Positions 1-64,000 of a stretch of DNA of 64,000 bases are shown here, one piece after another; within the stretch, counting starts at the first letter, position 1; every line of letters starts with the position of its first letter. Under the pieces are notes generated by a model, which was not told where the DNA came from, made no database searches, and saw only the letters and a program-made list of their open reading frames with translations. The position numbers were made by a program, and so were the translations under genes. The stretch is from positions 1 through 64,000 of the forward strand of contig JAFOOX010000049.1 in NCBI GenBank assembly GCA_017425245.1. Direction: 5' to 3'. The stretch is from Gammaproteobacteria bacterium (lineage in GTDB: Bacteria; Pseudomonadota; Gammaproteobacteria; Enterobacterales; Neiellaceae).

Positions 1-547
1 CACCATTGAGGTGTTTCCGGCCGTTAGCGGTCGCCTGACATTTAACGGGGAACCTGCCGCAGGGGTAAAGTTGAAACGCAGTTACACCCTCGCCGATGTC
101 ATGGACCAACCTGCAACCGATTACGTCACCACCGATGCTGATGGTCGGTTCAGCCTTCCTGCGTTGACCATGGAAAGCGATTACCCCAGCAAGCCCTTCG
201 CCTACACCCGGGTGTTTCAGATCATTGTGGTGGCCGAGCCAACCACAGTCCCCTACTACGATGAGCTGTTATGGCATGCTTGGTCACGCGGCACCAAGCA
301 TATAGCCTACTACGTAGAGATGCTGGGCGAGCTCAACTGTGAACTGACCGATAGCGAAGAGGGCTTGACCGTTTATGACGCGGAATATCCAGAAGGCTCA
401 GTCAATTACGGGATCTATAGCATCTGCCGCTGGCCCAAACGCGCCGCCATCGAGGCGCAAAAAGCCAAGGATCTGGAACAGTTCGAGATGATGAAATCAC
501 CGGAGCATTATGGCGATCCTGTGACCTTAGATGCTCCCGCTCGCTAA
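1..547 (+). CDS. DUF6795-like protein, 5' end cut by window
   Basis: The reading frame is open from the first bases of the window. A GTG at 11 is available, but the codons before it (reading T-I-E-V) continue in frame, so the true start is probably upstream of the window. The visible 178 residues begin with a beta-rich segment, PAVSGRLTFNGEPAAGVKL, followed by TTDADGRFSLPAL. That pattern resembles the carboxypeptidase-regulatory-like fold of DUF6795 proteins. From memory, that family often sits beside type VI secretion effectors in Vibrio and Aeromonas. The gene ends 25 bases before a lipase gene that carries its own ribosome binding site, so the two are probably co-transcribed. A role as effector adaptor or immunity protein is inference. 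Confidence 0.6.
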   Translation, partial: TIEVFPAVSGRLTFNGEPAAGVKLKRSYTLADVMDQPATDYVTTDADGRFSLPALTMESDYPSKPFAYTRVFQIIVVAEPTTVPYYDELLWHAWSRGTKHIAYYVEMLGELNCELTDSEEGLTVYDAEYPEGSVNYGIYSICRWPKRAAIEAQKAKDLEQFEMMKSPEHYGDPVTLDAPAR

Positions 548-572
548 CCCACTGAACGGAAAAGGAACTTCC

Positions 573-1742
573 ATGCACACGAAACTCACCCCAAGGCTGG
601 CGGCAGAGCTGGCCCAAACTGCTTACGGCTTACTTGATTCTGCTGCGGATATTCGCCGGCTTGCGACGCCTGAGATACAGCAAAAAGTTGACTTTCAACA
701 GTGCGTCACAGGGCGCAGCGGCGGTTATATCCTCAACCGCGAATCCGGCTTTGCCGCTATGGGCGTTGGCAAGGGGGGCTACAGCGGTGACGCCATTATC
801 ACCATCCGCGGTACTGAATTTACCTCGGGCCATGACTGGGCCACCAACGCCCAGATCGGCCTGACCGGCTGCTCCGGCGGCCAGACTGTCCATGCCGGTT
901 TTTGCCGCGCCTTTGCCTCAATGCGCCCGCAGTTTCAGGCGTTTCTGGCCGAGTGGCGGGTCAGCCACCCCGGCCGGGTGGTGCACTGTGTGGGCCATAG
1001 CCTGGGCGGGGCGCTGGCCACCCTGCTTGCCGACTGGATCGCTGGCGGTCCGTGGCGCCAGCCCGTTTACCTCTACACCTTTGGGGCGCCCCGGGTGGGG
1101 CTGGAGGGCTTTGCCCTGGCCAATACCAGCCGGGTGCCGGCCAACCACCGCTGCACCCATGGCGCCGATCTGGTGACCAAAGTGCCGCTCTGGCCCTTCC
1201 ACCACTCACCATTCAAAGGGATTGAGTACCGGCTTGATAGCGGCCAGGGGCTGAGCGTTGCCGCTCACCTGATGGACCCCAAGGCTGGCGCGGTTCCCGG
1301 CTACCTGCGCACCGCCAGCAAGGGCAGCTGGGATGCGCTGCAGCAGCGGGCCAGCCTGCATCTGACGCCGGTGAGGCTTGATTATGCCAAGCGCCATCAG
1401 GCCAGCTTTAGTGAGTACTGGCTGGAGCGCTTAAGTGCCGCCCTAATCACCCTGTTGAAAGATACCGGCTACTACGCTGCCATCGCCGCCCAAGCAGTGA
1501 TCGGTGCCGGGGCAACCTTCTACGATCTGGTCGCGCAGACCTTGGCCAAGATCGCCGCAGCCGCTACCAGCGCCGCTGAGCAGGTGAAGGGGCTACTGGG
1601 ACATATGCTGGTGTTTGCCGGGGCGGTGGCATCAGCAGTCACCGATCTTGGCGTTGCTGCCATCCGCGCGGTTTTCGACCTGATGCTTCGCCGTCTCTAT
1701 CAGGGTGTGCAGGATGCGCTAAAGCGCACCTGGCCGAACTAG
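573..1742 (+). CDS. class 3 lipase family protein, candidate type VI lipase effector
   Basis: An alpha/beta-hydrolase of about 389 residues in the lipase class 3 family. The nucleophile elbow GHSLGGALA has its serine near residue 143. A later THGADLVTKVP segment can supply the acidic residue and nearby histidines the base, so ester hydrolysis of lipids is expected. No signal peptide is visible. The C-terminal 120 residues are alanine-rich and hydrophobic (AAIAAQAVIGAGATF and LLGHMLVFAGAVASAV), which suggests membrane-active helices. I chose ATG 573 because AAAGGA precedes it by six bases; an upstream in-frame start at 531 would overlap the previous gene. The DUF6795 neighbour and the lack of an export signal fit a secreted antibacterial lipase, but no VgrG, PAAR or other T6SS gene is in view. 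Confidence 0.75.
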   Translation: MHTKLTPRLAAELAQTAYGLLDSAADIRRLATPEIQQKVDFQQCVTGRSGGYILNRESGFAAMGVGKGGYSGDAIITIRGTEFTSGHDWATNAQIGLTGCSGGQTVHAGFCRAFASMRPQFQAFLAEWRVSHPGRVVHCVGHSLGGALATLLADWIAGGPWRQPVYLYTFGAPRVGLEGFALANTSRVPANHRCTHGADLVTKVPLWPFHHSPFKGIEYRLDSGQGLSVAAHLMDPKAGAVPGYLRTASKGSWDALQQRASLHLTPVRLDYAKRHQASFSEYWLERLSAALITLLKDTGYYAAIAAQAVIGAGATFYDLVAQTLAKIAAAATSAAEQVKGLLGHMLVFAGAVASAVTDLGVAAIRAVFDLMLRRLYQGVQDALKRTWPN

Positions 1743-1794
1743 GCCAAACGGCCATGAGTGAACGGGCGGGCGTTTGCGTTATTGCAACGCCTTC

Positions 1795-2484
1795 TCAGGC
1801 CGCGACGTCGCTGGCCATGCCAACGTTGAGATCGACGGTCGGTGAGCCATCAAACTCGAAACTAACCTGCCGGGCGGCGAAGCCCTTGGCGATCGCCTCC
1901 AGCGTGCTTTTGGCCGACTGGTTCACATCCGACTGCAGATCGCTGATCAGGTTGCGGGCCTGGGCTTCGGCATGGTCGCGGGCGGCAGCCACCAGCCGGT
2001 TCTTGTCGGCCTCGGCAAAGCCGGTAGCCAAAAAGCCGTTGAGCAGATCCGGCAGCAGCCACGGCAGCAGTTTGCCGTGCTGCTCGTCGTAGAACTGAAT
2101 ATCGCGGATGAACACCTGATGCTGGCAGGGGGGCATGTGCAGCAGATAGCGCTGCTCGCCCAGCTCGCGGATCTGGAACTCCGGGCGGCGCAGGTCGAAG
2201 CGGAAGTCGATCTCGAACTCGAAGATCATCGCCATCTTCTTCTTGCTCAGCATCCAGCTCAGATACTTGGCGCCGAACTCGCCCCAGCTGTGGTCGGTGG
2301 AGGTGACGATCTCACGGGTGATCACCTTGAACACCGACAGCTGGCCGATCGCCTTCATCTGCTCGATGCTCGATTGCACCTCAATGGTGGCGGCAGGCGC
2401 GCTGCGCCGTTTCAGCCAGCCGCCCCACACCCCGGCAATGGCTAGCAGGGCCAATGCCAGCAGCAGTAATGTCAGTTCCAGCAT
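1795..2484 (-). CDS. DUF4230-type membrane-anchored protein
   Basis: A protein of 229 residues with an N-terminal membrane anchor (MLELTLLLLALALLAIAG) followed by a soluble domain. The domain contains IEQMKAIGQLSVFKV, a region of alternating hydrophobic strands, LHMPPC, and a long C-terminal amphipathic helix rich in A, E and R. This layout matches the DUF4230 family, whose function is unknown to me. The start at 2484 is preceded by GGAG four bases away in the coding direction; the longer frame upstream lacks such a signal. The 3471-2560 gene lies 75 bases upstream on the same strand, so the two may share a transcript. Confidence 0.65.
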   Translation of the reverse strand: MLELTLLLLALALLAIAGVWGGWLKRRSAPAATIEVQSSIEQMKAIGQLSVFKVITREIVTSTDHSWGEFGAKYLSWMLSKKKMAMIFEFEIDFRFDLRRPEFQIRELGEQRYLLHMPPCQHQVFIRDIQFYDEQHGKLLPWLLPDLLNGFLATGFAEADKNRLVAAARDHAEAQARNLISDLQSDVNQSAKSTLEAIAKGFAARQVSFEFDGSPTVDLNVGMASDVAA

Positions 2485-2559
2485 CGATACCTCCGTAACA
2501 GCTGCGGCCAGTATAGCGCCGCTGCCAGCCCGGACCGCCACAGCAAGGGTAAGCGCCGG

Positions 2560-3471
2560 TTAAGCCAAGGGCGTAAGGCAGGTGACCCGCACGGCGGCGA
2601 TCTGCTGGCGCAGCAGCGCCATCTTCAGCCAGGGCCAGGCCAGCCCGGCCGACAACAGCAACAACAGCAGGGTGCGCAAATGCAGCCGCAGCAGGGCGCG
2701 CGACGAGAGGCGACAGCTGAGACGGGCCCCGTCAATGCGGGCGTTGTCGAGCTGCAGGTTGCGCCAGCCCGCTTGCCACAGGGCATGAATAGCCAGCGCG
2801 CTGCTGACCGCCACTACCGCAGCCAGTGGCAGCGATACCGGTAGCAGGCAACCCACAATCAGCAGCAGCAGGGCGATGCGCCACAGGCTGCGCCGGAGCA
2901 GCCGGCTGAACGGGGTGAGCGGCAGCGCCGCATCGGCCTGAGGCAAGGCCACCAGCTGGGCCTTGACCGGCGCTAGCCAGCCCGGCTCACTGGCCAGCAA
3001 CGCCGGGGTAGCCACCAGTTCAGTCATGCTCAGCAGATAGTGGTTGCGGCGCAGCCGGGTCCAGCGCCAGGCGAGGCCGCCACTGATCAGCAGCAGCAGC
3101 AGGTTGGTCAGCCATAGCTGGCCATAGCGCCAACCCTCACCATAAAAGGCAAAGCTGAAGGTGCGCGGCAGTGGCAGCACTCCGGCTTCGCTCGGCGCTG
3201 CCGGCAGAGCTCGGCCAGCAGCGACGCTGGGCGCAGGTGGCCGCGACGATGCTGGCAGGGGTGAGGGGCGAGGTAGCGAGTGACGCAAGGTCCACTCCAG
3301 CCAGGTCAGGCGCGGTTCACCGACCTTGGCCAACGGGGTAGCCCGGCTGGTCCGCGTGGGCGGCAACTGTCGATCCAGCTGTTCCAGTTCATCATGCAGC
3401 TGCTGCCAGCCATGGCCGGTGGCGGCGGTGGCCGGCTCGGCGCGGGTGGCAAGAGAACTCTGCTGACTCAT
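2560..3471 (-). CDS. hypothetical multi-spanning membrane protein
   Basis: A predicted protein of 303 residues with no family I recognise. Roughly the first 110 residues are soluble and rich in proline, serine and arginine. Three or four hydrophobic stretches follow (LTNLLLLLISGGLAW, WRIALLLLIVGCLLPVSLPLAAVVAV and LRTLLLLLLSAGLAWPW), so the C-terminal two thirds should sit in the inner membrane. A GGATCAGGG sequence immediately precedes the start. It lies upstream of the DUF4230 gene in the same orientation. The GC-rich composition matches the surroundings. Confidence 0.6.
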   Translation of the reverse strand: MSQQSSLATRAEPATAATGHGWQQLHDELEQLDRQLPPTRTSRATPLAKVGEPRLTWLEWTLRHSLPRPSPLPASSRPPAPSVAAGRALPAAPSEAGVLPLPRTFSFAFYGEGWRYGQLWLTNLLLLLISGGLAWRWTRLRRNHYLLSMTELVATPALLASEPGWLAPVKAQLVALPQADAALPLTPFSRLLRRSLWRIALLLLIVGCLLPVSLPLAAVVAVSSALAIHALWQAGWRNLQLDNARIDGARLSCRLSSRALLRLHLRTLLLLLLSAGLAWPWLKMALLRQQIAAVRVTCLTPLA

Positions 3472-3565
3472 CCCTGATCCCTGCTGACAAGAGTGTGAAC
3501 GGGGGCGACGACCTGCTGCCCCGGGGCGCTCATCTTACCGAAACATCGGACCAGTGCCAGCCCGC

Positions 3566-5125
3566 TCAACCGCAAGGCTTGAGGAAGAAGTGGTAAGCCG
3601 GGTTGCCACTCTCGTCTTTCCACTGGTAGCCGACGGTGTCGAGGAACTGCTCGATCAGCGGCTTGTCGGCGGCTGGCAGTTCAAAACCGGCCAGCACCTG
3701 ACCGTAGGCGGCGCCATGGTTACGGTAATGGAACAGGGTGATGTTCCAGCGCCCGCCGAGGGCGGTGAGAAAGCGCAGCAGCGCGCCCGGCGCCTCGGGG
3801 AACTCAAAGCTGTAGAGGCACTCCTCCAGCGCCACCGGGGTGCGGCCGCCGACCATGTGGCGCAGGTGCAGCTTGGCCAGCTCGTTGTCTGACAGATCAT
3901 GCACGCCGTAGCCGTTGTCGGTGAGGGTACGGGCCAGCGCTTCGCGCTCCTCGCGCCCTTTGCTCAGGCGGATGCCGACAAAGATGTGGGCGGCCGAGCC
4001 ATCGGCATAGCGGTAGTTGAACTCGGTGATGGCGCGGCCGCCGAGCAGTTCGCAGAAGCGCAAAAAGCTGCCCTTCTGCTCGGGGATGGTCACTGCCAGC
4101 ACCCCTTCACGCCCTTCGCCCAGCTCGGTGCGCTCGCTGATGTAACGCAGGGTGTGAAAGCTCATGTTGGCGCCCGAGAGCACGGCGCCAAGACGCTTGC
4201 CGCTGAGCTGGTGGAGCTGCTGGTACTTTTTCAGTGCCGCCAGCGAGATCGCCCCGGCCGGCTCGGCGATGGCGCGGGTGTCTTCGAAAATGTCCTTGAT
4301 GGCGGCACAGATCTCGTCGGTCGAGACGGTGATCACCTCATTCAGGCAGGCGCGGCAGACACGCCAGGTTTCGCTGCCGATCAGGCGCACGGCCACGCCA
4401 TCGGCAAACAGGCCGACATGGCTGAGCTCGGTGGGGGACCCAGCATCCCAGGCTGCCTTGAGGCAGGCGGAATCCTGCGATTCGACCCCCACCAGACGGA
4501 TATCGGGGCGCAGCGTCTTGATGTAGACCGCCACCCCGGCGGCCAGCCCGCCACCGCCCACCGGCAGGAACAGCACGTCGAGATCGCGCACCTGCTGCAG
4601 CAGCTCCTGCCCCATGGTGCCTTGGCCGGCGATGATGTCGGCATCATCAAAGGGGGGCACAAAGGTATAGCCCTCCAATTCTGACAACCGCTGTGCTTCG
4701 GCCTTGGCAGCATCGAAGTTGTCGCCGTGCAGCAGCACCTGGCCGCCGTGCTGGCGCACCCCCTCGACCTTGATCTCGGGGGTGGTGCGTGGCATCACGA
4801 TCAGGGCGCGAATACCCAGACGGCGGGCGGACAGTGCCACCCCTTGGGCATGGTTACCGGCCGAGGCGCAAACCACGCCGGCGGCCCGCTGATCCGGGCT
4901 GAGGCCAGCGATCTTGTGGTAGGCGCCGCGCAGCTTGAACGAATGAACCGGCTGGTGATCCTCACGCTTGAGCAGCACCTCGCAGCCAAGCCGGGCCGAC
5001 AGCCGCGGCATGGCCGATACCGGGGTGACCACTGCCACGTCATACACCGGCGACAGCAGGATGCGGCGCAGGTACTCCTGGGCGCCGGGCTGGCTGTCAG
5101 ACAGGTGGGGCAACAGCTGGTTCAT
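3566..5125 (-). CDS. ilvA: threonine ammonia-lyase, biosynthetic
   Basis: Threonine deaminase of 519 residues, close to the usual 514. It converts threonine to 2-oxobutyrate, the first committed step to isoleucine, and uses pyridoxal phosphate in the cytoplasm. The PLP lysine is K64 in HSFKLRGAYH, and the glycine-rich phosphate loop PVGGGGLAAG follows. The C-terminal third carries two ACT-like regulatory repeats (EGVLAVTIPEQKGSF and ECLYSFEFPEAPGAL) that normally bind isoleucine and valine. It is the last gene of the ilvGMEDA cluster, beginning 16 bases after the ilvD stop with its own GGAGAA site. Expression should depend on the shared ilv promoter and attenuator. Confidence 0.97.
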   Translation of the reverse strand: MNQLLPHLSDSQPGAQEYLRRILLSPVYDVAVVTPVSAMPRLSARLGCEVLLKREDHQPVHSFKLRGAYHKIAGLSPDQRAAGVVCASAGNHAQGVALSARRLGIRALIVMPRTTPEIKVEGVRQHGGQVLLHGDNFDAAKAEAQRLSELEGYTFVPPFDDADIIAGQGTMGQELLQQVRDLDVLFLPVGGGGLAAGVAVYIKTLRPDIRLVGVESQDSACLKAAWDAGSPTELSHVGLFADGVAVRLIGSETWRVCRACLNEVITVSTDEICAAIKDIFEDTRAIAEPAGAISLAALKKYQQLHQLSGKRLGAVLSGANMSFHTLRYISERTELGEGREGVLAVTIPEQKGSFLRFCELLGGRAITEFNYRYADGSAAHIFVGIRLSKGREEREALARTLTDNGYGVHDLSDNELAKLHLRHMVGGRTPVALEECLYSFEFPEAPGALLRFLTALGGRWNITLFHYRNHGAAYGQVLAGFELPAADKPLIEQFLDTVGYQWKDESGNPAYHFFLKPCG

Positions 5126-5141
5126 GTCGTCTAGTTCTCCG

Positions 5142-6992
5142 TTAGCCCAGTTTGCTCAGATCACGCACCGCGCCGGTGTCGGCACTGGTGGCGAGCAGGG
5201 CGTAGGTTTTCAGCGCGGCTGAGACCACGCGCTCGCGGCTCTGCGGCTTCCAGGCGGCATCGCCACGGGCCTCCATGGCGGCACGGCGGGCGGCCAGGGT
5301 CGCCTCATCCACCAGCAGCTCGATGCGCCGGCCGGGGATGTCGATATCGATAATGTCGCCATTCTCAACCAGCGCAATTACGCCACCGGCCGCCGCTTCC
5401 GGCGACACATGGCCGATCGACAGCCCCGAGGTGCCGCCCGAGAAGCGGCCGTCGGTGACCAGGGCGCAGGCTTTGCCCAGCCCCATCGACTTGAGGTAGC
5501 TGGTGGGGTAGAGCATCTCCTGCATGCCGGGGCCGCCTTTGGGCCCTTCGTAGCGGATCAGCACCACGTCGCCGGCCTGTACCTGGCCAGCGAGAATGGC
5601 GCTGACGGCGTCATCCTGGCTTTCGAAGATACGTGCCGGTCCACGGTGGAGCAGGTTTTCCGGCTCGACGCCGGCGGTTTTGACGATACAGCCCTTCTCA
5701 GCCAGATTGCCGAACAGCACCGCCAGACCGCCATCCTTGGAGTAGGCGTGGTCAATATCGCGAATACAGCCTTCGGCGCGGTCGAGATCCAGATCATCCC
5801 AGCGGCATGACTGGCTGAAGGCTTCGGTGGTACGGATCCCGGCCGGGCCAGCACGGAACATGGTCTTGACCGCCTCATCGCTGGTGCGGCGCACGTCGTA
5901 CTGTTCCAGGGTTTCGGCCAGCGTCAGGCGCAGCACGTTGCGGCAGTCGCGGTTGAGCAGGCCGCCGCGATCCAGTTCGCCCAGAATCGCCAGCACGCCA
6001 CCGGCGCGATGGACATCTTCCATGTGGTACTTGGAAGTAGCGGGCGCCACTTTGCTCAGGTTGGGCACCCTGCGCGACATGCGGTCGATATCGGCCATGG
6101 TGAAGGGCACGCCACCCTCCTGCGCCGCCGCCAGCAGGTGGAGCACGGTGTTGGTCGAGCCGCCCATGGCGATATCCAGGGCAATGGCGTTCTCAAAGGC
6201 GGCAAAGCTGGCGATGTTGCGCGGCAGCACCGACTCATCATCCTGCTCGTAATAGGCGCGGCACAGCTCGACCACGCGGCGGCCGGCGCTGAGGAACAGC
6301 GCCTTGCGATCGGCATGGGTGGCGAGCAGCGAGCCGTTGCCCGGCTGCGACAGGCCGAGGGCTTCGGTCAGGCAGTTCATCGAGTTGGCGGTGAACATCC
6401 CCGAGCAGCTGCCGCAGGTGGGGCAGGCGCTGCGTTCCACCTGTTCTGTCTGCTCGTCGGAGATCTTGGGATCGGCGGCCTGGACCATGGCATCGACCAG
6501 ATCGAGCTTGATGATCTGATCCGACAGCTTGGTCTTGCCCGCTTCCATCGGCCCACCGGAGACAAACACCGCCGGGATATTGAGGCGCATGGCGGCCATC
6601 AGCATGCCGGGGGTGATCTTGTCGCAGTTGGAGATGCAGACCATGGCATCGGCGCAGTGGGCGTTGACCATGTACTCCACCGAGTCGGCGATCAGCTCGC
6701 GCGACGGCAGCGAATAGAGCATGCCGCCATGGCCCATGGCGATGCCGTCATCCACGGCGATGGTGTTGAACTCTTTGGCGATGCCACCGGCTTTTTCGAT
6801 CTCGCGGGCGACCAGTTGACCGAGATCCTTCAAGTGGACATGGCCGGGCACGAACTGGGTGAAGGAGTTGACCACGGCGATGATCGGCTTGCCGAAATCT
6901 TCGTCCTTGACCCCGGTGGCACGCCACAGGGCGCGGGCACCAGCCATGTTGCGGCCGGCGGTGGTAGTAGCGGAACGCAGTTTACGTGGCAT
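5142..6992 (-). CDS. ilvD: dihydroxy-acid dehydratase
   Basis: Cytoplasmic Fe-S dehydratase that makes 2-oxo acids from dihydroxy acids in valine and isoleucine synthesis. The chosen start at 6992 ([20 protein letters not shown]) gives 616 residues, the same length as the E. coli enzyme, and GGAGAG precedes it by seven bases. A start at 7010 would add an unconserved MMESIP. Cluster-ligand cysteines are visible in [10 protein letters not shown] and [12 protein letters not shown]. It lies between ilvE and ilvA, separated from ilvE by 65 bases that include a small hairpin. Confidence 0.97.
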
Positions 6993-7017
6993 CGGTATGC
7001 TCTCCATCAAGACAGCA

Positions 7018-7037
7018 GAGCCGCACTACGGCGGCTC
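7018..7037 (-). other. intercistronic hairpin between ilvE and ilvD
   Basis: A perfect 7-base-pair inverted repeat (GAGCCGC / GCGGCTC) with a 6-base loop lies in the 65-base gap between ilvE and ilvD. It has no following T-run, so it is not a convincing terminator. It could stabilise the upstream message or reduce read-through into ilvD and ilvA. Confidence 0.45.
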
Positions 7038-7057
7038 GGGGGTTGATCACTCAAGGC

Positions 7058-7978
7058 TCAGACGTAGTCGAGCCAGCCGTATTTGTCCTCGCTTTCGCCT
7101 TTGACCAAGGCGAAGTAGGCGCTCTGCAGTTTTTCGGTGATCGGGCCACGACGGCCCGTGCCGACGGTGATGCCGTCGACGCTGCGCGCCGGGGTGACCT
7201 CGGCGGCGGTGCCGGTCATAAAGATCTCGTCGGCCAGATAGAGGGCTTCACGCGGGATCGCCTGCTCCACCACGTCGTAGCCCATGTCACGGGCCAGCAC
7301 CATGATGGTATCGCGGGTGATGCCGGGCAGGATGGCGCTGGTGGTCGGCGGCGTATAGAGCTTGCCGTTCTTCACCAGGAACAGGTTTTCACCGGCTCCT
7401 TCGCTGATGTAGCCGTGGATATCGAGGGCGATCCCCTCCTGATAGCCGTGGCGCTTGGCCTCCTGGCCGATCAGCTGGCTGGACAGGTAGTTGCCGCCCG
7501 CCTTGGCACCGGTCGGCATGGTGTTGGCGGCCAGCCGGTTCCAGCTGGAGATGCCCACATCCACCCCCTGCTCCAGCGCGCCGTCACCGAGGTAGGTGCC
7601 CCAGTTCATGGCGGCGATGGCCACATCGGCAATGGCTTCATCTTTGACGCGCAGCCCCAGGCCGATGTCGCCGTAGAAGATCACCGGGCGGATATAGGCG
7701 CTGACCATGTTGTTGGCGCGGATCACCGCCTTGGTGCCATCGATGATCTGCTGCGGGGTGGCGTTGGTGCGGATGCGATAGATCTTGGCCGAGTCAAACA
7801 GGCGCTGGGTGTGCTCCTTGTGACGGAAGATGGCCGGACCTTTGGGGGTGTTGTAGGCGCGTACCCCTTCAAACACTGACGAACCGTAATGGATGGCGTG
7901 GGAGAGCACATGCACCTTGGCATTTTCCCAAGGCATGATCTCGCCGTTGAAGTAGATGAACTCAGGTTTGGCTGCCAT
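7058..7978 (-). CDS. ilvE: branched-chain amino acid aminotransferase
   Basis: A fold-type IV PLP aminotransferase of 306 residues (E. coli IlvE has 309). It performs the final transamination giving valine, isoleucine and leucine from their 2-oxo acids, with glutamate as donor. The PLP lysine is K159 in TGAKAGGNYLSSQ, and the N-terminal FNGEIMPWENAKVHVLSHAIHYG substrate region is typical of the family. An AAAGGAC site precedes ATG 7978. It follows ilvM by only ten bases in the ilv operon. Confidence 0.97.
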   Translation of the reverse strand: MAAKPEFIYFNGEIMPWENAKVHVLSHAIHYGSSVFEGVRAYNTPKGPAIFRHKEHTQRLFDSAKIYRIRTNATPQQIIDGTKAVIRANNMVSAYIRPVIFYGDIGLGLRVKDEAIADVAIAAMNWGTYLGDGALEQGVDVGISSWNRLAANTMPTGAKAGGNYLSSQLIGQEAKRHGYQEGIALDIHGYISEGAGENLFLVKNGKLYTPPTTSAILPGITRDTIMVLARDMGYDVVEQAIPREALYLADEIFMTGTAAEVTPARSVDGITVGTGRRGPITEKLQSAYFALVKGESEDKYGWLDYV

Positions 7979-7988
7979 GACAGGTCCT

Positions 7989-8252
7989 TTACGCGCTGTT
8001 CGTCAGTTGGGTGGTGAGGGATGCTTTCACGTCAACGGTGGTCACATCCACCAGCTTGGCCAGTTGACTGGTCAGTAGCTGAAGGGGACGGTCGCCGCTC
8101 ACGGTGAGCCGTATGGTAACACTTTCCGCGTCATCTACCGCCTGCAGGTGCAGCTCGCGCACGGCAAAACCGCGATGGCGGGTGGTGCGCAACAGCCGCT
8201 CAATGGCCGCCGGTGAATGGTGGGCGTCGATCTGCAGGGTATGGGTGTTCAT
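7989..8252 (-). CDS. ilvM: acetolactate synthase II small (regulatory) subunit
   Basis: An 87-residue ACT-domain subunit of acetohydroxyacid synthase II. It partners IlvG and sustains its activity. The ACT pattern appears as [20 protein letters not shown] followed by VTIRLTVSG. The start codon overlaps the ilvG stop as ATGA, so translation of the two subunits is probably coupled to keep their ratio. The length matches the family. Confidence 0.93.
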
Positions 8253-9910
8253 GCGCTCTCCTTGGCCGGCAACGCCGACATCAGTTCATGGTTGGCCTTG
8301 CCCGGCGCCACCAGTGGCCAGACGTTAGCTTCGGCATCGATGGCCACATGCAAAATGAAGGGGCCGGGGGCGGCGGCCAGTTCGGCCAGCGCCGGGGCCA
8401 CCTCGTCACGCAGGCGGATGGTGCGGCCGGGAATGCCGCAGGCTGCCGCCAGCATCAGAAAATCGGGGTTGTCATCGAGAATGGTCTCGCTGAAGCGGCC
8501 ATCGAAAAACAGCTGCTGCCACTGGCGCACCATGCCGAGGCGCTGGTTGTCGAGCAGCACGATCTTCACCGGCAGCTGGTAGCGGCGGATGGTGGCCAAC
8601 TCCTGCACATTCATCATGAACGAGCCATCGCCGGTGACATTAACGACGGTGCGCTGTGGCCAGGCGAACTGGGCGCCGATGGCCGCCGGCAGGCCAAAAC
8701 CCATGGTGCCCAGGCCGCCGCTGGTGAGGTGGCAACGGGGTGAGGTGAAGCGCATATGCTGGGCCACCCACATCTGATGCTGGCCGACATCGCAGCTGAT
8801 GATGGCGTCTTCCGGCAGTGCCGCCGACAGATCGCGCAGCAGCCGTGGGGCATAGATATCCTCACCGGGGTAGTCGTAACGCCAGCCATGGTGGGCCTTG
8901 AGGATCGCCACTTCGGCCCGCCACGGCGCCAGCTGCAGCGGCTGGGCCAGTGCCCGCAGCGCGGCGTCGATATCGCCGGCGATGGCGGCATGAGGGCGGC
9001 GCAGCTTGCCCAGCTCGGCAGGATCGATGTCGAGGTGGATCACCTTGGCATCGGGGGCAAAGGTATCGAGCTTGCCGGTCACCCGGTCATCGAAGCGGGC
9101 GCCCACCGCCACCAGCAGATCGCACTGCTGCACCGCCAGATTGGCGGCGCCATTGCCATGCATGCCGATCAGGCCGCAATAGCCGGGGGTGGTGTCGCTG
9201 ATGGTGCCCAGCCCCTTCAAGGTGCAGACACTGGGCATGCCGGTGGTAGTGATGAAATCGGCCAGCGCCTGCTCGGCACCGGCCATATGCACGCCACCGC
9301 CAACATAGAGGATCGGCTTGCGCGCCGTCTGCAGCAGTGCCGCGGCGGCCGCCAGTGCCTGCGGCTCGGGAGCTTCAGCGGCATCCACCGCCACCAGCGC
9401 GGCACCACCATTGGCGGCGGCCAGCTGCACATCCTTGGGGATGTCGATCAGCACCGGGCCGGGGCGGCCGGAACGGGCCAGAGCAAAGGCTTCGGCGACA
9501 ATCTGCGGCAGCTCGCTGACTTTGGAGACCAGATAGCTGTGTTTGGTCACCGCCAGCGACAGCCCGAGTACATCGATCTCCTGAAAGGCGTCGGTGCCGA
9601 TCAGCGGCTGAGCCACCTGGCCGGTAATGGCCACCACCGGCACCGAGTCCATCATCGCATCGGCCAGGCCGGTGATCAGGTTGGTGGCGCCGGGGCCTGA
9701 GGTGGCCAGACAGACCCCAACATCGCCGCTGCTGCGGGCATAGCCGATGGCAGCAATGGCTGCTGCCTGCTCGTGGCGCACCAGCACATGGTTGAGGGGG
9801 CTACCATAGAGGGCGTCATAGACCGGCATGATCGCCCCGCCCGGATAGCCAAAGAGGGTGGTCACCCCCTGCCCGTTCAGCAGCTTGACCAGCAGCGCTG
9901 CACCGTTCAT
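8249..9910 (-). CDS. ilvG: acetolactate synthase II large subunit
   Basis: The catalytic thiamine-diphosphate subunit, 553 residues. It condenses pyruvate with pyruvate or 2-oxobutyrate in the cytoplasm. The N-terminal part has the conserved catalytic glutamate in [17 protein letters not shown], the central domain is FAD/DHAP-synthase-like, and the C-terminal TPP motif is [17 protein letters not shown]. The frame is intact, unlike the well-known frameshifted ilvG of E. coli K-12. AAGGAG precedes ATG 9910. It is the first structural gene behind the ilvL leader and attenuator. Confidence 0.96.
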
Positions 9911-9962
9911 CGCCCATCTCCTTGCTGCTGGCCAGACCAGCTATTCAGATCGCCAAAATGCG

Positions 9963-9987
9963 AAACCCCCGCTCGGGGCGGGGGTTT
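9963..9987 (-). terminator. ilv attenuator terminator
   Basis: A perfect 10-base-pair inverted repeat, AAACCCCCGC / GCGGGGGTTT, with a 5-base loop. On the minus strand it ends in TTT and is followed by CGCATTTTGG. It sits between the stop codon of the leader peptide and ilvG, the position of the rho-independent attenuator in enteric ilvGMEDA operons. The T-run is broken, so basal read-through could be appreciable. Confidence 0.8.
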
Positions 9988-10010
9988 CTGGAAGTTTGCG
10001 TTGCTGTCGC

Positions 10011-10097
10011 TCAGTCCAAAAACACCCCGCGTCGCGGTGCAATCACTACGACGATGCGTACGACGACGACAATCAGGGTGTTCAGCAGACGAGACAT
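10011..10097 (-). CDS. ilvL: ilv operon leader peptide
   Basis: A 28-residue open frame reading MSRLLNTLIVVVVR, then IVVVIAPRRGVFLD. Thirteen of the first nineteen residues are leucine, isoleucine or valine. This is the expected design for a multivalent attenuation peptide: a ribosome stalled at the Val/Ile/Leu codons when charged tRNA is scarce would favour antitermination at the downstream hairpin. The position upstream of the attenuator and ilvG supports the call. The ribosome binding site is weak. Confidence 0.85.
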   Translation of the reverse strand: MSRLLNTLIVVVVRIVVVIAPRRGVFLD

Positions 10098-10133
10098 CCG
10101 TAAATCCGGCATGACAGTCCAAGTGGTCGTTTT

Positions 10134-10161
10134 TGTATCACAGCATTTGACAAGCGCGCAA
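10134..10161 (-). promoter_or_regulatory. possible promoter of the ilv operon
   Basis: On the minus strand, TTGCGC (10161-10156) and GATACA (10139-10134) are separated by 16 bases. The -10-like hexamer is preceded by TG as in an extended -10. It would start transcription about 30 bases upstream of ilvL. Both hexamers deviate from consensus, so this is only a candidate. Confidence 0.35.
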
Positions 10162-10247
10162 CCGCTATTTTTACGCGTTGTTGCTGGCCCGACCAATCGC
10201 GGCTTTGACCCGGTACGTAGCACGGGAACGAACGGCAGGAGATAGTG

Positions 10248-11096
10248 ATGGCCCGAGTCCTGATGGTGATGGCGTGGCTGCTGATGATGAACGGTTGTGG
10301 CGGTAGCGGTGGTGACGGCGCAGCGGCGCCGACGGCCGCGGTAAACAGGATGGTGGCCTATGGCGATGAGCCGCTGCAGTACGGCCAGCTGCGGGTGCCC
10401 GCCGGGGTTGGCCCCTTCCCGCTGGTGGTATTGATCCATGGCGGTTGCTGGCTGCAGAGCGTCGCTACCCTCGATTATATCAGCCCGCTGGCCGAGGCCC
10501 TGACCGAGGCCGGCTGGGCCAGTTACAACATCGAGTACCGCAGCACCGACAGCAGCGGCGGCGGTTGGCCAGGCACTTTCGAAGATATCGCCGCCGCCAT
10601 TGACTTCACGCCGATGCTTGCCGCCGCCTACAACCTCGATCTAACCCGGCTGGCCGTGGTCGGTCATAGCGCCGGTGGCCAGCTGGCGCTGTGGGCCGCC
10701 AGCCGCAACCAGCTGCCCGCACAAAGTGTGCTTTATCGGCCGCAACCGGTGGTGCCCACGGTTGCAGTTGGGCTGGCGGCCATTACCGATCTGGCCAGCT
10801 ACCCGCAGCAGAACCCCAGCTGTGGCCGACCTATTGCCGCGCTGGTTGGCCAGCGGCCGGCAACGCCCGAACGGCTGGCCGAAACCTCGCCGCTGGCGAT
10901 GGGGCCGGCGGCCGCCGCCGTCAGCCTGATCCTCGGCGACCGCGACCGCATCGTGCCCCTCGCCCAGGCCGAGAGTTATCAGCTCCTGTCGCCCCAGACC
11001 CGGCTGGTCACTGTCAGCGGCGACCATTTCACCCTCACCAACCCGCAAGATGAGGCCTTTACCGCACTGCTGGCGACGCTGGAGCAAGGCAATTGA
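10248..11096 (+). CDS. alpha/beta-hydrolase (esterase-like) lipoprotein
   Basis: A predicted exported hydrolase of 282 residues. The N-terminus is hydrophobic and ends in LLMMNGC, a plausible lipobox, followed by a G/S/A-rich linker. The hydrolase core shows the oxyanion motif VVLIHGGCW, the nucleophile elbow VVGHSAGGQ and a late ILGDRDRIVPLAQAESY with GDHFTLTNP, which can supply the Asp and His of the triad. It resembles the carboxylesterase / alpha-beta hydrolase 3 group, and the substrate is unknown. AGGAGA precedes ATG 10248 by five bases; a GTG directly before that ATG is in frame but less likely. Confidence 0.8.
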   Translation: MARVLMVMAWLLMMNGCGGSGGDGAAAPTAAVNRMVAYGDEPLQYGQLRVPAGVGPFPLVVLIHGGCWLQSVATLDYISPLAEALTEAGWASYNIEYRSTDSSGGGWPGTFEDIAAAIDFTPMLAAAYNLDLTRLAVVGHSAGGQLALWAASRNQLPAQSVLYRPQPVVPTVAVGLAAITDLASYPQQNPSCGRPIAALVGQRPATPERLAETSPLAMGPAAAAVSLILGDRDRIVPLAQAESYQLLSPQTRLVTVSGDHFTLTNPQDEAFTALLATLEQGN

Positions 11097-11183
11097 GCAA
11101 AATGTGACCCGCCAAACGGGCACGGCGTGGCGCCAGCGCCTACACTGCTGGCGTCCATCCGGCTGAGTGCAAAGGGAGTTGCC

Positions 11184-12692
11184 ATGCCGATCGCCCGCCT
11201 GTTCAGCCGAGCGCTGCTCGGCATTGATGCCCCGCTTATTACCATCGAAGTGGATCTGGCCCCCGGCCTGCCCTGCTTTACCCTGGTCGGCCTGCCCGAA
11301 GCCTCGGTGCGCGAGGCCCGCGAACGGGTGCGCAGCGCCCTGCTCAACGCCGGTTTTGAGTTCCCGGCGCGGCGCATCACCGTCAATCTGGCCCCAGCCG
11401 ATCTGCCCAAAGAGGGGGGGCGCTTCGATCTGCCCATCGCCCTCGGCATCCTCGCCGCTCAGGAGCTGATCCCGCCCGCCGCACTGGAGCAGTGGGAGTT
11501 CGCCGCCGAACTGGCGCTGGATGGCTCGCTGCGTGCCGTTGGCGGCACCATTCCGCTGGCGCTGGCCGCCAGCAAAGCCGGCCGCCAGCTGCTGCTGGCG
11601 ATAGACGATGGCGCCGAGGCAGCACTGGTCACCAGCGCCCGGGTGGCGGTGGCCGACCAGCTGCTGCAGGTGGTGGCCGCTCTCAACGGCCAAGACTGCC
11701 TGGCCCGCCCCGCCCCGCGCCCGCCGGTAAGCGGCGGTGACAGCCCGGATCTGGCCGATGTGCGCGGCCAGCCGCAAGCGCGGCGGGCGCTGGAGGTAGC
11801 CGCCGCCGGCAACCACAACCTGCTGTTTTTCGGCCCGCCCGGCACCGGCAAAACGTTGCTCGCCAGCCGCCTCCCCGGCATCCTGCCGCCGCTGGATGAA
11901 GAGGCCGCCCTGGCCAGCGCCGCCATCTATTCGGTCAGCGGCCAGCCGCTGCCACCCGAGCGTTTCGGCCTGCGCCCCTATCGCTCGCCCCATCACAGCT
12001 GTTCCGCCGTGGCGCTGGTGGGTGGGGGGTCGATCCCCAAACCGGGCGAAATCTCGTTAGCCCACGAAGGCATACTTTTTTTAGATGAACTGACCGAGTT
12101 CGACCGCAAGGTGCTGGAGGTGCTGCGCGAACCGCTGGAGTCCGGCAAGGTGACCATCAGCCGCGCCGCCCGTCAGGCCGAATTCCCGGCCCGCTTCCAG
12201 CTGGTGGCCGCCCTTAACCCCAGCCCCTGCGGCCATTTCGGCACCGCTCAGATGCGCTCCAGCCCCGAGCAGATCCGCCGCTATCTGGGCAAGCTGTCCG
12301 GCCCCTTTCTCGACCGCTTCGATCTGACGGTCGAAGTCCCGCGCCTGCCACCGGGGGTGCTGACCACCGGCGAGGGTGGCGAAGACTCGGCTACCGTACG
12401 CCAGCGGGTGGTCGCCGCCCGCCAACGCGCTGAGCAGCGTCAGGGCCACAGCAATGCTGCGCTGCATGGCCGCGCCCTGCAGCGCCACTGCCAACTGCAA
12501 ACCGCCGACAGCCTGTTTCTGGAGCATGCAGTAGAGCGGATGGGGCTCTCTGCCCGCGCCCACCATCGTTTGCTGCGGGTGGCCCGCACCATCGCCGATC
12601 TGGCCGCCAGTGCCGAGATCCAGCGCCATCATCTGGCCGAGGCGTTGGGGTATCGCGGGTTTGATCGGTTGTTGGCGAGGTTGGGCGGGTAG
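11184..12692 (+). CDS. comM: ComM/YifB family magnesium-chelatase-like ATPase
   Basis: A cytoplasmic AAA+ protein of 502 residues (E. coli YifB has 506). Naturally transformable bacteria use ComM as a branch-migration helicase that extends integration of donor DNA. An N-terminal Lon-protease-like domain runs to about residue 170 (MPIARLFSRALLGIDAPLI). The Walker A motif FFGPPGTGKTLLASRLPG and the Walker B motif ILFLDELTEF follow, and the C-terminal lid is typical. The start at 11184 has AAAGGGAG just upstream. The gene is intact. The repeat island starts directly after its stop codon, so no terminator of its own can be separated from the first repeat. Confidence 0.93.
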   Translation: MPIARLFSRALLGIDAPLITIEVDLAPGLPCFTLVGLPEASVREARERVRSALLNAGFEFPARRITVNLAPADLPKEGGRFDLPIALGILAAQELIPPAALEQWEFAAELALDGSLRAVGGTIPLALAASKAGRQLLLAIDDGAEAALVTSARVAVADQLLQVVAALNGQDCLARPAPRPPVSGGDSPDLADVRGQPQARRALEVAAAGNHNLLFFGPPGTGKTLLASRLPGILPPLDEEAALASAAIYSVSGQPLPPERFGLRPYRSPHHSCSAVALVGGGSIPKPGEISLAHEGILFLDELTEFDRKVLEVLREPLESGKVTISRAARQAEFPARFQLVAALNPSPCGHFGTAQMRSSPEQIRRYLGKLSGPFLDRFDLTVEVPRLPPGVLTTGEGGEDSATVRQRVVAARQRAEQRQGHSNAALHGRALQRHCQLQTADSLFLEHAVERMGLSARAHHRLLRVARTIADLAASAEIQRHHLAEALGYRGFDRLLARLGG

Positions 12693-13042
12693 TTGTTGCC
12701 GCTGCGCGGCCAGATTGCGGCTGCGCCGCAGGCATGCCACTGCGTGGCAGCAGATGGAGGGGTTTCGCCCCCTCCACGACGAGCAGGAAGGCCGTTTCCG
12801 CACGGCCTCCCTGCACCCACCGGCGGCCCCCGAGATCACCACCATGGTGATTTGTCCGGTGTTCTGCCGGGCTACGGGGTCGCCACAATGTGCCCTCCAT
12901 GGCCCATAGTGGCTTTCGGCAACGTCCTGTTGCCTCACCCCCTACACCCAGCCGGCCGTGCGTCAGCCAGCGCCGTGCGGGTGGTGATCAAGGGGTTTGG
13001 AATACTGCGCTGCCGCTGAGAGTTGGGGCGGATGTCCTAGAA
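12693..13042 (-). repeat. island repeat copy R1 (inverted orientation)
   Basis: About 350 bases directly after the comM stop, related in reverse complement to R2, R3 and R4. The shared modules, read on the minus strand, are: a CATCCGCCCCAACTC-type start, CCCCTTGATCACCACCCGCAC, GGCGACCCCGTAGCCCGGCA, GGTGGTGATCTCGGGGGCCG, and a run of short hairpins. Three 13-base hairpins (5-base stem around TGC, or GCA on the other strand) lie at 12698-12710, 12717-12729 and 12736-12748. A larger hairpin, GGAGGGGTTTCGCCCCCTCC, lies next to them. No gene is supported here. The rest of the gap to 13163 becomes AT-rich near its right end. Confidence 0.8.
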
Positions 13043-13091
13043 CTTGGCAAGGGCTGCGCTTCGACTGTGCACGCTTTCACGCACCAGCGCG

Positions 13092-13107
13092 CACGCTTTG
13101 TGCGCAG
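13092..13107 (+). repeat. left flank repeat of AT-rich insert
   Basis: CACGCTTTGTGCGCAG occurs here, and CTCGCTTTTGCGCAG at 14841-14855. The two bracket the AT-rich segment carrying the HEPN-motif gene, and GTGCACGCT also occurs beside both. This looks like a boundary duplication or recombination junction, but the match is short and imperfect. Confidence 0.4.
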
Positions 13108-13163
13108 ACGAAAATGTAACCACATGATTTAAAATGAAGTTGGGTGTCCTGTTTCGTCTTTCT

Positions 13164-14792
13164 TCATGCCTTGTGCAGACAATGCTGTGATATACAGTAC
13201 GGAGTGTAAACACGAAACAAAAACTTTTTACATAGTTCCGTTATATGATCATTAAGTTCACTATCTTTATAAGAATGGTGCGCGAAATAATTTCTTGATG
13301 TAACGAACTTCAATAATTGTTTGAAAAAATATTTCTGATCTTTTGACCAAGTTTTACCGACATTACAAGCATCAACCTTTGAAAAGATATCTTCTGGCCT
13401 CTCTTTTAGTTCAGTTAACTTCCAAATGTTTTTATCAGCAATAGCCATGAATACAGAAGTGCTTTTACTATCACCAACCAGTTCTGGTAACTTTTGAAAC
13501 AAGTTCTTTAAGAGATCTGGTTCTTGCTCTCCAGAGAGTGAACTGCATATCTCCCGGATAGTTATCTCAGTTCTGACTGATAAAACAAGGAGGTTATCAA
13601 TTACTCTAGGCTGAACTAACCGAATATCATCCTTTGTTTTTATCAGTTCATGGAGGTCATAAAAACCTCTAATCCAAGGGTTAAAACTATTCAATGATTT
13701 TAAATAATCATATATTTTTGAAAGTTCAAAACCAGACAGCCAGTCCTTAATGTTTTCCGAATAACACGGGACATATCGTTTGAAAGACTCGAAAAATTTT
13801 ATCTCCTCGAAGTCTAGAACATCCTTCAGCTGAGACCAACTCTGCATCTGACGATCTCTATAAGACCAAGCGTCTATTGCCTCGCTTTCTTTCATCCCTG
13901 AGTAACAAAGCCACTCAAAAAGAAAATATATATCTCTTTTTAAAATGTTTAGCGCAGACTCATAGGTTTTCAAGCCTGATGATTTAAACTGGCTCTTCCA
14001 GCGGCGATGAATTTCGAGAAGCGTTGTCATATCAGATTTTAAATCTGATACAGAAGAGTTACAATGATTTAGCAAAAAATCAGACATGTCTCCAAAAGTA
14101 CATTCAAGAGTATTGTCAGACAGGTGAACTCTTGTCGTAAACGACCTAAAAAGAGCCAGTCTATTAAAGCTGGCGCTATATTTTTCAACCCATAATTTAT
14201 TAACCTGGTTATAATTATCCTTAAAAATATCGGCGCCATCAGCTTTATTAAGGTAGCGATCTATAAACTTACAGTTCTGAACCGCCTCAAATATAACATA
14301 AGCGCGCCAATAAGCCATATATGACTCATATGGCCTAAATTTGTTACCATTGGGATGTTCATAGGAAGCCAAATTAACTGGATGGCTAGTTTTATATTTT
14401 TCTCGGAACGATTCCTTAAGGCTAGACTCATATGGGTGTATAAAATCATGGAAACCTGAATCATTGTGCGAAATAATATATATGTGATAATATGCGGCAC
14501 CTTTTACAAAGTCACTTGAACTTTCTTTTACTCCCTCACCGAGACAAGGGTAGCTATCCCAGCTTAGAAAATACTCTTTTGGTAGTTCAACAAAGAGCTC
14601 ATCAGTATTGTCACCATCCAGAATTAGGTCTATTAGTTTAATGTCATAAGGAAGTTGCTTTATTCCAAGTTTCTTTTCAAGATAAGAAGCAAACCTCCCA
14701 CCGCACAAACGCATTGGCGATTCGTTATGGAGTGATATGTTTAAATAGCTCAAATAGTAATCATCTTCACAATACGTAATTTTACGATGCAT
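13164..14792 (-). CDS. AT-rich hypothetical protein with C-terminal HEPN RNase motif
   Basis: A 542-residue protein of unknown family in a clearly AT-rich segment, with many AAA, ATA and AGA codons, unlike its GC-rich neighbours. This implies recent transfer. Most of the protein is helical with no recognised domain. Near the C-terminus, LLKFVTSRNYFAHHSYKDSE has the R-N-x3-H motif of HEPN ribonucleases (R500, N501, H505, with a second H506). HEPN domains in Abi proteins, ApeA and RnlA cut RNA during phage defence. The long N-terminal region plus C-terminal HEPN recalls ApeA, a single-gene anti-phage system, but I cannot confirm homology. GGAA lies eight bases upstream of ATG 14792. It is a lone gene between repeats R1 and R2, with no antitoxin beside it. 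Confidence 0.7.
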   Translation of the reverse strand: MHRKITYCEDDYYLSYLNISLHNESPMRLCGGRFASYLEKKLGIKQLPYDIKLIDLILDGDNTDELFVELPKEYFLSWDSYPCLGEGVKESSSDFVKGAAYYHIYIISHNDSGFHDFIHPYESSLKESFREKYKTSHPVNLASYEHPNGNKFRPYESYMAYWRAYVIFEAVQNCKFIDRYLNKADGADIFKDNYNQVNKLWVEKYSASFNRLALFRSFTTRVHLSDNTLECTFGDMSDFLLNHCNSSVSDLKSDMTTLLEIHRRWKSQFKSSGLKTYESALNILKRDIYFLFEWLCYSGMKESEAIDAWSYRDRQMQSWSQLKDVLDFEEIKFFESFKRYVPCYSENIKDWLSGFELSKIYDYLKSLNSFNPWIRGFYDLHELIKTKDDIRLVQPRVIDNLLVLSVRTEITIREICSSLSGEQEPDLLKNLFQKLPELVGDSKSTSVFMAIADKNIWKLTELKERPEDIFSKVDACNVGKTWSKDQKYFFKQLLKFVTSRNYFAHHSYKDSELNDHITELCKKFLFRVYTPYCISQHCLHKA

Positions 14793-14840
14793 AATAAAAT
14801 TCCATGTGAATAGAGTATAAAAGTGTGATTAACGTGCACG

Positions 14841-14855
14841 CTCGCTTTTGCGCAG
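14841..14855 (+). repeat. right flank repeat of AT-rich insert
   Basis: CTCGCTTTTGCGCAG, the partner of the sequence at 13092-13107. Base composition returns to GC-rich immediately to the right, so this marks the right junction of the HEPN-gene segment. Confidence 0.4.
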
Positions 14856-14931
14856 TGGTGCTCGGCGGCAGCTGAGTTTCATCTGGCCTTTTTTATGCCG
14901 TATCGGAGCAAAAGTCCAGCAGGGCGCAGTG

Positions 14932-15436
14932 TTCAAGGACATCCACCCCAACCACCAGCTGCAGCGCCGTCCTCCCATCCCACCCCTGGATCACCATCCG
15001 CACGGCAGTACGAAAACGCACGGCCAGCCGGGCGTAGGGGTTGAGCTGGCATCAGCCGTTAGCGCTGCATTTCCCTCCCCCGTTTGAGCGTCAGCGCGAT
15101 CACCGTGCAGCCCATTCGGCCTGCGGGGTGATTGCCGGGCGAGCGGCCTGGATGGCCGCGAGAGCCACTAAGGCACAGGGACGTGACTTTGTGGCGACCG
15201 GCAAGCGGCGCGGATTAACCGCTAGATCCTGATGCTGGCGCTCTACCGGGCCGCCGGAGAGTGCAGGGAGGCCGTGCGGAAACGGCCTTCCTGCCCGTCG
15301 TGGAGGGGGCGGCACCCCTCCATCTGCTGCCACGCAGTGGCATTGCCTGTGCCGCAGGCGCATCTAGCTGCCGCGCAGCGGCATTCAAACCCCCAGCGCG
15401 AGGTGGGCAACCTCGCTCCGCTGCGGCGCAGCCGCA
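14932..15436 (+). repeat. island repeat copy R2
   Basis: The second copy of the repeat family, in direct orientation relative to R3 and R4. It starts TTCAAGGACATCCACCCCAA (compare CAAGGATATCCACCCCAA in R3) and continues through GGATCACCATCCGCACGG and an internal module, CCGTTTGAGCGTCAGCGCGA, that also occurs upstream of R4's core. The tail carries GGAGGCCGTGCGGAAACGGC, as in R1, and 13-base hairpins at 15329-15341, 15349-15361 (one mismatch), 15370-15382 and 15423-15435. The 14793-15529 gap holds this repeat and no supportable gene. Confidence 0.8.
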
Positions 15437-15529
15437 TTCTTGGATCATTTTTGAGCGCTGTTTGATATCGCCCGTTGATCTCAAAGCCTGTCGTGCTAGA
15501 TTTTCGGCACCCAACGCAAGGAGTGCGTC

Positions 15530-16258
15530 ATGAGACAGGTAGTGTCACCCCCGCCCATTATTCCCTCGCCCCGGCCATCAAACCCAACAGCACTGGAGCT
15601 GGCCATCCACCGGTTTGAAGAACAGGCCAAGGCCTACCACTACGAGAAAACCAAGTTGGCGAAAGCCACGGGTCAACCCAGTGAGATCGCCAAAGCACGG
15701 GCCAAGCTGGATCGTGATTGGCAACATCTGCAGCGCGAGCGCATCCGCATCTCGACCCAGGCGCAGTTACAGAGCAGCCTCGAAGATTATCGGGCTGCCG
15801 CTAAACAGAAAACGGAAGAAGAGCTTCTGGCCGAACCTCACCATCCAACCAGGGTGCTTGCCCGTCACCTGACTGCCGTTGGCGAGCCCAAGCCAAGCCG
15901 TGATCACGACCCGCACCACATCATTGCTGGCAAAGGGCGTTTTAGACCTCGCGCCATGGAACAAGCGAGACTTGGGCTGCACATGCATGGCATCGGTATT
16001 AACGATGCCATCAATGGGGTGTGGTTGCCGCGCTCCAAGGCCGACAAAGGGCATTGGGCGACGCCAGAGTCACCTGCGCATCGCGAGATCCACAGACACA
16101 ACTATGAGATGTGGATCTGGAGGCTTTTCGGCAGCAACTCGCTGCCAGAAACCGTAGTCAAACAGCGGTTGAGAGTCGTGAAACTGAAACTGAGGCTCGG
16201 TGGCTACCCCAGCGAGATTGTTCAGCCTAAAGACCCGCAGAGGAGTGGCAACTCATGA
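15530..16258 (+). CDS. AHH-family nuclease toxin (HNH/Endo VII superfamily)
   Basis: A protein of 242 residues. A proline-rich start and a long charged helix (about residues 20-100, probably coiled coil) lead into a C-terminal domain. That domain has DHDPHHIIAGKGRF (histidines 129-130), a GIGINDAINGVWLP segment and AHREIHRHNY. This matches the AHH nuclease family of bacterial polymorphic toxins, which cleave DNA or RNA. There is no signal peptide, Rhs, PAAR or LXG delivery domain, so it is an orphan toxin or a cargo effector. AAGGAG precedes ATG 15530, and the stop overlaps the next start as ATGA. The downstream Imm11-like gene makes a toxin/immunity reading strong. Confidence 0.85.
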   Translation: MRQVVSPPPIIPSPRPSNPTALELAIHRFEEQAKAYHYEKTKLAKATGQPSEIAKARAKLDRDWQHLQRERIRISTQAQLQSSLEDYRAAAKQKTEEELLAEPHHPTRVLARHLTAVGEPKPSRDHDPHHIIAGKGRFRPRAMEQARLGLHMHGIGINDAINGVWLPRSKADKGHWATPESPAHREIHRHNYEMWIWRLFGSNSLPETVVKQRLRVVKLKLRLGGYPSEIVQPKDPQRSGNS

Positions 16259-16833
16259 GTGCCGCCTATCTGCTCAAAGAGGTGCCAGACCGCTTTTACG
16301 GCTCTTCGATTACCATCAGCGAGTTAGCTAAGCAGCTCGGTGGCGCTAATGGCATGCTACGACGGCTATTCCTGCAACCAGAGCAGAATGAGGCGATGGC
16401 CAGCTACTGGGGAACAGTCACTGACCACTGGATGAAGCGCTCCGCCACTAGCCACGAAAAGCCGGATATCTGTCTATGGGGCTCAGGGAGCTTGTTGCTC
16501 AACCTGCGGGCGTACAACGCGCTGCGAGAGCCGCTCAGCGGTCAGGGCGAGTTTCTGCCGATCACCGTCGACCTCGATCCGATGTATGTGTTCAACTGCC
16601 TGACGTGGGGCAAGGAGGACATGGGGTTAACGGAAACCCAGTACGTCGATGGCTACGAAGATGGCATCGCCACCCTGGCATTCGAGCCTGACGACATCGC
16701 CACCAAACTGGTGTTTAAGTCGAGGCTGGCGGGCGCCGGTTTGGTCTTTGTGTCGCATTCTTTTAAGGAACTGATCGAAGGTCACCAGCTGCAGGGGCTG
16801 CGCTTTGATGCTGACCTGATGAATCCGTTTTGA
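16255..16833 (+). CDS. Imm11-like (DUF1629) immunity protein
   Basis: A protein of 192 residues, translationally coupled to the toxin by an ATGA overlap. The segments PDICLWGSGSLLLNLRAYNAL, LREPLSGQGEFLPITVDLDPMYVFN, VFVSHSFKELIE and a final LQGLRFD match the Imm11 pattern, in which a 'leaves/sets state of' residue run is followed by a vFvSdaFk.li motif. Members are encoded directly after polymorphic toxins and neutralise them in the producing cell. It should bind and inhibit the AHH nuclease; that pairing is inferred from gene order and family. Confidence 0.8.
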   Translation: MSAAYLLKEVPDRFYGSSITISELAKQLGGANGMLRRLFLQPEQNEAMASYWGTVTDHWMKRSATSHEKPDICLWGSGSLLLNLRAYNALREPLSGQGEFLPITVDLDPMYVFNCLTWGKEDMGLTETQYVDGYEDGIATLAFEPDDIATKLVFKSRLAGAGLVFVSHSFKELIEGHQLQGLRFDADLMNPF

Positions 16834-16859
16834 GGCTGTCCTTGGTACAGAACCGGCAG

Positions 16860-17265
16860 ATCAAGGATATCCACCCCAACCACCAGCAGCAGCGCCGTAC
16901 TCCCATCCCTCCCCTTGATCACCACCCGCACTGTGCCAGCTAACCCACGGCCGGCTGGGCGTAGGGGGCGAGCTGGCATGGATGCCAGCGAGAGCAAATC
17001 TGGGCAGGACAGCCCATATTTGCGACCCCGTAGCCCGGCAGAACCTTCGTCAGTAATAGATGGTGGTGATCTCGGGGGCCGACAGGGTTCGCCAAGGGAG
17101 GGTTCGGCGACCCTTCCTTGGCTCGTCGTGTGGGCGCGAAAGCCCACTCCAGGCGGCGCAGCCGCATCGGCCGCGTAGCGGCATTCAAACCCCCAGCGCG
17201 AGGCGGGGAGCCTCGCATTCTGCCGCCACGCAGTGGCACGCCAGCGGCGCAGCCGCGATCCCGCG
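16860..17265 (+). repeat. island repeat copy R3
   Basis: The third copy. It begins with CAAGGATATCCACCCCAACC, and the core is 16911-17265. The core is collinear with R4's core, 355 bases each at a fixed offset of 456 bases, and differs at about 23 positions by eye. Hairpins of the 5-GCA/GTA-5 form lie at 17153-17165, 17170-17182, 17225-17237 and 17244-17256. A larger stem, GGGTTCGCCAAGGGAGGGTT with CGGCGACCC, is also present. No gene is supported in this copy; the long minus-strand frame across R3 and R4 looks like a by-product of GC-rich repeats. Confidence 0.85.
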
Positions 17266-17280
17266 GCACCATTGGGACAT

Positions 17281-17751
17281 CCATCCCTGCTATCAGTAAC
17301 ACCTTGTATTTCCGCCGTTTGAGCACCAGCGAGATCACCGAGCAGAGCGGCACAATCAATCTCTAACCCCTTGATCACCACCCGCACCACGCCAGCTATC
17401 CCACGGCCAGCTGGGCGGAGGGGTTGAGCTGGCAGGGATGCCAGCGAAAGCAAATCTGGGCAGGACAGTCCATATTTGCGACCCCGTAGCCCGGCAGAAC
17501 GACAGCCAGATATGGATGGTGGTGATCTTGGGGGCCGACAGGGTTCGCTAAGGGAGGGTTCGGCGACCCTTCCTTGGCTCGTCGTATGGGCGCGAAAGCC
17601 CACTCCAGGCGGCGCAGCCGCATCGGCCGCGTAGCGGCATTCAAACCCCCGGCGCGAGGCGGGGAGCCTCGCATTCTGCCGCCACGCAGTGGCACGCCAG
17701 CGGCGCAGCCGCGATCCCGCGCCGCAGGCGCATCTGCCGCCGCGCAGCGGC
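17281..17751 (+). repeat. island repeat copy R4
   Basis: The fourth copy. An upstream module, ATCCATCCCTGC with CCGTTTGAGCACCAGCGAGA (also inside R2), leads into the 355-base core at 17367-17721. It carries six 13-base hairpins: 17609-17621, 17626-17638, 17681-17693, 17700-17712, 17719-17731 and 17739-17751. It ends within ten bases of the mog stop codon. The whole 16834-17759 gap is R3 plus R4 with no convincing coding region. Confidence 0.85.
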
Positions 17752-17759
17752 CATAGCCC

Positions 17760-18293
17760 TCAGCTTTTCGGCCGAAACGCCTTGATCACCGTTTCGTTAG
17801 TTTCCAACCGGGGGCCGTCCATCAGGTCGATGCAGTAGGGGATGGCGGGGAACACGGCGTCCAGGCACTGGCGGATTGCCTTGGGTTTGCCCGGCAGGTT
17901 GAGGATCAGCGCCGGGCCGCGCAAGCCGGCGGTCTGGCGCGAGAGGATGGCGGTGGGCACATATTTGAGCGACTCGGCGCGCATCAGTTCACCAAAGCCG
18001 GGCATCAGGCGGTCGCACACCGCCTCTGTAGCCTCGGGGGTCACATCGCGTTTGGCCGGGCCGGTGCCGCCGGTGGTGACCACCAGACAACAGCCACGTT
18101 CATCAACCAGTTCACACAGAGCGGCTTCGATCAGCGGCTGCTCGTCGGCCACCAGCCGGTAGTACGCCTGCCACGGCGAGCTGAGGTACTCGCCCAGCAC
18201 CCGTTCGATCTCCTTGCCGGAGATATCTTCATAGATGCCGGCGCTGGCTCGGTCGCTGACGGTGACGATGCCGATACGCGTGATGGTGGTCAT
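17760..18293 (-). CDS. mog: molybdopterin adenylyltransferase
   Basis: MogA-type protein of 177 residues (E. coli Mog has 195). It adenylates molybdopterin before molybdenum insertion in molybdenum cofactor synthesis. Conserved blocks are IGIVTVSDRASAGIYEDISG, LVVTTGGTGPAKRDVTPEAT, MPGFGELMR and the end ILNLPGKPKAIRQCL. The internal segment between GKP and IPYCIDLMDGP is shorter than in E. coli. ATG 18293 is used because the sequence from TTITRIGIVTVSDRAS aligns with family starts. No other moa gene is adjacent. Its stop lies next to repeat R4. Confidence 0.93.
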   Translation of the reverse strand: MTTITRIGIVTVSDRASAGIYEDISGKEIERVLGEYLSSPWQAYYRLVADEQPLIEAALCELVDERGCCLVVTTGGTGPAKRDVTPEATEAVCDRLMPGFGELMRAESLKYVPTAILSRQTAGLRGPALILNLPGKPKAIRQCLDAVFPAIPYCIDLMDGPRLETNETVIKAFRPKS

Positions 18294-18471
18294 GGGCGGG
18301 TTCCGTGGCCGGTCTGGGGCGGCCAGCATAGCGGTTCAATCCTGTTGCCAACAACGGCGACCGGGTGCGAGAACCCTCGCAGTGCTAGCATGGCGGGCCA
18401 GTATGTTGGCCCTGTTGCAGTGCAGGGGGCAATGAGTGTTTCGGATCGTTTCGATGGATGAGGAGGCACAG

Positions 18472-21400
18472 ATGCCGGTTGCGGACAGTGGTGGCAAAAC
18501 AGGGCGGCTGGCAGGCCGTGGCTGGCTGGTGGCGATTCTGCTGTGGCTTGCAACCAGCGTGGTCCAAGCCGGCGACGTGGAGCAGAATACCCGTTCTCTC
18601 ATCGATGCTAAGAAGCAGGAGCTGCAGGCCAGCAGCCTCAGCGAGGAGCAGCGAAAACCGCTGCTGGCCCTGCTCGACAACGCTGTTAAATGGTTAGCCA
18701 GTGTCGACAGCTACAACGCCCAAAGCCGCAGCTTTCAGGAAGCGGTGCAGAAGGCACCGCAAGAGGCCGAGCAGCTACGGCTGACCCTGGAGCAGGAGCG
18801 ATTGCTGCCGGATGAACCGCTGCTGACCAAAGGCCAGCAACGTGATCTGGTCACCGTCGAGGCCGAATTGCGGGCTGAGCAGGCTCGCAGCAGCGCCCTC
18901 AGTGACCAGCTAACGGCGCTGCGCCAGCAGATCGATGGCGCCCCGGCACGGGTGGCTGCGGCCCAGGGGCGGCAGCGTGAACTGCGGCAGGCACTGAGTG
19001 GGCCAGATGCTGCGGTCAGTGATGGCGGCGGACTGGAGAGTCAGGTGCTGCAACTGGCCAGCAATGCCCGCCGCCAGGCTCAGCAGGCAGAATTGCGCAT
19101 GCTGGAGGCAGAGCTGGCCAGTGAAACAGGACGCGCCAGCCGCCGGGCGGCGGAGCGTAATCTGCTCGAATTCCAACTATCGACCTCGGCCGCCCGCAGC
19201 GCCAAACTGTTCCAGCTGCAGCAACTGCTGCAGAACAGCGCCGAGCAGCAGGCACTCAAGGCCGCCGCCGCGCTGCTTGAACGCATCACCCTTCAGGCAC
19301 CCGAGCTGGCCGACTATGCCCGTCGCAATGGCGAACTGGCAGAACTGTCGGCGGCGCTGGCTGCCGAAATTGGCGAAGCCAATGCCGAAGCCGAAGCAAC
19401 CCAGCAACATTTGGATGAGCTGGCCGCCGACACCCGGCTGGTGCAGCGACGGCTGGCCGCTGGTGGCCGGCGCGATGTGATCGGCCAGATGATGCTGGCC
19501 CAGCTCGACCGTCTGGCCAATATCGACGCGCTGGAGCGACAGATTCAGCAACGCAACGAGCTGATGGCTGACCATGGACTGCAGCGTATCGATGCCGATG
19601 AAGAGAGTCGCGATTTGCGTGATAGCGGCCTCTACCGGGTGCTGCACTGGCCCGATTACGGCACTTGGCCGTCACAACGCCAACGCCTGGCCGACCAGCT
19701 GGTAGATCAGCGTCAGCAACTGTTGGACAAGGTCAACAGCCGCTTTGAAGAGCTGGGGCTGCGGCTGGTGGAAACCAATGCCCGCGCCCGAGAATTGATC
19801 GATCAAACAGTGGCGCTGGAGCAGTTCCTGATTGGCCAGCTGATGTGGGTGCATGATTACAGCTTCCTCAATCTGGGTGGACTCATCTCCCAGCTGCTGG
19901 TGCTGCTTAACCCAAGCCACTGGCTACAGCTGCCCGCCGCCTTGTGGCATGGCCAGACCCGCTCACCGCTACTGGTCGCAGCCCTGCTGCTGTGGTTGTT
20001 GCTACTGGGGGGGCAGCGACGGTTACGGCAGATGGCCGAGCAGCTGCACCGTACACCGCTGCCGATTAGCGAAGAGAGAGTCAGCCACAGTTTGCGCAGC
20101 CTCGGCCTGAGCGCCCTGCGGGCGCTACCGATCCCGGCCGGCCTGACCTTGCTCAGCGGATTGCTCAGTGCTGCGCCAGAGCAGAGTGACTTTCTCCATG
20201 GCATGCAGCGCGGGCTTGGTTACACCTCGCAGGTGCTTTTTTGCATGATGCTGCTGGATCAGCTGACCCGCCCGCGTGGCTTTGCCCGCCGCTTTCTCAA
20301 ATGGCCAGCGCGGCCACTGGAGCTATTTCAGGCAGAGTGGCGCTGGTTCATGCCCGTGGCCGCCGTCAGCATTTTTGTCTCGGTGTTTGCCGTCAGAACT
20401 GACTTTGGCAGCCGTGGCGGACCGCTGGCGGTGGTCGGCATCTTTACCTTCGCGCTGGCGATGCTGGTGATTGGCTGGCGGCTGCAGCAACGGGTACTGC
20501 ATGAAGCTGACGTCAGCGTACGCTTGGCCCTGAAGGCCGGGCTGGCGATAACCGGCGGGCTGCTGCTGCTGCCGCTGTTCGGTGCCACCCTGGCGCTGAA
20601 GATGTTCACGGTGGCGCTGATGCACAGCATCGCCCTGATCATGCTGGTCAAGATGGTGGCCGATCTGGTCAAACGCTGGTTGCTCAACTTGCGCTTTCGG
20701 GTGGCCCAACGCGTGCGCGAGCAACAGCGACTGCGTGAACAGCAGGGCGAAGAGGGAGCTCTGGATGCCGGCCCCGAACCAGACACGACCGAGTCGCTAT
20801 CAATCGGCCATGAAAAGCTGCTGATGCTGTGTCGTACCACCGCGTACGTGGCCGGGTTGTGGCTGATCTGGGCGCCCAGCCTGCCCGCGCTCAACCTGTT
20901 TGACTCGGTGGTGTTGTGGACGGTGACCGACAGCGGCGGCGCTGGCGTCCGGGCCATCAGCCTGTTTGACCTGCTGTTGGCGCTGCTCACGGTGGTGGTC
21001 ACCTACATGGCCACCCGTTACCTGCCGTCGCTGGTTCAGGTGATCGTGCTGGAGCGGATGAGCATCTCCAATGGCGTGCGCTATGCCACCACCATGCTGC
21101 TGCAATATGCGGTGATTGCCGTTGGCGCCAGCCATTTTTTCACCACTCTGGGCTGGGAGTGGTCGCAACTGCAATGGCTGGTGGCCGCGCTCGGTGTCGG
21201 CATCGGTTTTGGCCTGCAGGAGATTGTCGCCAACTTTATCAGTGGCCTGATCCTGCTGTTTGAACGGCCGATCAGCGTCGGCGATCTGGTCACCGTCGAT
21301 GGCAATGATGGCGTGGTCAAGCGCATCAACATCCGCGCCACGGTGATCGAAACCTTCGATCGCAAGGAGCTGTTCGTTCCCAACAAAGATCTGATCACCA

Positions 21401-21768
21401 AGCAGGTGATCAACTGGACCCACACCGACTCGGTGGTGCGGGTGATGATCGAGGTGGGGGTGGCCTATGGCAGCGATGTGCGCAAGGCGATGGCGCTGGT
21501 AGAGGCGGTGGCGCGCAACCATGCCAATGTGCTAGCCGATCCGGAGCCGGTGGTCAGCTTCGACAGCTTTGGCGACAACGCCCTGCTGTTAACCCTGCGC
21601 TGCTATGTGGCCGAAGAACGGCTGCGGGTAGCCACCGAACTGCGACTGGCGATCAACGAACAGCTCACCAGCGCAGGCATCGACATCGCCTTCCCGCAGC
21701 GCGATCTGCATGTCGATTTCAAGGGACCGCTGCAGCTGTCACGATCGCCGAACAAGGGCCGAGGCTAA
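18472..21768 (+). CDS. MscK/MscM-type mechanosensitive channel
   Basis: A large inner-membrane protein of 1098 residues, the size of E. coli MscK and MscM (YjeP). A signal peptide (RGWLVAILLWLATSVVQAG) leads a periplasmic, alanine/glutamine-rich coiled-coil domain of about 450 residues. A set of transmembrane helices follows, then the C-terminal MscS core. The pore and beta domain read GVGIGFGLQEIVANFISGLI, then LFERPISVGDLVTVDG, and the cytoplasmic vestibule includes RKELFVPNKDLITKQVINW. It should open under membrane tension to release solutes on osmotic downshock, a natural partner to ectoine accumulation elsewhere in the window. AGGAGG lies five bases before ATG 18472. It converges on the next gene with only three bases between stops. 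Confidence 0.9.
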   Translation: MPVADSGGKTGRLAGRGWLVAILLWLATSVVQAGDVEQNTRSLIDAKKQELQASSLSEEQRKPLLALLDNAVKWLASVDSYNAQSRSFQEAVQKAPQEAEQLRLTLEQERLLPDEPLLTKGQQRDLVTVEAELRAEQARSSALSDQLTALRQQIDGAPARVAAAQGRQRELRQALSGPDAAVSDGGGLESQVLQLASNARRQAQQAELRMLEAELASETGRASRRAAERNLLEFQLSTSAARSAKLFQLQQLLQNSAEQQALKAAAALLERITLQAPELADYARRNGELAELSAALAAEIGEANAEAEATQQHLDELAADTRLVQRRLAAGGRRDVIGQMMLAQLDRLANIDALERQIQQRNELMADHGLQRIDADEESRDLRDSGLYRVLHWPDYGTWPSQRQRLADQLVDQRQQLLDKVNSRFEELGLRLVETNARARELIDQTVALEQFLIGQLMWVHDYSFLNLGGLISQLLVLLNPSHWLQLPAALWHGQTRSPLLVAALLLWLLLLGGQRRLRQMAEQLHRTPLPISEERVSHSLRSLGLSALRALPIPAGLTLLSGLLSAAPEQSDFLHGMQRGLGYTSQVLFCMMLLDQLTRPRGFARRFLKWPARPLELFQAEWRWFMPVAAVSIFVSVFAVRTDFGSRGGPLAVVGIFTFALAMLVIGWRLQQRVLHEADVSVRLALKAGLAITGGLLLLPLFGATLALKMFTVALMHSIALIMLVKMVADLVKRWLLNLRFRVAQRVREQQRLREQQGEEGALDAGPEPDTTESLSIGHEKLLMLCRTTAYVAGLWLIWAPSLPALNLFDSVVLWTVTDSGGAGVRAISLFDLLLALLTVVVTYMATRYLPSLVQVIVLERMSISNGVRYATTMLLQYAVIAVGASHFFTTLGWEWSQLQWLVAALGVGIGFGLQEIVANFISGLILLFERPISVGDLVTVDGNDGVVKRINIRATVIETFDRKELFVPNKDLITKQVINWTHTDSVVRVMIEVGVAYGSDVRKAMALVEAVARNHANVLADPEPVVSFDSFGDNALLLTLRCYVAEERLRVATELRLAINEQLTSAGIDIAFPQRDLHVDFKGPLQLSRSPNKGRG

Positions 21769-21771
21769 GGG

Positions 21772-22713
21772 TCAGTTACTGGCGTGGCTGGACCGCTCGC
21801 GGCTCAGCCAGCGTTGGTAGCGCTCGGTGCTGAACCACAGCGCTGTTTCGCTCAGCGGCAGGGTGGTTGGGGCCAGCGGGTTAGTCAGCGGCAAGGCTCG
21901 CCGCTGGCTGATATTGGCCTGCTGCAGCGCCTGACGATGGGGCGGAAAACCGAACAGCAGATCATCAAAGCGCCCATCAGCCAGCAGCCGTCGCAACCCG
22001 ACTTCAATGCGATTGGCCAGCAGATCATTGTTCTTGCCAACAAAAAAATACATGGCAGTGGGATAGGCGAGCAGCAATTTGTCTTCCACCACCAGCGAGG
22101 GCCGGCGATGAAACGCCTGCTCCTGCCACGCCTCTAGCACGCCACGGGCGAAGTAATCGCAAAAGCCGTTATGGACGAAACGGTACATCGCCATCAGGTC
22201 GCCCTCGGCCTGCACCGCCAGACCGTTGGCCTGCAGAATGGGCAGATCTGGCCAGTCGTGGCCCTGTACGCCGCGAAAACGGGCCAGCTGGTCAAGGCGG
22301 GTAACACCGCCAAAATCCGGCGCCTGATGATGACGGACCACCAGCACCCGATAACCAATGAGGCCGGCGGTCAAGGGGATGCGGATCGGCCGCGCCTCGG
22401 CTTCACGCTCGACGGAGGTCATGGTCCACATCACATTGATGTTGCCGCGCGCCACCAGCTTGAGTACCCGCCCCTGATGGGCCGGGGCATAGACGGGGCG
22501 CAGCTGCCAGGGGCCGAACTGGTCTTCGCTGGCGACCAGCGCCTGGCGCAGCAGCTCAAGATAGTAGGTGCTATGCAGTTCACTGCGATCAGCGGGAATG
22601 TAGCGAATGATGGTGGTGGGTGGCGGCACCGCCTGGGTAATGCTCGCCCACAGCAGCAGCATGGCACCAAGCCAGCTGCTGCCGGGGCCGCCCCAGCGAT
22701 GGCGGCTCAGCAC
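21772..22713 (-). CDS. periplasmic binding-protein-like protein
   Basis: A protein of about 313 residues with a signal peptide (WLGAMLLLWASITQA) and the fold outline of extracellular solute-binding family 3 proteins. Its features are an early YYLELLRQALVASEDQFGPW, a central YRVLVVRHH, VQGHDWPDLPILQANG, and a hinge-like YPTAMYFFVGKNN. No permease or ATPase lies nearby, so import is unlikely. A sensing or regulatory role is possible. I use GTG 22713, which begins four bases after the stop of the tubulin-like gene; the longer ATG at 22773 would overlap that gene by 56 bases. The pair should be one transcript. Confidence 0.65.
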   Translation of the reverse strand: MLSRHRWGGPGSSWLGAMLLLWASITQAVPPPTTIIRYIPADRSELHSTYYLELLRQALVASEDQFGPWQLRPVYAPAHQGRVLKLVARGNINVMWTMTSVEREAEARPIRIPLTAGLIGYRVLVVRHHQAPDFGGVTRLDQLARFRGVQGHDWPDLPILQANGLAVQAEGDLMAMYRFVHNGFCDYFARGVLEAWQEQAFHRRPSLVVEDKLLLAYPTAMYFFVGKNNDLLANRIEVGLRRLLADGRFDDLLFGFPPHRQALQQANISQRRALPLTNPLAPTTLPLSETALWFSTERYQRWLSRERSSHASN

Positions 22714-22717
22714 GGGC

Positions 22718-24985
22718 TCAGTGGTTGAGGCTGAGGATGCGCACACGGCTGATGCGGTGGCGATAGATTTCACGCAGGTAGCGCACCGCCTTCTTGATGT
22801 TGTCTGACGACAGACGGATGTCGTTGATCGAGATGAAGCGCTCCTTGTCGCGGATCAGCTCTCGATATTTCTTTTCGTACATCGGTTTGATGGCAAACCA
22901 GTTGGTATCAAGGATCTTGGCCGGGTTCTCGAAGGTGTTGACCAGCTCGTCGATGCGCGCCTCGTCATACTCGTCACAGGTGATTAGGTCGAGGATCGCC
23001 TTGTCGAGTTTGTCGTCGAAGCGGTACTCGTCGCGGGCAAAGCAGCGCTTGATGTAGGCCACGATCAGGGTCAGGAAGTCATCGGACAGACAGGGGCTCT
23101 TGGCCACCAGGGTAGTCAGCGACAGGTTGGCCGAGGCCCCAATCACCAGCGCGTAGCGCTTTAAGGTGGTGTTGGGGAACAGGTTATTCAGGTGGTTCTT
23201 GAGGCGGTTGAGATCCACATAGCTGAGCTTGTAGTCCTTGGGCAGCGACACAATCGACACCACTGACGAGCAGTTCTTGAAGAAGTGCAGTTCGCGCAGC
23301 GGCGTGGCATCGAAGTTGTGGTCGCGATAGAGACGCAGCGCCTCACGGTAGCGGTGACTCTCTACCGGCAGCAAGCTGATCCCTTCAATCGCACGGGTCT
23401 GGCGATTGAAGTGGGGTAACTCGATGGAGCGCAGGAACAGATCGTCGATATCAATGGCACCGCCGTTGGCGCCATTCGCACCATTGGTTGCGCGTAGCCG
23501 GTCGCTGCTGCTGGCATCGGGGATCACGCTTTCGGCATAGGCGATAGCCACCGGCCCGGCCAAGCTCATAAACAAATCGTTGGCATCGAGACGGATAGTT
23601 TCGCCGATGTCGATGCCGGCGCGGCGGAAATACTGCTCGTCGTAGTCGGTGGTCACCGCCTGGGCGGTGAGGATGTTAAAGATCTGCTGAGAGATGTACT
23701 GGTTGGCGTATTTCTCCATGGCATTGACGTCGATATCGCGGGCGTGGCCCTCATCGCTCTCTTCGGCATAGCGCATGATGTCGTTGGAGATCAGCATCAT
23801 GGCATTCCAGGGGCGGATGCGGGCGAGGACATTGGCCTCACTGTCACGGGCGTCATCGGTGTTGTAGCTGAAGTCCCATTCTTCCGACAGATACTTGCAC
23901 AGCAGGCGGCCGGCGTTGATGTGCAACGCCTCGGACAGCTCCACCTTGTTGTCGGTGATGTTGGGCAGGATGCAGATACCGCTGGTGAAGATCGGCTCGA
24001 ACACGAAGGAGTGGCGACGGTCGTCATCTTCCTCCGGCTTCACCTCAAAGGTCTTGCTCAGGTAGGCGTACTGCTGGGCCAGGCCGAACTCTGAGGCCAT
24101 GCCCGAGCCGGTACCGCCGCCAGCGCTGAAGATGTAGAAATAGAGCCGCGACTGGTTGGCCTTGATGCCGCAGGAATCGACCAGATAGGCGTGGACGTCA
24201 CGCCAGGTCGGGGCATTGAACTTCTCGGTCTCACGGTTGAGGATGATCTTGGCCAGATACTGGCCGAGGATCGGCGCGTTACCGGCACCGCCAGCATGCA
24301 CTTCCGACAGATCCATCACCTTCATCTTGCGGTAATCGCTCAGGAAGTTGTTGTTCTGCATATGGCCGGAGAAACGGATGCGGCCAGTGATGTCCTTGTC
24401 GAGGTCGCCGAGCATGACGATCGGCTCGATCAGAAATACCGGATGGATGCGGTTACCAGGCAGATGGAGCTGGCGGCGGATCCAGCGCACCGGGCCACTG
24501 TCACTCTCGGCCTTCTTGCGCTCCTGATCCTGCACCTCGTTGAGATAGAAGAGGCGGGCGTTGTAGACCAGGGTGGCCACTTCCAGTGCCACGTTGGAAC
24601 CGCAGCGACCAAGGCCGATCAGGCAGACCGAGGGGAAACAGCGGTCGTTGATCGGCACCGTGTCATCTTCGCCGCGCGACTGGTAGATCTCGCTGCGCAA
24701 GGTGTCGAGGCTCTCTAAAATCCGGTCGAGGTTTTTCTCGACGTAATAAAGGTGCTGTGGTCGCTCCTGCGGGTCGATGCTGGCGATGGCAGCCGGGCTG
24801 GTATCCACCACTTTCTTGGTTATCACCACGGCGCCGGGGCCATTGCTAACCCCATGGGCCAGCGGACTGCTGGTAACCGGCGTCGGATGGCTGGTGGCCG
24901 CAGGGGCCGGTTGCTGATGCGTCTCCTGGCGTGTACCCATGTCCTGCTCCGGTTTGCGTGCCATTGGTCGGGCCTGCTCGTCCAT
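22718..24985 (-). CDS. divergent tubulin/FtsZ-superfamily GTPase
   Basis: A 755-residue protein carrying the nucleotide-binding loops of tubulin/FtsZ proteins in order: GLGRCGSN (residues 124-131, T1), AGGAGN (231-236, T3), the signature SAGGGTGSG (287-295, T4), and IRLDANDLF (464-472) with D467 and D470 in the place of the T7 synergy loop. It is much longer than FtsZ: about 110 disordered residues precede the GTPase, and about 280 helical, charged residues follow it. GTP-dependent polymerisation is expected from the loops but not proven. It is not the cell-division FtsZ: it is too long, has no C-terminal ZipA/FtsA peptide, and is outside the division cluster. A 2010 comparative study by Makarova and Koonin, recalled from memory, described FtsZ-like families, one restricted to Proteobacteria. 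Membership is untested. Confidence 0.85.
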   Translation of the reverse strand: MDEQARPMARKPEQDMGTRQETHQQPAPAATSHPTPVTSSPLAHGVSNGPGAVVITKKVVDTSPAAIASIDPQERPQHLYYVEKNLDRILESLDTLRSEIYQSRGEDDTVPINDRCFPSVCLIGLGRCGSNVALEVATLVYNARLFYLNEVQDQERKKAESDSGPVRWIRRQLHLPGNRIHPVFLIEPIVMLGDLDKDITGRIRFSGHMQNNNFLSDYRKMKVMDLSEVHAGGAGNAPILGQYLAKIILNRETEKFNAPTWRDVHAYLVDSCGIKANQSRLYFYIFSAGGGTGSGMASEFGLAQQYAYLSKTFEVKPEEDDDRRHSFVFEPIFTSGICILPNITDNKVELSEALHINAGRLLCKYLSEEWDFSYNTDDARDSEANVLARIRPWNAMMLISNDIMRYAEESDEGHARDIDVNAMEKYANQYISQQIFNILTAQAVTTDYDEQYFRRAGIDIGETIRLDANDLFMSLAGPVAIAYAESVIPDASSSDRLRATNGANGANGGAIDIDDLFLRSIELPHFNRQTRAIEGISLLPVESHRYREALRLYRDHNFDATPLRELHFFKNCSSVVSIVSLPKDYKLSYVDLNRLKNHLNNLFPNTTLKRYALVIGASANLSLTTLVAKSPCLSDDFLTLIVAYIKRCFARDEYRFDDKLDKAILDLITCDEYDEARIDELVNTFENPAKILDTNWFAIKPMYEKKYRELIRDKERFISINDIRLSSDNIKKAVRYLREIYRHRISRVRILSLNH

Positions 24986-25094
24986 TGCTCAAAAGCCCCT
25001 TGAGGTTAGTGCAAAAACAGTCGGTGGACGGTGACCTGAGTGGCACTTTTTCCGGGATCAGGCTGATCGCCGTGACCAATATCATGGCGCAGGG

Positions 25095-25250
25095 TCATGC
25101 GGCTAACGATTCGACCAGTGGCGGCAGCCCATGGCGGGCCCGCGCCTGCTGGCTGCGCGCGTCGCCAGCGGCGAATTCACGGCAGGGTGAAGGCCGGTTG
25201 GCATAGCAGGCGCCGCAACTCAGGCACGGGTGTGGTGTTGATTCAGCCAT
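25095..25250 (-). pseudogene. internally deleted YkgJ-type cysteine-cluster protein
   Basis: A short frame of 51 residues that joins the N-terminal cluster motif CLSCGACYAN directly to RPSPCREFAAGDARSQQARARHGLPPL. In complete YkgJ-type (zinc/iron cluster) proteins these two blocks are separated by roughly 60 residues with further cysteines, the first motif ends in CC and the second contains ...C-N-x-AR. Here the middle is missing and two expected cysteines are Y and S. There is no clear ribosome binding site. I read it as an in-frame internal deletion remnant; an unusual small functional protein is possible. Nothing else is seen between 24986 and 25387. Confidence 0.5.
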
Positions 25251-25387
25251 GGCAAAAGACCCGGTTTCAGGTGGTTTGCAGGTACAGCGAATACCCCAAA
25301 GAGGGGAGGGCCGAAGCAGGCGCGTGGCGCCTGTGTCGGAGACAATTTTACGAATGGCGCGCGCGCCGGCAAGGGCCGGGCGGGGTG

Positions 25388-25690
25388 TCAATCGCTGGCG
25401 GTCAGCAGCGCTGCCAGCTGGGTCAACTGCCGGGCGACCCACTGCGGATCAATCGGGCCCCAGTCACTGATGCGGTAGCAGCCTTGGTTGTTACGCTGCC
25501 CCTCCTGCTGCTCAAACTGGCAGTCGATGCCAATGTCGCCCAGATCGGCAAGAGCGTCCTGAACCGTGCGTCGAGGCATGCCGCTGACATCACTGAGGGT
25601 GGTCAGATTGTGGTCGCCGCTGGCGATCAACCCGGCCAGATAAAGCTTGCGGCAGAATGCTCGCTGAGCTTTGCTCGGATGCGCCTTCAT
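25388..25690 (-). CDS. winged helix-turn-helix protein
   Basis: A small protein of 100 residues. After a basic start (MKAHPSKAQRAFCRKLYLAG), the segment NLTTLSDVSGMPRRTVQDALADL reads as a helix-turn-helix, with a wing (CQFEQQEGQRNNQGCYRISDWGPI) after it, typical of small DNA-binding regulators. Its ATG overlaps the stop of the Sel1 lipoprotein gene as ATGA, so it is translated from the same message. A role in regulating its own operon or the downstream tubulin-like gene is inference. Confidence 0.7.
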   Translation of the reverse strand: MKAHPSKAQRAFCRKLYLAGLIASGDHNLTTLSDVSGMPRRTVQDALADLGDIGIDCQFEQQEGQRNNQGCYRISDWGPIDPQWVARQLTQLAALLTASD

Positions 25691-27423
25691 CGTTTGCCTC
25701 CACTGCTGCTGGCTACCAGCTGCAATTGCAGCGCCGAGGCGGCCTGTTTGGCGTCGCTCAGTTGTGGTGCGCTCATGCTGCGAGCCAGCTCCAGCCGCAG
25801 TTCGTTGGCTTCTTCGCTGCCATTGGCGGCGGCGGTGGCCAGCCAAGCATAGGCCTGTACCGGGTCACGCGCGACACCATTACCGGCGATGTAGAGCAGG
25901 GCCAAACGTACCTGAGCCGCCAGATGGCCGCTGTTAGCGGCCGCCTGATACCAGCGCGCTGCAGCCTTGAGGTCACTGTTGGTGCCGTTGCCGGTGCGGT
26001 AGATCTCACCCAGCAGGTATTGGCCGCGGCCATCACCCGATTCGGCCGCACGACGGCTGAGCTCCAGGGCTCGCACCGGTTGGGGTTCAACGCCAAGGCC
26101 GAGCAGGTAGATGGCGGCCAGCCCCGACTGGGCCGTCGCATCACCTTCGGCTGCTGCCGCTTCATAGCGTTGACGGGCTTGATGGTAATCGGGAATGACG
26201 CCGTCACCACGCAGATAGGCATCGCCACAGGCGGTCTGGGCGGGCGCCAACTGCTGATCGGCGGCCCGGCAATACCAGCTCACTGCGCCATTCTGGTCAC
26301 GCGGCCCACCGAAGCCGTCAGCCAGCGCCAACGCAAAGTTGAACTGGCCCCAGGGATCATTGGCATCCGCCGCCTGTTTGAAAAACTGGCGGGCCTGCGG
26401 GGCATCGACCGCGCCACCCATGCCGCGCGCGTGCATCAAGCCCAGTTCATTGGCCGCTGGCGCCAAACCACTACTGGCGGCCTGCTCAAGTAGCTGGCGG
26501 GCGCGGACCAGATCCCGCGTCACCCGCGTGCCATCACGGTAATGCAGGGCCAGATCAAAGCGCGCTTCCGCCATACCGCCGTCCGCTGCGGCACTTAACC
26601 ACAGCAAAAAACGCTCCGGATCGACATCATCGCCATCGCCGTAGTGCCAGGCCAAGCGGTACTGGGCGCGTACATTGCCCTGCTCGGCAGCGGCCTGCAG
26701 CCATTCCAGCGCCGCATCCCGATCAGGGCTCACGGCATTGGGGCCAGGGTAGCGCAGTTCACCTACCAACCCTTGGGCATCCGCATCACCGGCATGGGCC
26801 GACACCGTCAGCCATTCCAGCGCTTTGATCTTGTCGGCCGGGCCTCCGCGTCCCTGTAGCCAGGCAAGACCGAGGTTATAGGCCGCTGTCGGGTGGCCCT
26901 GCTGGGCGGCAGCGGTGTAGTAGTTACGGGCCTTGGCACCGTCGGCGGGCAACAGCTGGTTGTCGTCATAGAGCAAGCCGAGCAGAAACAGCGCCTCGGC
27001 ATAGCCGTCAGCGGCCAAGGGTTCAAGCACTTGCAACGCCGCGCTGACATCACGATCTTGCAGCAGCAGCCGGGCGACTGATGTCGCTGCGCCAGGGTGG
27101 CCAAGATCCGCTGCTTGTTGGTACCAGCGCTTGGCTTCCGTGCGATTGGTGTCAACTGTGGTACCGGTCTCGTAGAATCCGCCCAAGGCATAGGCGGCGC
27201 TGGCGGACTGCAACTCGGCCGCCGCCAGATAGGCCTTACGTGCGGTGACCATATCGCCGCTGTCGGCCGCCTCCTCTGCCGCTGCCAGATACCACTCGGC
27301 AGTGGCGTTGGCAGGAGCCCCCTGCAGCACGCCGCCACCCGTCGGCGTACTCTGACAGGCACTCAACAGCAATAAGGCCAACAGCGTTGGCAGCACGCCG
27401 CAAGGGCGCGCAATCAGTCCCAT
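25687..27423 (-). CDS. Sel1-repeat lipoprotein
   Basis: A protein of about 578 residues with a lipoprotein signal ending LLLLSACQS and then a nearly continuous array of Sel1-like repeats (AAYALGGFYETGTTV, AAYNLGLAWLQGRGG, AQYRLAWHYGDGDD, AANELGLMHARGMGG, GQYLLGEIYRTGNGTN, AQVRLALLYIAGNGV). These alpha-solenoids usually scaffold protein interactions at the cell envelope. It should be anchored in a membrane facing the periplasm. I use ATG 27423; a TTG three codons earlier is in frame. It is followed by the coupled winged-helix gene. It lies divergent to the histidine kinase at 27613. Confidence 0.8.
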   Translation of the reverse strand: MGLIARPCGVLPTLLALLLLSACQSTPTGGGVLQGAPANATAEWYLAAAEEAADSGDMVTARKAYLAAAELQSASAAYALGGFYETGTTVDTNRTEAKRWYQQAADLGHPGAATSVARLLLQDRDVSAALQVLEPLAADGYAEALFLLGLLYDDNQLLPADGAKARNYYTAAAQQGHPTAAYNLGLAWLQGRGGPADKIKALEWLTVSAHAGDADAQGLVGELRYPGPNAVSPDRDAALEWLQAAAEQGNVRAQYRLAWHYGDGDDVDPERFLLWLSAAADGGMAEARFDLALHYRDGTRVTRDLVRARQLLEQAASSGLAPAANELGLMHARGMGGAVDAPQARQFFKQAADANDPWGQFNFALALADGFGGPRDQNGAVSWYCRAADQQLAPAQTACGDAYLRGDGVIPDYHQARQRYEAAAAEGDATAQSGLAAIYLLGLGVEPQPVRALELSRRAAESGDGRGQYLLGEIYRTGNGTNSDLKAAARWYQAAANSGHLAAQVRLALLYIAGNGVARDPVQAYAWLATAAANGSEEANELRLELARSMSAPQLSDAKQAASALQLQLVASSSGGKR

Positions 27424-27612
27424 CAGTCGCAATCTCGTTATGGCCCGGTGCTGCCGCTAAGCATGCCTCGCCAACCCACGGCTGGCGAGTGCCGGATCAA
27501 AATTCTCCTGCTCAGTGGGACTGATTCAGCCGTGCTGCCGAGCCCCCGATCATCGCCAGGAAACGGGCGTGCTACCTTCAATTGGTTATGATGACGATAG
27601 CGGAAGCAGCAC

Positions 27613-30327
27613 TTGAACACCGGCGTATTGCAGATCGTGGGAAAGGGCAACGTACTGAAGGTGATCGTTGTTGCCTTGGCCTATCTGCTGGCTGCCCGCT
27701 TTGGCAGTCTGTTTGCGGTGCCGCCGGGGTTTGCCAGTGCCATCTGGCCACCGGCCGGTATCGCCCTCGCCGCATTGCTACTGTGGCGCGGGCCAGCGTT
27801 GATTGGCATAGGGCTAGGATCGCTGGCCACCAATCTGTGGCTGACGCTGGCCACGTCCGGTGCTCAACCATGGACGGCTCCGCAGCTGGTGGCGCCAGTG
27901 CTGATCGGCTGCGGCGCCATGGCCCAGGCCATGATTGGGGGCTGGCTGGTACGGCGTTATCTGCCTTGGCCACTCCCCCTGCTGACTGGCCGCGAAGTGC
28001 TGGTACTGATGCTACTTGGGGGCCCGCTGGCGTCGATGGTCAATGCCACCATTGGTATCGCCAGCCTCACCCTGCTCGGCCTGTCGCCTCCCTCTGGCGT
28101 GGCCCTCAGCTGGTTGACCTGGTGGGCGGGTGATGCCATCGGCGCCATGACCTTTACCCCATTGCTGCTGTTGTTGGCGGATAGCCATGTGGCCGGCCGC
28201 CGCCGCGCCCGTCAGGTGGCGGTGCCGATCATGATCACCCTGCTGGTGGTGGCCGCCTTTGTCGCTCTGGCCCGCCAGACCGGCGATCAACGCCGCCAGC
28301 TTCATTTTGAGGCCACCGCCGAAGCGGTGGGGCGGGCCCTGGCCGAACAGATCGACGAAGCCGAACGGGTCGTGGTGATGTTACGTGGCCTGTTCGAGGC
28401 CAGCGATGAGGTGACTCGCGACGATTTCTCGCGTTACGTCAGCTACCTGCCACTCACAGAGCTGGGCATACGCGCCGTTGAGTGGGTGCCGCGCATCAGT
28501 GACAGGCAACGACCGGCATTGGAGCAAGAGCTGAGTGCGTTGGCCGGCACCCCAGTTACCCTGGCCACCGTGGTTAATGGCCAGCGTCAGCCCATCGGCC
28601 CACGCCCCTACTATTTCCCGATCACCTATGTCGAGCCCCTGCTCGGTAATGAAGCGGCGCTCGGGCTGGACCTGCAAACCCAGGCACAGCGCCTGCAACT
28701 GTTGCTGCAGGCCGACCTAGCGGATCGGGTAGTGGCCTCAACGTCGATCGCGCTGATGCAGGGTGGACGGGGGATCCTGCTGATTGCGCCGGTGCGCACA
28801 GGGGGGCAACAGCAACGGCCGGTCAGCGGCTATGTGCTCGCTGTACTGCACCTCGGCCCCTGGCTGGGCAAAGCGCTGGCCGATATCGAGGTCAGCGGCC
28901 TGGCCATTGAGATCCGCGACACCGCTGATGCTGACCAATCACTGTTTCGTCTCGGCCAAGACAGCGTCGGTGAGCGTCGCCAGCGGTTGCTGGAGGCCGG
29001 CACCCGCCAGTGGCAGCTAACCCTGACCGCCGGCAGCGATTACTTCTTTCATGATCATGACTGGCCACTCTGGGTGATGATCACCCTCGGCCTGTTGTTC
29101 ACCGTGCTGCTCTGCTCGCTGCTGCTGCTGATTACCGGCACCACGGCGCGGGTCGCCCAGCAGGTGGTCGAGCGCACCGCCGAACTGCAGCAGGCGCTGG
29201 CGCGGGCAGATCGGGCCAATGCGGCCAAAAGCGAATTTCTGGCCAACATGAGCCATGAGGTGCGCACCCCAATCAACGCCATTAGCGGCATGCTGTCTCT
29301 GGTCGGTGATGAGCCACTGGGGGTGCGCGCCCAGGACTATCTGGCCAAAGCCCAGCAGGCGACCGGGGTGCTGCTCAGAGTGGTCAATGACATTCTTGAT
29401 TACTCCAAAATCGAGGCAGGAAGGTTGGAACTCGAACAGCAACCGTTCAATCTGCATCAGTTAGTGATGGGGCTGGCTGGAGTGATCCGGCCGGCCGCCA
29501 ATGACAAAGGGCTGCAGTTCAGGGTGCGGACAGCTGCCGATCTGCCGCAATGGTTGGCGGGCGATGCGATACGCATCGAACAAGTACTGCACAACCTGCT
29601 CAACAACGCAGTCAAGTTCACAACGACAGGCAGTGTTGAGCTGGGGCTGGAGGCCACTACCAGCAGCGACGGCTTGGTGGTTCTAACCTTCAAGGTCAGC
29701 GACAGCGGTATTGGCATGGACCAGGCGGCTATCGACCGCCTGTTTCAGAGCTTCACCCAAGCTGACAGCTCCATCACTCGCCGCTTTGGTGGCACCGGCC
29801 TGGGGCTGGCCATCTGCCGTCGGCTGGTGGCATTGATGAGCGGTACCATTGCGGTCAGCAGCAGCCCTGGCGCAGGCAGCTGCTTTACCGTCACCTTGCC
29901 GTTACCGCTGGCCCGGCCGCCAGCCGCCGCCCGAGTGGCCAGTACGGCGCCATTATTGGCCGGCAAACAATTGCTGGTGGTGGAGGATCAGCCCATCAAC
30001 CGCGAGGTGCTGGCAGCTATGCTGGAACGTTGCAGGGTCACGGTGATCGAGGCCGTCAACGGCGCGGAAGCGCTGGCCATCCTCGACCTGCAGCCAATTG
30101 ATCTGGTGCTAATGGATATCCAGATGCCGGTGATGGATGGCCTGACCGCCACCCGTGCCATCCGTAGCGAAAAGCGCTGGGCCAAGCTGCCGATTATTGG
30201 CCTGTCCGCCAACGCCTTTGCCGATGATCGGTTGCAGAGTCTGGCCGTCGGCATGAACGACTACTTGACCAAGCCTGTTGACCGGGAGCGTCTCTATCAA
30301 GCCCTGAGTCGCTATCTCAGCGGCTAA
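27613..30327 (+). CDS. MASE1-CHASE hybrid sensor histidine kinase
   Basis: An inner-membrane hybrid kinase of up to 904 residues. Domains in order are: a MASE1-like membrane module ([21 protein letters not shown]), a periplasmic CHASE ligand domain (about 225-440, with [10 protein letters not shown]), another membrane helix ([20 protein letters not shown]), HisKA with H548 in [12 protein letters not shown], HATPase boxes NNAVKF, DSGIGM and GGTGLGLAI, and a receiver with D835 in [11 protein letters not shown] plus the lysine of YLTKPVD. No cognate output regulator is adjacent. The first available start is TTG 27613 with a weak site; a GTG about 16 codons in could also be used. Confidence 0.92.
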
Positions 30328-30342
30328 CTCAACCCCGAGCCC

Positions 30343-30377
30343 CTGATTTGTTACCACCCACCCTCTGATTTGTTACC
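30343..30377 (+). repeat. tandem 13-base direct repeat upstream of PilZ gene
   Basis: CTGATTTGTTACC occurs at 30343-30355 and again at 30365-30377, a centre-to-centre spacing of 22 bases or two helical turns. The pair lies between the kinase stop and the PilZ-like gene, so it could be an operator for a dimeric regulator. No T-rich terminator is seen here. Confidence 0.5.
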
Positions 30378-30464
30378 GAATGATGATAGCGATTGCACAT
30401 AATCCAGCCATTTTGTAGCCTCGATCACGTTATCAGTACAAGTCGGCAGGATCGGGAGGTGGGC

Positions 30465-31070
30465 ATGAGTGCACGCGAACTGCTGGATGCCGATGAACTG
30501 GCTCTGTTGGGTGAAGTGCTGTTGCCGCCTGCCGAAGGCGAGTTACCGCTACCGCTTAACCTGCCGTTTGGTCAGCTGTTGCTGCCATTGATGGAACGCG
30601 CCGATGGCCTGTTGTTGGTAACCAGTTTTGGTCACCACCTGTTGCGCTTTCCGGTACGCCTGCAACGTGACGAGTTTGGCCGGCCCACGCTGGCGATTGA
30701 CGCCCCCGAAATTCTAGAAACCGGTCCCACCTTGCGCGATTGGCGGTTGCAGCCTCTGGCGCCACTGCGCCTGTTGGACCACAACGGCAACGAGATCCGG
30801 CTGCGTATTCATGACCTGTCGGTGAGCGGTCTGTTGCTGGAGTTCGATGAGCAGCAAGCGATACCTGAGCGACTCCACCTGCAGCTCGAACTGCCCGAAT
30901 GCGGCACCCGTCTGCCGCTGGCTGCCGCCCGGGTGCGCCATCTTGATGGGCAGCGGGTGGCCTACCGCCTGCTGACAGCGGATGAGGGGATGTCAGACCG
31001 GCTGCGTTGGTTTCTATTTCACCAGCACCGGGCACTGCATGGCGATGACTTTGAACTGCAGGTGGCCTGA
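30465..31070 (+). CDS. PilZ-domain-like protein
   Basis: A protein of 201 residues. A C-terminal PilZ-like barrel (about residues 95-180) is marked by IHDLSVSGLLLEF, the D/N-x-S-x-x-G motif, and by strand pairs such as LPLAAARVRHLDGQRVAYRL. The N-terminal half resembles a YcgR-N-like flanking domain. The arginine-rich RxxxR motif that normally grips cyclic di-GMP is not obvious before IHDLS, so binding may be weak or lost. GGGAGG lies shortly before ATG 30465. The cyclic-di-GMP theme recurs in the GGDEF-EAL gene at 46967. Confidence 0.75.
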   Translation: MSARELLDADELALLGEVLLPPAEGELPLPLNLPFGQLLLPLMERADGLLLVTSFGHHLLRFPVRLQRDEFGRPTLAIDAPEILETGPTLRDWRLQPLAPLRLLDHNGNEIRLRIHDLSVSGLLLEFDEQQAIPERLHLQLELPECGTRLPLAAARVRHLDGQRVAYRLLTADEGMSDRLRWFLFHQHRALHGDDFELQVA

Positions 31071-31073
31071 GTC

Positions 31074-31622
31074 TCACCACATCAGGTCGTCTGGCACCAC
31101 AAAGGCGGCGTAGGGGTCATCCTCGCTGCTTTGGTTGTCGGCCTGCAGTTGGTCGTTACAGAGCACGATGTAACTGTCATCGCGCTCGCGCACCTTGCTC
31201 GCCACCCCGGTCGGCACCAGCTCGTAGCGCTCATCCATCACCACAATCGACAGGTTGCCGAGGGCCAACTGTTGTTGCAGCTTGGGGGTGACGTGGATGG
31301 TCTTGACCTTGTTGAGGTGGGTGAAATTGTAGGCGACTTCGCCCCGCCGCCGATCCACCTTGTTGCTGTCGATCAGTTGGCGGATCTGGGCGAGCACCGC
31401 CTTGCGCTCCGCTTCCTCCTTGATCTGGCGGTTAAGCTCACGGTCACGTTCCAGCTTCTGCTGGCGCGCCGCCTCTGCCGCCGCCTTGGCTTCGTCGACC
31501 GTCTCCAGCTTGTGCTTGCGCGCGTGCTTCTGGCTGTCGTACTGCTCTTTCTTCACGCTCTTGGCTTTTTTGGGGTCTACCAGACCGGCTTTGAGCAACT
31601 GTTCCGCCAACGACTTGGCCAT
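31074..31622 (-). CDS. DUF2058 (YaiL-like) protein
   Basis: A protein of 182 residues beginning MAKSLAEQLLKAGLVDPKKA. A long lysine/arginine/glutamate-rich helix in the first half is probably coiled coil, and the second half is globular (VAYNFTHLNKVKTIHV, LSIVVMDERYELVP). This is the DUF2058 family of E. coli YaiL, a conserved nucleic-acid-associated protein of unclear role. ATG 31622 is chosen for the GGAGG just upstream; a longer frame adds only MVEVA. It converges on the PilZ gene, three bases apart. Confidence 0.85.
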   Translation of the reverse strand: MAKSLAEQLLKAGLVDPKKAKSVKKEQYDSQKHARKHKLETVDEAKAAAEAARQQKLERDRELNRQIKEEAERKAVLAQIRQLIDSNKVDRRRGEVAYNFTHLNKVKTIHVTPKLQQQLALGNLSIVVMDERYELVPTGVASKVRERDDSYIVLCNDQLQADNQSSEDDPYAAFVVPDDLMW

Positions 31623-31793
31623 CGCCACCTCCACCACTGTTGAGGCGACGATAATAGATCAGCCCGCCGGTCGGCAGCCATGGCCCGGTGCACCAGGCTG
31701 ACAGCTACGGCAACATTTTGTTGAAGCTGAAGGGTTGCCGCAGCCGCAGGTGGCGGCCACAGTGTAGTCACCTCCCCGCCTTGGACTTTCGCC

Positions 31794-32654
31794 ATGCTCT
31801 TACCCCATTCTGCCAGTGCACGCATTATTCTGCCGCTGATGCTGGCCCTGATGGTGGCCACCGTCGAGGCCGCCCCACCACAGCCATCAACGCCGGTGCA
31901 GCCCGGCGAGGCTGGCCATTCGGCAACATTGACCGCAGCGATTAACAACCCGCTACGCAGCGATGCCCAGCGTGCCCGCGATCTGGCGCGCCATCCACAG
32001 CAAACGCTGGAGTTCTTCGGCATCAGCCCACAGATGACAGTCATCGAAATATGGCCTGGCGCGGGCTGGTATACCGATATTCTCGCCCCCTATCTGGCCG
32101 GGCAAGGGCAGTATATTGCTGCCCACTTCCCGGCCAGCAGCACCATCGACTATTTCGCCCGCAACCGCGCCGCCTTCGATGCCAAGCTCAAAGCGAGTGA
32201 TGGTTACGCTCAGGTCAATGTGGTCGATTTCGCCCCACCACAGAGCACCAAGCTGGCACCACCGGCATCGGTGGATGCAGTGCTCACCTTCCGCAACATC
32301 CATAACTGGATGAAGGCGGGTAGCGACGCCGAGGCCTTTGCTGCCTTTTATGCCGCACTCAAGCCCGGTGGCGTTCTGGGGGTGGTGGAGCATCGGCTGC
32401 CACCAGCGCGAGAACAAGACCCCAAGGCAGCAAGCGGCTATGTGCATGAAGCCGTGGTCATCGCCATGGCCGAAAAAGCGGGTTTCAAACTGGTAGCGCG
32501 CAGCGAGATCAATGCCAACCCTAAAGACAACGCTGATCATCCTCAAGGGGTGTGGACCCTGCCTCCGACGCTGGCACTGGGCGATGAGCGCCGCGACTAT
32601 TATCTGGCGATTGGCGAAAGCGACCGCATGACCCTCAAGTTCATCAAGCCCTGA
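31794..32654 (+). CDS. exported methyltransferase-like protein
   Basis: A protein of 286 residues with a signal peptide (ARIILPLMLALMVATVEA) followed by a class I methyltransferase-like fold: VIEIWPGAGWYTDILAPYL in place of motif I, VDAVLTFRNIHNW, and FYAALKPGGVLGVVEH as the post-motif. Proteins of this kind (COG4798, from memory) are labelled predicted methyltransferases. Export places it where S-adenosylmethionine is not expected, so the activity is doubtful. It precedes the MliC-like lipoprotein by 26 bases on the same strand. Confidence 0.75.
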   Translation: MLLPHSASARIILPLMLALMVATVEAAPPQPSTPVQPGEAGHSATLTAAINNPLRSDAQRARDLARHPQQTLEFFGISPQMTVIEIWPGAGWYTDILAPYLAGQGQYIAAHFPASSTIDYFARNRAAFDAKLKASDGYAQVNVVDFAPPQSTKLAPPASVDAVLTFRNIHNWMKAGSDAEAFAAFYAALKPGGVLGVVEHRLPPAREQDPKAASGYVHEAVVIAMAEKAGFKLVARSEINANPKDNADHPQGVWTLPPTLALGDERRDYYLAIGESDRMTLKFIKP

Positions 32655-32680
32655 ACCGGGCTGCGCCAAGGAGTGAGCGG

Positions 32681-33391
32681 ATGTTGCGTCTGATCCTGAC
32701 CGCTGTCGGCTGTGCCCTGCTGCTGGCAGGTTGTGAGCGACAGATGGAGGTACCCACAGCGGTTGCGCCGGTGTCCGACCCCATGGCGGCAGCGACGACG
32801 GCAGGCGAAGAACAGCCCCCCCTTGAAGCCGGCGGGGAACCGCGGGTGATGGTCTACCACTGCGGCCCGGAGATGCGCTTGGTCGCCGAGTTCAAAGGCG
32901 ATGGCATGTGGCTGTTTTTGCCCGAGCAGACACTGCTGCTGCAACAGGTGGTCAGCGCTAGCGGCGCCCGCTACGAAGCTGACGGCGTGCTGTTCTGGAA
33001 CAAGGGCGATAACGCTATCCTGGAGATTGAGGGCCAGCCGCAACCCCAGTGCGTGGCCGAGCCGCGAGAGGCGGTGTGGGAAAAAGCCAAGTTGGCGGGT
33101 GCCGATTTCAGGGCCATTGGTCAGGAACCGGGCTGGATACTGGAACTCTACCCAGAACGGGTGGTACTACTGCTCGATTATGGCCAAACCCGCATCGAAG
33201 CACCCTCAGCCTCCCCGATCAACGAAACTTTTGGCAGCCGCTTCGATCTGGAGGCAGAAGGCCAATCGCTGACCATCAGCCTTAAGCACGAAAGCTGTCA
33301 TGACAGCATGAGTGGTGAGCTGTTCGAGACCCGGGTTACCATTGAGTACGGTGAGCGGTTGCTGAGCGGCTGCGGACGGTCACTAAACTGA
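32681..33391 (+). CDS. lipoprotein with MliC-like domain and COG3650-like region
   Basis: A 236-residue lipoprotein with signal LILTAVGCALLLAGC. A first domain, YHCGPEMRLVAEFKGDGMWL to ADGVLFWNKGDNAILEI, matches the MliC family (inhibitor of C-type lysozyme). A second domain begins FRAIGQEPGWILELYPERVV, a motif seen in COG3650 proteins. It is expected at the inner face of the outer membrane or in the periplasm, where it may protect peptidoglycan. AAGGAG precedes ATG 32681. The stop overlaps the next gene start as TGATG. Confidence 0.75.
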   Translation: MLRLILTAVGCALLLAGCERQMEVPTAVAPVSDPMAAATTAGEEQPPLEAGGEPRVMVYHCGPEMRLVAEFKGDGMWLFLPEQTLLLQQVVSASGARYEADGVLFWNKGDNAILEIEGQPQPQCVAEPREAVWEKAKLAGADFRAIGQEPGWILELYPERVVLLLDYGQTRIEAPSASPINETFGSRFDLEAEGQSLTISLKHESCHDSMSGELFETRVTIEYGERLLSGCGRSLN

Positions 33392-33912
33392 TGACGCCAA
33401 CCCTCGTTAGCACACGCACCCGATTGCGCCCCTTTGAACTTGCCGACGGCCCGGCTTACCTGCGTCTGGGTAGCGATCCGGCGATTATCCGCTATACCGA
33501 CAACCATGGCCTGACCTCATTGGAGGACGCGCTGGCGCTGATGGCGCGGGCCCCGTTGCACGACTATGCCACCTCCATCTATGGCCGGCTGGCGGTGGAA
33601 TGGCGCGCAACCGGTGAGGTGATCGGCTTTTGTGGCCTTAAGTATCTGCCCGATCTACAAGAGGTGGACCTCGGCTATCGCTTTCTGCCCGAATTCTGGG
33701 GGTTGGGGCTGGCCACCGAAACCAGCCAGACGGTGTTAGACCACTATCTTCGGCAGGGACAAACACCGCGGGTGATGGGGCTGGTTCACCCCGCCAATGG
33801 GGCATCGGCGCGGGTGATGACGAAGCTCGGCTTCACTGAGGCGGATGAGCTGGTGTTGGCCGATCTGGGGGCGGTGGCGTTCAGGCGCTTTTACCGTCAC
33901 CTTTCGCCGTGA
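33391..33912 (+). CDS. GNAT acetyltransferase, RimJ/RimL type
   Basis: A 173-residue member of the Acetyltransf_3 group that modifies N-terminal amines or small molecules with acetyl-CoA. Recognisable blocks are TRLRPFELADGPAYLRLGSD, EVDLGYRFLPEFWGLGLATE (the acetyl-CoA loop) and VMGLVHPANGASARVMTKLGF. It is coupled to the MliC-like gene by a TGATG overlap. A 7-base-pair hairpin (33903-33920) spans its stop codon, but without a T-run. The substrate is unknown. Confidence 0.85.
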   Translation: MTPTLVSTRTRLRPFELADGPAYLRLGSDPAIIRYTDNHGLTSLEDALALMARAPLHDYATSIYGRLAVEWRATGEVIGFCGLKYLPDLQEVDLGYRFLPEFWGLGLATETSQTVLDHYLRQGQTPRVMGLVHPANGASARVMTKLGFTEADELVLADLGAVAFRRFYRHLSP

Positions 33913-34000
33913 ACGGCGAAGCTCGCCGCAGCCGTCTCTCGCTGCTGGCCACCACTTCGCTAGGCTTGCAGGCAATTGTTGCCCTGCCGGGAGTCCGCCC

Positions 34001-34975
34001 ATGACCACAATCCCGATCGCCCACACCGAGCTGCGGGTTTCGCCGTTGGCTTATGGCTGCATGCATATTGGGGGCAGCTGGGATCAGCAGCCCGCCACGG
34101 ATGACCAGCGCCGTCACGCAGCCAGCGCCTTCGATCTGGCGTGCGAGTTGGGGATCAACCTGTTCGATCATGCCGATATCTACACCTTGGGCAAATCGGA
34201 GCAGGTATTCGGCGACTGGCTGCGCGGCCGCAGCCAGCGGCGTGATCAGCTGATTATCCAGAGCAAGTGCGGCATCCGCTTCGCCGGTGAACCGACGGCG
34301 GACGCCCCCAAGCGCTACGACTTCAGCTACGACCACATTATCCGCTCAGCTGAAGCCAGCCTGCGCCGGTTGGCGACCGATTATCTCGACCTGTTTCTGC
34401 TCCACCGTCCCGATCCGCTGATGGATCCGGAGGAGGTGGCCCGTGCCCTCGACCATCTGCATGGCAGTGGCAAGGTGCGCTATTTCGGCGTCAGCAACCA
34501 TACCGCCGGCCAGCTGGCACTGCTGCAGCACCATGTGCGCCAGCCGCTGGTAGTCAACCAGCTGGAGCTGTCGCTCAGCCACAGCCATCTGCTGGAAGAG
34601 GGGATCAACGCCAACCGCAACGATGCGAGCACGGCGCTAGCCAGCGGCACCCTCGACTACTGCCGGCTGCATAATGTCCACATTCAGGCTTGGTCACCGC
34701 TGGGCGGCGGTCGCCTGTGTCGCAGCGACGGCTTTGACAACCACCAGCACTATTTGGCCGCCAGCTTGGTGGCGGAACTGGCCGAGGTACACCAGTGCAG
34801 TCGCGAAGCGATTATGCTGGGCTGGCTGCTGCGTCATCCGGCCCGGCTGCAGCCGGTGGTTGGCACCACCAATCTTGCGCGCCTGCGCGCCTGCGCCCAA
34901 GCCAGCGAGGTCAGGCTAAATCGCGATGAGTGGTATCGCCTGTGGCAGGTGGTGCGGGGCAGCGAGGTGCCCTGA
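34001..34975 (+). CDS. aldo/keto reductase
   Basis: A 324-residue NADPH-dependent reductase of the (beta/alpha)8 family, near E. coli YdhF. The catalytic tetrad is visible: Asp and Tyr in FDHADIYTLG, Lys in IQSKCGIRF, His in DLFLLHRPDP. The C-terminal phosphate-binding segment VVGTTNLARLRAC matches the family. ATG 34001 follows CGGGAG by seven bases; the earlier frame overlaps the acetyltransferase. The substrate is unknown. Confidence 0.9.
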   Translation: MTTIPIAHTELRVSPLAYGCMHIGGSWDQQPATDDQRRHAASAFDLACELGINLFDHADIYTLGKSEQVFGDWLRGRSQRRDQLIIQSKCGIRFAGEPTADAPKRYDFSYDHIIRSAEASLRRLATDYLDLFLLHRPDPLMDPEEVARALDHLHGSGKVRYFGVSNHTAGQLALLQHHVRQPLVVNQLELSLSHSHLLEEGINANRNDASTALASGTLDYCRLHNVHIQAWSPLGGGRLCRSDGFDNHQHYLAASLVAELAEVHQCSREAIMLGWLLRHPARLQPVVGTTNLARLRACAQASEVRLNRDEWYRLWQVVRGSEVP

Positions 34976-35069
34976 GAGACCTTTCTGCCAGGGCCGTGAT
35001 CACCTTCCCGGTGAGTTGGCGAGGATCTGGGAATTATGGTCAGACCACAACCGCCATTGAGCTCTCGGC

Positions 35070-36185
35070 ATGGTCGTCATCCGCATTCCATCGTTAAGGT
35101 CCCGCTGGTTGATGCTGGGGCTGCTGCTGACCCTTGTGATGGCTGGCTGCAATTCATCCGGCGGTGGCGACAGCATTGTCGTCGAGCCGCCTGCCTCAGC
35201 GCAGATCCGTGGCGTCGATCTCTCCTTCCTGCCAACCATGGAGCAGGCGGGTATCCGCTATTACGATGGCAACGGCGCTGCCGGCGATCTGCTGCAACTG
35301 CTTAAGCAGGCCGGGGTCAACACCGTTCGCCTGCGGCTGTGGAATAACCCGGCCGATGGCAGTTCCAGCCTTGATGAGGTGGCGGCGTTCAGCGAGCGCA
35401 TCCGTAGCGCCGGGCTGCGGACCTGGATCACTATCCATTACTCCGATACCTGGGCGGACCCCGGCCATCAGCAGCCCCCCGCCGACTGGCAGGATCTGAC
35501 AGGTGACGAACTGGCCGCAGCGGTCACCACCTTTACCCAAGAAGCGCTGGCGCGGCTGACCCCTGATTACGCCCAGATCGGCAACGAGATCGATAACGGT
35601 CTGCTGTGGCCCCAAGGCCAGCGCTGGGACCACCCGGACACCTTTGTCCGCCTGCTGGCGGCGGGGCTGGCCGGGGCCCGCGCTGGCAGCCGCCAGACTC
35701 AACTGATCCTGCATGCTGCTGATTATCGTCAGGCGCCGGCCCTGTTCAGCACGCTGGCCGCTCTCGATTACGACATCGCCGCCGTCTCCTACTATCCGTT
35801 ATGGCACGGCAGCGATCTGGACGCTCTGGCCAGCGGCCTGGCGGCTATCCATCAGGCCAGTGGCAAACCGCTGCTGCTGGCCGAGACCGCCTACCCCTTT
35901 ACCCTAGACTGGCAGGACAACACCACCAATGTGGTTGGTGAACCGGCACAGCTGATACCCGGCTATCCGGCCACGCCTGAAGGTCAGCTGGCCTATCTGC
36001 AGGCCGTGGCTGCCATGCTGGCAACGGTGGATGGCACGATCGGCTGGGGTTACTGGGGCGCTGAATGGGTGGCCTGGGGTGGCACTGTGGGCGGCATTGA
36101 CGGCTCGTCGTGGGAGAACCAGACGCTGGTTGATTTCGACCACCGGCTGCTGCCAGCGGTCGCTGCTTTTGCTGGATCCGACTAG
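35070..36185 (+). CDS. GH53 endo-beta-1,4-galactanase lipoprotein
   Basis: A 371-residue secreted glycoside hydrolase. The signal ends LTLVMAGC, a lipobox. The GH53 core begins IRGVDLSFLPTMEQAG, with VRLRLWNNP and ITIHYSDTWADPGHQ. E173 in AQIGNEIDNGLLWP is the likely acid/base and E272 in LLAETAYP the nucleophile. The enzyme cuts galactan side chains of type I arabinogalactan, a plant or algal polysaccharide. No transporter or other polysaccharide-utilisation gene is adjacent. The 94-base gap before it shows no strong terminator. Confidence 0.9.
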   Translation: MVVIRIPSLRSRWLMLGLLLTLVMAGCNSSGGGDSIVVEPPASAQIRGVDLSFLPTMEQAGIRYYDGNGAAGDLLQLLKQAGVNTVRLRLWNNPADGSSSLDEVAAFSERIRSAGLRTWITIHYSDTWADPGHQQPPADWQDLTGDELAAAVTTFTQEALARLTPDYAQIGNEIDNGLLWPQGQRWDHPDTFVRLLAAGLAGARAGSRQTQLILHAADYRQAPALFSTLAALDYDIAAVSYYPLWHGSDLDALASGLAAIHQASGKPLLLAETAYPFTLDWQDNTTNVVGEPAQLIPGYPATPEGQLAYLQAVAAMLATVDGTIGWGYWGAEWVAWGGTVGGIDGSSWENQTLVDFDHRLLPAVAAFAGSD

Positions 36186-36220
36186 CCGAAAAACCGGTTG
36201 CTGAGTTAGCGCTGCGCGCC

Positions 36221-36697
36221 TCAGTCGCTGTGGTCGATGGCTCCCAGCGTCAGCAGCGGGGCCGCATCAATGCTACTGCCACCGAGCAGGCTGGATACGC
36301 GCTCAAGGGTGGCAATGATCTGACTCTGTTCCCACCCCTGCAGCTGGTTGAAGGCGGCGACAAACTGCTGTTGCAGGGGCGTCGGGCAGCTGGCAACCGC
36401 CTGCTGCCCACTCTCCGTCAACGAAACCAGCACCCTGCGCTTGTCGCTGGCACTGCGCTGGCGCACCACCAAGGCCTTGGCTTCCAGACGATCAATGATG
36501 TTGGTGACCGTGGCCTGGGTCAGGTTCATGGCACGGGCGATAGCGCCTACTGCCATGGGGCCTTGGGCGGCAATCGTCTGCAGCAGGATCAGCTGGGGCG
36601 TGGTTAAACCCGCATGGCGCGACAGCTCCCGTCCGTTGAGATCGATGGTACGAACGATCTGACGCAGCAGCATCAAGGCGCGGGCATCGGCTTCCAT
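36221..36697 (-). CDS. MarR-family regulator, EctR-like position
   Basis: A 158-residue winged-helix regulator. The helix-turn-helix region is GLTTPQLILLQTIAAQGPMAVGAIARAMNLTQATVTNIIDRLE, followed by the wing ASDKRRVLVSLTESGQQ. It is divergent from ectA, the position of EctR1 in methylotrophs, so repression of the ectoine operon is the natural inference. I choose ATG 36697 to match family length; a longer frame to 36814 would add a poorly conserved 39 residues. The perfect palindrome at 36832-36847 lies in the shared promoter region. Confidence 0.8.
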   Translation of the reverse strand: MEADARALMLLRQIVRTIDLNGRELSRHAGLTTPQLILLQTIAAQGPMAVGAIARAMNLTQATVTNIIDRLEAKALVVRQRSASDKRRVLVSLTESGQQAVASCPTPLQQQFVAAFNQLQGWEQSQIIATLERVSSLLGGSSIDAAPLLTLGAIDHSD

Positions 36698-36831
36698 GAG
36701 CGATCCAGACAACGAATGGGCGTCCAGTATAACGCTGTCCCAGCGGCTGCGCTCGGCGGCAATCCATAGCCTTGTTGTTGTTGTTTTTAGAGCTGCAAAC
36801 ATAAAACAAGCCATTTATAGGCTAATTAATC

Positions 36832-36848
36832 GTCAATCAGATTTGACA
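36832..36848 (+). promoter_or_regulatory. inverted repeat overlapping a -35-like element
   Basis: GTCAATCAGATTTGAC is a perfect inverted repeat (GTCAA-N6-TTGAC) at 36832-36847. TTGACA at 36843-36848 is a consensus -35 element; a weak -10 TAGCAT follows at 16 bases, with TATATA slightly farther. A MarR dimer bound here would block ectA transcription. The exact -10 is uncertain. Confidence 0.5.
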
Positions 36849-36903
36849 GGCGTAGCTTTGCCGCTAGCATATATAGCCACGCTAAATAATAGTAAGGCTA
36901 TAA

Positions 36904-37455
36904 ATGTCCGCGATTGACTTGCGCTGTCCAGCAGCGAGCGATGCCCTGGCAGTGGCAGAGCTGGTGCGTTGCTGTCCCCCGCTCGATCCCAACTCGGTGT
37001 ACTGCAACCTGTTGCAGTGCACCCATTTTGCCGATTGTGCCGTTGTTGCAGACTGTTGCGGCAAGCTGGTAGGCAGTGTGACTGGCTACCGTTTGCCACA
37101 GCAGCCCGACGCGCTGTTCATCTGGCAGGTAGCGGTGCATGAATCGGCGCGTGGCCAGGGGCTGGCCCAGCGCATGCTGCTGCATCTGTTGCAGCGCGCC
37201 AGCCACGCTGATATCCGCTATCTAGAAACCACCATCACCGCCGATAACCGCGCCTCCTGGCGTCTGTTTCAGGGGCTAGCGGAACGCTGCGGTTGGCCGC
37301 AGCACCAGCAGCTGCTGTTTGACAGTCAGCGCGATTTTGGCGGCCACCACCCTAGTGAATATCTGCTGCGCTTGGGCCCCCTAAGCCCGGCACGCGCGGC
37401 AGCCGGATCCCCCCTTCTGACCAAGCAGAGGCCCTATCATGTTGACCCTGTATAA
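36904..37455 (+). CDS. ectA: L-2,4-diaminobutyrate acetyltransferase
   Basis: A GNAT enzyme of 183 residues that N-acetylates diaminobutyrate, the second step of ectoine synthesis. The N-terminal CPAASDALAVAELVRCCPPLDPNSVYCNLLQ is characteristic of EctA, and the acetyl-CoA loop is VHESARGQGLAQRML. AAGG precedes ATG 36904. The gene overlaps ectB by 17 bases, indicating coupled translation. It is the first gene of the ect operon. Confidence 0.95.
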   Translation: MSAIDLRCPAASDALAVAELVRCCPPLDPNSVYCNLLQCTHFADCAVVADCCGKLVGSVTGYRLPQQPDALFIWQVAVHESARGQGLAQRMLLHLLQRASHADIRYLETTITADNRASWRLFQGLAERCGWPQHQQLLFDSQRDFGGHHPSEYLLRLGPLSPARAAAGSPLLTKQRPYHVDPV

Positions 37456-38710
37456 AGACCATGAATCTGAGGTGCGCAGCTATTGCCGCCGTTTTCCGCT
37501 GGAGATCGCATCGGCCGAAGGCGCCACTCTCTACACCGCTGATGGCAAGAGCTATATCGATTTTCTGGCCGGCGCCGGCGCGCTCAACTACGGCCATAAC
37601 CCCGCCCCCTTGAAGGCAGCGCTGATCAGCTACCTGCAGGCAAATGGCGTGGCTCACAGCCTCGACTTTCACACCGCCGCCAAGAGTGAGTTTCTGGCCA
37701 CCCTGCAGCAGGTGATCCTGCAGCCGCGCGGCCTTGACCATGTGGCCCAGTTTACTGGCCCTACCGGTGCCAATGCCGTGGAAGCTGCGCTCAAGCTGGC
37801 GCGCAAGGTCACCGGCCGCCACAACATTGTGGCCTTCACCAACGGCTTTCATGGCTGCAGCCTGGGGGCCCTGGCCTGTACCGGCAACCAGCACCATCGG
37901 GGCGCTGCTGGCGTCAATCTGGGTGGCGTCAGCCGTCTGCCCTTCGCCGGCTATCTGGATGACGATGGCGATACCCTGGCGCTGTTCGAGAAGATGCTGG
38001 CCGACCCTTCGAGTGGCCTCGATCAGCCCGCTGCAGTGATCGTCGAGACGGTGCAGGGCGAAGGTGGCCTCAACGTGGCCAGCGAGCGTTGGCTGCAAGG
38101 GCTGGCAGCGCTGTGCAAACGCCACGACATGCTGTTGATCGTTGACGATATCCAGGCGGGTTGCGGGCGTGCTGGCAGCTTCTTCAGCTTCGAGTCCGCC
38201 GGCATCGTGCCGGACATCATCACCCTGTCAAAGTCGTTGTCCGGCTTTGGCCTGCCCTTCGCCCTGACCCTGATCCGGCGCGAGCTGGACCAGTGGGCAC
38301 CGGGCGAACATAACGGCACCTTCCGTGGCAACAACCACGCCTTTGTCACCGCCACTGCCGCGCTCAACCATTACTGGCGCGATGACCGGCTGATGAGCGA
38401 GGTCGGCGCCAAGGCGCAGCACGTGCGCCAGCGGCTGAATGCCATCGCCAAGCGCCATGGCGCGGGCTTCAGCGTCAAAGGGCGGGGGCTGATGATCGGC
38501 CTTGCCTGCCCTTCGGGTGAACTGGCGGATCAGGCGGCCCGTCTGGCCTTCAAGCAGGGGCTGATTATTGAGACGGCAGGGCCTTTTGATGAGGTGCTCA
38601 AGGTATTGGCGCCCCTGACCATTGAGCCGGAGGTGCTCGAACGGGGCCTCGATATCCTGGCCCGCGCCGTTGATCAGGCGATGGCCGCCCGTCAGCGCCA
38701 GGCATCCTGA
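37439..38710 (+). CDS. ectB: diaminobutyrate-2-oxoglutarate transaminase
   Basis: A class III PLP aminotransferase of 423 residues that makes L-2,4-diaminobutyrate from aspartate semialdehyde, the first ectoine-specific step. The PLP lysine is K265 in [14 protein letters not shown], preceded by the cofactor Asp motif [13 protein letters not shown]. The N-terminus [20 protein letters not shown] is typical of EctB. It lies between ectA and ectC with tight spacing. Confidence 0.96.
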
Positions 38711-38724
38711 AGCGGAGAGCAGAG

Positions 38725-39114
38725 ATGATTGTCAGAACCTTGAGTGAGGCCAAGGCCTCAAACCGCCGCGTGAGTGCCAAGAACTGGGAGAGTGTGCGTT
38801 TGCTGCTGGCCGACGAGCGCATGGGTTTCTCTTTCCACATCACCACCATTTATGCCGGCACTGAGACCCACATCCATTACCGCAACCATCTGGAAGCGGT
38901 GTTCTGCCTGCGCGGTCGCGGTGAGGTGGAGACTCTGGCCGATGGCCAGATCCATCGGATCGAGCCAGGCACCCTCTATATCCTCGATCAGCATGACGAG
39001 CACCTGCTGCGGGCCAGCGAAGAGCTTGAGCTGGCCTGCGTCTTCAATCCGCCGCTGGTTGGCAACGAAACCCACGATGGCGATGGTGTCTATCCGCTGC
39101 TGACCCTTGACTGA
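38725..39114 (+). CDS. ectC: ectoine synthase
   Basis: A cupin protein of 129 residues that closes the ring of N-gamma-acetyldiaminobutyrate to ectoine. The sequence begins [23 protein letters not shown] and has the metal-binding cupin segment [22 protein letters not shown] and [13 protein letters not shown], all standard for EctC. No ectoine hydroxylase (EctD) is in the window, so ectoine rather than hydroxyectoine is the predicted product of this operon. Confidence 0.96.
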
Positions 39115-39119
39115 ATCCA

Positions 39120-39139
39120 GGCCGCCCAGACGGGCGGCC
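39120..39139 (+). other. hairpin between ectC and ask
   Basis: GGCCGCCC-AGAC-GGGCGGCC is a perfect 8-base-pair stem with a tetraloop, between the ectC stop and the ask start. It has no T-run, so it is more likely a message-stabilising or partial attenuation element that would lower expression of the distal genes. Confidence 0.5.
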
Positions 39140-39161
39140 TCGCTACCCACAAGGAGCGACC

Positions 39162-40661
39162 ATGACCTCTAACCCTGCCCCAACCTTGATGAAGCCCCTG
39201 CCACCGGCCGCTGCTGCACGCCAGCAGGCCGTGCACAGTGTTGAAAAGATTGGCGGTACCTCAATGAGCGCGGTTGATGCGGTGTTTGCCAACATCTTGC
39301 TGGCCCCGGCCAATCGCCATCACCCCTACCAGCGCGTATTTGTCGTGTCCGCCTATGGCGGTGTCACCAACAGCTTGCTGGAACACAAAAAGAGTGGCGA
39401 GCCGGGGGTTTATGCCCTGTTCGCCGCCAGTGACAGCGGCCGGGACTGGGGCGATGCCCTGGCCGCCGCGCTGGAGCGGATGCTCAACATCAATAGTGAG
39501 CTGTTTGCCGCTAGCGAAGATCGGCTGGCGGCTGACCGTTTTATCAGCGAACGGGTGTCGGAAGTGCGCCACTGCCTGAACGATCTGCAGCGCATCTGTA
39601 GCTTCGGCCATTTCGATATGGGCGAGCAGCTGGGCCGGGTACGCGAAATGTTGGCCTGTCTGGGCGAGGCACACAGCGCTTTCAATACCGTGTTGCTGCT
39701 CAAGCGGCGTGGCGTCAACGGTCGTTTTGTCGATCTCACCGGCTGGCGCGGCGACCAGCAGCTCAGTCTTGAAGTGCGTATTCTCGAGGCCTTCAAAAGT
39801 GTCGATCTGGCTACCGAACTGCCGATCGTGACCGGCTATGCCCATTGCCGTAACGGCTTGATGCACAGCTATGATCGCGGTTACAGCGAGATCACCTTCA
39901 GTGCTCTGGCGGCTGTGACCGGCGCCCGCGAGGCGATCATCCACAAGGAATATCACCTCTCCAGCGCCGATCCGCTGCTGGTGGGGGCGGAGCAGGTGGT
40001 GCCCATCGGCCGCACCAACTATGACGTGGCCGACCAGTTGTCGCTGCTCGGCATGGAGGCGATCCACCCGCAGGCGGCCCGCCGTCTGCGTCAGGCGGGT
40101 ATTCCGCTGCGCATCAAGAACACCTTTGAACCTGACCACCCGGGTACCCTGATCGATGCCAGCTATCGCTCGCGCCGCCCCTGCGTCGAGATCATTGCCG
40201 GGCGTCCGCGTTTGAATGCCATCGCAGTTTTCGACCATGAAATGGTTGGCCAGCGTGGTTACGAACAGCGGGTGCTGGCCTTGGTGGAGCGTTCCGGTTT
40301 GGCATTGGTGGCGCGCGACCATAACGCCAACAGCCTCAACCTCTACTTGGCCGGGCCGCTGGCCAAAGTTCAGCGGCTGATTGCCGAACTGCAGGAGCAG
40401 TTGCCGACCGCCACCATCAGTGGTGCCCGGGTGGCGGTGGTGGCCGCTATTGGTTCGGATCTGCGGCGCACCGGCCTGCTGGCCCAGGCGGTAGATGCCC
40501 TGGCGGCTGCCCGTATCGGGGTGCTGGCCACGCAGCAGTCCTGCCGTCAGGTGGAGATCCGCTTCATTGTCGCTGACGCGGATTATCAAGGGGCGGTCCA
40601 GGCACTCCACCGCGCCTTGGTCGAATGCCACAACCATGGCGAGGCGATATGCGCGGCTTGA
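39162..40661 (+). CDS. ask: ectoine-type aspartate kinase
   Basis: A 499-residue aspartokinase that phosphorylates aspartate to supply aspartate semialdehyde for ectoine. The catalytic N-terminus has VEKIGGTSMSA and VFVVSAYGGVTNSLLEH. Two C-terminal ACT domains follow (around AVFDHEMVGQRGYEQRV and ARVAVVAAIG). Dedicated Ask_ect enzymes are known to resist feedback inhibition and are encoded after ectC, as here. AAGGAG precedes ATG 39162. The TPR gene start overlaps its end. Confidence 0.93.
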   Translation: MTSNPAPTLMKPLPPAAAARQQAVHSVEKIGGTSMSAVDAVFANILLAPANRHHPYQRVFVVSAYGGVTNSLLEHKKSGEPGVYALFAASDSGRDWGDALAAALERMLNINSELFAASEDRLAADRFISERVSEVRHCLNDLQRICSFGHFDMGEQLGRVREMLACLGEAHSAFNTVLLLKRRGVNGRFVDLTGWRGDQQLSLEVRILEAFKSVDLATELPIVTGYAHCRNGLMHSYDRGYSEITFSALAAVTGAREAIIHKEYHLSSADPLLVGAEQVVPIGRTNYDVADQLSLLGMEAIHPQAARRLRQAGIPLRIKNTFEPDHPGTLIDASYRSRRPCVEIIAGRPRLNAIAVFDHEMVGQRGYEQRVLALVERSGLALVARDHNANSLNLYLAGPLAKVQRLIAELQEQLPTATISGARVAVVAAIGSDLRRTGLLAQAVDALAAARIGVLATQQSCRQVEIRFIVADADYQGAVQALHRALVECHNHGEAICAA

Positions 40662-41563
40662 TGGTGGGGCTGTGGCTGCTGCTGCCGCTGATGGTGGCCG
40701 CCAACCCCGCCACCAGCGATGGTGAGGCCATAGATACGCGGATCGAGCAGCTGGCGGCGCCGCTATACAGCCCCTTTGTCGAACGCTATGTGCTGGATGA
40801 GCTGCGCGCGTTGCGCAGCGAGGTTCAGTCCCAGCAGGCGGACTATCGTGAACGCATTGCCCAGCTGGAGACGCGCACCAGTGAGCGGCTCAGCGATCGT
40901 CAGCTGCGCCTGTCGGACACGGTCGTGGGCTATGCCAGCAACACCATCACCTACTTCTTCTATGTGATCGCCGGCATTTCGTCGGTGCTGATCATCCTCG
41001 GCTGGACCAGCCTGCGCGACTTCAAGGAGCGGATGCAGAATCTGGCTGAGCGGGAGGTGGGGCGCCTCATCACTGAGTATGAGCAACGCCTTGGCCGGGT
41101 CGAAGAGCAGCTGTCGGCCAAAACCCGTCAGATCCAGCGCAACCAGGAGAACCTGGCCATCACCAACGAGATCCACGCGCTCTGGTTGCGGGCCAGCCAG
41201 GAGAGCAGCGCGCAGGCCAAGATCGCGGTTTATGACCGCATTCTCAAACTGCGCCCGGAGAGTCCGGAAGCGCTGAGCTACAAGGCCGACGCTGCGCTGG
41301 AACTGGGCGAACCCCAGTGGGCGATCAGCCTCTGTCTGCAGGCGCTGCAGCTGGATGCCGACAACGGCCACGCCCATTACCAGCTGGCCTGCGCCCATGC
41401 TGCGCTTGGCCAGACGTCGGAGGCGCTGGCCTATCTGGGCCGGGCTATCGATCTGGCCGATAGCTACCGCCTGGATGCGGCCAGCGATGAGTCGTTGCTT
41501 ACCCTGCGCGAGCTGCCAGCCTTTGTCGAGCTGGTCACCCCCCACCTTGAGGAACCAGCATGA
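40649..41563 (+). CDS. signal-anchored TPR membrane protein
   Basis: A 304-residue protein. A signal or anchor (MVGLWLLLPLMVAANPA) is followed by a helical region, a transmembrane helix (ITYFFYVIAGISSVLIILGW), a coiled coil (LIEYEQ-type, ERLGRVEEQLSAKTRQIQRN) and C-terminal tetratricopeptide-like repeats (PEALSYKADAALELGEPQWA, NGHAHYQLACAHAALGQTSEA). ATG 40649 lies inside the ask end, so translation is coupled. Its stop overlaps the symporter start as ATGA. The function is unknown; the position suggests a scaffold or regulator of the solute transporter. Confidence 0.75.
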   Translation: MRGLMVGLWLLLPLMVAANPATSDGEAIDTRIEQLAAPLYSPFVERYVLDELRALRSEVQSQQADYRERIAQLETRTSERLSDRQLRLSDTVVGYASNTITYFFYVIAGISSVLIILGWTSLRDFKERMQNLAEREVGRLITEYEQRLGRVEEQLSAKTRQIQRNQENLAITNEIHALWLRASQESSAQAKIAVYDRILKLRPESPEALSYKADAALELGEPQWAISLCLQALQLDADNGHAHYQLACAHAALGQTSEALAYLGRAIDLADSYRLDAASDESLLTLRELPAFVELVTPHLEEPA

Positions 41564-42978
41564 CCCTGACCTTTGTGATCACCCTGCTACTGTTTGTGGC
41601 TGTTGGTCTGGCGGCCAGCCGGCAAGCCCGCCACCACCGCCAGGATTACTATCTGGCCGGCCGCTCGGTGCCGCCCTGGCTGGTTGCCTTGTCGGCAGTC
41701 GCCACCAACAACTCCGGCTATATGTTCATCGGCGTGATCGGCTACACCCTGTATGCCGGCTTCGCGGCCATCTGGCTGATGGCGGGCTGGATCTGCGGCG
41801 ACTTCATCGCCTCGCTGCATGTGCACCGACGATTGCGGGCGGCAGCGGCCCGCACTGGCGAGGTGACCTACGGCGGGCTGCTGGCCAACTGGTATGGGCG
41901 TCCCTATTCCCACCTGCGCCGCATCACGGCGCTGGTCACCCTGCTGTTCCTCGGCAGTTATGCGGCGGCCCAGCTGCTGGCGGGCAGCAAGGCACTGCAT
42001 GTGTTGCTGGGCTGGCCATTAGCGGCTGGCGCGGTGGTGGCAGCGGCGGTGGTGCTGGCCTACTCGCTGGCCGGCGGGATCCGGGCTTCCATCTGGACCG
42101 ATGCGGTGCAGTCGCTGGTGATGATCACTACCATGGGCGGCTTGCTGTGGGTTGCCGTGGTCAGCCTGGGCGGGCCGCTGGCCGCCTTTGAGCAACTGCA
42201 GGCGGTGCCGGGCTATACCGATCCACTGCCGCCTGAATTGGCGCTGCCCGGTTTGGCTGGGCTGTTGCTGTTCGTGGCTGGCTGGATGGTGGCCGGCTTT
42301 GCCGTGGTTGGCCAGCCCCACATCATGGTGCGCTTTATGGCCCTGAATAACGGCCAGCGTATGACCACAGTACGCCTCTGGTATTACAGCTGGTTCATTC
42401 TGTTCTATCTGGCGGCAACGGCCGTTGGCCTGCTGAGCCGGCTGATATTGGGGGCTGAGCTGGCGGATCCTGAGCTGGCGCTGCCGACCATGGCGCTGCA
42501 GCTACTGCCGGAACCTCTGGTCGGACTATTGCTGGCCGGGATCTTTGCCGCCACCTTGTCGACCGCCGATTCATTGCTGCTGGCCTGCTCAGCGGCCGTC
42601 ACCCAGGATCTGCCAAGGCAACGGCTGGAGCGTCCGTTGTGGCTGAAAGTGGCGACCTTGGGGGTCACGCTGCTGGCGTTGACCATTGCCCTGTCCGGTA
42701 GTGACAGTGTCTTCACCTTGGTCATTCTGAGCTGGGGTGTGCTGGGCAGTGCCTTCGCCCCTTTGCTGCTGGTCTACTGCGCGGGCGGGCAGCCGTCTGA
42801 GCGACGGGCGATTGCGATGTTACTGGTGGGCGTTGGGGTGGCGTTGCTGTGGCGATATCTGGGCTGGCATCAGGCGTTGTTTGAGGGGTTGCCAGCAGCC
42901 ATTGTCAGTTTGGCCCTCTATCGCTGGTGGCCGCCGGCCATAGGCGGGGGTGTCGTCGACTCGTCGACCAGCGACTAA
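41560..42978 (+). CDS. sodium:solute symporter
   Basis: A polytopic inner-membrane protein of 472 residues in the SSS family, related to PutP. Features include the N-terminal YYLAGRSVPPWLVALSAVATNNSGYMFIGVIG, the QSLVM-type central helices and ATLSTADSLLLACSAAVTQDL. It imports small organic solutes with sodium. Being the last gene of an ectoine operon, coupled to the TPR gene by ATGA, points to compatible-solute uptake (ectoine, proline or betaine). The substrate is not readable from sequence. Confidence 0.88.
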   Translation: MTLTFVITLLLFVAVGLAASRQARHHRQDYYLAGRSVPPWLVALSAVATNNSGYMFIGVIGYTLYAGFAAIWLMAGWICGDFIASLHVHRRLRAAAARTGEVTYGGLLANWYGRPYSHLRRITALVTLLFLGSYAAAQLLAGSKALHVLLGWPLAAGAVVAAAVVLAYSLAGGIRASIWTDAVQSLVMITTMGGLLWVAVVSLGGPLAAFEQLQAVPGYTDPLPPELALPGLAGLLLFVAGWMVAGFAVVGQPHIMVRFMALNNGQRMTTVRLWYYSWFILFYLAATAVGLLSRLILGAELADPELALPTMALQLLPEPLVGLLLAGIFAATLSTADSLLLACSAAVTQDLPRQRLERPLWLKVATLGVTLLALTIALSGSDSVFTLVILSWGVLGSAFAPLLLVYCAGGQPSERRAIAMLLVGVGVALLWRYLGWHQALFEGLPAAIVSLALYRWWPPAIGGGVVDSSTSD

Positions 42979-43074
42979 ACTCTGTACGGTCTGGCCCTGC
43001 TTTTGCACAGCGGCTTCGAACCCGCGCTTCAGTCAAAGGACTGACGCAACCAAACTGAACCAGAGGATGACCCC

Positions 43075-43503
43075 ATGATCGTCAGCGAATTGATTCCCGG
43101 CGTGGCCAGCGACCAGTGCACCGCCGCCGTGTTGCAGGAGATTGGCCTTAATCAGCCGGCCGGCGCCGTGGGCTACATGGTGTTTCGCACCCAGTGCAGC
43201 GGCAAGGAGTTCCTCTGCTGCTGGGCCGGTGGTTTGGTCACCGACGGTCGTCTGTCACTGACCCCCATTGGCATCGGCGCACTGGAAGCCCTGTCGCGGG
43301 TTGACGCCGACAGTCGCGAAGGGATCGATGCTTTCGCTATTGATGCCGACAGCGCCGCAGAACTGCAGGCCAAGGTTGCCGCCATTCTGGCCGAGCTGCC
43401 GGACCGGTCGCGGATCTGTTTTGTCGGTGATGTCGCCGGCAAGCTGCGCGAGATGCTGCCCCAGGCGTTCAATGTGCAGAACTGGCAGACGCTGGTCGGC
43501 TAA
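43075..43503 (+). CDS. hypothetical protein
   Basis: A 142-residue cytoplasmic protein I do not recognise. It has an even alpha/beta composition, three cysteines early (SDQCTAAVLQEIGL and EFLCCWAGG) and an acidic middle. GAGGATG lies shortly before ATG 43075. It converges on the small gene at 43504 with no gap. The base composition is that of the neighbours, so it is probably long resident. Confidence 0.6.
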   Translation: MIVSELIPGVASDQCTAAVLQEIGLNQPAGAVGYMVFRTQCSGKEFLCCWAGGLVTDGRLSLTPIGIGALEALSRVDADSREGIDAFAIDADSAAELQAKVAAILAELPDRSRICFVGDVAGKLREMLPQAFNVQNWQTLVG

Positions 43504-43767
43504 CTAAAGCTTGCCGGCCAGTTCACGATAGAGGGCGATCGCATCGGCCCGGGTCAGCGCATTGCTGATACGGGCTTGGCCAGTGGATGAGCGCACCGCG
43601 ACGTTGTACATCGACGCCTCGTCATCACCACTGTCAGCGGTGGTGGAGTTGGCGGCGGCTTTTGATGATGCGCTGGTTGCAGCAGTCACCGCTGCCTCGC
43701 CCTGCCGTGAGAGGGTGCGAAAATCGATACCAGCGCTAGCGGCGGAGACCAGATCGCCAATAGCCAT
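43504..43767 (-). CDS. small hypothetical protein
   Basis: An 87-residue alanine/serine-rich protein with no family I recognise. It starts MAIGDLVSAASAGIDFRTLS and has a likely disordered middle. A good AAGGAG site precedes ATG 43767, which supports expression. Convergent with the 43075 gene. Its function is unknown. Confidence 0.55.
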   Translation of the reverse strand: MAIGDLVSAASAGIDFRTLSRQGEAAVTAATSASSKAAANSTTADSGDDEASMYNVAVRSSTGQARISNALTRADAIALYRELAGKL

Positions 43768-43832
43768 AGGGCGCTCCTTGCGTACTCCTGAGGCAGATTA
43801 TGGTCGACTGACGGTTTTTCGTACAGCCTGAT

Positions 43833-44180
43833 TTACTCGGGATCCAGCTCGGTCGGTCGTTCATCGAGACCGGTCTCGGCGGCGGTGCGGCTCATGGTGC
43901 GCATCAGCATCCCCAGTTTCTTCACCTCTATTGCCAGCGGCAGGTCCCAGTCGGTGCGCTCACGCAGCGCATCGAGGGTCAGCATCAGCTCCTGCACGTA
44001 GGGCACAAAGCGATCCGAACGGGTCTCAAAGCCGGCGTCGTCACGAAATACTGCGCTGAACTGGGCTCGCCCTTGGGCACGCAGGGCGATGAGAGCGCCA
44101 TCCAGACGCTGGGCGTCGATCAGGGTTTGCTCAAGGGTGGCCGCCAGCTGCGGCCAGATGGGGGATTGGTCGAGGGTCAT
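43833..44180 (-). CDS. hypothetical protein upstream-adjacent to epmB
   Basis: A 115-residue helical protein (TLDQSPIWPQLAATLEQTLIDAQRLDG, VPYVQELMLTLDALRER, IEVKKLGMLMRTMSR) of no family I know. ATG 44180 has AAGAGAG upstream; the longer frame to 44276 overlaps the end of epmB. It lies 37 bases downstream of epmB in the same direction, so it may ride on the same transcript. Confidence 0.55.
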   Translation of the reverse strand: MTLDQSPIWPQLAATLEQTLIDAQRLDGALIALRAQGRAQFSAVFRDDAGFETRSDRFVPYVQELMLTLDALRERTDWDLPLAIEVKKLGMLMRTMSRTAAETGLDERPTELDPE

Positions 44181-44217
44181 GGCATGCTCTCTTGCGGGCG
44201 TGTTCGGTGACATTCGT

Positions 44218-45240
44218 TCATGAATCTGTCGGTTCCAGATAGAGATCAAGCGGCGTCTTGGCCGGCTCGCCGGCAATTTCGCGCACCAGTCGCGGCACCA
44301 GAAAACCGGGCAAACGGCGCTGGACCTCGGCCATCAACTGGCGGGCACGGGCGTCGCTGACCTCAAAATGGGCCACCCCGGCCACCCGATCCAGCTGATG
44401 CAGGTAATAGGGCTGGATATCGGCCTGAAACAGCGCCTCGCTCAGGTTCACCAGTGCGTCGCTGCTGTCGTTGACGCCCGCCAGCAGCACCGCCTGATTG
44501 AGCAGCCAGATGCCGGCGCCGCGAATGCGCTGGCAGGCCGTGCGCAGTTCATCATCGATCTCGTTGGCGTGGTTAATGTGCACCACCACCACCGGCTTGA
44601 GGCGGGTGGCGGTTAGCGCCTGCAGCAAGCCGCTGGTCACCCGCGACGGGATCACCACCGGCAGCCGGGTATGCACCCGCAGTCGGGTGATTGAGGGGAT
44701 GGCCGCCAGTTCGCCAATTAGCCAGGCCAGATAGTCATCTTTGGCCATCAATGGATCGCCCCCCGACAGGATCACCTCGCGGATCTGCGGATGGGCGCGC
44801 AGATAGGCGAAGGTCTCGGCCAGTTCGTGGCGGTTGGGGGTTTCGCTGGCGTAGGGGAAATGGCGGCGGAAACAGTAACGGCAGTTAACCGCACAGCCAC
44901 CACGGACGATCAGCAGCACCCGGTTGCCGTACTTGTGCAGCAGCCCGGGGCGGGCGGTCTGGTGCTCGGCGAGTGGATCGAAGCTGAAGCCGGGAGCTTC
45001 AGTAAATTCGGCACGGGCGGTGAGCACCTGCCGCAGCAGCGGATCGGCGCTGTTGCCCGGCTGCATGCGGGCCGCGAAGGGGCGCGGCACCCGCAGCGGA
45101 AACAGTTTGCGGGCGGCCTTGTCGGCGTCTTCTGCAGCAGGCAGCCCGAGCAGCGCGTGCAGCTCGGCCGGATCGGTGATCGCCTCGGCCAGTTGGCGTT
45201 GCCACAGGGTTTCGTCTATGCCCGGATTTTCGGTTATCAT
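44218..45240 (-). CDS. epmB: EF-P beta-lysylation protein EpmB
   Basis: A radical-SAM aminomutase of 340 residues (YjeK). It converts (S)-alpha-lysine to (R)-beta-lysine, which EpmA then attaches to EF-P. The Fe-S cysteines are C116, C120 and C123 in RGGCAVNCRYCFRRHFPYA, and a KAMO-type PLP region follows (ILSGGDPLM). It is divergent from its substrate gene efp, with 44 bases between starts, the same arrangement as in other gammaproteobacteria. EpmA is not in the window. Confidence 0.95.
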   Translation of the reverse strand: MITENPGIDETLWQRQLAEAITDPAELHALLGLPAAEDADKAARKLFPLRVPRPFAARMQPGNSADPLLRQVLTARAEFTEAPGFSFDPLAEHQTARPGLLHKYGNRVLLIVRGGCAVNCRYCFRRHFPYASETPNRHELAETFAYLRAHPQIREVILSGGDPLMAKDDYLAWLIGELAAIPSITRLRVHTRLPVVIPSRVTSGLLQALTATRLKPVVVVHINHANEIDDELRTACQRIRGAGIWLLNQAVLLAGVNDSSDALVNLSEALFQADIQPYYLHQLDRVAGVAHFEVSDARARQLMAEVQRRLPGFLVPRLVREIAGEPAKTPLDLYLEPTDS

Positions 45241-45284
45241 GCGCGCAAATTTTTACCGGATGACCCGTTCGGGTAGGGGACAAA

Positions 45285-45860
45285 ATGGCGTCGTATAGTA
45301 CCAACGAATTCCGTGGTGGGCTCAAAATCATGCTGGACGGCGAGCCGTGCAGCATCATCGAAAACGAGATGGTCAAGCCGGGCAAGGGCCAGGCCTTTAA
45401 CCGCGTGCGTCTGCGCAAGCTGATCAGCGGCAAGGTGCTGGAAAAGACCTTCAAGTCCGGTGACACCGTGGAAGCTGCCGATGTGGTCGACATGGAGCTG
45501 GCCTACCTCTACAACGACGGCGAGTTCTGGCACTTCATGAACAACAGCACCTTCGAGCAGCTGGCCGCCGACGCCAAGGCCGTGGGCGACACTGCCAAGT
45601 GGCTGGTTGAGCAGGATGTGTGCATCCTGACCCTGTGGAACGGCAGCCCGATCGGCGTGACCCCGCCGAACTTCGTTGAACTGGAGATCACCGACACCGA
45701 TCCGGGCGTCAAGGGTGATACCGCTGGTACCGGCGGCAAACCGGCCACCCTCACCACCGGCGCTGTGGTCAAGGTGCCGCTGTTCGTGCAGATCGGTGAA
45801 GTGGTCAAGGTGGATACCCGCAGCGGTGAATACGTCGAGCGCGTTAAAGCCAAAAAGTAA
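45285..45860 (+). CDS. efp: translation elongation factor P
   Basis: A three-domain (KOW/OB) factor of 191 residues that relieves ribosomes stalled at polyproline stretches. The modification target K34 is in [12 protein letters not shown], the site of beta-lysylation by EpmA/EpmB. The C-terminal [18 protein letters not shown] and [18 protein letters not shown] are near-invariant. Its start faces epmB across a short shared promoter region. Confidence 0.98.
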
Positions 45861-45878
45861 GCTCTCAGGCTGAAACAA

Positions 45879-45902
45879 CAAGGGCGCCCACGGGCGCCCT
45901 TG
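45879..45902. terminator. bidirectional terminator after efp
   Basis: CAAGGGCGCCC and GGGCGCCCTTG form an 11-base-pair inverted repeat with a very short AC spacer; in RNA the last pairs would open to form the loop. It lies between efp and the convergent DUF808 gene and can serve both directions, though the T-run is poor. Confidence 0.65.
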
Positions 45903-45914
45903 TGCGTTATGGCC

Positions 45915-46826
45915 TTAGCGGTGGTGCAGCAGCTTGTTGGCCAGGGTCACCACCGCCACGATCAGCCCCCCGGCCACCATGCCGATGAGGGCGCTGACCA
46001 AGGTCGGTACTACGGCGCCGACCACCGGCACCAGCTCACCCAGATGCTCAATGGCATGGTGCAGCGGCGCCACGCCGTGAACCAGAATGCCACCACCGAC
46101 CATGAACATGGCGGCGGTGCCAACCACTGCCAGTACCTTCATCAGGATTGGCGCAGCCGCCAGCAGGCCCCGGCCAACCACTTTAACGGCGGCGCCGGCA
46201 CTGCTCTTGGTGCTGAGGTAGACACCAGCGTCATCCATCTTGACGATGGCGGCCACCAGGCCATAAACCCCGATGGTCATCAGCAGCGAGATGCCCACCA
46301 GCACCGCCAGCTGTGAGGTAAAAGCGGCGCCAGCCACGGTGCCCAGGCTGATAACGATGATCTCCGCCGACAGGATGAAATCGGTGCGGATCGCCCCTTT
46401 GATCTTGTCGCGCTCAAAGGCCACCAGATCGATCTGCGGATCAAGCAGCGCATCATGCAGGGCTGCGGCATCCTGTTCTGCCTCAGCCCGGTGCAGCCAT
46501 TTGTGGATCAGTTTTTCCGCACCCTCGAAGCAGAGAAAGGCGCCACCGACCATCAGCAGCGGCGCCACCGCCCAGGGGGCAAAGGCGCTAATGGCCAAAG
46601 CCAGCGGCACCAGAATCGCCTTGTTAAGCAATGACCCCTTGGCCACCGCCCATACCACCGGCAGTTCGCGCTCGGCGCGCACCCCGGTTACCTGCTGGGC
46701 ATTGAGGGCCAGATCATCGCCCAATACGCCGGCGGTTTTCTTGGCCGCCACTTTGGTCATAACAGCCACGTCATCGAGTACCGCAGTGATGTCATCAAGC
46801 AGGGCGAGCAGGCTGGTTCCGGCCAT
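45915..46826 (-). CDS. DUF808 membrane protein
   Basis: A 303-residue polytopic membrane protein of the DUF808 family (E. coli YedI). It starts [48 protein letters not shown], a well conserved family N-terminus. The hydrophobic helices include [37 protein letters not shown] 46826 fits family starts; the long frame to 46964 does not. The function is unknown. Confidence 0.9.
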
Positions 46827-46966
46827 AGTGCAGAGGTCCTTCGGGCATGGTGGTCGGGTTGCGGCATGCACGCTGTCACAGTCGTTGCCCGAGAGCAAGA
46901 TGGCCGGCAGTGGCACGCCAACAACGACTAGACTGTGGTGAGCAATGTAGTAAGGGGCGAGCACTG

Positions 46967-49165
46967 ATGGTCAAACCGGCACCGGCTGCCCAGCCGGATC
47001 TCTGTCCAGCCCCCGAGCTACTGGCAGCAACATGGCAGGCCAGTAGCCAGCGGTTGCTCTGGTTTGATGGCAATGGTGCGCTGCTGGCGGCCAGCGATGC
47101 TTTTCGGCACTCCTATGGTGAGCAGGGCCGATTGCAGCCGGGCATGGCCCTGGAGCAGCTAATAACCATGGCTGCGCCAGCGACCCTGTCGCAGCTACGT
47201 AACCCGTTAGCGCTTAGCACTACCCAGATCGGCGCCATGTTGCAGTTGGCCAATGGCCAAATGCAGGCGGTGGTGATCAGTCCGTTACTGCTGGTAGATG
47301 GCTCTACCCTGGCGCTGCTGGTTGACGATCTGGATCGTGCGGGTGAAGACGAGGCGATTCGCTGCCTGCAGCACGACGTGCTGGAGGGGCTCGCTACCGG
47401 CACCGGCCTGATGGCGCTGCTCGAGCTGCTGTGCCTGAGGGTTGAGGCGTTGGCGCCAGAGGTGATCTGCTCGGTGCTGCGCATTGAGGATGGGTTGTTG
47501 CGCCCCGTCGCTGCACCATCCGTGCCGGCGGTCTTCAGTGCCGCCATTGATGGGGTAGCGATCGGCCCGGTGGCGGGCTCATGTGGCACAGCCGCCTGGC
47601 GCGGCGAGGCGGTGATGGTGACTGATATTGCCACCGATCCGCTGTGGGCAGATTTTCGTGGTTTTGCCCTGCCACTGGGGTTGGCCGCTTGCTGGTCGTC
47701 GCCCATTCCTGCCCGCGATGGCCGGATCGTGGGTACTTTTGCTTTCTACTACCGTGAGCCGCGTGGCCCCAGCGATTTTCATATCCGCATGGTGGATGCC
47801 TGTGTTCACCTGTGCAGTCTGGCGATGGAGCATGAAGAAGCCGAGCAGCGCATCAATCAACTGGCCTATTACGACAGCTTGACCGGGCTGGCTAACCGTT
47901 CCCTGCTGCGTGAACGTGGTTTGGCACTGGTGGCTGAGGCCCAGAGTGGACGCCAGCCATTGGCACTGCTGTTTCTTGATGTTGACCGCTTCAAGACCGT
48001 CAATGACTCCCTCGGTCATCCGGTCGGTGACCGCATTTTGATTGAGGTGGCCAACCGGCTGCGGCGGTTACTGGGCGAGCAGGAGCTGGTGGCTCGCCTC
48101 GGTGGCGATGAGTTTGTGGTAGTGCTACCGCGCAGTGATGGCCGCCGTGCTGCTGCGATTGCCGCTAGCCTGTTGCAGGCGCTGACCGAGCGTATCGAGC
48201 TGGACCGCCTGACCCTGTCGCCGACGCTGAGTATGGGGATCAGCCTTTGTCCGGATGATGGTCGCGATTTTGATACCCTGCTCAAGCATGCGGATATCGC
48301 CATGTACCAAGCCAAGGCGGATGGCCGGGCCTGCTTCCGTTTTTTCCTGCAGGAGATGAACGAAATCGCCAGCCGTCGCCTGGAGCTGGAAAGCGCCCTG
48401 CGCCAGGCCCTCAGCCTTGGCCAACTGCAGCTTCACTACCAGCCACAAGTCTGGCTCGATGGCCGTGGCCTGTACGGGGTTGAGGCGTTGGTGCGCTGGC
48501 ACCACCCACAGTGGGGGCCGATGTCGCCGGCGCTGTTCATTCCGTTGGCTGAAGAGTGCGGCCTGATTAACGCCCTGGATGGCTGGGTGCTGGAAACAGC
48601 CTGTGACCAGCTCAGTCAGTGGGACAGCGCCGGCATCGCCATTCCGGCGGTGGCGGTCAACGTCTCCGCCGCGCGCTTTGTCCATGACGATCTGCCGGGC
48701 CATGTCACCACCCTGCTCAAGCGCCACCATCTGGCTGCTTCCCGGCTGACCCTGGAGATCACCGAGCGGCTGATGATGGCCGATGTCGACCGCAGCCGTG
48801 AGGCTTTGGCTCAACTGCATGCCATGGGCGTGAGGCTGGCGGTCGATGATTTCGGTACCGGTTATTCCAGCCTTAGCTATCTCAAGCGTTTTCCGGTCAG
48901 CGAGATCAAGCTGGATCAGAGTTTTGTGCGCGAACTGGAGAGCGACGTCGACGATCGGGCACTAGCAATTGCCGTGATCGGTATCGGCCGCAGTCTCAAT
49001 CAGGTGGTGGTAGCCGAAGGGGTGGAAACCGCTTGGCAGCTTGATTATCTGCGCTCGCAGGGGTGTGACGTGGCTCAGGGCTATCATCTCGGGCGGCCGA
49101 TGTCGGCAACAGCGTTGGCCCAGTGGCTTGCCAGCGAGGGGCCGCGTTGGGGCGTTGGATCGTAA
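46967..49165 (+). CDS. PAS-GAF-GGDEF-EAL cyclic-di-GMP protein
   Basis: A 732-residue cytoplasmic protein. A PAS-like segment ([20 protein letters not shown]) and a GAF-like domain (about 140-290) precede a GGDEF domain with an intact GGDEF at 379-383 ([12 protein letters not shown]) and an EAL domain with E506-A-L ([11 protein letters not shown]) and [13 protein letters not shown]. Both catalytic signatures look active, so it may make or degrade cyclic di-GMP depending on the sensory input. AAGGGG lies nine bases before ATG 46967. A PilZ-like protein is encoded at 30465. Confidence 0.93.
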
Positions 49166-49191
49166 AAGCGGCGGGTTGAACCCGCCGCTTT
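49165..49191. terminator. terminator between GGDEF-EAL gene and RND operon
   Basis: AAAGCGGCGGG (49165-49175) and CCCGCCGCTTT (49181-49191) form an 11-base-pair stem with a TTGAA loop. It separates the two convergent units and can act on both strands. Confidence 0.7.
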
Positions 49192-49208
49192 GTCATCACC
49201 AATGACCG

Positions 49209-52200
49209 TTACTTCGCGATCTGCGGGCTAATCGCCTCGCCTTCATCGACCTCTGGCAAATGCTCATGGCGCGAGGCCAGGAAGCTGTAGATCACCGGCA
49301 GCACAAACAGGGTGAACAGGGTGCCGATGGTCAGGCCGGCGACGATGACGATACCGATGGAGAAGCGGCTGACCGCCCCCGCCCCTTCCGCCAGCAACAG
49401 CGGGATCAGGCCGGCGACCATGGCCGCGGTGGTCATCAGAATCGGCCGCAAGCGCACCCGGGCGGCCTCGGTGACCGCCGCGATACGATCCTTGCCGTGG
49501 TTGAGCTGTTCCTCTTTGGCCACTTCACAGATCAGAATGCCGTGCTTGGTGATTAGGCCAATCAGGGTCACCAGACCGACCTGCGAATAGATGTTCATGG
49601 TTGCCAGCCCCCAGGCCAGCGCCACCAGCGCACCACAGACCGCCAGCGGCACCGACACCAGAATCACCAGCGGATCGCGGACGCTCTCAAACTGGCTGGC
49701 CAGCACCAAAAAGATGATGGCAATGGCCAGGCCAAAGGTGGCAAAGAGCGCGCTGCCTTCAGTAACGAACTGGCGTGACTCACCGAGGAAGTCGTACTGG
49801 TAGCCCTTGGGTAGCACGTCGGCGGCGATCCCCTCGAGCAGGGCCACGGCGTCGCCCATCGACAGCGCCGGCGCCAAACCGCTGATGGTGACACTGTTGA
49901 GCTGGTTGTAATGGGGCAGGTAGCGGGGTTCGGCCTGCACCTCCAGGCTCAACAGGTTGCCCAGCGGCACTGCGCGGCCATCAGCGGCACGCACGTAGTA
50001 TTGATTGAGCGACTCCGGGTTGAGGCGCAGCGAGCGCTCTACCTGCGGGATCACTTCATAGCTGCGGCCGCCCAGATCGATGCGGTTGACGTAGCCATCG
50101 CTCATCAGCACCCCGAGCGTCTGGGCGATCTGTTGCATGGTGATGCCGTAAGCCCCGGCCTTGTCGCGGTCGATATGGATCTTAAGGCCGGCGGCATCAA
50201 AGGTCAGGTCCATGTCGGTGTAGACGAACTTGCCGCTGGCCTTGATCTTGTCATGAACCGCGTTGGCCACCTCAAACAGGCTTTCGAAGCTGTTGGGGGT
50301 GGTGATCACGAACTGGATCGGCAGGCCACTGGAGGCCCCCGGCAGCTCTGGAAAGGCGAACGCCGAGAACTTCACGCCCGGGATCTCACTCGCCTTGTGT
50401 GCCGCTTCAGCCAGTACCTCAGCCTGGGTGCGATCACGCTCGCCCCAGCTCTTCAGCACCAGAATGCCCATGCCCATGTTGGACTGAGGCACACCGCTGA
50501 ATGACAGCCAGGCCGCCCGTTCGTCAAACTGCAGCTCACGGTCACCCAGCTTCATCTGCTGCTCGATAAAGTCGAGGTTGGCGGTGTTGGGGGCCTTGGC
50601 CATCACCATAAAGGCCCCTTTGTCCTCGCTCGGCGCCAGTTCACTCGGGATCAGTTTGAGCAGCAATGGCAGCGATCCAAAGATGATCAGGGCAAAGATG
50701 ATCACTACGGCCCGCTGCTGCATCACCGCGCCCAGTGCCCGTTCGTAGCCACGGTTGACCCGCTCCAGGGTGTGCTCCACCAGCGTCTCAAAACGGCTGG
50801 GGTTGCTGTGGGCGCGCAGCATCTTGGCGCACATCATCGGCGACAGGGTCAGGGCCACTACGCCAGAGACAAACACAGCACCGGCCAAGGTCAGGGCAAA
50901 TTCCTTGAACAGCGAGCCAGTGAGACCGCCCATCAGGGCGATGGGGGCATAGACCGCGCCCAGGGTGATGGTCATGGCAATCACCGGTCCGGCGATCTCG
51001 CGGGTGCCGACCAACGCCGCCTGGAACGGCGTCTTGCCCTGCTTGATGTGGCGATCCACGTTTTCGACCACGACAATGGCGTCATCCACCACCAGACCAA
51101 TGGCCAGCACCATCGCCAGCAGCGTCATCAGGTTGATAGAGAAGCCAAAGAACTGCATCAGCATCGCCACCCCAACCAGTGACAGCGGAATGGTGATGAT
51201 CGGAATGACCACGGCGCGCAGATTGCCCAGGAACAGGATGATCACCACCAGTACGATGGCGGCAGCCTCAGCGATAGTCTTGACTACTTCGGAGATCGAC
51301 TCTTCGATGGCGATGGTGGAGTCATAAAGCACCATCATCTTCATGGTCGAGGGCAGCTGCTTTTGCAGATCCGGCAACATCAGCCGCACATCATGGGTGA
51401 TGTTGAGCGGGTTGGCCGTAGGCGCCGCATCCAGGCCAACGACCACTGCGTTCTGGCCATTGGCCAGCGCCCGGTAGGTGTCACGGCTCTTCTCCAGTGA
51501 TACCCGGGCGATATCGCCGACGCGCACCACCGATCCGTCGCTTTCGCTTTTGATCACCATCCGTTCCAGTTCGGCGGTGGTCCCTACCTGGGTGTCGGCG
51601 GTGGTGTTAAACACGGTGAAGGTGCCGATGGTCTGGCCCGGTGCAGCCTGCACGTTGTTGGCAGTCAGCGCTTGCACCACCTCAGCGGCGGTCAGATCAA
51701 AGGCGGCCATCCGTGCCGGATCCAGCCAGACGCGCAGCGCGAATTTGACCCCGCCAAACAGGTTGACCTTGGCGACCCCGCCGATGGTGAATAGCTGCGG
51801 CCGGACCACCCGCTCCAGATAGTCATTGAGCTGGCTGGTATTGAGCTCATCGCTGGAAAAAGCGATGTAGATGACCGAGGTGCCACCGCCGGTGGAGATA
51901 TCCACGGTCGGGTCCTCAGCCTCACTGGGCAGCTGCGAACGCACCGAGTTAACCTTGGCCAGAATATTGGCCAAAGCGGCGTTGGGATCGGTGTTGAGCT
52001 TCATGGTCACGGTCACCGTTGACAGGCCGGCGGCACTGCTGGAGGTGATGAAATCAACGTTGTCGGCCTGAGCCACCGCCTGTTCAATCGGCTGGGTAAT
52101 AAAGCCCTGGATCAGATCGGCGCTGGCGCCGTAGTAACTGGTGGTGACGCTGACCACGGTGTTGGTCACTTCGGGGTACTCACGTACCTGCATGTCCTTG

Positions 52201-52286
52201 AGAGCATTAAAGCCCAGCAGCAGGATCAGCAGGCTGATACTGGCCGCCAGCACCGGCCGGCGGATGAAAATGTCGGTAAAGCGCAT
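49209..52286 (-). CDS. RND efflux transporter, HAE1 type
   Basis: A 1025-residue inner-membrane proton antiporter of the AcrB/MexF class. It has twelve predicted helices with two large periplasmic loops. The N-terminus MRFTDIFIRRPVLAASISLLILLLGF and the helix-4 proton-relay motif VVDDAIVVVENVDRHIKQG are diagnostic. It exports drugs or other hydrophobic compounds together with the MFP gene 12 bases upstream. No outer-membrane channel gene is nearby, so a TolC-like partner must be encoded elsewhere. Confidence 0.95.
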   Translation of the reverse strand: MRFTDIFIRRPVLAASISLLILLLGFNALKDMQVREYPEVTNTVVSVTTSYYGASADLIQGFITQPIEQAVAQADNVDFITSSSAAGLSTVTVTMKLNTDPNAALANILAKVNSVRSQLPSEAEDPTVDISTGGGTSVIYIAFSSDELNTSQLNDYLERVVRPQLFTIGGVAKVNLFGGVKFALRVWLDPARMAAFDLTAAEVVQALTANNVQAAPGQTIGTFTVFNTTADTQVGTTAELERMVIKSESDGSVVRVGDIARVSLEKSRDTYRALANGQNAVVVGLDAAPTANPLNITHDVRLMLPDLQKQLPSTMKMMVLYDSTIAIEESISEVVKTIAEAAAIVLVVIILFLGNLRAVVIPIITIPLSLVGVAMLMQFFGFSINLMTLLAMVLAIGLVVDDAIVVVENVDRHIKQGKTPFQAALVGTREIAGPVIAMTITLGAVYAPIALMGGLTGSLFKEFALTLAGAVFVSGVVALTLSPMMCAKMLRAHSNPSRFETLVEHTLERVNRGYERALGAVMQQRAVVIIFALIIFGSLPLLLKLIPSELAPSEDKGAFMVMAKAPNTANLDFIEQQMKLGDRELQFDERAAWLSFSGVPQSNMGMGILVLKSWGERDRTQAEVLAEAAHKASEIPGVKFSAFAFPELPGASSGLPIQFVITTPNSFESLFEVANAVHDKIKASGKFVYTDMDLTFDAAGLKIHIDRDKAGAYGITMQQIAQTLGVLMSDGYVNRIDLGGRSYEVIPQVERSLRLNPESLNQYYVRAADGRAVPLGNLLSLEVQAEPRYLPHYNQLNSVTISGLAPALSMGDAVALLEGIAADVLPKGYQYDFLGESRQFVTEGSALFATFGLAIAIIFLVLASQFESVRDPLVILVSVPLAVCGALVALAWGLATMNIYSQVGLVTLIGLITKHGILICEVAKEEQLNHGKDRIAAVTEAARVRLRPILMTTAAMVAGLIPLLLAEGAGAVSRFSIGIVIVAGLTIGTLFTLFVLPVIYSFLASRHEHLPEVDEGEAISPQIAK

Positions 52287-52298
52287 GAGGAGCTCCCG

Positions 52299-53423
52299 TT
52301 ACAGTGCCGGCAGCTGAGCCGGCGCCTTGATATCAAAGCCCTCGGTTACCACCACCTTGCTACCGTTGGAAAGGCGCAACTGGCCGGTGGTGATCAGCTT
52401 CTGACCCGGCTCCAGCCCTTTGCTGATACGAGCCACCTCGGCTCGCCGTTCGGCAACGGTGATGTCCACCGGTCGCGCCCGCAGTACGGTGGTGCCATTC
52501 TCCAGATGCTCTTCGGCGATAAAGACGTTGTCGCCATAGAGGGTGTAGTTGATGGCGATCTGCGGCACCACCATCTGCTGCTTGAGCATTGGCAGCAGCA
52601 CATTGACCCGGGCGAACATGCCGGAACGCAGCACCTGATCGACATTGGGGATATCTGCCTGTAGTTGAACCATGCCCGATTGGTAGTTCACCGCTGGCTC
52701 AATGGCGGTGATGGTGCCGACAAAGGTCTTCTGCGGGTAGGCATCGACACCCACTTCGATACGCTGACCGACTGCTACCTGCGACAACTGGGTCTGAGGC
52801 AGGGTAAAGCGCAGGCGCATGGTGGAGATATCCTCCAGCCGGACAATCTCAGTGCCGGCATTGAGGTAGTCGCCGAGGAACACGTTGCGCAGGCCGACCA
52901 CCCCGTCAAAGGGCGCCTTGATGGTGCGGCGGTTGATGGTGGCCTGCAGCGAGGCGATCTCAGCCTTGAGCGACAGGAAGTTGGCCACCGCCTCATCGCG
53001 CTGACCTTCGGATACCGAACCTTGGCCAAAGAGCTTCTGCAACCGCTTGGCTTGGGCCTCCATTGCTGGCAGCTTGGCTTTAGCGGCCTCCAGGTTGGCT
53101 TGTTCGACCGTGGCATCCAGGTTGACCAGCAGATCGCCGGCTTTGAGCGCCTGACCGGACTCGAAGCCGATGTTGACGACGGTGCCGGCGGTCTCGCTGG
53201 CCAGGGTCACCCCTTGATAGGGCTCGATAAAACCAAAGGACTCAATCTTAGGCACCCAGTCTTGGGGCAGGACCTCCACCACCGTCACCTTGAACTCCGG
53301 CTCCGGTAGAGAGGCAAAGTACTCACCCATCTTCTTGTATTTATAGATATTGAAGCCGATGACGCTGCCGATCAGCAGCACCACCACGGCGATCATCGCC
53401 ACCAGCCATTTCACTTTGGTCAC
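52299..53423 (-). CDS. RND membrane fusion (adaptor) protein
   Basis: A 374-residue periplasmic adaptor anchored by an N-terminal helix (WLVAMIAVVVLLIGSVIGF). The order of hairpin, lipoyl and beta-barrel segments is canonical: VTLASETAGTVVNIGFESGQALKAGDLL, a coiled-coil hairpin, then IKAPFDGVVGLRNVFLGDYL. It couples the RND pump to the outer-membrane channel. It begins three bases after the TetR stop, in an apparent TetR-MFP-RND operon. Confidence 0.94.
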   Translation of the reverse strand: MTKVKWLVAMIAVVVLLIGSVIGFNIYKYKKMGEYFASLPEPEFKVTVVEVLPQDWVPKIESFGFIEPYQGVTLASETAGTVVNIGFESGQALKAGDLLVNLDATVEQANLEAAKAKLPAMEAQAKRLQKLFGQGSVSEGQRDEAVANFLSLKAEIASLQATINRRTIKAPFDGVVGLRNVFLGDYLNAGTEIVRLEDISTMRLRFTLPQTQLSQVAVGQRIEVGVDAYPQKTFVGTITAIEPAVNYQSGMVQLQADIPNVDQVLRSGMFARVNVLLPMLKQQMVVPQIAINYTLYGDNVFIAEEHLENGTTVLRARPVDITVAERRAEVARISKGLEPGQKLITTGQLRLSNGSKVVVTEGFDIKAPAQLPAL

Positions 53424-53426
53424 GGG

Positions 53427-54014
53427 TCATGCTCCTTCGCAAGTCGCAGAATTCAGGGCGATTGCCTGCCAGCTGGCGGTGGCCAGCTGGCCCAGCGTCA
53501 CATCATCAACAGCGGGAATGAGGCCGAGGTGCTGCTTCTCGGCCAAGGCCACGGCACTGTCCAGGGCAAACAGCCCCAGCAACTGCAAAGGCCAGGGTTT
53601 GACCAAACCGCGCTGACGCATCTGGTCCATCAAATCAATCAAGGGAGCAAACAGCTGCTCTTGCCGTGCCACCAGCGCCAGACGATCGCATTCTGGAGAA
53701 TGGATATAGAACATCCAGCAGCGCAGGGCATCGGGGTTAGCGACAAAATACTGATACAGGCGCAACCAGAAACCGCTCAGCCGCTGAGTGAAGTGTTGCG
53801 CAGGATCGTCACCACTGTTGACGGCAGTAGTTGCCGCGACCATCACTTGCTCCTGCACCGCCTGCAGCAACGCCTTCTTGTCGGCAAAGTAGAGATAGAG
53901 AGTGCCGGTCGCCACCCCGGCTGCGCGAGCCACCGAAGCCATGGTCATGGCGTGGCTGCCGCACTGGGCCAGCTCGCGCTCGGCGGCCTCCAGAATGGCC
54001 TGACGCTTGTCCAT
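53427..54014 (-). CDS. TetR/AcrR-family regulator
   Basis: A 195-residue repressor. The helix-turn-helix is GSHAMTMASVARAAGVATGTLYLYFADKKALLQAV; the C-terminal half forms the ligand and dimer domain. GAGGAG precedes ATG 54014. As the first gene of the pump operon it is expected to repress its own transcript; the palindromic GTCTAGAC at 54044-54051 upstream of the start is a possible operator core. Confidence 0.92.
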   Translation of the reverse strand: MDKRQAILEAAERELAQCGSHAMTMASVARAAGVATGTLYLYFADKKALLQAVQEQVMVAATTAVNSGDDPAQHFTQRLSGFWLRLYQYFVANPDALRCWMFYIHSPECDRLALVARQEQLFAPLIDLMDQMRQRGLVKPWPLQLLGLFALDSAVALAEKQHLGLIPAVDDVTLGQLATASWQAIALNSATCEGA

Positions 54015-54043
54015 GGTGGCTCCTCAAAATGAACGGATATTCA

Positions 54044-54051
54044 GTCTAGAC
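54044..54051. promoter_or_regulatory. candidate operator core upstream of TetR gene
   Basis: GTCTAGAC is a perfect 8-base palindrome 30 bases before the TetR start codon, within the likely promoter region. It is short and only suggestive. Confidence 0.3.
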
Positions 54052-54175
54052 CTGTTCGCTGCCTGCCGCTAGTTGACCGGCGGTTGGATTGTGGCGCGGC
54101 CAAGGCGCAGTGTGGTTGGCCGCCTCTGTCCCTGGCGGTGTACACTGATTGCCACCCTGATTGAGGAGTACCGCC

Positions 54176-54442
54176 ATGATCGATCCGCGCAAACTGGAAG
54201 GGATCGCCCGCCAGATCAGTGAGTCCCTACCCCCTGGCCTGCGCAACTTTGCCCAGGATGTGGAAGCCAAAAGCAAACAGGTTCTGATGGCTCAGCTCAG
54301 TAAGCTGGACCTGGTGACCCGAGAGGAATTTGAGGTTCAGACCCAGGTGCTGCTGCGCACCCGCGAGAAACTCGAAGCACTGGAACAGAAGCTGGCCGAG
54401 CTGGAAGCCAAAAGCAGCGATTCAGTCGCTCAGCAGCAATAG
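54176..54442 (+). CDS. ubiK: ubiquinone biosynthesis accessory factor UbiK
   Basis: An 88-residue protein (E. coli YqiC/UbiK, BMFP family). UbiK binds UbiJ and membrane lipids and supports aerobic ubiquinone synthesis. The sequence [20 protein letters not shown] opens with the family motif, followed by a C-terminal trimeric coiled coil ([21 protein letters not shown]). ATG 54176 follows GAGGAG. The last 21 bases overlap the convergent gene at 54422. Confidence 0.93.
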
Positions 54443-54793
54443 CGGCAACACCGCGCCGAGCAACAACGCAGGAATGGCCCACGGCCACCAGCGCACCACA
54501 CGCGGTTTCAATCGTTTGATTGGCCAGCGACCGCCATCAACCCGGTCCAGCAGCCGTTGGAAGTCATTGCCGGCAAACAGCCAAAAGGGCAAGTAGCGGC
54601 TTACTTCACCCTCGACGGTGAGTAACCGCAACGCTAGCGGACGGGCGGTGTCGCGGCCGGGCCATCGATACTGGCTTAAGGCCAGTCGATCCACGGCAAT
54701 CGGCGAGCCGTTAAAACGTAGGTGTTGGTCGTTGACCAGCAACTTGTCGCCGTTGCGCAAGCGCAAGGCAAGGGTCGGGCGGTGACAGTCCAT
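54422..54793 (-). CDS. small C-terminally anchored membrane protein
   Basis: A 123-residue protein of unknown family. The soluble part ([23 protein letters not shown]) resembles a small beta-rich domain, and the C-terminus has a hydrophobic anchor ([20 protein letters not shown]). ATG 54793 has AGGGG six bases upstream; longer starts at 54811 and 54871 are in frame. It overlaps the ubiK end tail to tail. Confidence 0.5.
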
Positions 54794-54941
54794 GGCGGGC
54801 CCCTGTGGCATGCAGTCTGTCCCAGCGTAACCGCCGTCACCGCCTTTCCACAAGGGCCAGTTCGCTGGCATCTAGCAGAGCACAATGGCAAAAAGCGCCG
54901 AGTTCAGTATGACCTAGGCTATTGCATGCCCGCTAGCCACG

Positions 54942-55196
54942 CTAAGGCGCGGTCTCACGCTCCAGCTGAATCAGATAAGTAAGTGCCTGCTGACGATTTA
55001 CTCCACACATTGACGATGTTGGCTGCAGGCTGGCACAAACCGCTGGCCGACGCGGATCGGCAAACAGCCGGCAACGCAACTGCTCATCAAGTTCGGGACA
55101 AGGTACGCCGGCCCGCTTGCCGTTGGGCATGCCGGGTAATGGACTGGAGATGGATGGGGCAATACAGCAGGCGGCACAACCGGTGCGACACTCCAT
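54942..55196 (-). CDS. YkgJ-type cysteine-cluster protein
   Basis: An 84-residue protein with [34 protein letters not shown] and later single cysteines, the UPF0153/YkgJ pattern thought to bind zinc or an iron-sulfur cluster. AGGAG precedes ATG 55196. Unlike the remnant at 25095-25250, the cysteine pattern is complete for this short subfamily. The function is unknown. Confidence 0.8.
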
Positions 55197-55306
55197 CAGC
55201 GGTCTCCTCGGCGGTGGGCGCCCATGGTGATGGCCGGCGAGCGCTAAAGCAACGCCCGCCGCTCGTGATAGCATGCGAGCGCCAACCGCCATAGGGAGTT
55301 TTTCCG

Positions 55307-55705
55307 GTGCGCCTGACCGCTTTCCGTTTCGATCAATGGCCGCGAGACACGGCCCTGCTGGCCGATCTCGGCAAACTCTATGATGCGCCCACGCTGGCGG
55401 CGTTGGCCGCAACCGTGAACGCCGGTACGCCGCTCGTCACCGCCCGCTTTAACGATCATCATCTGGCTGCTGCTCTGCTGGAGCTGGATAGCGAGCCTGC
55501 GCGGCTGTCACAGCTCGTCGTGCGTGAGGTGACCCGCCGCCGTGGGGTCGGGCGTTTTCTGGTAGACGAAGCGGCGACCATCGCCGCTGAAGCAGGAGCC
55601 CAACAGCTGCAACTGCTAGCGGTCGATAGTGACGCTATTTGTGCCTTCGCTGCGGCCTGCGGCTTCACTGGCGACGGCTACACGCTGGCGTTGATTAACC
55701 CCTGA
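55307..55705 (+). CDS. panM: PanD maturation factor PanM/PanZ-like GNAT
   Basis: A 132-residue acetyltransferase-fold protein. PanM promotes autoprocessing of aspartate decarboxylase (PanD) in pantothenate synthesis and senses acetyl-CoA. The segment [20 protein letters not shown] is the PanM hallmark, and [15 protein letters not shown] matches too. The start is GTG 55307 after GGGAG. It overlaps the convergent engB end by 28 bases. Confidence 0.8.
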
Positions 55706-56301
55706 ATAAAGTCCTCCAGCGCCTCAATCCCCTGTTTGGCCAGCGACGAAAATGGCGCCACTGTGACCTGGCCACTGGTCACTTCCGGCGCCCGCTGCAC
55801 CTGCTGTACGGTAGCTGCCACGGCACCGCGTGACAGTTTGTCAGCCTTGGTTAGCAGCAGCAGCACCTTCAGCTGACGCTGATTGGCCCAGCTCAGCAGG
55901 TTGCGATCCAGATCTTTGAGCGGGTGGCGGATGTCGCACAGCACAACCAGTCCTTTCAGGCACTGACGGCTGTTGAGGTAATCGCCAAGGGTCTTTTGCC
56001 AGCGTAACTTGATCTCTTCGGGAACTTGGGCGAAACCATATCCCGGCAGATCGACCAATCGTACCCCTTCGCGCAGGGTAAACAGGTTGATCAGCTGAGT
56101 GCGCCCCGGTGTGCGGCTGGCGCGGGCCAGCTGGCGCTGGCGCGCCAAAGTGTTAAGCGCCGTAGACTTGCCAGCGTTGGAGCGTCCGGCGAAGGCGATC
56201 TCCAGGCCGTTATCTGCCGGCAACTGATGAAGTTCGGCGGCACTGGTCAAAAACTGGAGGTTGGCGAAGTGAACCGCCTCTGGCACTGCGTTTACCGGCA
56301 T
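55678..56301 (-). CDS. engB: ribosome biogenesis GTPase EngB/YsxC
   Basis: A 207-residue GTPase (E. coli YihA has 210) needed for assembly of the large ribosomal subunit. G1 is [10 protein letters not shown]3 is DLPGYGFA and G4 is LTKADK. The start at 56301 ([20 protein letters not shown]) matches family length; the frame runs on to 56358. It is divergent from cytochrome c4. Confidence 0.95.
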
Positions 56302-56398
56302 CTGAATTGGTGTAAAATCCGACGTTGTGGATGAACAATCATAATGGTTTCGCAGCAAATGACGGAATCAAAAGCGAGATAGCGGGGAATTGAGGCTA

Positions 56399-57019
56399 AT
56401 GAAACTACCTTTTGTCGCCCTGATGCTGCTGGCTGCCAGTGGTGTAGCCCAGGCGGGCGGTGATGTTGCCGCCGGTCAAAAAAAGGCTGAAGTTTGCGCG
56501 GCCTGTCATGGCGCCGACGGTAACTCGGTGGTCGAGACTTTCCCGCGGCTGGCCGGCCAGCACGAAAGCTATCTGTTCAAGCAGCTGGTAGAAATCAAAC
56601 AAGGTGCCGAGAGCAACGGCGAGAAGGGGCGCATGGTGCCCGAGATGATTGGCATGATGCTGCCACTAAGCGAGCAGGACATGGCCGACATCGCCGCCTA
56701 TTACGCCAGCCAGCCGGGCATTGAAGGCACCACTCCGGAGAATGTCGTTGCAGCGGGTGACGCCCTCTATCGCGGTGGCGACCTCGAGCGCAAGATCCCC
56801 GCATGCCTCGCCTGTCATGGCCCGCGGGGGGTTGGCCACAGCTTGGCCAAGTATCCGCGCATTTCAGGCCAGCACCCTGCTTCCACCAAAGCCCAGCTGC
56901 AGAAGTTTCGCAGCGGCGAACGCGCTAACGATCCCAACGGCATGATGCGCGATATTGCCGCCAAACTGACGGATGCAGAAATTGAACTCCTATCCCAGTA
57001 TCTGGTCGGCCTCCATTAA
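56399..57019 (+). CDS. cytochrome c4 (dihaem)
   Basis: A 206-residue periplasmic electron carrier with signal MLLAASGVAQAGGD and two haem motifs, CAACH near the start and CLACH in the second half, with the second-domain methionines and prolines of the c4 family. It passes electrons to terminal oxidases. ATG 56399 is preceded by GAGG; TTG 56390 is in frame. The next gene starts inside its last 47 bases. Confidence 0.94.
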   Translation: MKLPFVALMLLAASGVAQAGGDVAAGQKKAEVCAACHGADGNSVVETFPRLAGQHESYLFKQLVEIKQGAESNGEKGRMVPEMIGMMLPLSEQDMADIAAYYASQPGIEGTTPENVVAAGDALYRGGDLERKIPACLACHGPRGVGHSLAKYPRISGQHPASTKAQLQKFRSGERANDPNGMMRDIAAKLTDAEIELLSQYLVGLH

Positions 57020-57644
57020 AGGGCTGGCGGCGGCGCTTTGGTTGTGTGCCAGCGCCGCCTGGGCCGGGTTTACGCCGGTCGAGGGACGCCACTTCCTGAA
57101 GCTGCCTGAGCAGCACCAGGCTGCAGGCGAAATCACTTGGCTATTCTGGCCGGGCGGCAAGGCTTGTGCTGCGGTTAATGAGCCATTGATTGAACTCGCG
57201 GCCAACTACCCGACGCTACGTCTGCATGCCGTGCCGGTGGTGTTGCGCCCAGCGTGGCGTTGGCATGCCAAGATCTGGCATGCAGCGGCATCCAGCCCAC
57301 GGGTGGCTGCCGCTCGCGCTACCCTGTGGCAAACCGTGCAGCAACAGCCGAATGCCCTGACCGATATTGATAGTGCCGCGGCGTTCCTGGCTGCACATGG
57401 CGTTGCGGATGCCCACAAAGTGTTGCTGGCACCAGTCCTGAACCAGCGAGTCGCCGACGATGAGCGACTGGTGCGCCAGTTAGCCCTGACCGGCGTGCCT
57501 GCGGTGCGCGTTGGTCGCTATCTGACCCATGCCGGACTGACAGCCAATCCGGAACAGTTCTTGGCCACGGTCACCTTCCTCGCGACTCAAGAATCAAAAG
57601 CCCCGGCAGCGATGCCGGACGCTCAGCCCGCAGTAGCGCCCTGA
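56973..57644 (+). CDS. DsbA-like protein lacking the CXXC active site
   Basis: A 223-residue exported protein (signal GLAAALWLCASAAWA). The order FTPVEGRHFLKLPE, a central helical insertion and LTGVPAVRVGRYLTHAG (cis-proline loop) is that of DsbA-type thiol oxidases, which commonly follow cytochrome c4 and engB in related genomes. The active-site CPHC is replaced by WPGGKACAAV, so the first cysteine is gone and disulfide oxidation is unlikely. It overlaps the c4 end by 47 bases. It may be a chaperone-like derivative, or may be decaying. Confidence 0.75.
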   Translation: MQKLNSYPSIWSASIKGLAAALWLCASAAWAGFTPVEGRHFLKLPEQHQAAGEITWLFWPGGKACAAVNEPLIELAANYPTLRLHAVPVVLRPAWRWHAKIWHAAASSPRVAAARATLWQTVQQQPNALTDIDSAAAFLAAHGVADAHKVLLAPVLNQRVADDERLVRQLALTGVPAVRVGRYLTHAGLTANPEQFLATVTFLATQESKAPAAMPDAQPAVAP

Positions 57645-57719
57645 GGCGCCGCTGCCATTTCCGCCCCCGGCCACCTGCACTTGCGAGTGGCCGTTTTGGT
57701 ATTGCTTTAAGGAGCACCC

Positions 57720-58136
57720 ATGGCCCGTTCATCCAAAGCCCCTCGCCTGCCCGCTGCCGAGCGCGCCAAAAAGAAAAACCGTCCCACGCAGAAGGCGGGC
57801 AATGCACCTGGGCATCGCCAGCAGGTGGCGGCAAGCACGACCAGCAGCACCGCCAAAGCCAACCGCGACCCGCGTATTGGCAGCCGCAAGCCGATACCGC
57901 TGGTCGGGTTGAGCCCGGCCACGGTAGCCGCTGTGGCGCCGTTGGCCATTGACTGCGACGAAGCCCGGCGCCAGCTGCTGGCGCTTGAGGCCGACGAACG
58001 CTTCAATGCTCTGCTCGATCGCGTCGACGAGGGTGAAACCCTCAATGCCAGCGAGCAGGCCGAGTTCGATGCCTTCATCAATCGCCATGAGCTGCTGCTC
58101 GATGCGGCCGGTGACGATACCGGCGAGGACGAGTGA
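57720..58136 (+). CDS. yihI: Der GTPase-activating protein YihI
   Basis: A 138-residue protein that stimulates the ribosome-assembly GTPase Der. The N-terminal half is lysine/arginine-rich and disordered (RAKKKNRPTQKAGNAPGHRQQ), and the C-terminal half is acidic (DERFNALLDRVDEGETLNASEQAEFDAFI), as in the family. AAGGAG precedes ATG 57720. It shares a 1-base overlap with the DUF2489 gene. Confidence 0.9.
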   Translation: MARSSKAPRLPAAERAKKKNRPTQKAGNAPGHRQQVAASTTSSTAKANRDPRIGSRKPIPLVGLSPATVAAVAPLAIDCDEARRQLLALEADERFNALLDRVDEGETLNASEQAEFDAFINRHELLLDAAGDDTGEDE

Positions 58137-58594
58137 TGAGCGCTCTGGCCATCACGGCACTGGTGGTGGTTGCCGCGCTGGCTGGTTATGCCAGCTACTT
58201 GTGGGCCCGCGTCTGGCTCCATCAGCGCCAGCAGCGGCAGTTGCAGCAACAGCAGCGCGCCGAGCGCAACGCCCGCCTACTCGACAGCATCCGCACCATC
58301 GCCTGGGCGGCAGAGCAAGAGCAGTGCGAGCTGGCAGAAGCGGCGCTGCGCCTGTGTGTGCTGCTCGACCTGCTGGCAGTACCCGAGGGCATGGCACTGG
58401 CCGATCGCTTTCCCGCCTTGCATGGCCTGTACGCAGCGATCCGCGAACAACCCATTGGCGATGCTCGCAGTGCCCTCAAGCGAAACGAGCGGATGCGGCT
58501 GGATGTTGAACGCCATCAGGCAGAGAGCGAATGGGCCGAGCGGCTGAAACCGGAACTGACGGCGCTCCGCCACTTCCAGCTGGAGAGTGCATGA
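58136..58594 (+). CDS. DUF2489 membrane-anchored protein
   Basis: A 152-residue protein with an N-terminal anchor (ITALVVVAALAGYASYLWA) and a helical cytoplasmic domain, the DUF2489 family. The gene order yihI-DUF2489-hemN is conserved in Vibrio and Aeromonas, to my recollection. It starts at ATG 58136 (overlapping the yihI stop by one base) and ends overlapping hemN as ATGA. The function is unknown. Confidence 0.85.
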   Translation: MSALAITALVVVAALAGYASYLWARVWLHQRQQRQLQQQQRAERNARLLDSIRTIAWAAEQEQCELAEAALRLCVLLDLLAVPEGMALADRFPALHGLYAAIREQPIGDARSALKRNERMRLDVERHQAESEWAERLKPELTALRHFQLESA

Positions 58595-59958
58595 CAACGA
58601 CCGCGCTGTGGGACGACGCGCTGATCGCCAAGTACGATCGCAGCGGCCCCCGCTATACCTCTTATCCGACAGCGCTGGAGTTTCAGCCTGGCTATGACGA
58701 TGGTGCTTTAGCCACCGCAGTGGCCAGCTCTGCTAGCCGGGCGCTGTCGCTCTACGTGCACATCCCGTTCTGCCACACCCTTTGTTACTACTGCGGTTGC
58801 AACAAGGTGATCGCCCGCCATGGCGATCGTGCCGACCGCTATCTCGATGCTCTCGAGCATGAGATCCACCATCGCGGACCGCAGTTTGCGGGTTACCAGG
58901 TACGCCAGCTGCACTGGGGTGGCGGCACCCCCACCTTTCTGTCGCCAGCCCAGCTGCAGCGCCTGATGGCCATGCTCAAGGTGGCCTTCCAATTCGCTGA
59001 AGCCATTGAGGCCGGCATTGAGGTCGACCCGCGCGAGCTGTCGGTGGAGCGGCTGGCGCTGCTGCGCGAGCTTGGTTTCAACCGGATCAGCATCGGCGTC
59101 CAGGATTTCGATCCGGCGGTGCAGCAGGCGGTCAACCGGGTGCAGGAGGAGAGCCACATCGTGGCGCTGGTGGCCGAGAGCCGCCGTCTCGGTTTCGTCT
59201 CAATCAATCTCGATCTGATCTATGGCTTGCCGCTGCAGCATGAAGCGCAGTTTGTCACCACCCTCGACAAGACCATCGCCCTTCGACCTGACCGGGTTAG
59301 CGTTTTTAACTATGCCCATCTGCCGGCCCGTTTTGCTGCCCAGCGCAAGATCAAGGAGGAGACGCTGCCAGTGCCTGCGGTCAAACTGGCCTTGCTGCGC
59401 CAGACCATCAACCGCCTGACCGCCGCTGGCTACCAGTACATCGGCATGGACCACTTTGCCCTGCCCGACGATGAACTGGCCCAGCTGCAACGGGCCGGCC
59501 AGCTGCATCGTAACTTTCAGGGCTACACCACCCATGGCGAATGTGACCTGCTCGGCCTTGGCGTGTCGGCCATTAGCCAGATCGGTCATTACTATCTGCA
59601 GAACGAGCGCGAACTGCGCCCGTACGAGCAGGCAGCGAAGACGACGGGCTCCGCCATTCACAAGGGCTGTCAGCTCGATTGTGACGATCTGTTAAGGCGG
59701 GAGCTGATCAAGGAACTGATCTGCAATCTGACAGTCAACAAGGCAGCGCTCGAACAGGCCCATGGCATTGAGTTCGACCGCTACTTCGCCATGGCGCTGG
59801 CCGAACTGGCACCAATGGCAGCAGATGGCCTGGTTGAACTGACTCCCACGGCCATCTGCGTAACCGATCGCGGCCGTCTGCTGATCCGCCACCTGTGCAT
59901 GGTCTTTGACCGTTACCTGCAGGCCCAGCGACAGCAGCAATTCTCCCGCATCATCTGA
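58591..59958 (+). CDS. hemN: oxygen-independent coproporphyrinogen III oxidase
   Basis: A radical-SAM enzyme of 455 residues (E. coli HemN has 457). It decarboxylates coproporphyrinogen III in anaerobic haem synthesis. The Fe-S cysteines are C61, C65 and C68 in IPFCHTLCYYCGCNK. The start at 58591 begins MTTTALWDDALIAKYDRSGP, matching family starts, and overlaps the DUF2489 stop as ATGA. Confidence 0.95.
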   Translation: MTTTALWDDALIAKYDRSGPRYTSYPTALEFQPGYDDGALATAVASSASRALSLYVHIPFCHTLCYYCGCNKVIARHGDRADRYLDALEHEIHHRGPQFAGYQVRQLHWGGGTPTFLSPAQLQRLMAMLKVAFQFAEAIEAGIEVDPRELSVERLALLRELGFNRISIGVQDFDPAVQQAVNRVQEESHIVALVAESRRLGFVSINLDLIYGLPLQHEAQFVTTLDKTIALRPDRVSVFNYAHLPARFAAQRKIKEETLPVPAVKLALLRQTINRLTAAGYQYIGMDHFALPDDELAQLQRAGQLHRNFQGYTTHGECDLLGLGVSAISQIGHYYLQNERELRPYEQAAKTTGSAIHKGCQLDCDDLLRRELIKELICNLTVNKAALEQAHGIEFDRYFAMALAELAPMAADGLVELTPTAICVTDRGRLLIRHLCMVFDRYLQAQRQQQFSRII

Positions 59959-59986
59959 TGCGGCCTGGTTTAAACATGGAGGCTGA

Positions 59987-60637
59987 ATGAAAGTAACTGT
60001 TTTGGCGTTGGCCACCACTCTGGTGCTGGCGGGCTGCACCACCACCGATCCGGTCACCGGTGAAACCCGCAGCAACAATACCGCTACTGGCGCCCTGATC
60101 GGCGCTATTGCTGGCGGGGTGCTGGGCAAAGCGACCGGTAGCCACCACCGTGATCGCGCCTTGGTCGGCGCAGCGGTCGGAGCTTTGGCCGGCGGCGCGG
60201 TGGGCTACTACATGGACGAGCAGGAGCGCAAGCTGCGCGAACAGACCAAGGGCACTGGCGTAGGCGTGACCCGTGATGGTGACAACCTGATTCTCGATAT
60301 TCCCAGCGGTGTCACCTTTGATGTCGACAAAGCGGATATCAAACCATCCATGCGCAAGGTGCTGGATAACATCGCCGGCACCATCGATCAGTATGAGAAG
60401 ACCATGGTGGATGTGCAGGGTCACACCGATTCAACCGGCTCCGAGAGCCATAATCAGGCACTGTCAGAGCGCCGTGCTGCGTCGGTGCGCAGCTATCTGC
60501 TGGCCCGCGGGGTGATGGCTGAACGGGTTCACACCCAGGGTTTTGGCGAACTGCAGCCGGTGGCCAGCAATGACACCGCCGATGGGCGGGCACGCAATCG
60601 CCGGGTAGAGATCGTACTGACGCCCATCGTGGAATAG
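59987..60637 (+). CDS. OmpA-family peptidoglycan-associated lipoprotein (YiaD-like)
   Basis: A 216-residue outer-membrane lipoprotein. The signal ends LVLAGCTTTD. A glycine-zipper region follows (ALIGAIAGGVLGKATGS, LVGAAVGALAGGAVGYYMD). The C-terminal OmpA domain is FDVDKADIKPSMRKVLDNIA to VQGHTDSTGSESHNQALSERRA, with the peptidoglycan-binding Asp/Arg pair. It should tether the outer membrane to the cell wall. Confidence 0.92.
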   Translation: MKVTVLALATTLVLAGCTTTDPVTGETRSNNTATGALIGAIAGGVLGKATGSHHRDRALVGAAVGALAGGAVGYYMDEQERKLREQTKGTGVGVTRDGDNLILDIPSGVTFDVDKADIKPSMRKVLDNIAGTIDQYEKTMVDVQGHTDSTGSESHNQALSERRAASVRSYLLARGVMAERVHTQGFGELQPVASNDTADGRARNRRVEIVLTPIVE

Positions 60638-60663
60638 CATCCCAACCCGACTGTGAGGCCCCG

Positions 60664-61458
60664 ATGGAACTCAAGACCTGTGCCGTTGTCAGTTTTGGCC
60701 ATCGTCTGCGCTTTGCCGAGGCCTGCGCTGCCATCGAAAGCGCCTACCGCTGTGTCCGTTATCGCGACGCACTGGCGGTGGAGGTTGGCGACGCCCAGGT
60801 CTTTGTGTTCGCTTATGCCGCGCTGGTGCAGTGGGGCGGCGGTATGGAGGAGCGCCAGCGGCTGCTGGAGCGACTGCAACCCCATGTCGAGGCGCCGTTG
60901 CCATCGCTGCTGCGCGAGGAGCTGCGCTTCCGGGTCGAGCCTGGCGGCCCCTTCCGCATCCAGAACGATACCATCCAGCTGCCCGGCGACGGCGTGCTCG
61001 ACAAGCTGGCGGTGTCCCACGCCATGGCCCAGTCGATCACCCTGGAGCAGTTTGAGACCGAGGTGGCACGTACCATCGAAGTGTCCAAGCCGATCCCGGA
61101 AGCGCTGGCCGCCACCGGTCGCACCCGCCTGACCCGGCGCCAGCTGTCGAAGCTGCGCGGTCAGCTCTATCTGGTGAAGTCCAACGTTAACCTGCACTAC
61201 GACCTGCTCGACAAGCCCGAATTCTTTTGGGAGTACCCCGAGCTCGATCCGCTCTACCTGACCACCTACGAATATCAGGAGGTGGGCTCGCGTCTGGACA
61301 TCCTCAACCGCCGGCTGGAGGTGATCGGCGAATTGCTGGAGATCCTGGCGGACGAAGAGAAGCACAACCACTCATCGACCCTGGAGTGGATCATCATCTG
61401 GCTGATCGCGGTGGAGATTGTCATCTTTATCGGCCATGACTTCCTCAAACTGTTCTGA
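60664..61458 (+). CDS. RMND1/YagE (DUF155) family protein
   Basis: A 264-residue protein. An N-terminal domain with VFVFAYAALVQWG and the conserved VSHAMAQSITLEQFE is followed by YQEVGSRLDILNRRLEVIGELLEILADEEKHNHSS, and then by a C-terminal membrane helix (LEWIIIWLIAVEIVIFIG). This is the YagE/RMND1 family. Eukaryotic members act in mitochondrial translation; the bacterial role is unknown. Confidence 0.88.
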   Translation: MELKTCAVVSFGHRLRFAEACAAIESAYRCVRYRDALAVEVGDAQVFVFAYAALVQWGGGMEERQRLLERLQPHVEAPLPSLLREELRFRVEPGGPFRIQNDTIQLPGDGVLDKLAVSHAMAQSITLEQFETEVARTIEVSKPIPEALAATGRTRLTRRQLSKLRGQLYLVKSNVNLHYDLLDKPEFFWEYPELDPLYLTTYEYQEVGSRLDILNRRLEVIGELLEILADEEKHNHSSTLEWIIIWLIAVEIVIFIGHDFLKLF

Positions 61459-61471
61459 GTTCCTCTATCTG

Positions 61472-63304
61472 ATGTCATTGCTCAACCAACCCCTGCTGCT
61501 GATTGGTGTTTTTGTGCTGCTGCTGGGGCCGCTGCTCTACCGCGTGCTGCAGCGCCGCCCAGGCTGGATGGCGCTGACCGACAGCTTTGTGTTTGTGGTG
61601 ATCGGCGGGCTGGTGCTGTTTCATGTGCTGCCGGAGCTGATCGCCAGCGCCGGCTGGCCGGTGGTACCCCTGACTCTGCTCGGTCTGGTGGGGCCAACGC
61701 TGGTGGAGAAACTCTTTGCCCGTGCCGCCCGCCAGGCTCACAGCCTCACCCTGTTTTTAGGGATCGCAGGGCTGTGCGTGCATGAGTTCACCGATGGCGC
61801 AGCGCTGATCACGCAAGGCGATGCCGAGGTCCATCTGCTGGTGGCGCTGTCGATCATTCTCCACCGGGTGCCGGTGGCGCTGACTGTGTGGTGGCTGCTG
61901 CGACCCGCCTATGGCCGGCTGCTGGCGTGGGCGGTGCTGACTGCGATGATGGCCGCCACCCTGGCCGGCGGGCTGGCCGGCGAAGCCTGGCTACCGGAAC
62001 TGGCTCACGGGCCGCTGGCGCTGTTCCAGGCCTTTGTCGTCGGTTCTATTCTTCACGTCGTGTTCCATCGTCCCCACCTCAGCGCCATTCCGGCCGAAAC
62101 GCGGACGCTGGAAGGGGCCGGCAGTCTGCTTGGGGTGGCGGCAGTGGTGCTGATCCTGCTGCCCCACTGGATTGGCCATGGTCATGCGCATGGCCATCAT
62201 AGCCATGAAGAGCATGTCGAAGCAGTGGTGGAAGTAGCCGGCTCGGCCGTCGCGGCTCTGGATCGCTTTATCGATCTGGCGGCGCTGGTAGCCCCGGCGC
62301 TGCTGGTCGCCTATCTGCTGGCCGCACTGATCAACTACCTGTTCCCGGCTCTGACGGTGATGCGTCGGCGCAGCGGCTCCAACCTGATCGAAGCATTGCG
62401 CGGCGGCCTGCTGGGGTTGCCCCTGCCGGTCTGTGTGCCGGCGGTTACCCAGCTGCAGCCGCTACTCAAGAAAGCAGGGGCCAGTAATGCCTTCACCTTG
62501 GCCTTTATGCTCGCCTCGCCAATTCTCGGCTTTGACGCCGTGCTGGTGTCACTGGCGCTGCTCGGGGTGGAATTGACGCTGGCGCGACTGCTGCTGGCTC
62601 TGCTGCTGGTGGTGGCAGTGGGTTATCTGGTAGCCCGTATCGTTCGCCCTGAGCCGCCGCTGCTGATCTTGGAAGGCGCCCAGCCTCAGGGTAGTGCCCG
62701 CATCACGGCGGCACTGCGTGAGGGCTATGCCCACCTCATCGATCACACCGCCCCTTGGGTGCTGTTTGGGCTGGTGGTCGCCGCCACCATCGCGCCGACC
62801 CCCGGCTGGCAGCTGCTGGCCGACGCGCCGCTGTGGCTCTATGGCTTGGTGCTGTTGTTGGCGCTGCCGCTGCACTGGTGCGCCACCGGAGTCACTCCGG
62901 TGGTCGCCGTGCTAGTGCTGGCGGGCCTGCCGCTGCCGGCAGCGCTGGTCTTTCTGCTGCTTGGCCCGGCGCTCAACATCGGCCTGCTTGACTTCATCCG
63001 CCGCCAGTACAGTCCGCAGGCCGCAGCGCTGGTGCTGTTACTGGTGTTGACGGTGGCCTTGGGCGGCGGCCTGCTGCTGCCACTGCCGGCCAGTCTGCAG
63101 TTGGACTTGGCCGCGCCTTTGCAGCCGTGGCGTTATGCCGCCGCTGCCGTACTGGGACTGATCATCGCCGTATCGCTGTTCCGCCAAGGTGCGCGGGCCT
63201 TTATCGGTGAGCTGCTGGCCAGCCTGCGCCCCTTTGCGCCAGCGCCCAGCTGCAGCCATGGTCATCACCATCTGGGCCACCCGCACCACCATCATCACCA
63301 CTGA
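61472..63304 (+). CDS. ZIP-like/ArsP-type fusion metal permease with natural His-rich tail
   Basis: A 610-residue polytopic protein. The first half has ZIP transporter motifs: CVHEFTDGAAL in a helix and LSIILHRVPVALTVWW, the His/Asp/Glu-containing metal path of ZIP proteins. After a histidine-rich linker (HGHAHGHHSHEEHVE), the second half is an ArsP/DUF318-type permease, close to the SO_0444 copper/zinc efflux group (family recalled from memory), with two LPLPVC/LHWC-like membrane hairpins. The C-terminus ends GHHHLGHPHHHHHH, a native histidine cluster. Export or buffering of zinc or copper is predicted. I use ATG 61472; an earlier start at 61418 overlaps the YagE gene. Confidence 0.75.
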   Translation: MSLLNQPLLLIGVFVLLLGPLLYRVLQRRPGWMALTDSFVFVVIGGLVLFHVLPELIASAGWPVVPLTLLGLVGPTLVEKLFARAARQAHSLTLFLGIAGLCVHEFTDGAALITQGDAEVHLLVALSIILHRVPVALTVWWLLRPAYGRLLAWAVLTAMMAATLAGGLAGEAWLPELAHGPLALFQAFVVGSILHVVFHRPHLSAIPAETRTLEGAGSLLGVAAVVLILLPHWIGHGHAHGHHSHEEHVEAVVEVAGSAVAALDRFIDLAALVAPALLVAYLLAALINYLFPALTVMRRRSGSNLIEALRGGLLGLPLPVCVPAVTQLQPLLKKAGASNAFTLAFMLASPILGFDAVLVSLALLGVELTLARLLLALLLVVAVGYLVARIVRPEPPLLILEGAQPQGSARITAALREGYAHLIDHTAPWVLFGLVVAATIAPTPGWQLLADAPLWLYGLVLLLALPLHWCATGVTPVVAVLVLAGLPLPAALVFLLLGPALNIGLLDFIRRQYSPQAAALVLLLVLTVALGGGLLLPLPASLQLDLAAPLQPWRYAAAAVLGLIIAVSLFRQGARAFIGELLASLRPFAPAPSCSHGHHHLGHPHHHHHH

Positions 63305-63320
63305 CCCTCCTGAAACGCAC

Positions 63321-63342
63321 AAGGCCCGCACGAGCGGGCCTT
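63321..63342. terminator. terminator between the fusion permease and rpoH
   Basis: AAGGCCCGC and GCGGGCCTT form a 9-base-pair stem with an ACGA loop, followed on the plus strand by GTTGC. It lies between two convergent genes and can serve both. Confidence 0.7.
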
Positions 63343-63369
63343 GTTGCATGGGCGGCAGCCAGATGGACG

Positions 63370-64000
63370 TTAAGCGGCTAGCAACGCCTGCTTGAGTTTC
63401 TTCATGGCGTTCTGCTCCAGCTGGCGGATCCGCTCCGCCGATACCTGATAGCGGGCAGCCAGCTCATGCAGGGTGGCCTTGTTATCGACCAGCCAGCGCT
63501 GACGCAGAATTTCTTGGCTGCGCTCATCGAGCGCAGCCAGCGCCTCACCCAGACGGCCGGTAGCATCGGCATCGCTCTGGTCGCTCTCGAAGGCCGCGGC
63601 CAGATCCGACGACTTGTCTTCGAGGTAGAGAGCCGGCGCGTAGATACCGTGCTCCTCATCGTCGTCATCAGCATCAAATGAGGCGTCTTGGGCAGCGAGA
63701 CGGGCTTCCATCTCCAGCACCTCCTGCGGTGCCACGCCGAGATCGGCGGCGACCTGCTGCACCTCGTCATGGTTAAACCAGCCGAGGCGTTTCTTGTTCT
63801 TGCGCAGATTGAAGAACAGCTTGCGCTGGGCCTTGGTGGTGGCAACCTTGACGATGCGCCAGTTGCGCAGCACAAATTCGTGGATCTCGGCCTTGATCCA
63901 GTGAACGGCAAAGCTGATCAGGCGCACGCCGACCGTCGGGTCGAAGCGTTTCACCGCTTTCATCAGGCCGATGTTGCCTTCCTGGATCAGGTCAGCCTGC
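63370..64000 (-). CDS. rpoH: RNA polymerase heat-shock sigma factor, N-terminus outside window
   Basis: The C-terminal part, at least 209 residues, of sigma-32 (full length about 284). Visible parts are the region-2 end [19 protein letters not shown] and [19 protein letters not shown], the RpoH box [17 protein letters not shown] and the C-terminal sigma-4 helix-turn-helix ([28 protein letters not shown]). The frame continues past the right edge ([13 protein letters not shown]), so the start lies outside. It directs transcription of heat-shock genes. Confidence 0.97.

Follow-up and report, generated by a model that had tools for sequence, protein, structure and literature searches.

The window analyzed here, a stretch of 64,000 nucleotides from a Neiellaceae genome, encodes an FtsZ-like protein of 755 residues, whose nucleotide loops, flanking regions, and downstream neighbor are located in Table 1. 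All four loops that the original prediction had read in this protein, GLGRCGSN, AGGAGN, SAGGGTGSG, and LDANDL, are present, and a T6 loop that it had not listed, LISNDIM, can be added to them. The loops follow one another as T1, T3, T4, T6, and T7, which is the tubulin/FtsZ order, and the genome's own canonical FtsZ (L001) carries GVGGGGGN, GLGAGANPDVG, GMGGGTGTG, TIPNDKL, and NVDFADV at the equivalent points.

Table 1. Positions in the window of the FtsZ-like gene, its sequence features, and the adjoining gene.
Feature	Position	Strand	Basis
FtsZl2-type FtsZ-like protein, 755 aa	22718..24985, stop codon included	-	ATG-start ORF, homologues, and 66-row alignment
Variable, lineage-specific N-terminal extension, residues 1-76	24758..24985	-	Alignment; missing in several relatives, which start near residue 73
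T1-like loop GLGRCGSN, residues 124-131	24593..24616	-	G, G, R, C, G, S, and N invariant in 66/66
T3-like loop HAGGAGNAPILG, residues 230-241, containing AGGAGN (231-236)	24263..24298	-	Position of FtsZ T3
T4 signature loop SAGGGTGSG, residues 287-295	24101..24127	-	Fully invariant in 66/66
T6-like loop LISNDIM, residues 398-404	23774..23794	-	N401 and D402 invariant in 66 homologues
H7-like helix region, residues 419-445	23651..23731	-	A427 and N428 invariant; H7 placed by position only
T7-like loop LDANDL, residues 466-471, with candidate catalytic Asp467 and Asp470	23573..23590	-	D467, N469, and D470 invariant in 66/66
Conserved C-terminal region, about 284 residues after T7	22721..23572	-	Alignment; low-confidence model gives beta-alpha-beta-beta at 574-628, then mainly helical
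Exported binding-protein-like gene, downstream neighbor	21772..22713	-	GTG start at 22713; signal-peptide-like N-terminus

The ORF is genuine, intact, and under strong purifying selection. Its dN/dS is 0.044 (0.018/0.408) in comparison with the nearest homologue, from a Corallincola MAG, with which it shares 97% protein identity. The flanks had been described as long and unassigned, which holds in part: the first ~76 residues vary, whereas the ~285 residues that follow T7 show conservation similar to that of the remainder of the protein. Over the core, conservation of the FtsZ-like protein is higher than that of FtsZ for two of the three species pairs compared (74.6 versus 67.9% and 68.1 versus 60.4%) and lower for the third (61.8 versus 70.2%). 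Elsewhere in the window, positions 15530–16833 of the plus strand encode an AHH-type nuclease (PF14412) immediately followed by an Imm11-like protein, just below cut-off, which together form a candidate toxin-immunity pair, and positions 16911–17666 hold a 300-base direct repeat in two copies that are 92% identical and 456 bases apart.

FtsZ and tubulin form head-to-tail polymers in which the T7 loop of one subunit acts on the GTP of the next. The original prediction had named a lack of T4 and T7 conservation as grounds for refutation, and the key residues of both loops are invariant in all 66 homologues; judged from the alignment, the invariant T7 aspartates favor a polymer over a monomeric switch. 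The alternative is a GTP-binding protein with a tubulin fold that has lost the ability to form filaments and serves, as a monomer or dimer, as a switch or scaffold. Such a protein would be in keeping with the T1–T4 spacing of about 163 residues, which compared with 86 in the genome's own FtsZ points to large family-specific inserts, with the large extra C-terminal region, and with Arg465, an invariant residue that stands where FtsZ T7 has Asn. It would, however, have no clear need for two acidic residues in T7 that never vary, and we regard it as rather unlikely.

Profile searches place the protein near the tubulin superfamily, if below the curated thresholds. No Pfam or NCBIfam model reached its cut-off for the ORF, the scores being 16.7 bits with PF00091 (cut-off 33 bits) and 11.2 bits with PF13809, Tubulin_2 (cut-off 27; 12.2–15.5 bits in ten other members), and the ~284 residues after T7 had no Pfam match above cut-off. 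The proposed HMM check thus came out mixed: neither cut-off was reached in any member whose score was listed, but both PF00091 and PF13809 match 66 of 66 members at E ≤ 1, and every other family matches fewer than half, with the qualification that the 66 members are mutually related, so that their matches are not independent tests. In two members (L159 and L163), PF00091 matches best over the T1 end of the profile, and in the others over T4. The Tubulin_2 matches are collinear, extend over up to 174 residues, and reach residue 330 of one trimmed protein (L019). In hhalign comparisons with FtsZ, only the T4 loop aligned, and the score was no better than that of reversed controls, which score equally because the T4 loop is nearly palindromic. 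When T4 was masked in a family HMM, FtsZ failed to score higher than decoys. Two AlphaFold runs, one with 10 sequences at full length and one with 66 sequences over residues 76–755, gave pLDDT values of 37 and 45, respectively. The second, low-confidence model has mixed secondary structure in the C-terminal region, including a strand-helix-strand-strand element at 574–628, an order also seen in the C-terminal domain of FtsZ. A Foldseek search with this model returned no match at E ≤ 0.001, and no solved structure was matched by the family profile in a sequence search.

A non-tubulin nucleotide-binding protein that carries a glycine-rich loop by chance would account for the fact that the T4 region alone is statistically visible in the profile tests, and for fold models of low confidence. 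It is nevertheless a very improbable reading: five loops stand in the correct order, the T1 and T4 ends of PF00091 are matched in different members, and an HHpred E value of 0.0033 has been published for a family that is in all likelihood the same one (PMC2875224). A tubulin fold is thus supported by the motifs together with the published HHpred result, and the loop order and invariant key residues likewise support the original call of a divergent tubulin/FtsZ-superfamily GTPase distinct from canonical FtsZ. Its placement outside the division cluster was correct, with canonical FtsZ encoded on a different contig (G000:C24) from the window (C30), which rules out the 755-residue protein as the division FtsZ of this genome. 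Canonical FtsZ is also present in four further genomes that have an FtsZ-like member. In Pseudomonas piscis, which has an FtsZ-like member (L047), PF00091 detects FtsZ, and its sole other match is a noise frame that runs antisense to a TonB receptor.

When one genome was scanned for each GTDB species, relatives of the FtsZ-like protein were encoded at 508 places, in the genomes of about 500 species. The best 80 of the 508 belong to Corallincola, Neiella, Pseudomonas, Rheinheimera, Alkalimonas, Arsukibacterium, Alishewanella, Cellvibrio, a Halomonadaceae MAG, and a few gammaproteobacterial MAGs; P. piscis and P. fluorescens are among the species with a relative. The gene is accessory and patchy in distribution, occurring in all six other sampled genomes of its own family, in 31 of 385 of its own order, and in only 2 of 369 in an even sample of the class, its own genome counted. 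Two genomes, G015 (L014–L017, L107, and L116) and G1154 (contig C55), retain nothing but a decayed copy with several stop codons, and the gene is therefore dispensable there. No match to the gene was found in Escherichia coli at the nucleotide level, and no betaproteobacterial member was found through the one candidate order searched. Plasmid, phage, and viral-contig collections hold no relative, so that an origin from any of these was rejected, as was a role in anti-phage defense, for which no PADLOC model matched. Another genome, G917, which has both FtsZ and a member of the family, encodes in addition another divergent FtsZ/tubulin-like protein, 400 residues long (L135:988-2190, minus strand), with the motifs SAGGGTGSG and INTNTQ and weak similarity to a protein of Bacillus phage G.

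In the tree of FtsZ-like proteins, sequences from f211, a family belonging to a different order, nest inside those from f10, a family within the order of the window. Topology tests reject both the own-order sequences as a single clade (p-AU = 1.4e-5) and f10 held together (p-AU = 0.0026), values that are somewhat optimistic since the tested clades were picked after the first tree had been seen. The phylogeny makes transfer of the gene from one order to another very probable, and the gene appears to have moved alone.

The neighbors of the gene in the window are the binding-like gene at 21772 and genes for an MscK-like channel, a Sel1-repeat protein, and an HTH_43 protein. The original prediction had the FtsZ-like protein co-encoded with the binding-type protein, which is so in the window, where the latter can start 5 bases past the FtsZ-like stop, but is not so elsewhere beyond the Corallincola relative. 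The product of the 21772 gene matched no Pfam or NCBIfam model and had no meaningful match to a solved structure; its family has four matches in the window's own genome and, in relatives from the same family, as many as 19 paralogues in a single genome. Across 31 loci spread over the lineages, no neighbor is common to most: the FtsZ-like gene is accompanied by putative electron-transfer-flavoprotein genes in Rheinheimera and Alkalimonas and, in Pseudomonas, by genes for a putative dehydrogenase and a putative MHYT-type protein (all names read from sequence). In Cellvibrio, and likewise within the window's own family, the neighboring genes are unrelated. On the minus strand of the window, positions 25098–25250 hold what is left of a YkgJ-type cysteine-cluster gene, its two ends joined in frame around an internal deletion of ~60 codons. 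The Corallincola MAG has an intact 111-residue YkgJ-type gene 109 bases upstream of its FtsZ-like gene. As a partner this gene was rejected, being kilobases away in some Pseudomonas and not found at the other loci. Because the FtsZ-like gene moves between orders without a constant partner, its product probably acts by itself or together with a host component that all carriers possess.

These results bear directly on the earlier proposal of a filament tied to an envelope sensor, a two-gene system in which the downstream periplasmic binding-type protein controls the filament. That scheme is hardly tenable, for while the genes are consecutive, on the same strand, and overlapping or nearly touching in the window and the Corallincola MAG, the suggested check on conservation found no pair in Neiella or any other lineage examined, binding-like homologues from a large paralogous set lie far away even within the same family, and contact between a cytoplasmic and a periplasmic protein needs a membrane link, none of which is encoded with the pair.

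The best reading of the sequence is that the 755-residue protein belongs to FtsZ-like 2 (FtsZl2), a family described in 2010 by Makarova and Koonin in Pseudomonas and other Proteobacteria with PFL_1302 of Pseudomonas fluorescens Pf-5 as its type member (PMC2875224), the assignment being made by match to the published description of the family. As described, FtsZl2 has the signature GGGTG(S/T)G, T1, T4, T6, and T7 loops with H7, inserts between T1 and T4, and a mixed alpha/beta C-terminal region, ~300 residues long, that resembles no other family; it lacks a coiled-coil domain, co-occurs with FtsZ, is found in the P. fluorescens group and other Proteobacteria, and has no conserved gene neighborhood (PMC2875224). 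The present protein shares the proteobacterial host, the loops and H7, the T1–T4 inserts, a C-terminus of that length, FtsZ alongside, and the lack of fixed neighbors, and a comparison by published description found no difference. The family was thus already named in 2010, and the protein studied here adds a member. The 2010 description is the only account that our literature search returned, with no experiment on FtsZl2 found. What the present analysis contributes beyond that account is the transfer of a single gene across orders, the pseudogenes, the invariant T7 residues, and the variable, dispensable N-terminal extension.

We consider it likely, although well short of certain, that this FtsZl2 member is a self-sufficient cytoplasmic GTPase that forms a GTP-dependent filament outside division and has no dedicated operon partner. 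In the mechanism that we propose, GTP would be held in a pocket formed by T1, T3, T4, and T6, and monomers would stack head to tail such that D467 and D470 of T7 complete the GTPase site of the neighboring subunit. Hydrolysis of GTP would then drive turnover of the filament, and it could differ from that of FtsZ or be weak owing to the presence of Arg465 in place of the T7 Asn. The long conserved C-terminal region may provide the filament's specific surface or its contact with cargo, and the task served, which we would guess to be spatial or structural, may be an optional one. A role outside division is probable, given a separate FtsZ in the genome and the accessory, dispensable nature of the gene. 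A broader proposal, which we advance only tentatively, is that FtsZl2 proteins as a group build a stand-alone bacterial tubulin-type filament that serves neither division nor the segregation of DNA but a new cellular task, and that their gene travels by itself from one gammaproteobacterial order to another. The degree of conservation of FtsZl2 is close to that of FtsZ, and the family is present in common laboratory genera such as Pseudomonas; if it polymerizes, ordinary bacteria would contain another cytoskeletal filament. The synteny result, with which the envelope-sensor idea is dropped, suggests that the single gene is enough to study.

Other members of the tubulin superfamily differ from the protein in several respects. 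TubZ and PhuZ are divergent tubulin-superfamily GTPases of plasmids and phages that act outside division, whereas the 755-residue protein is a chromosomal orphan and has no relative in the mobile-element and viral collections mentioned above. FtsZ-like 1 (Tubulin_2, PF13809) shares the T4 loop and has weak matches in all 66 members; however, T6 and T7 are not readable in that family and are readable here, the scored members fall below the PF13809 cut-off, and the VWA, kinase, and GTPase genes that partner FtsZl1 are missing beside the gene in the window. With FtsZ itself (PF00091), the protein has in common the order of the nucleotide loops, the GGGTG of T4, and the DxxD of T7, but it scores below the PF00091 cut-off, is twice as long, is accessory, and carries Arg in place of the T7 Asn.
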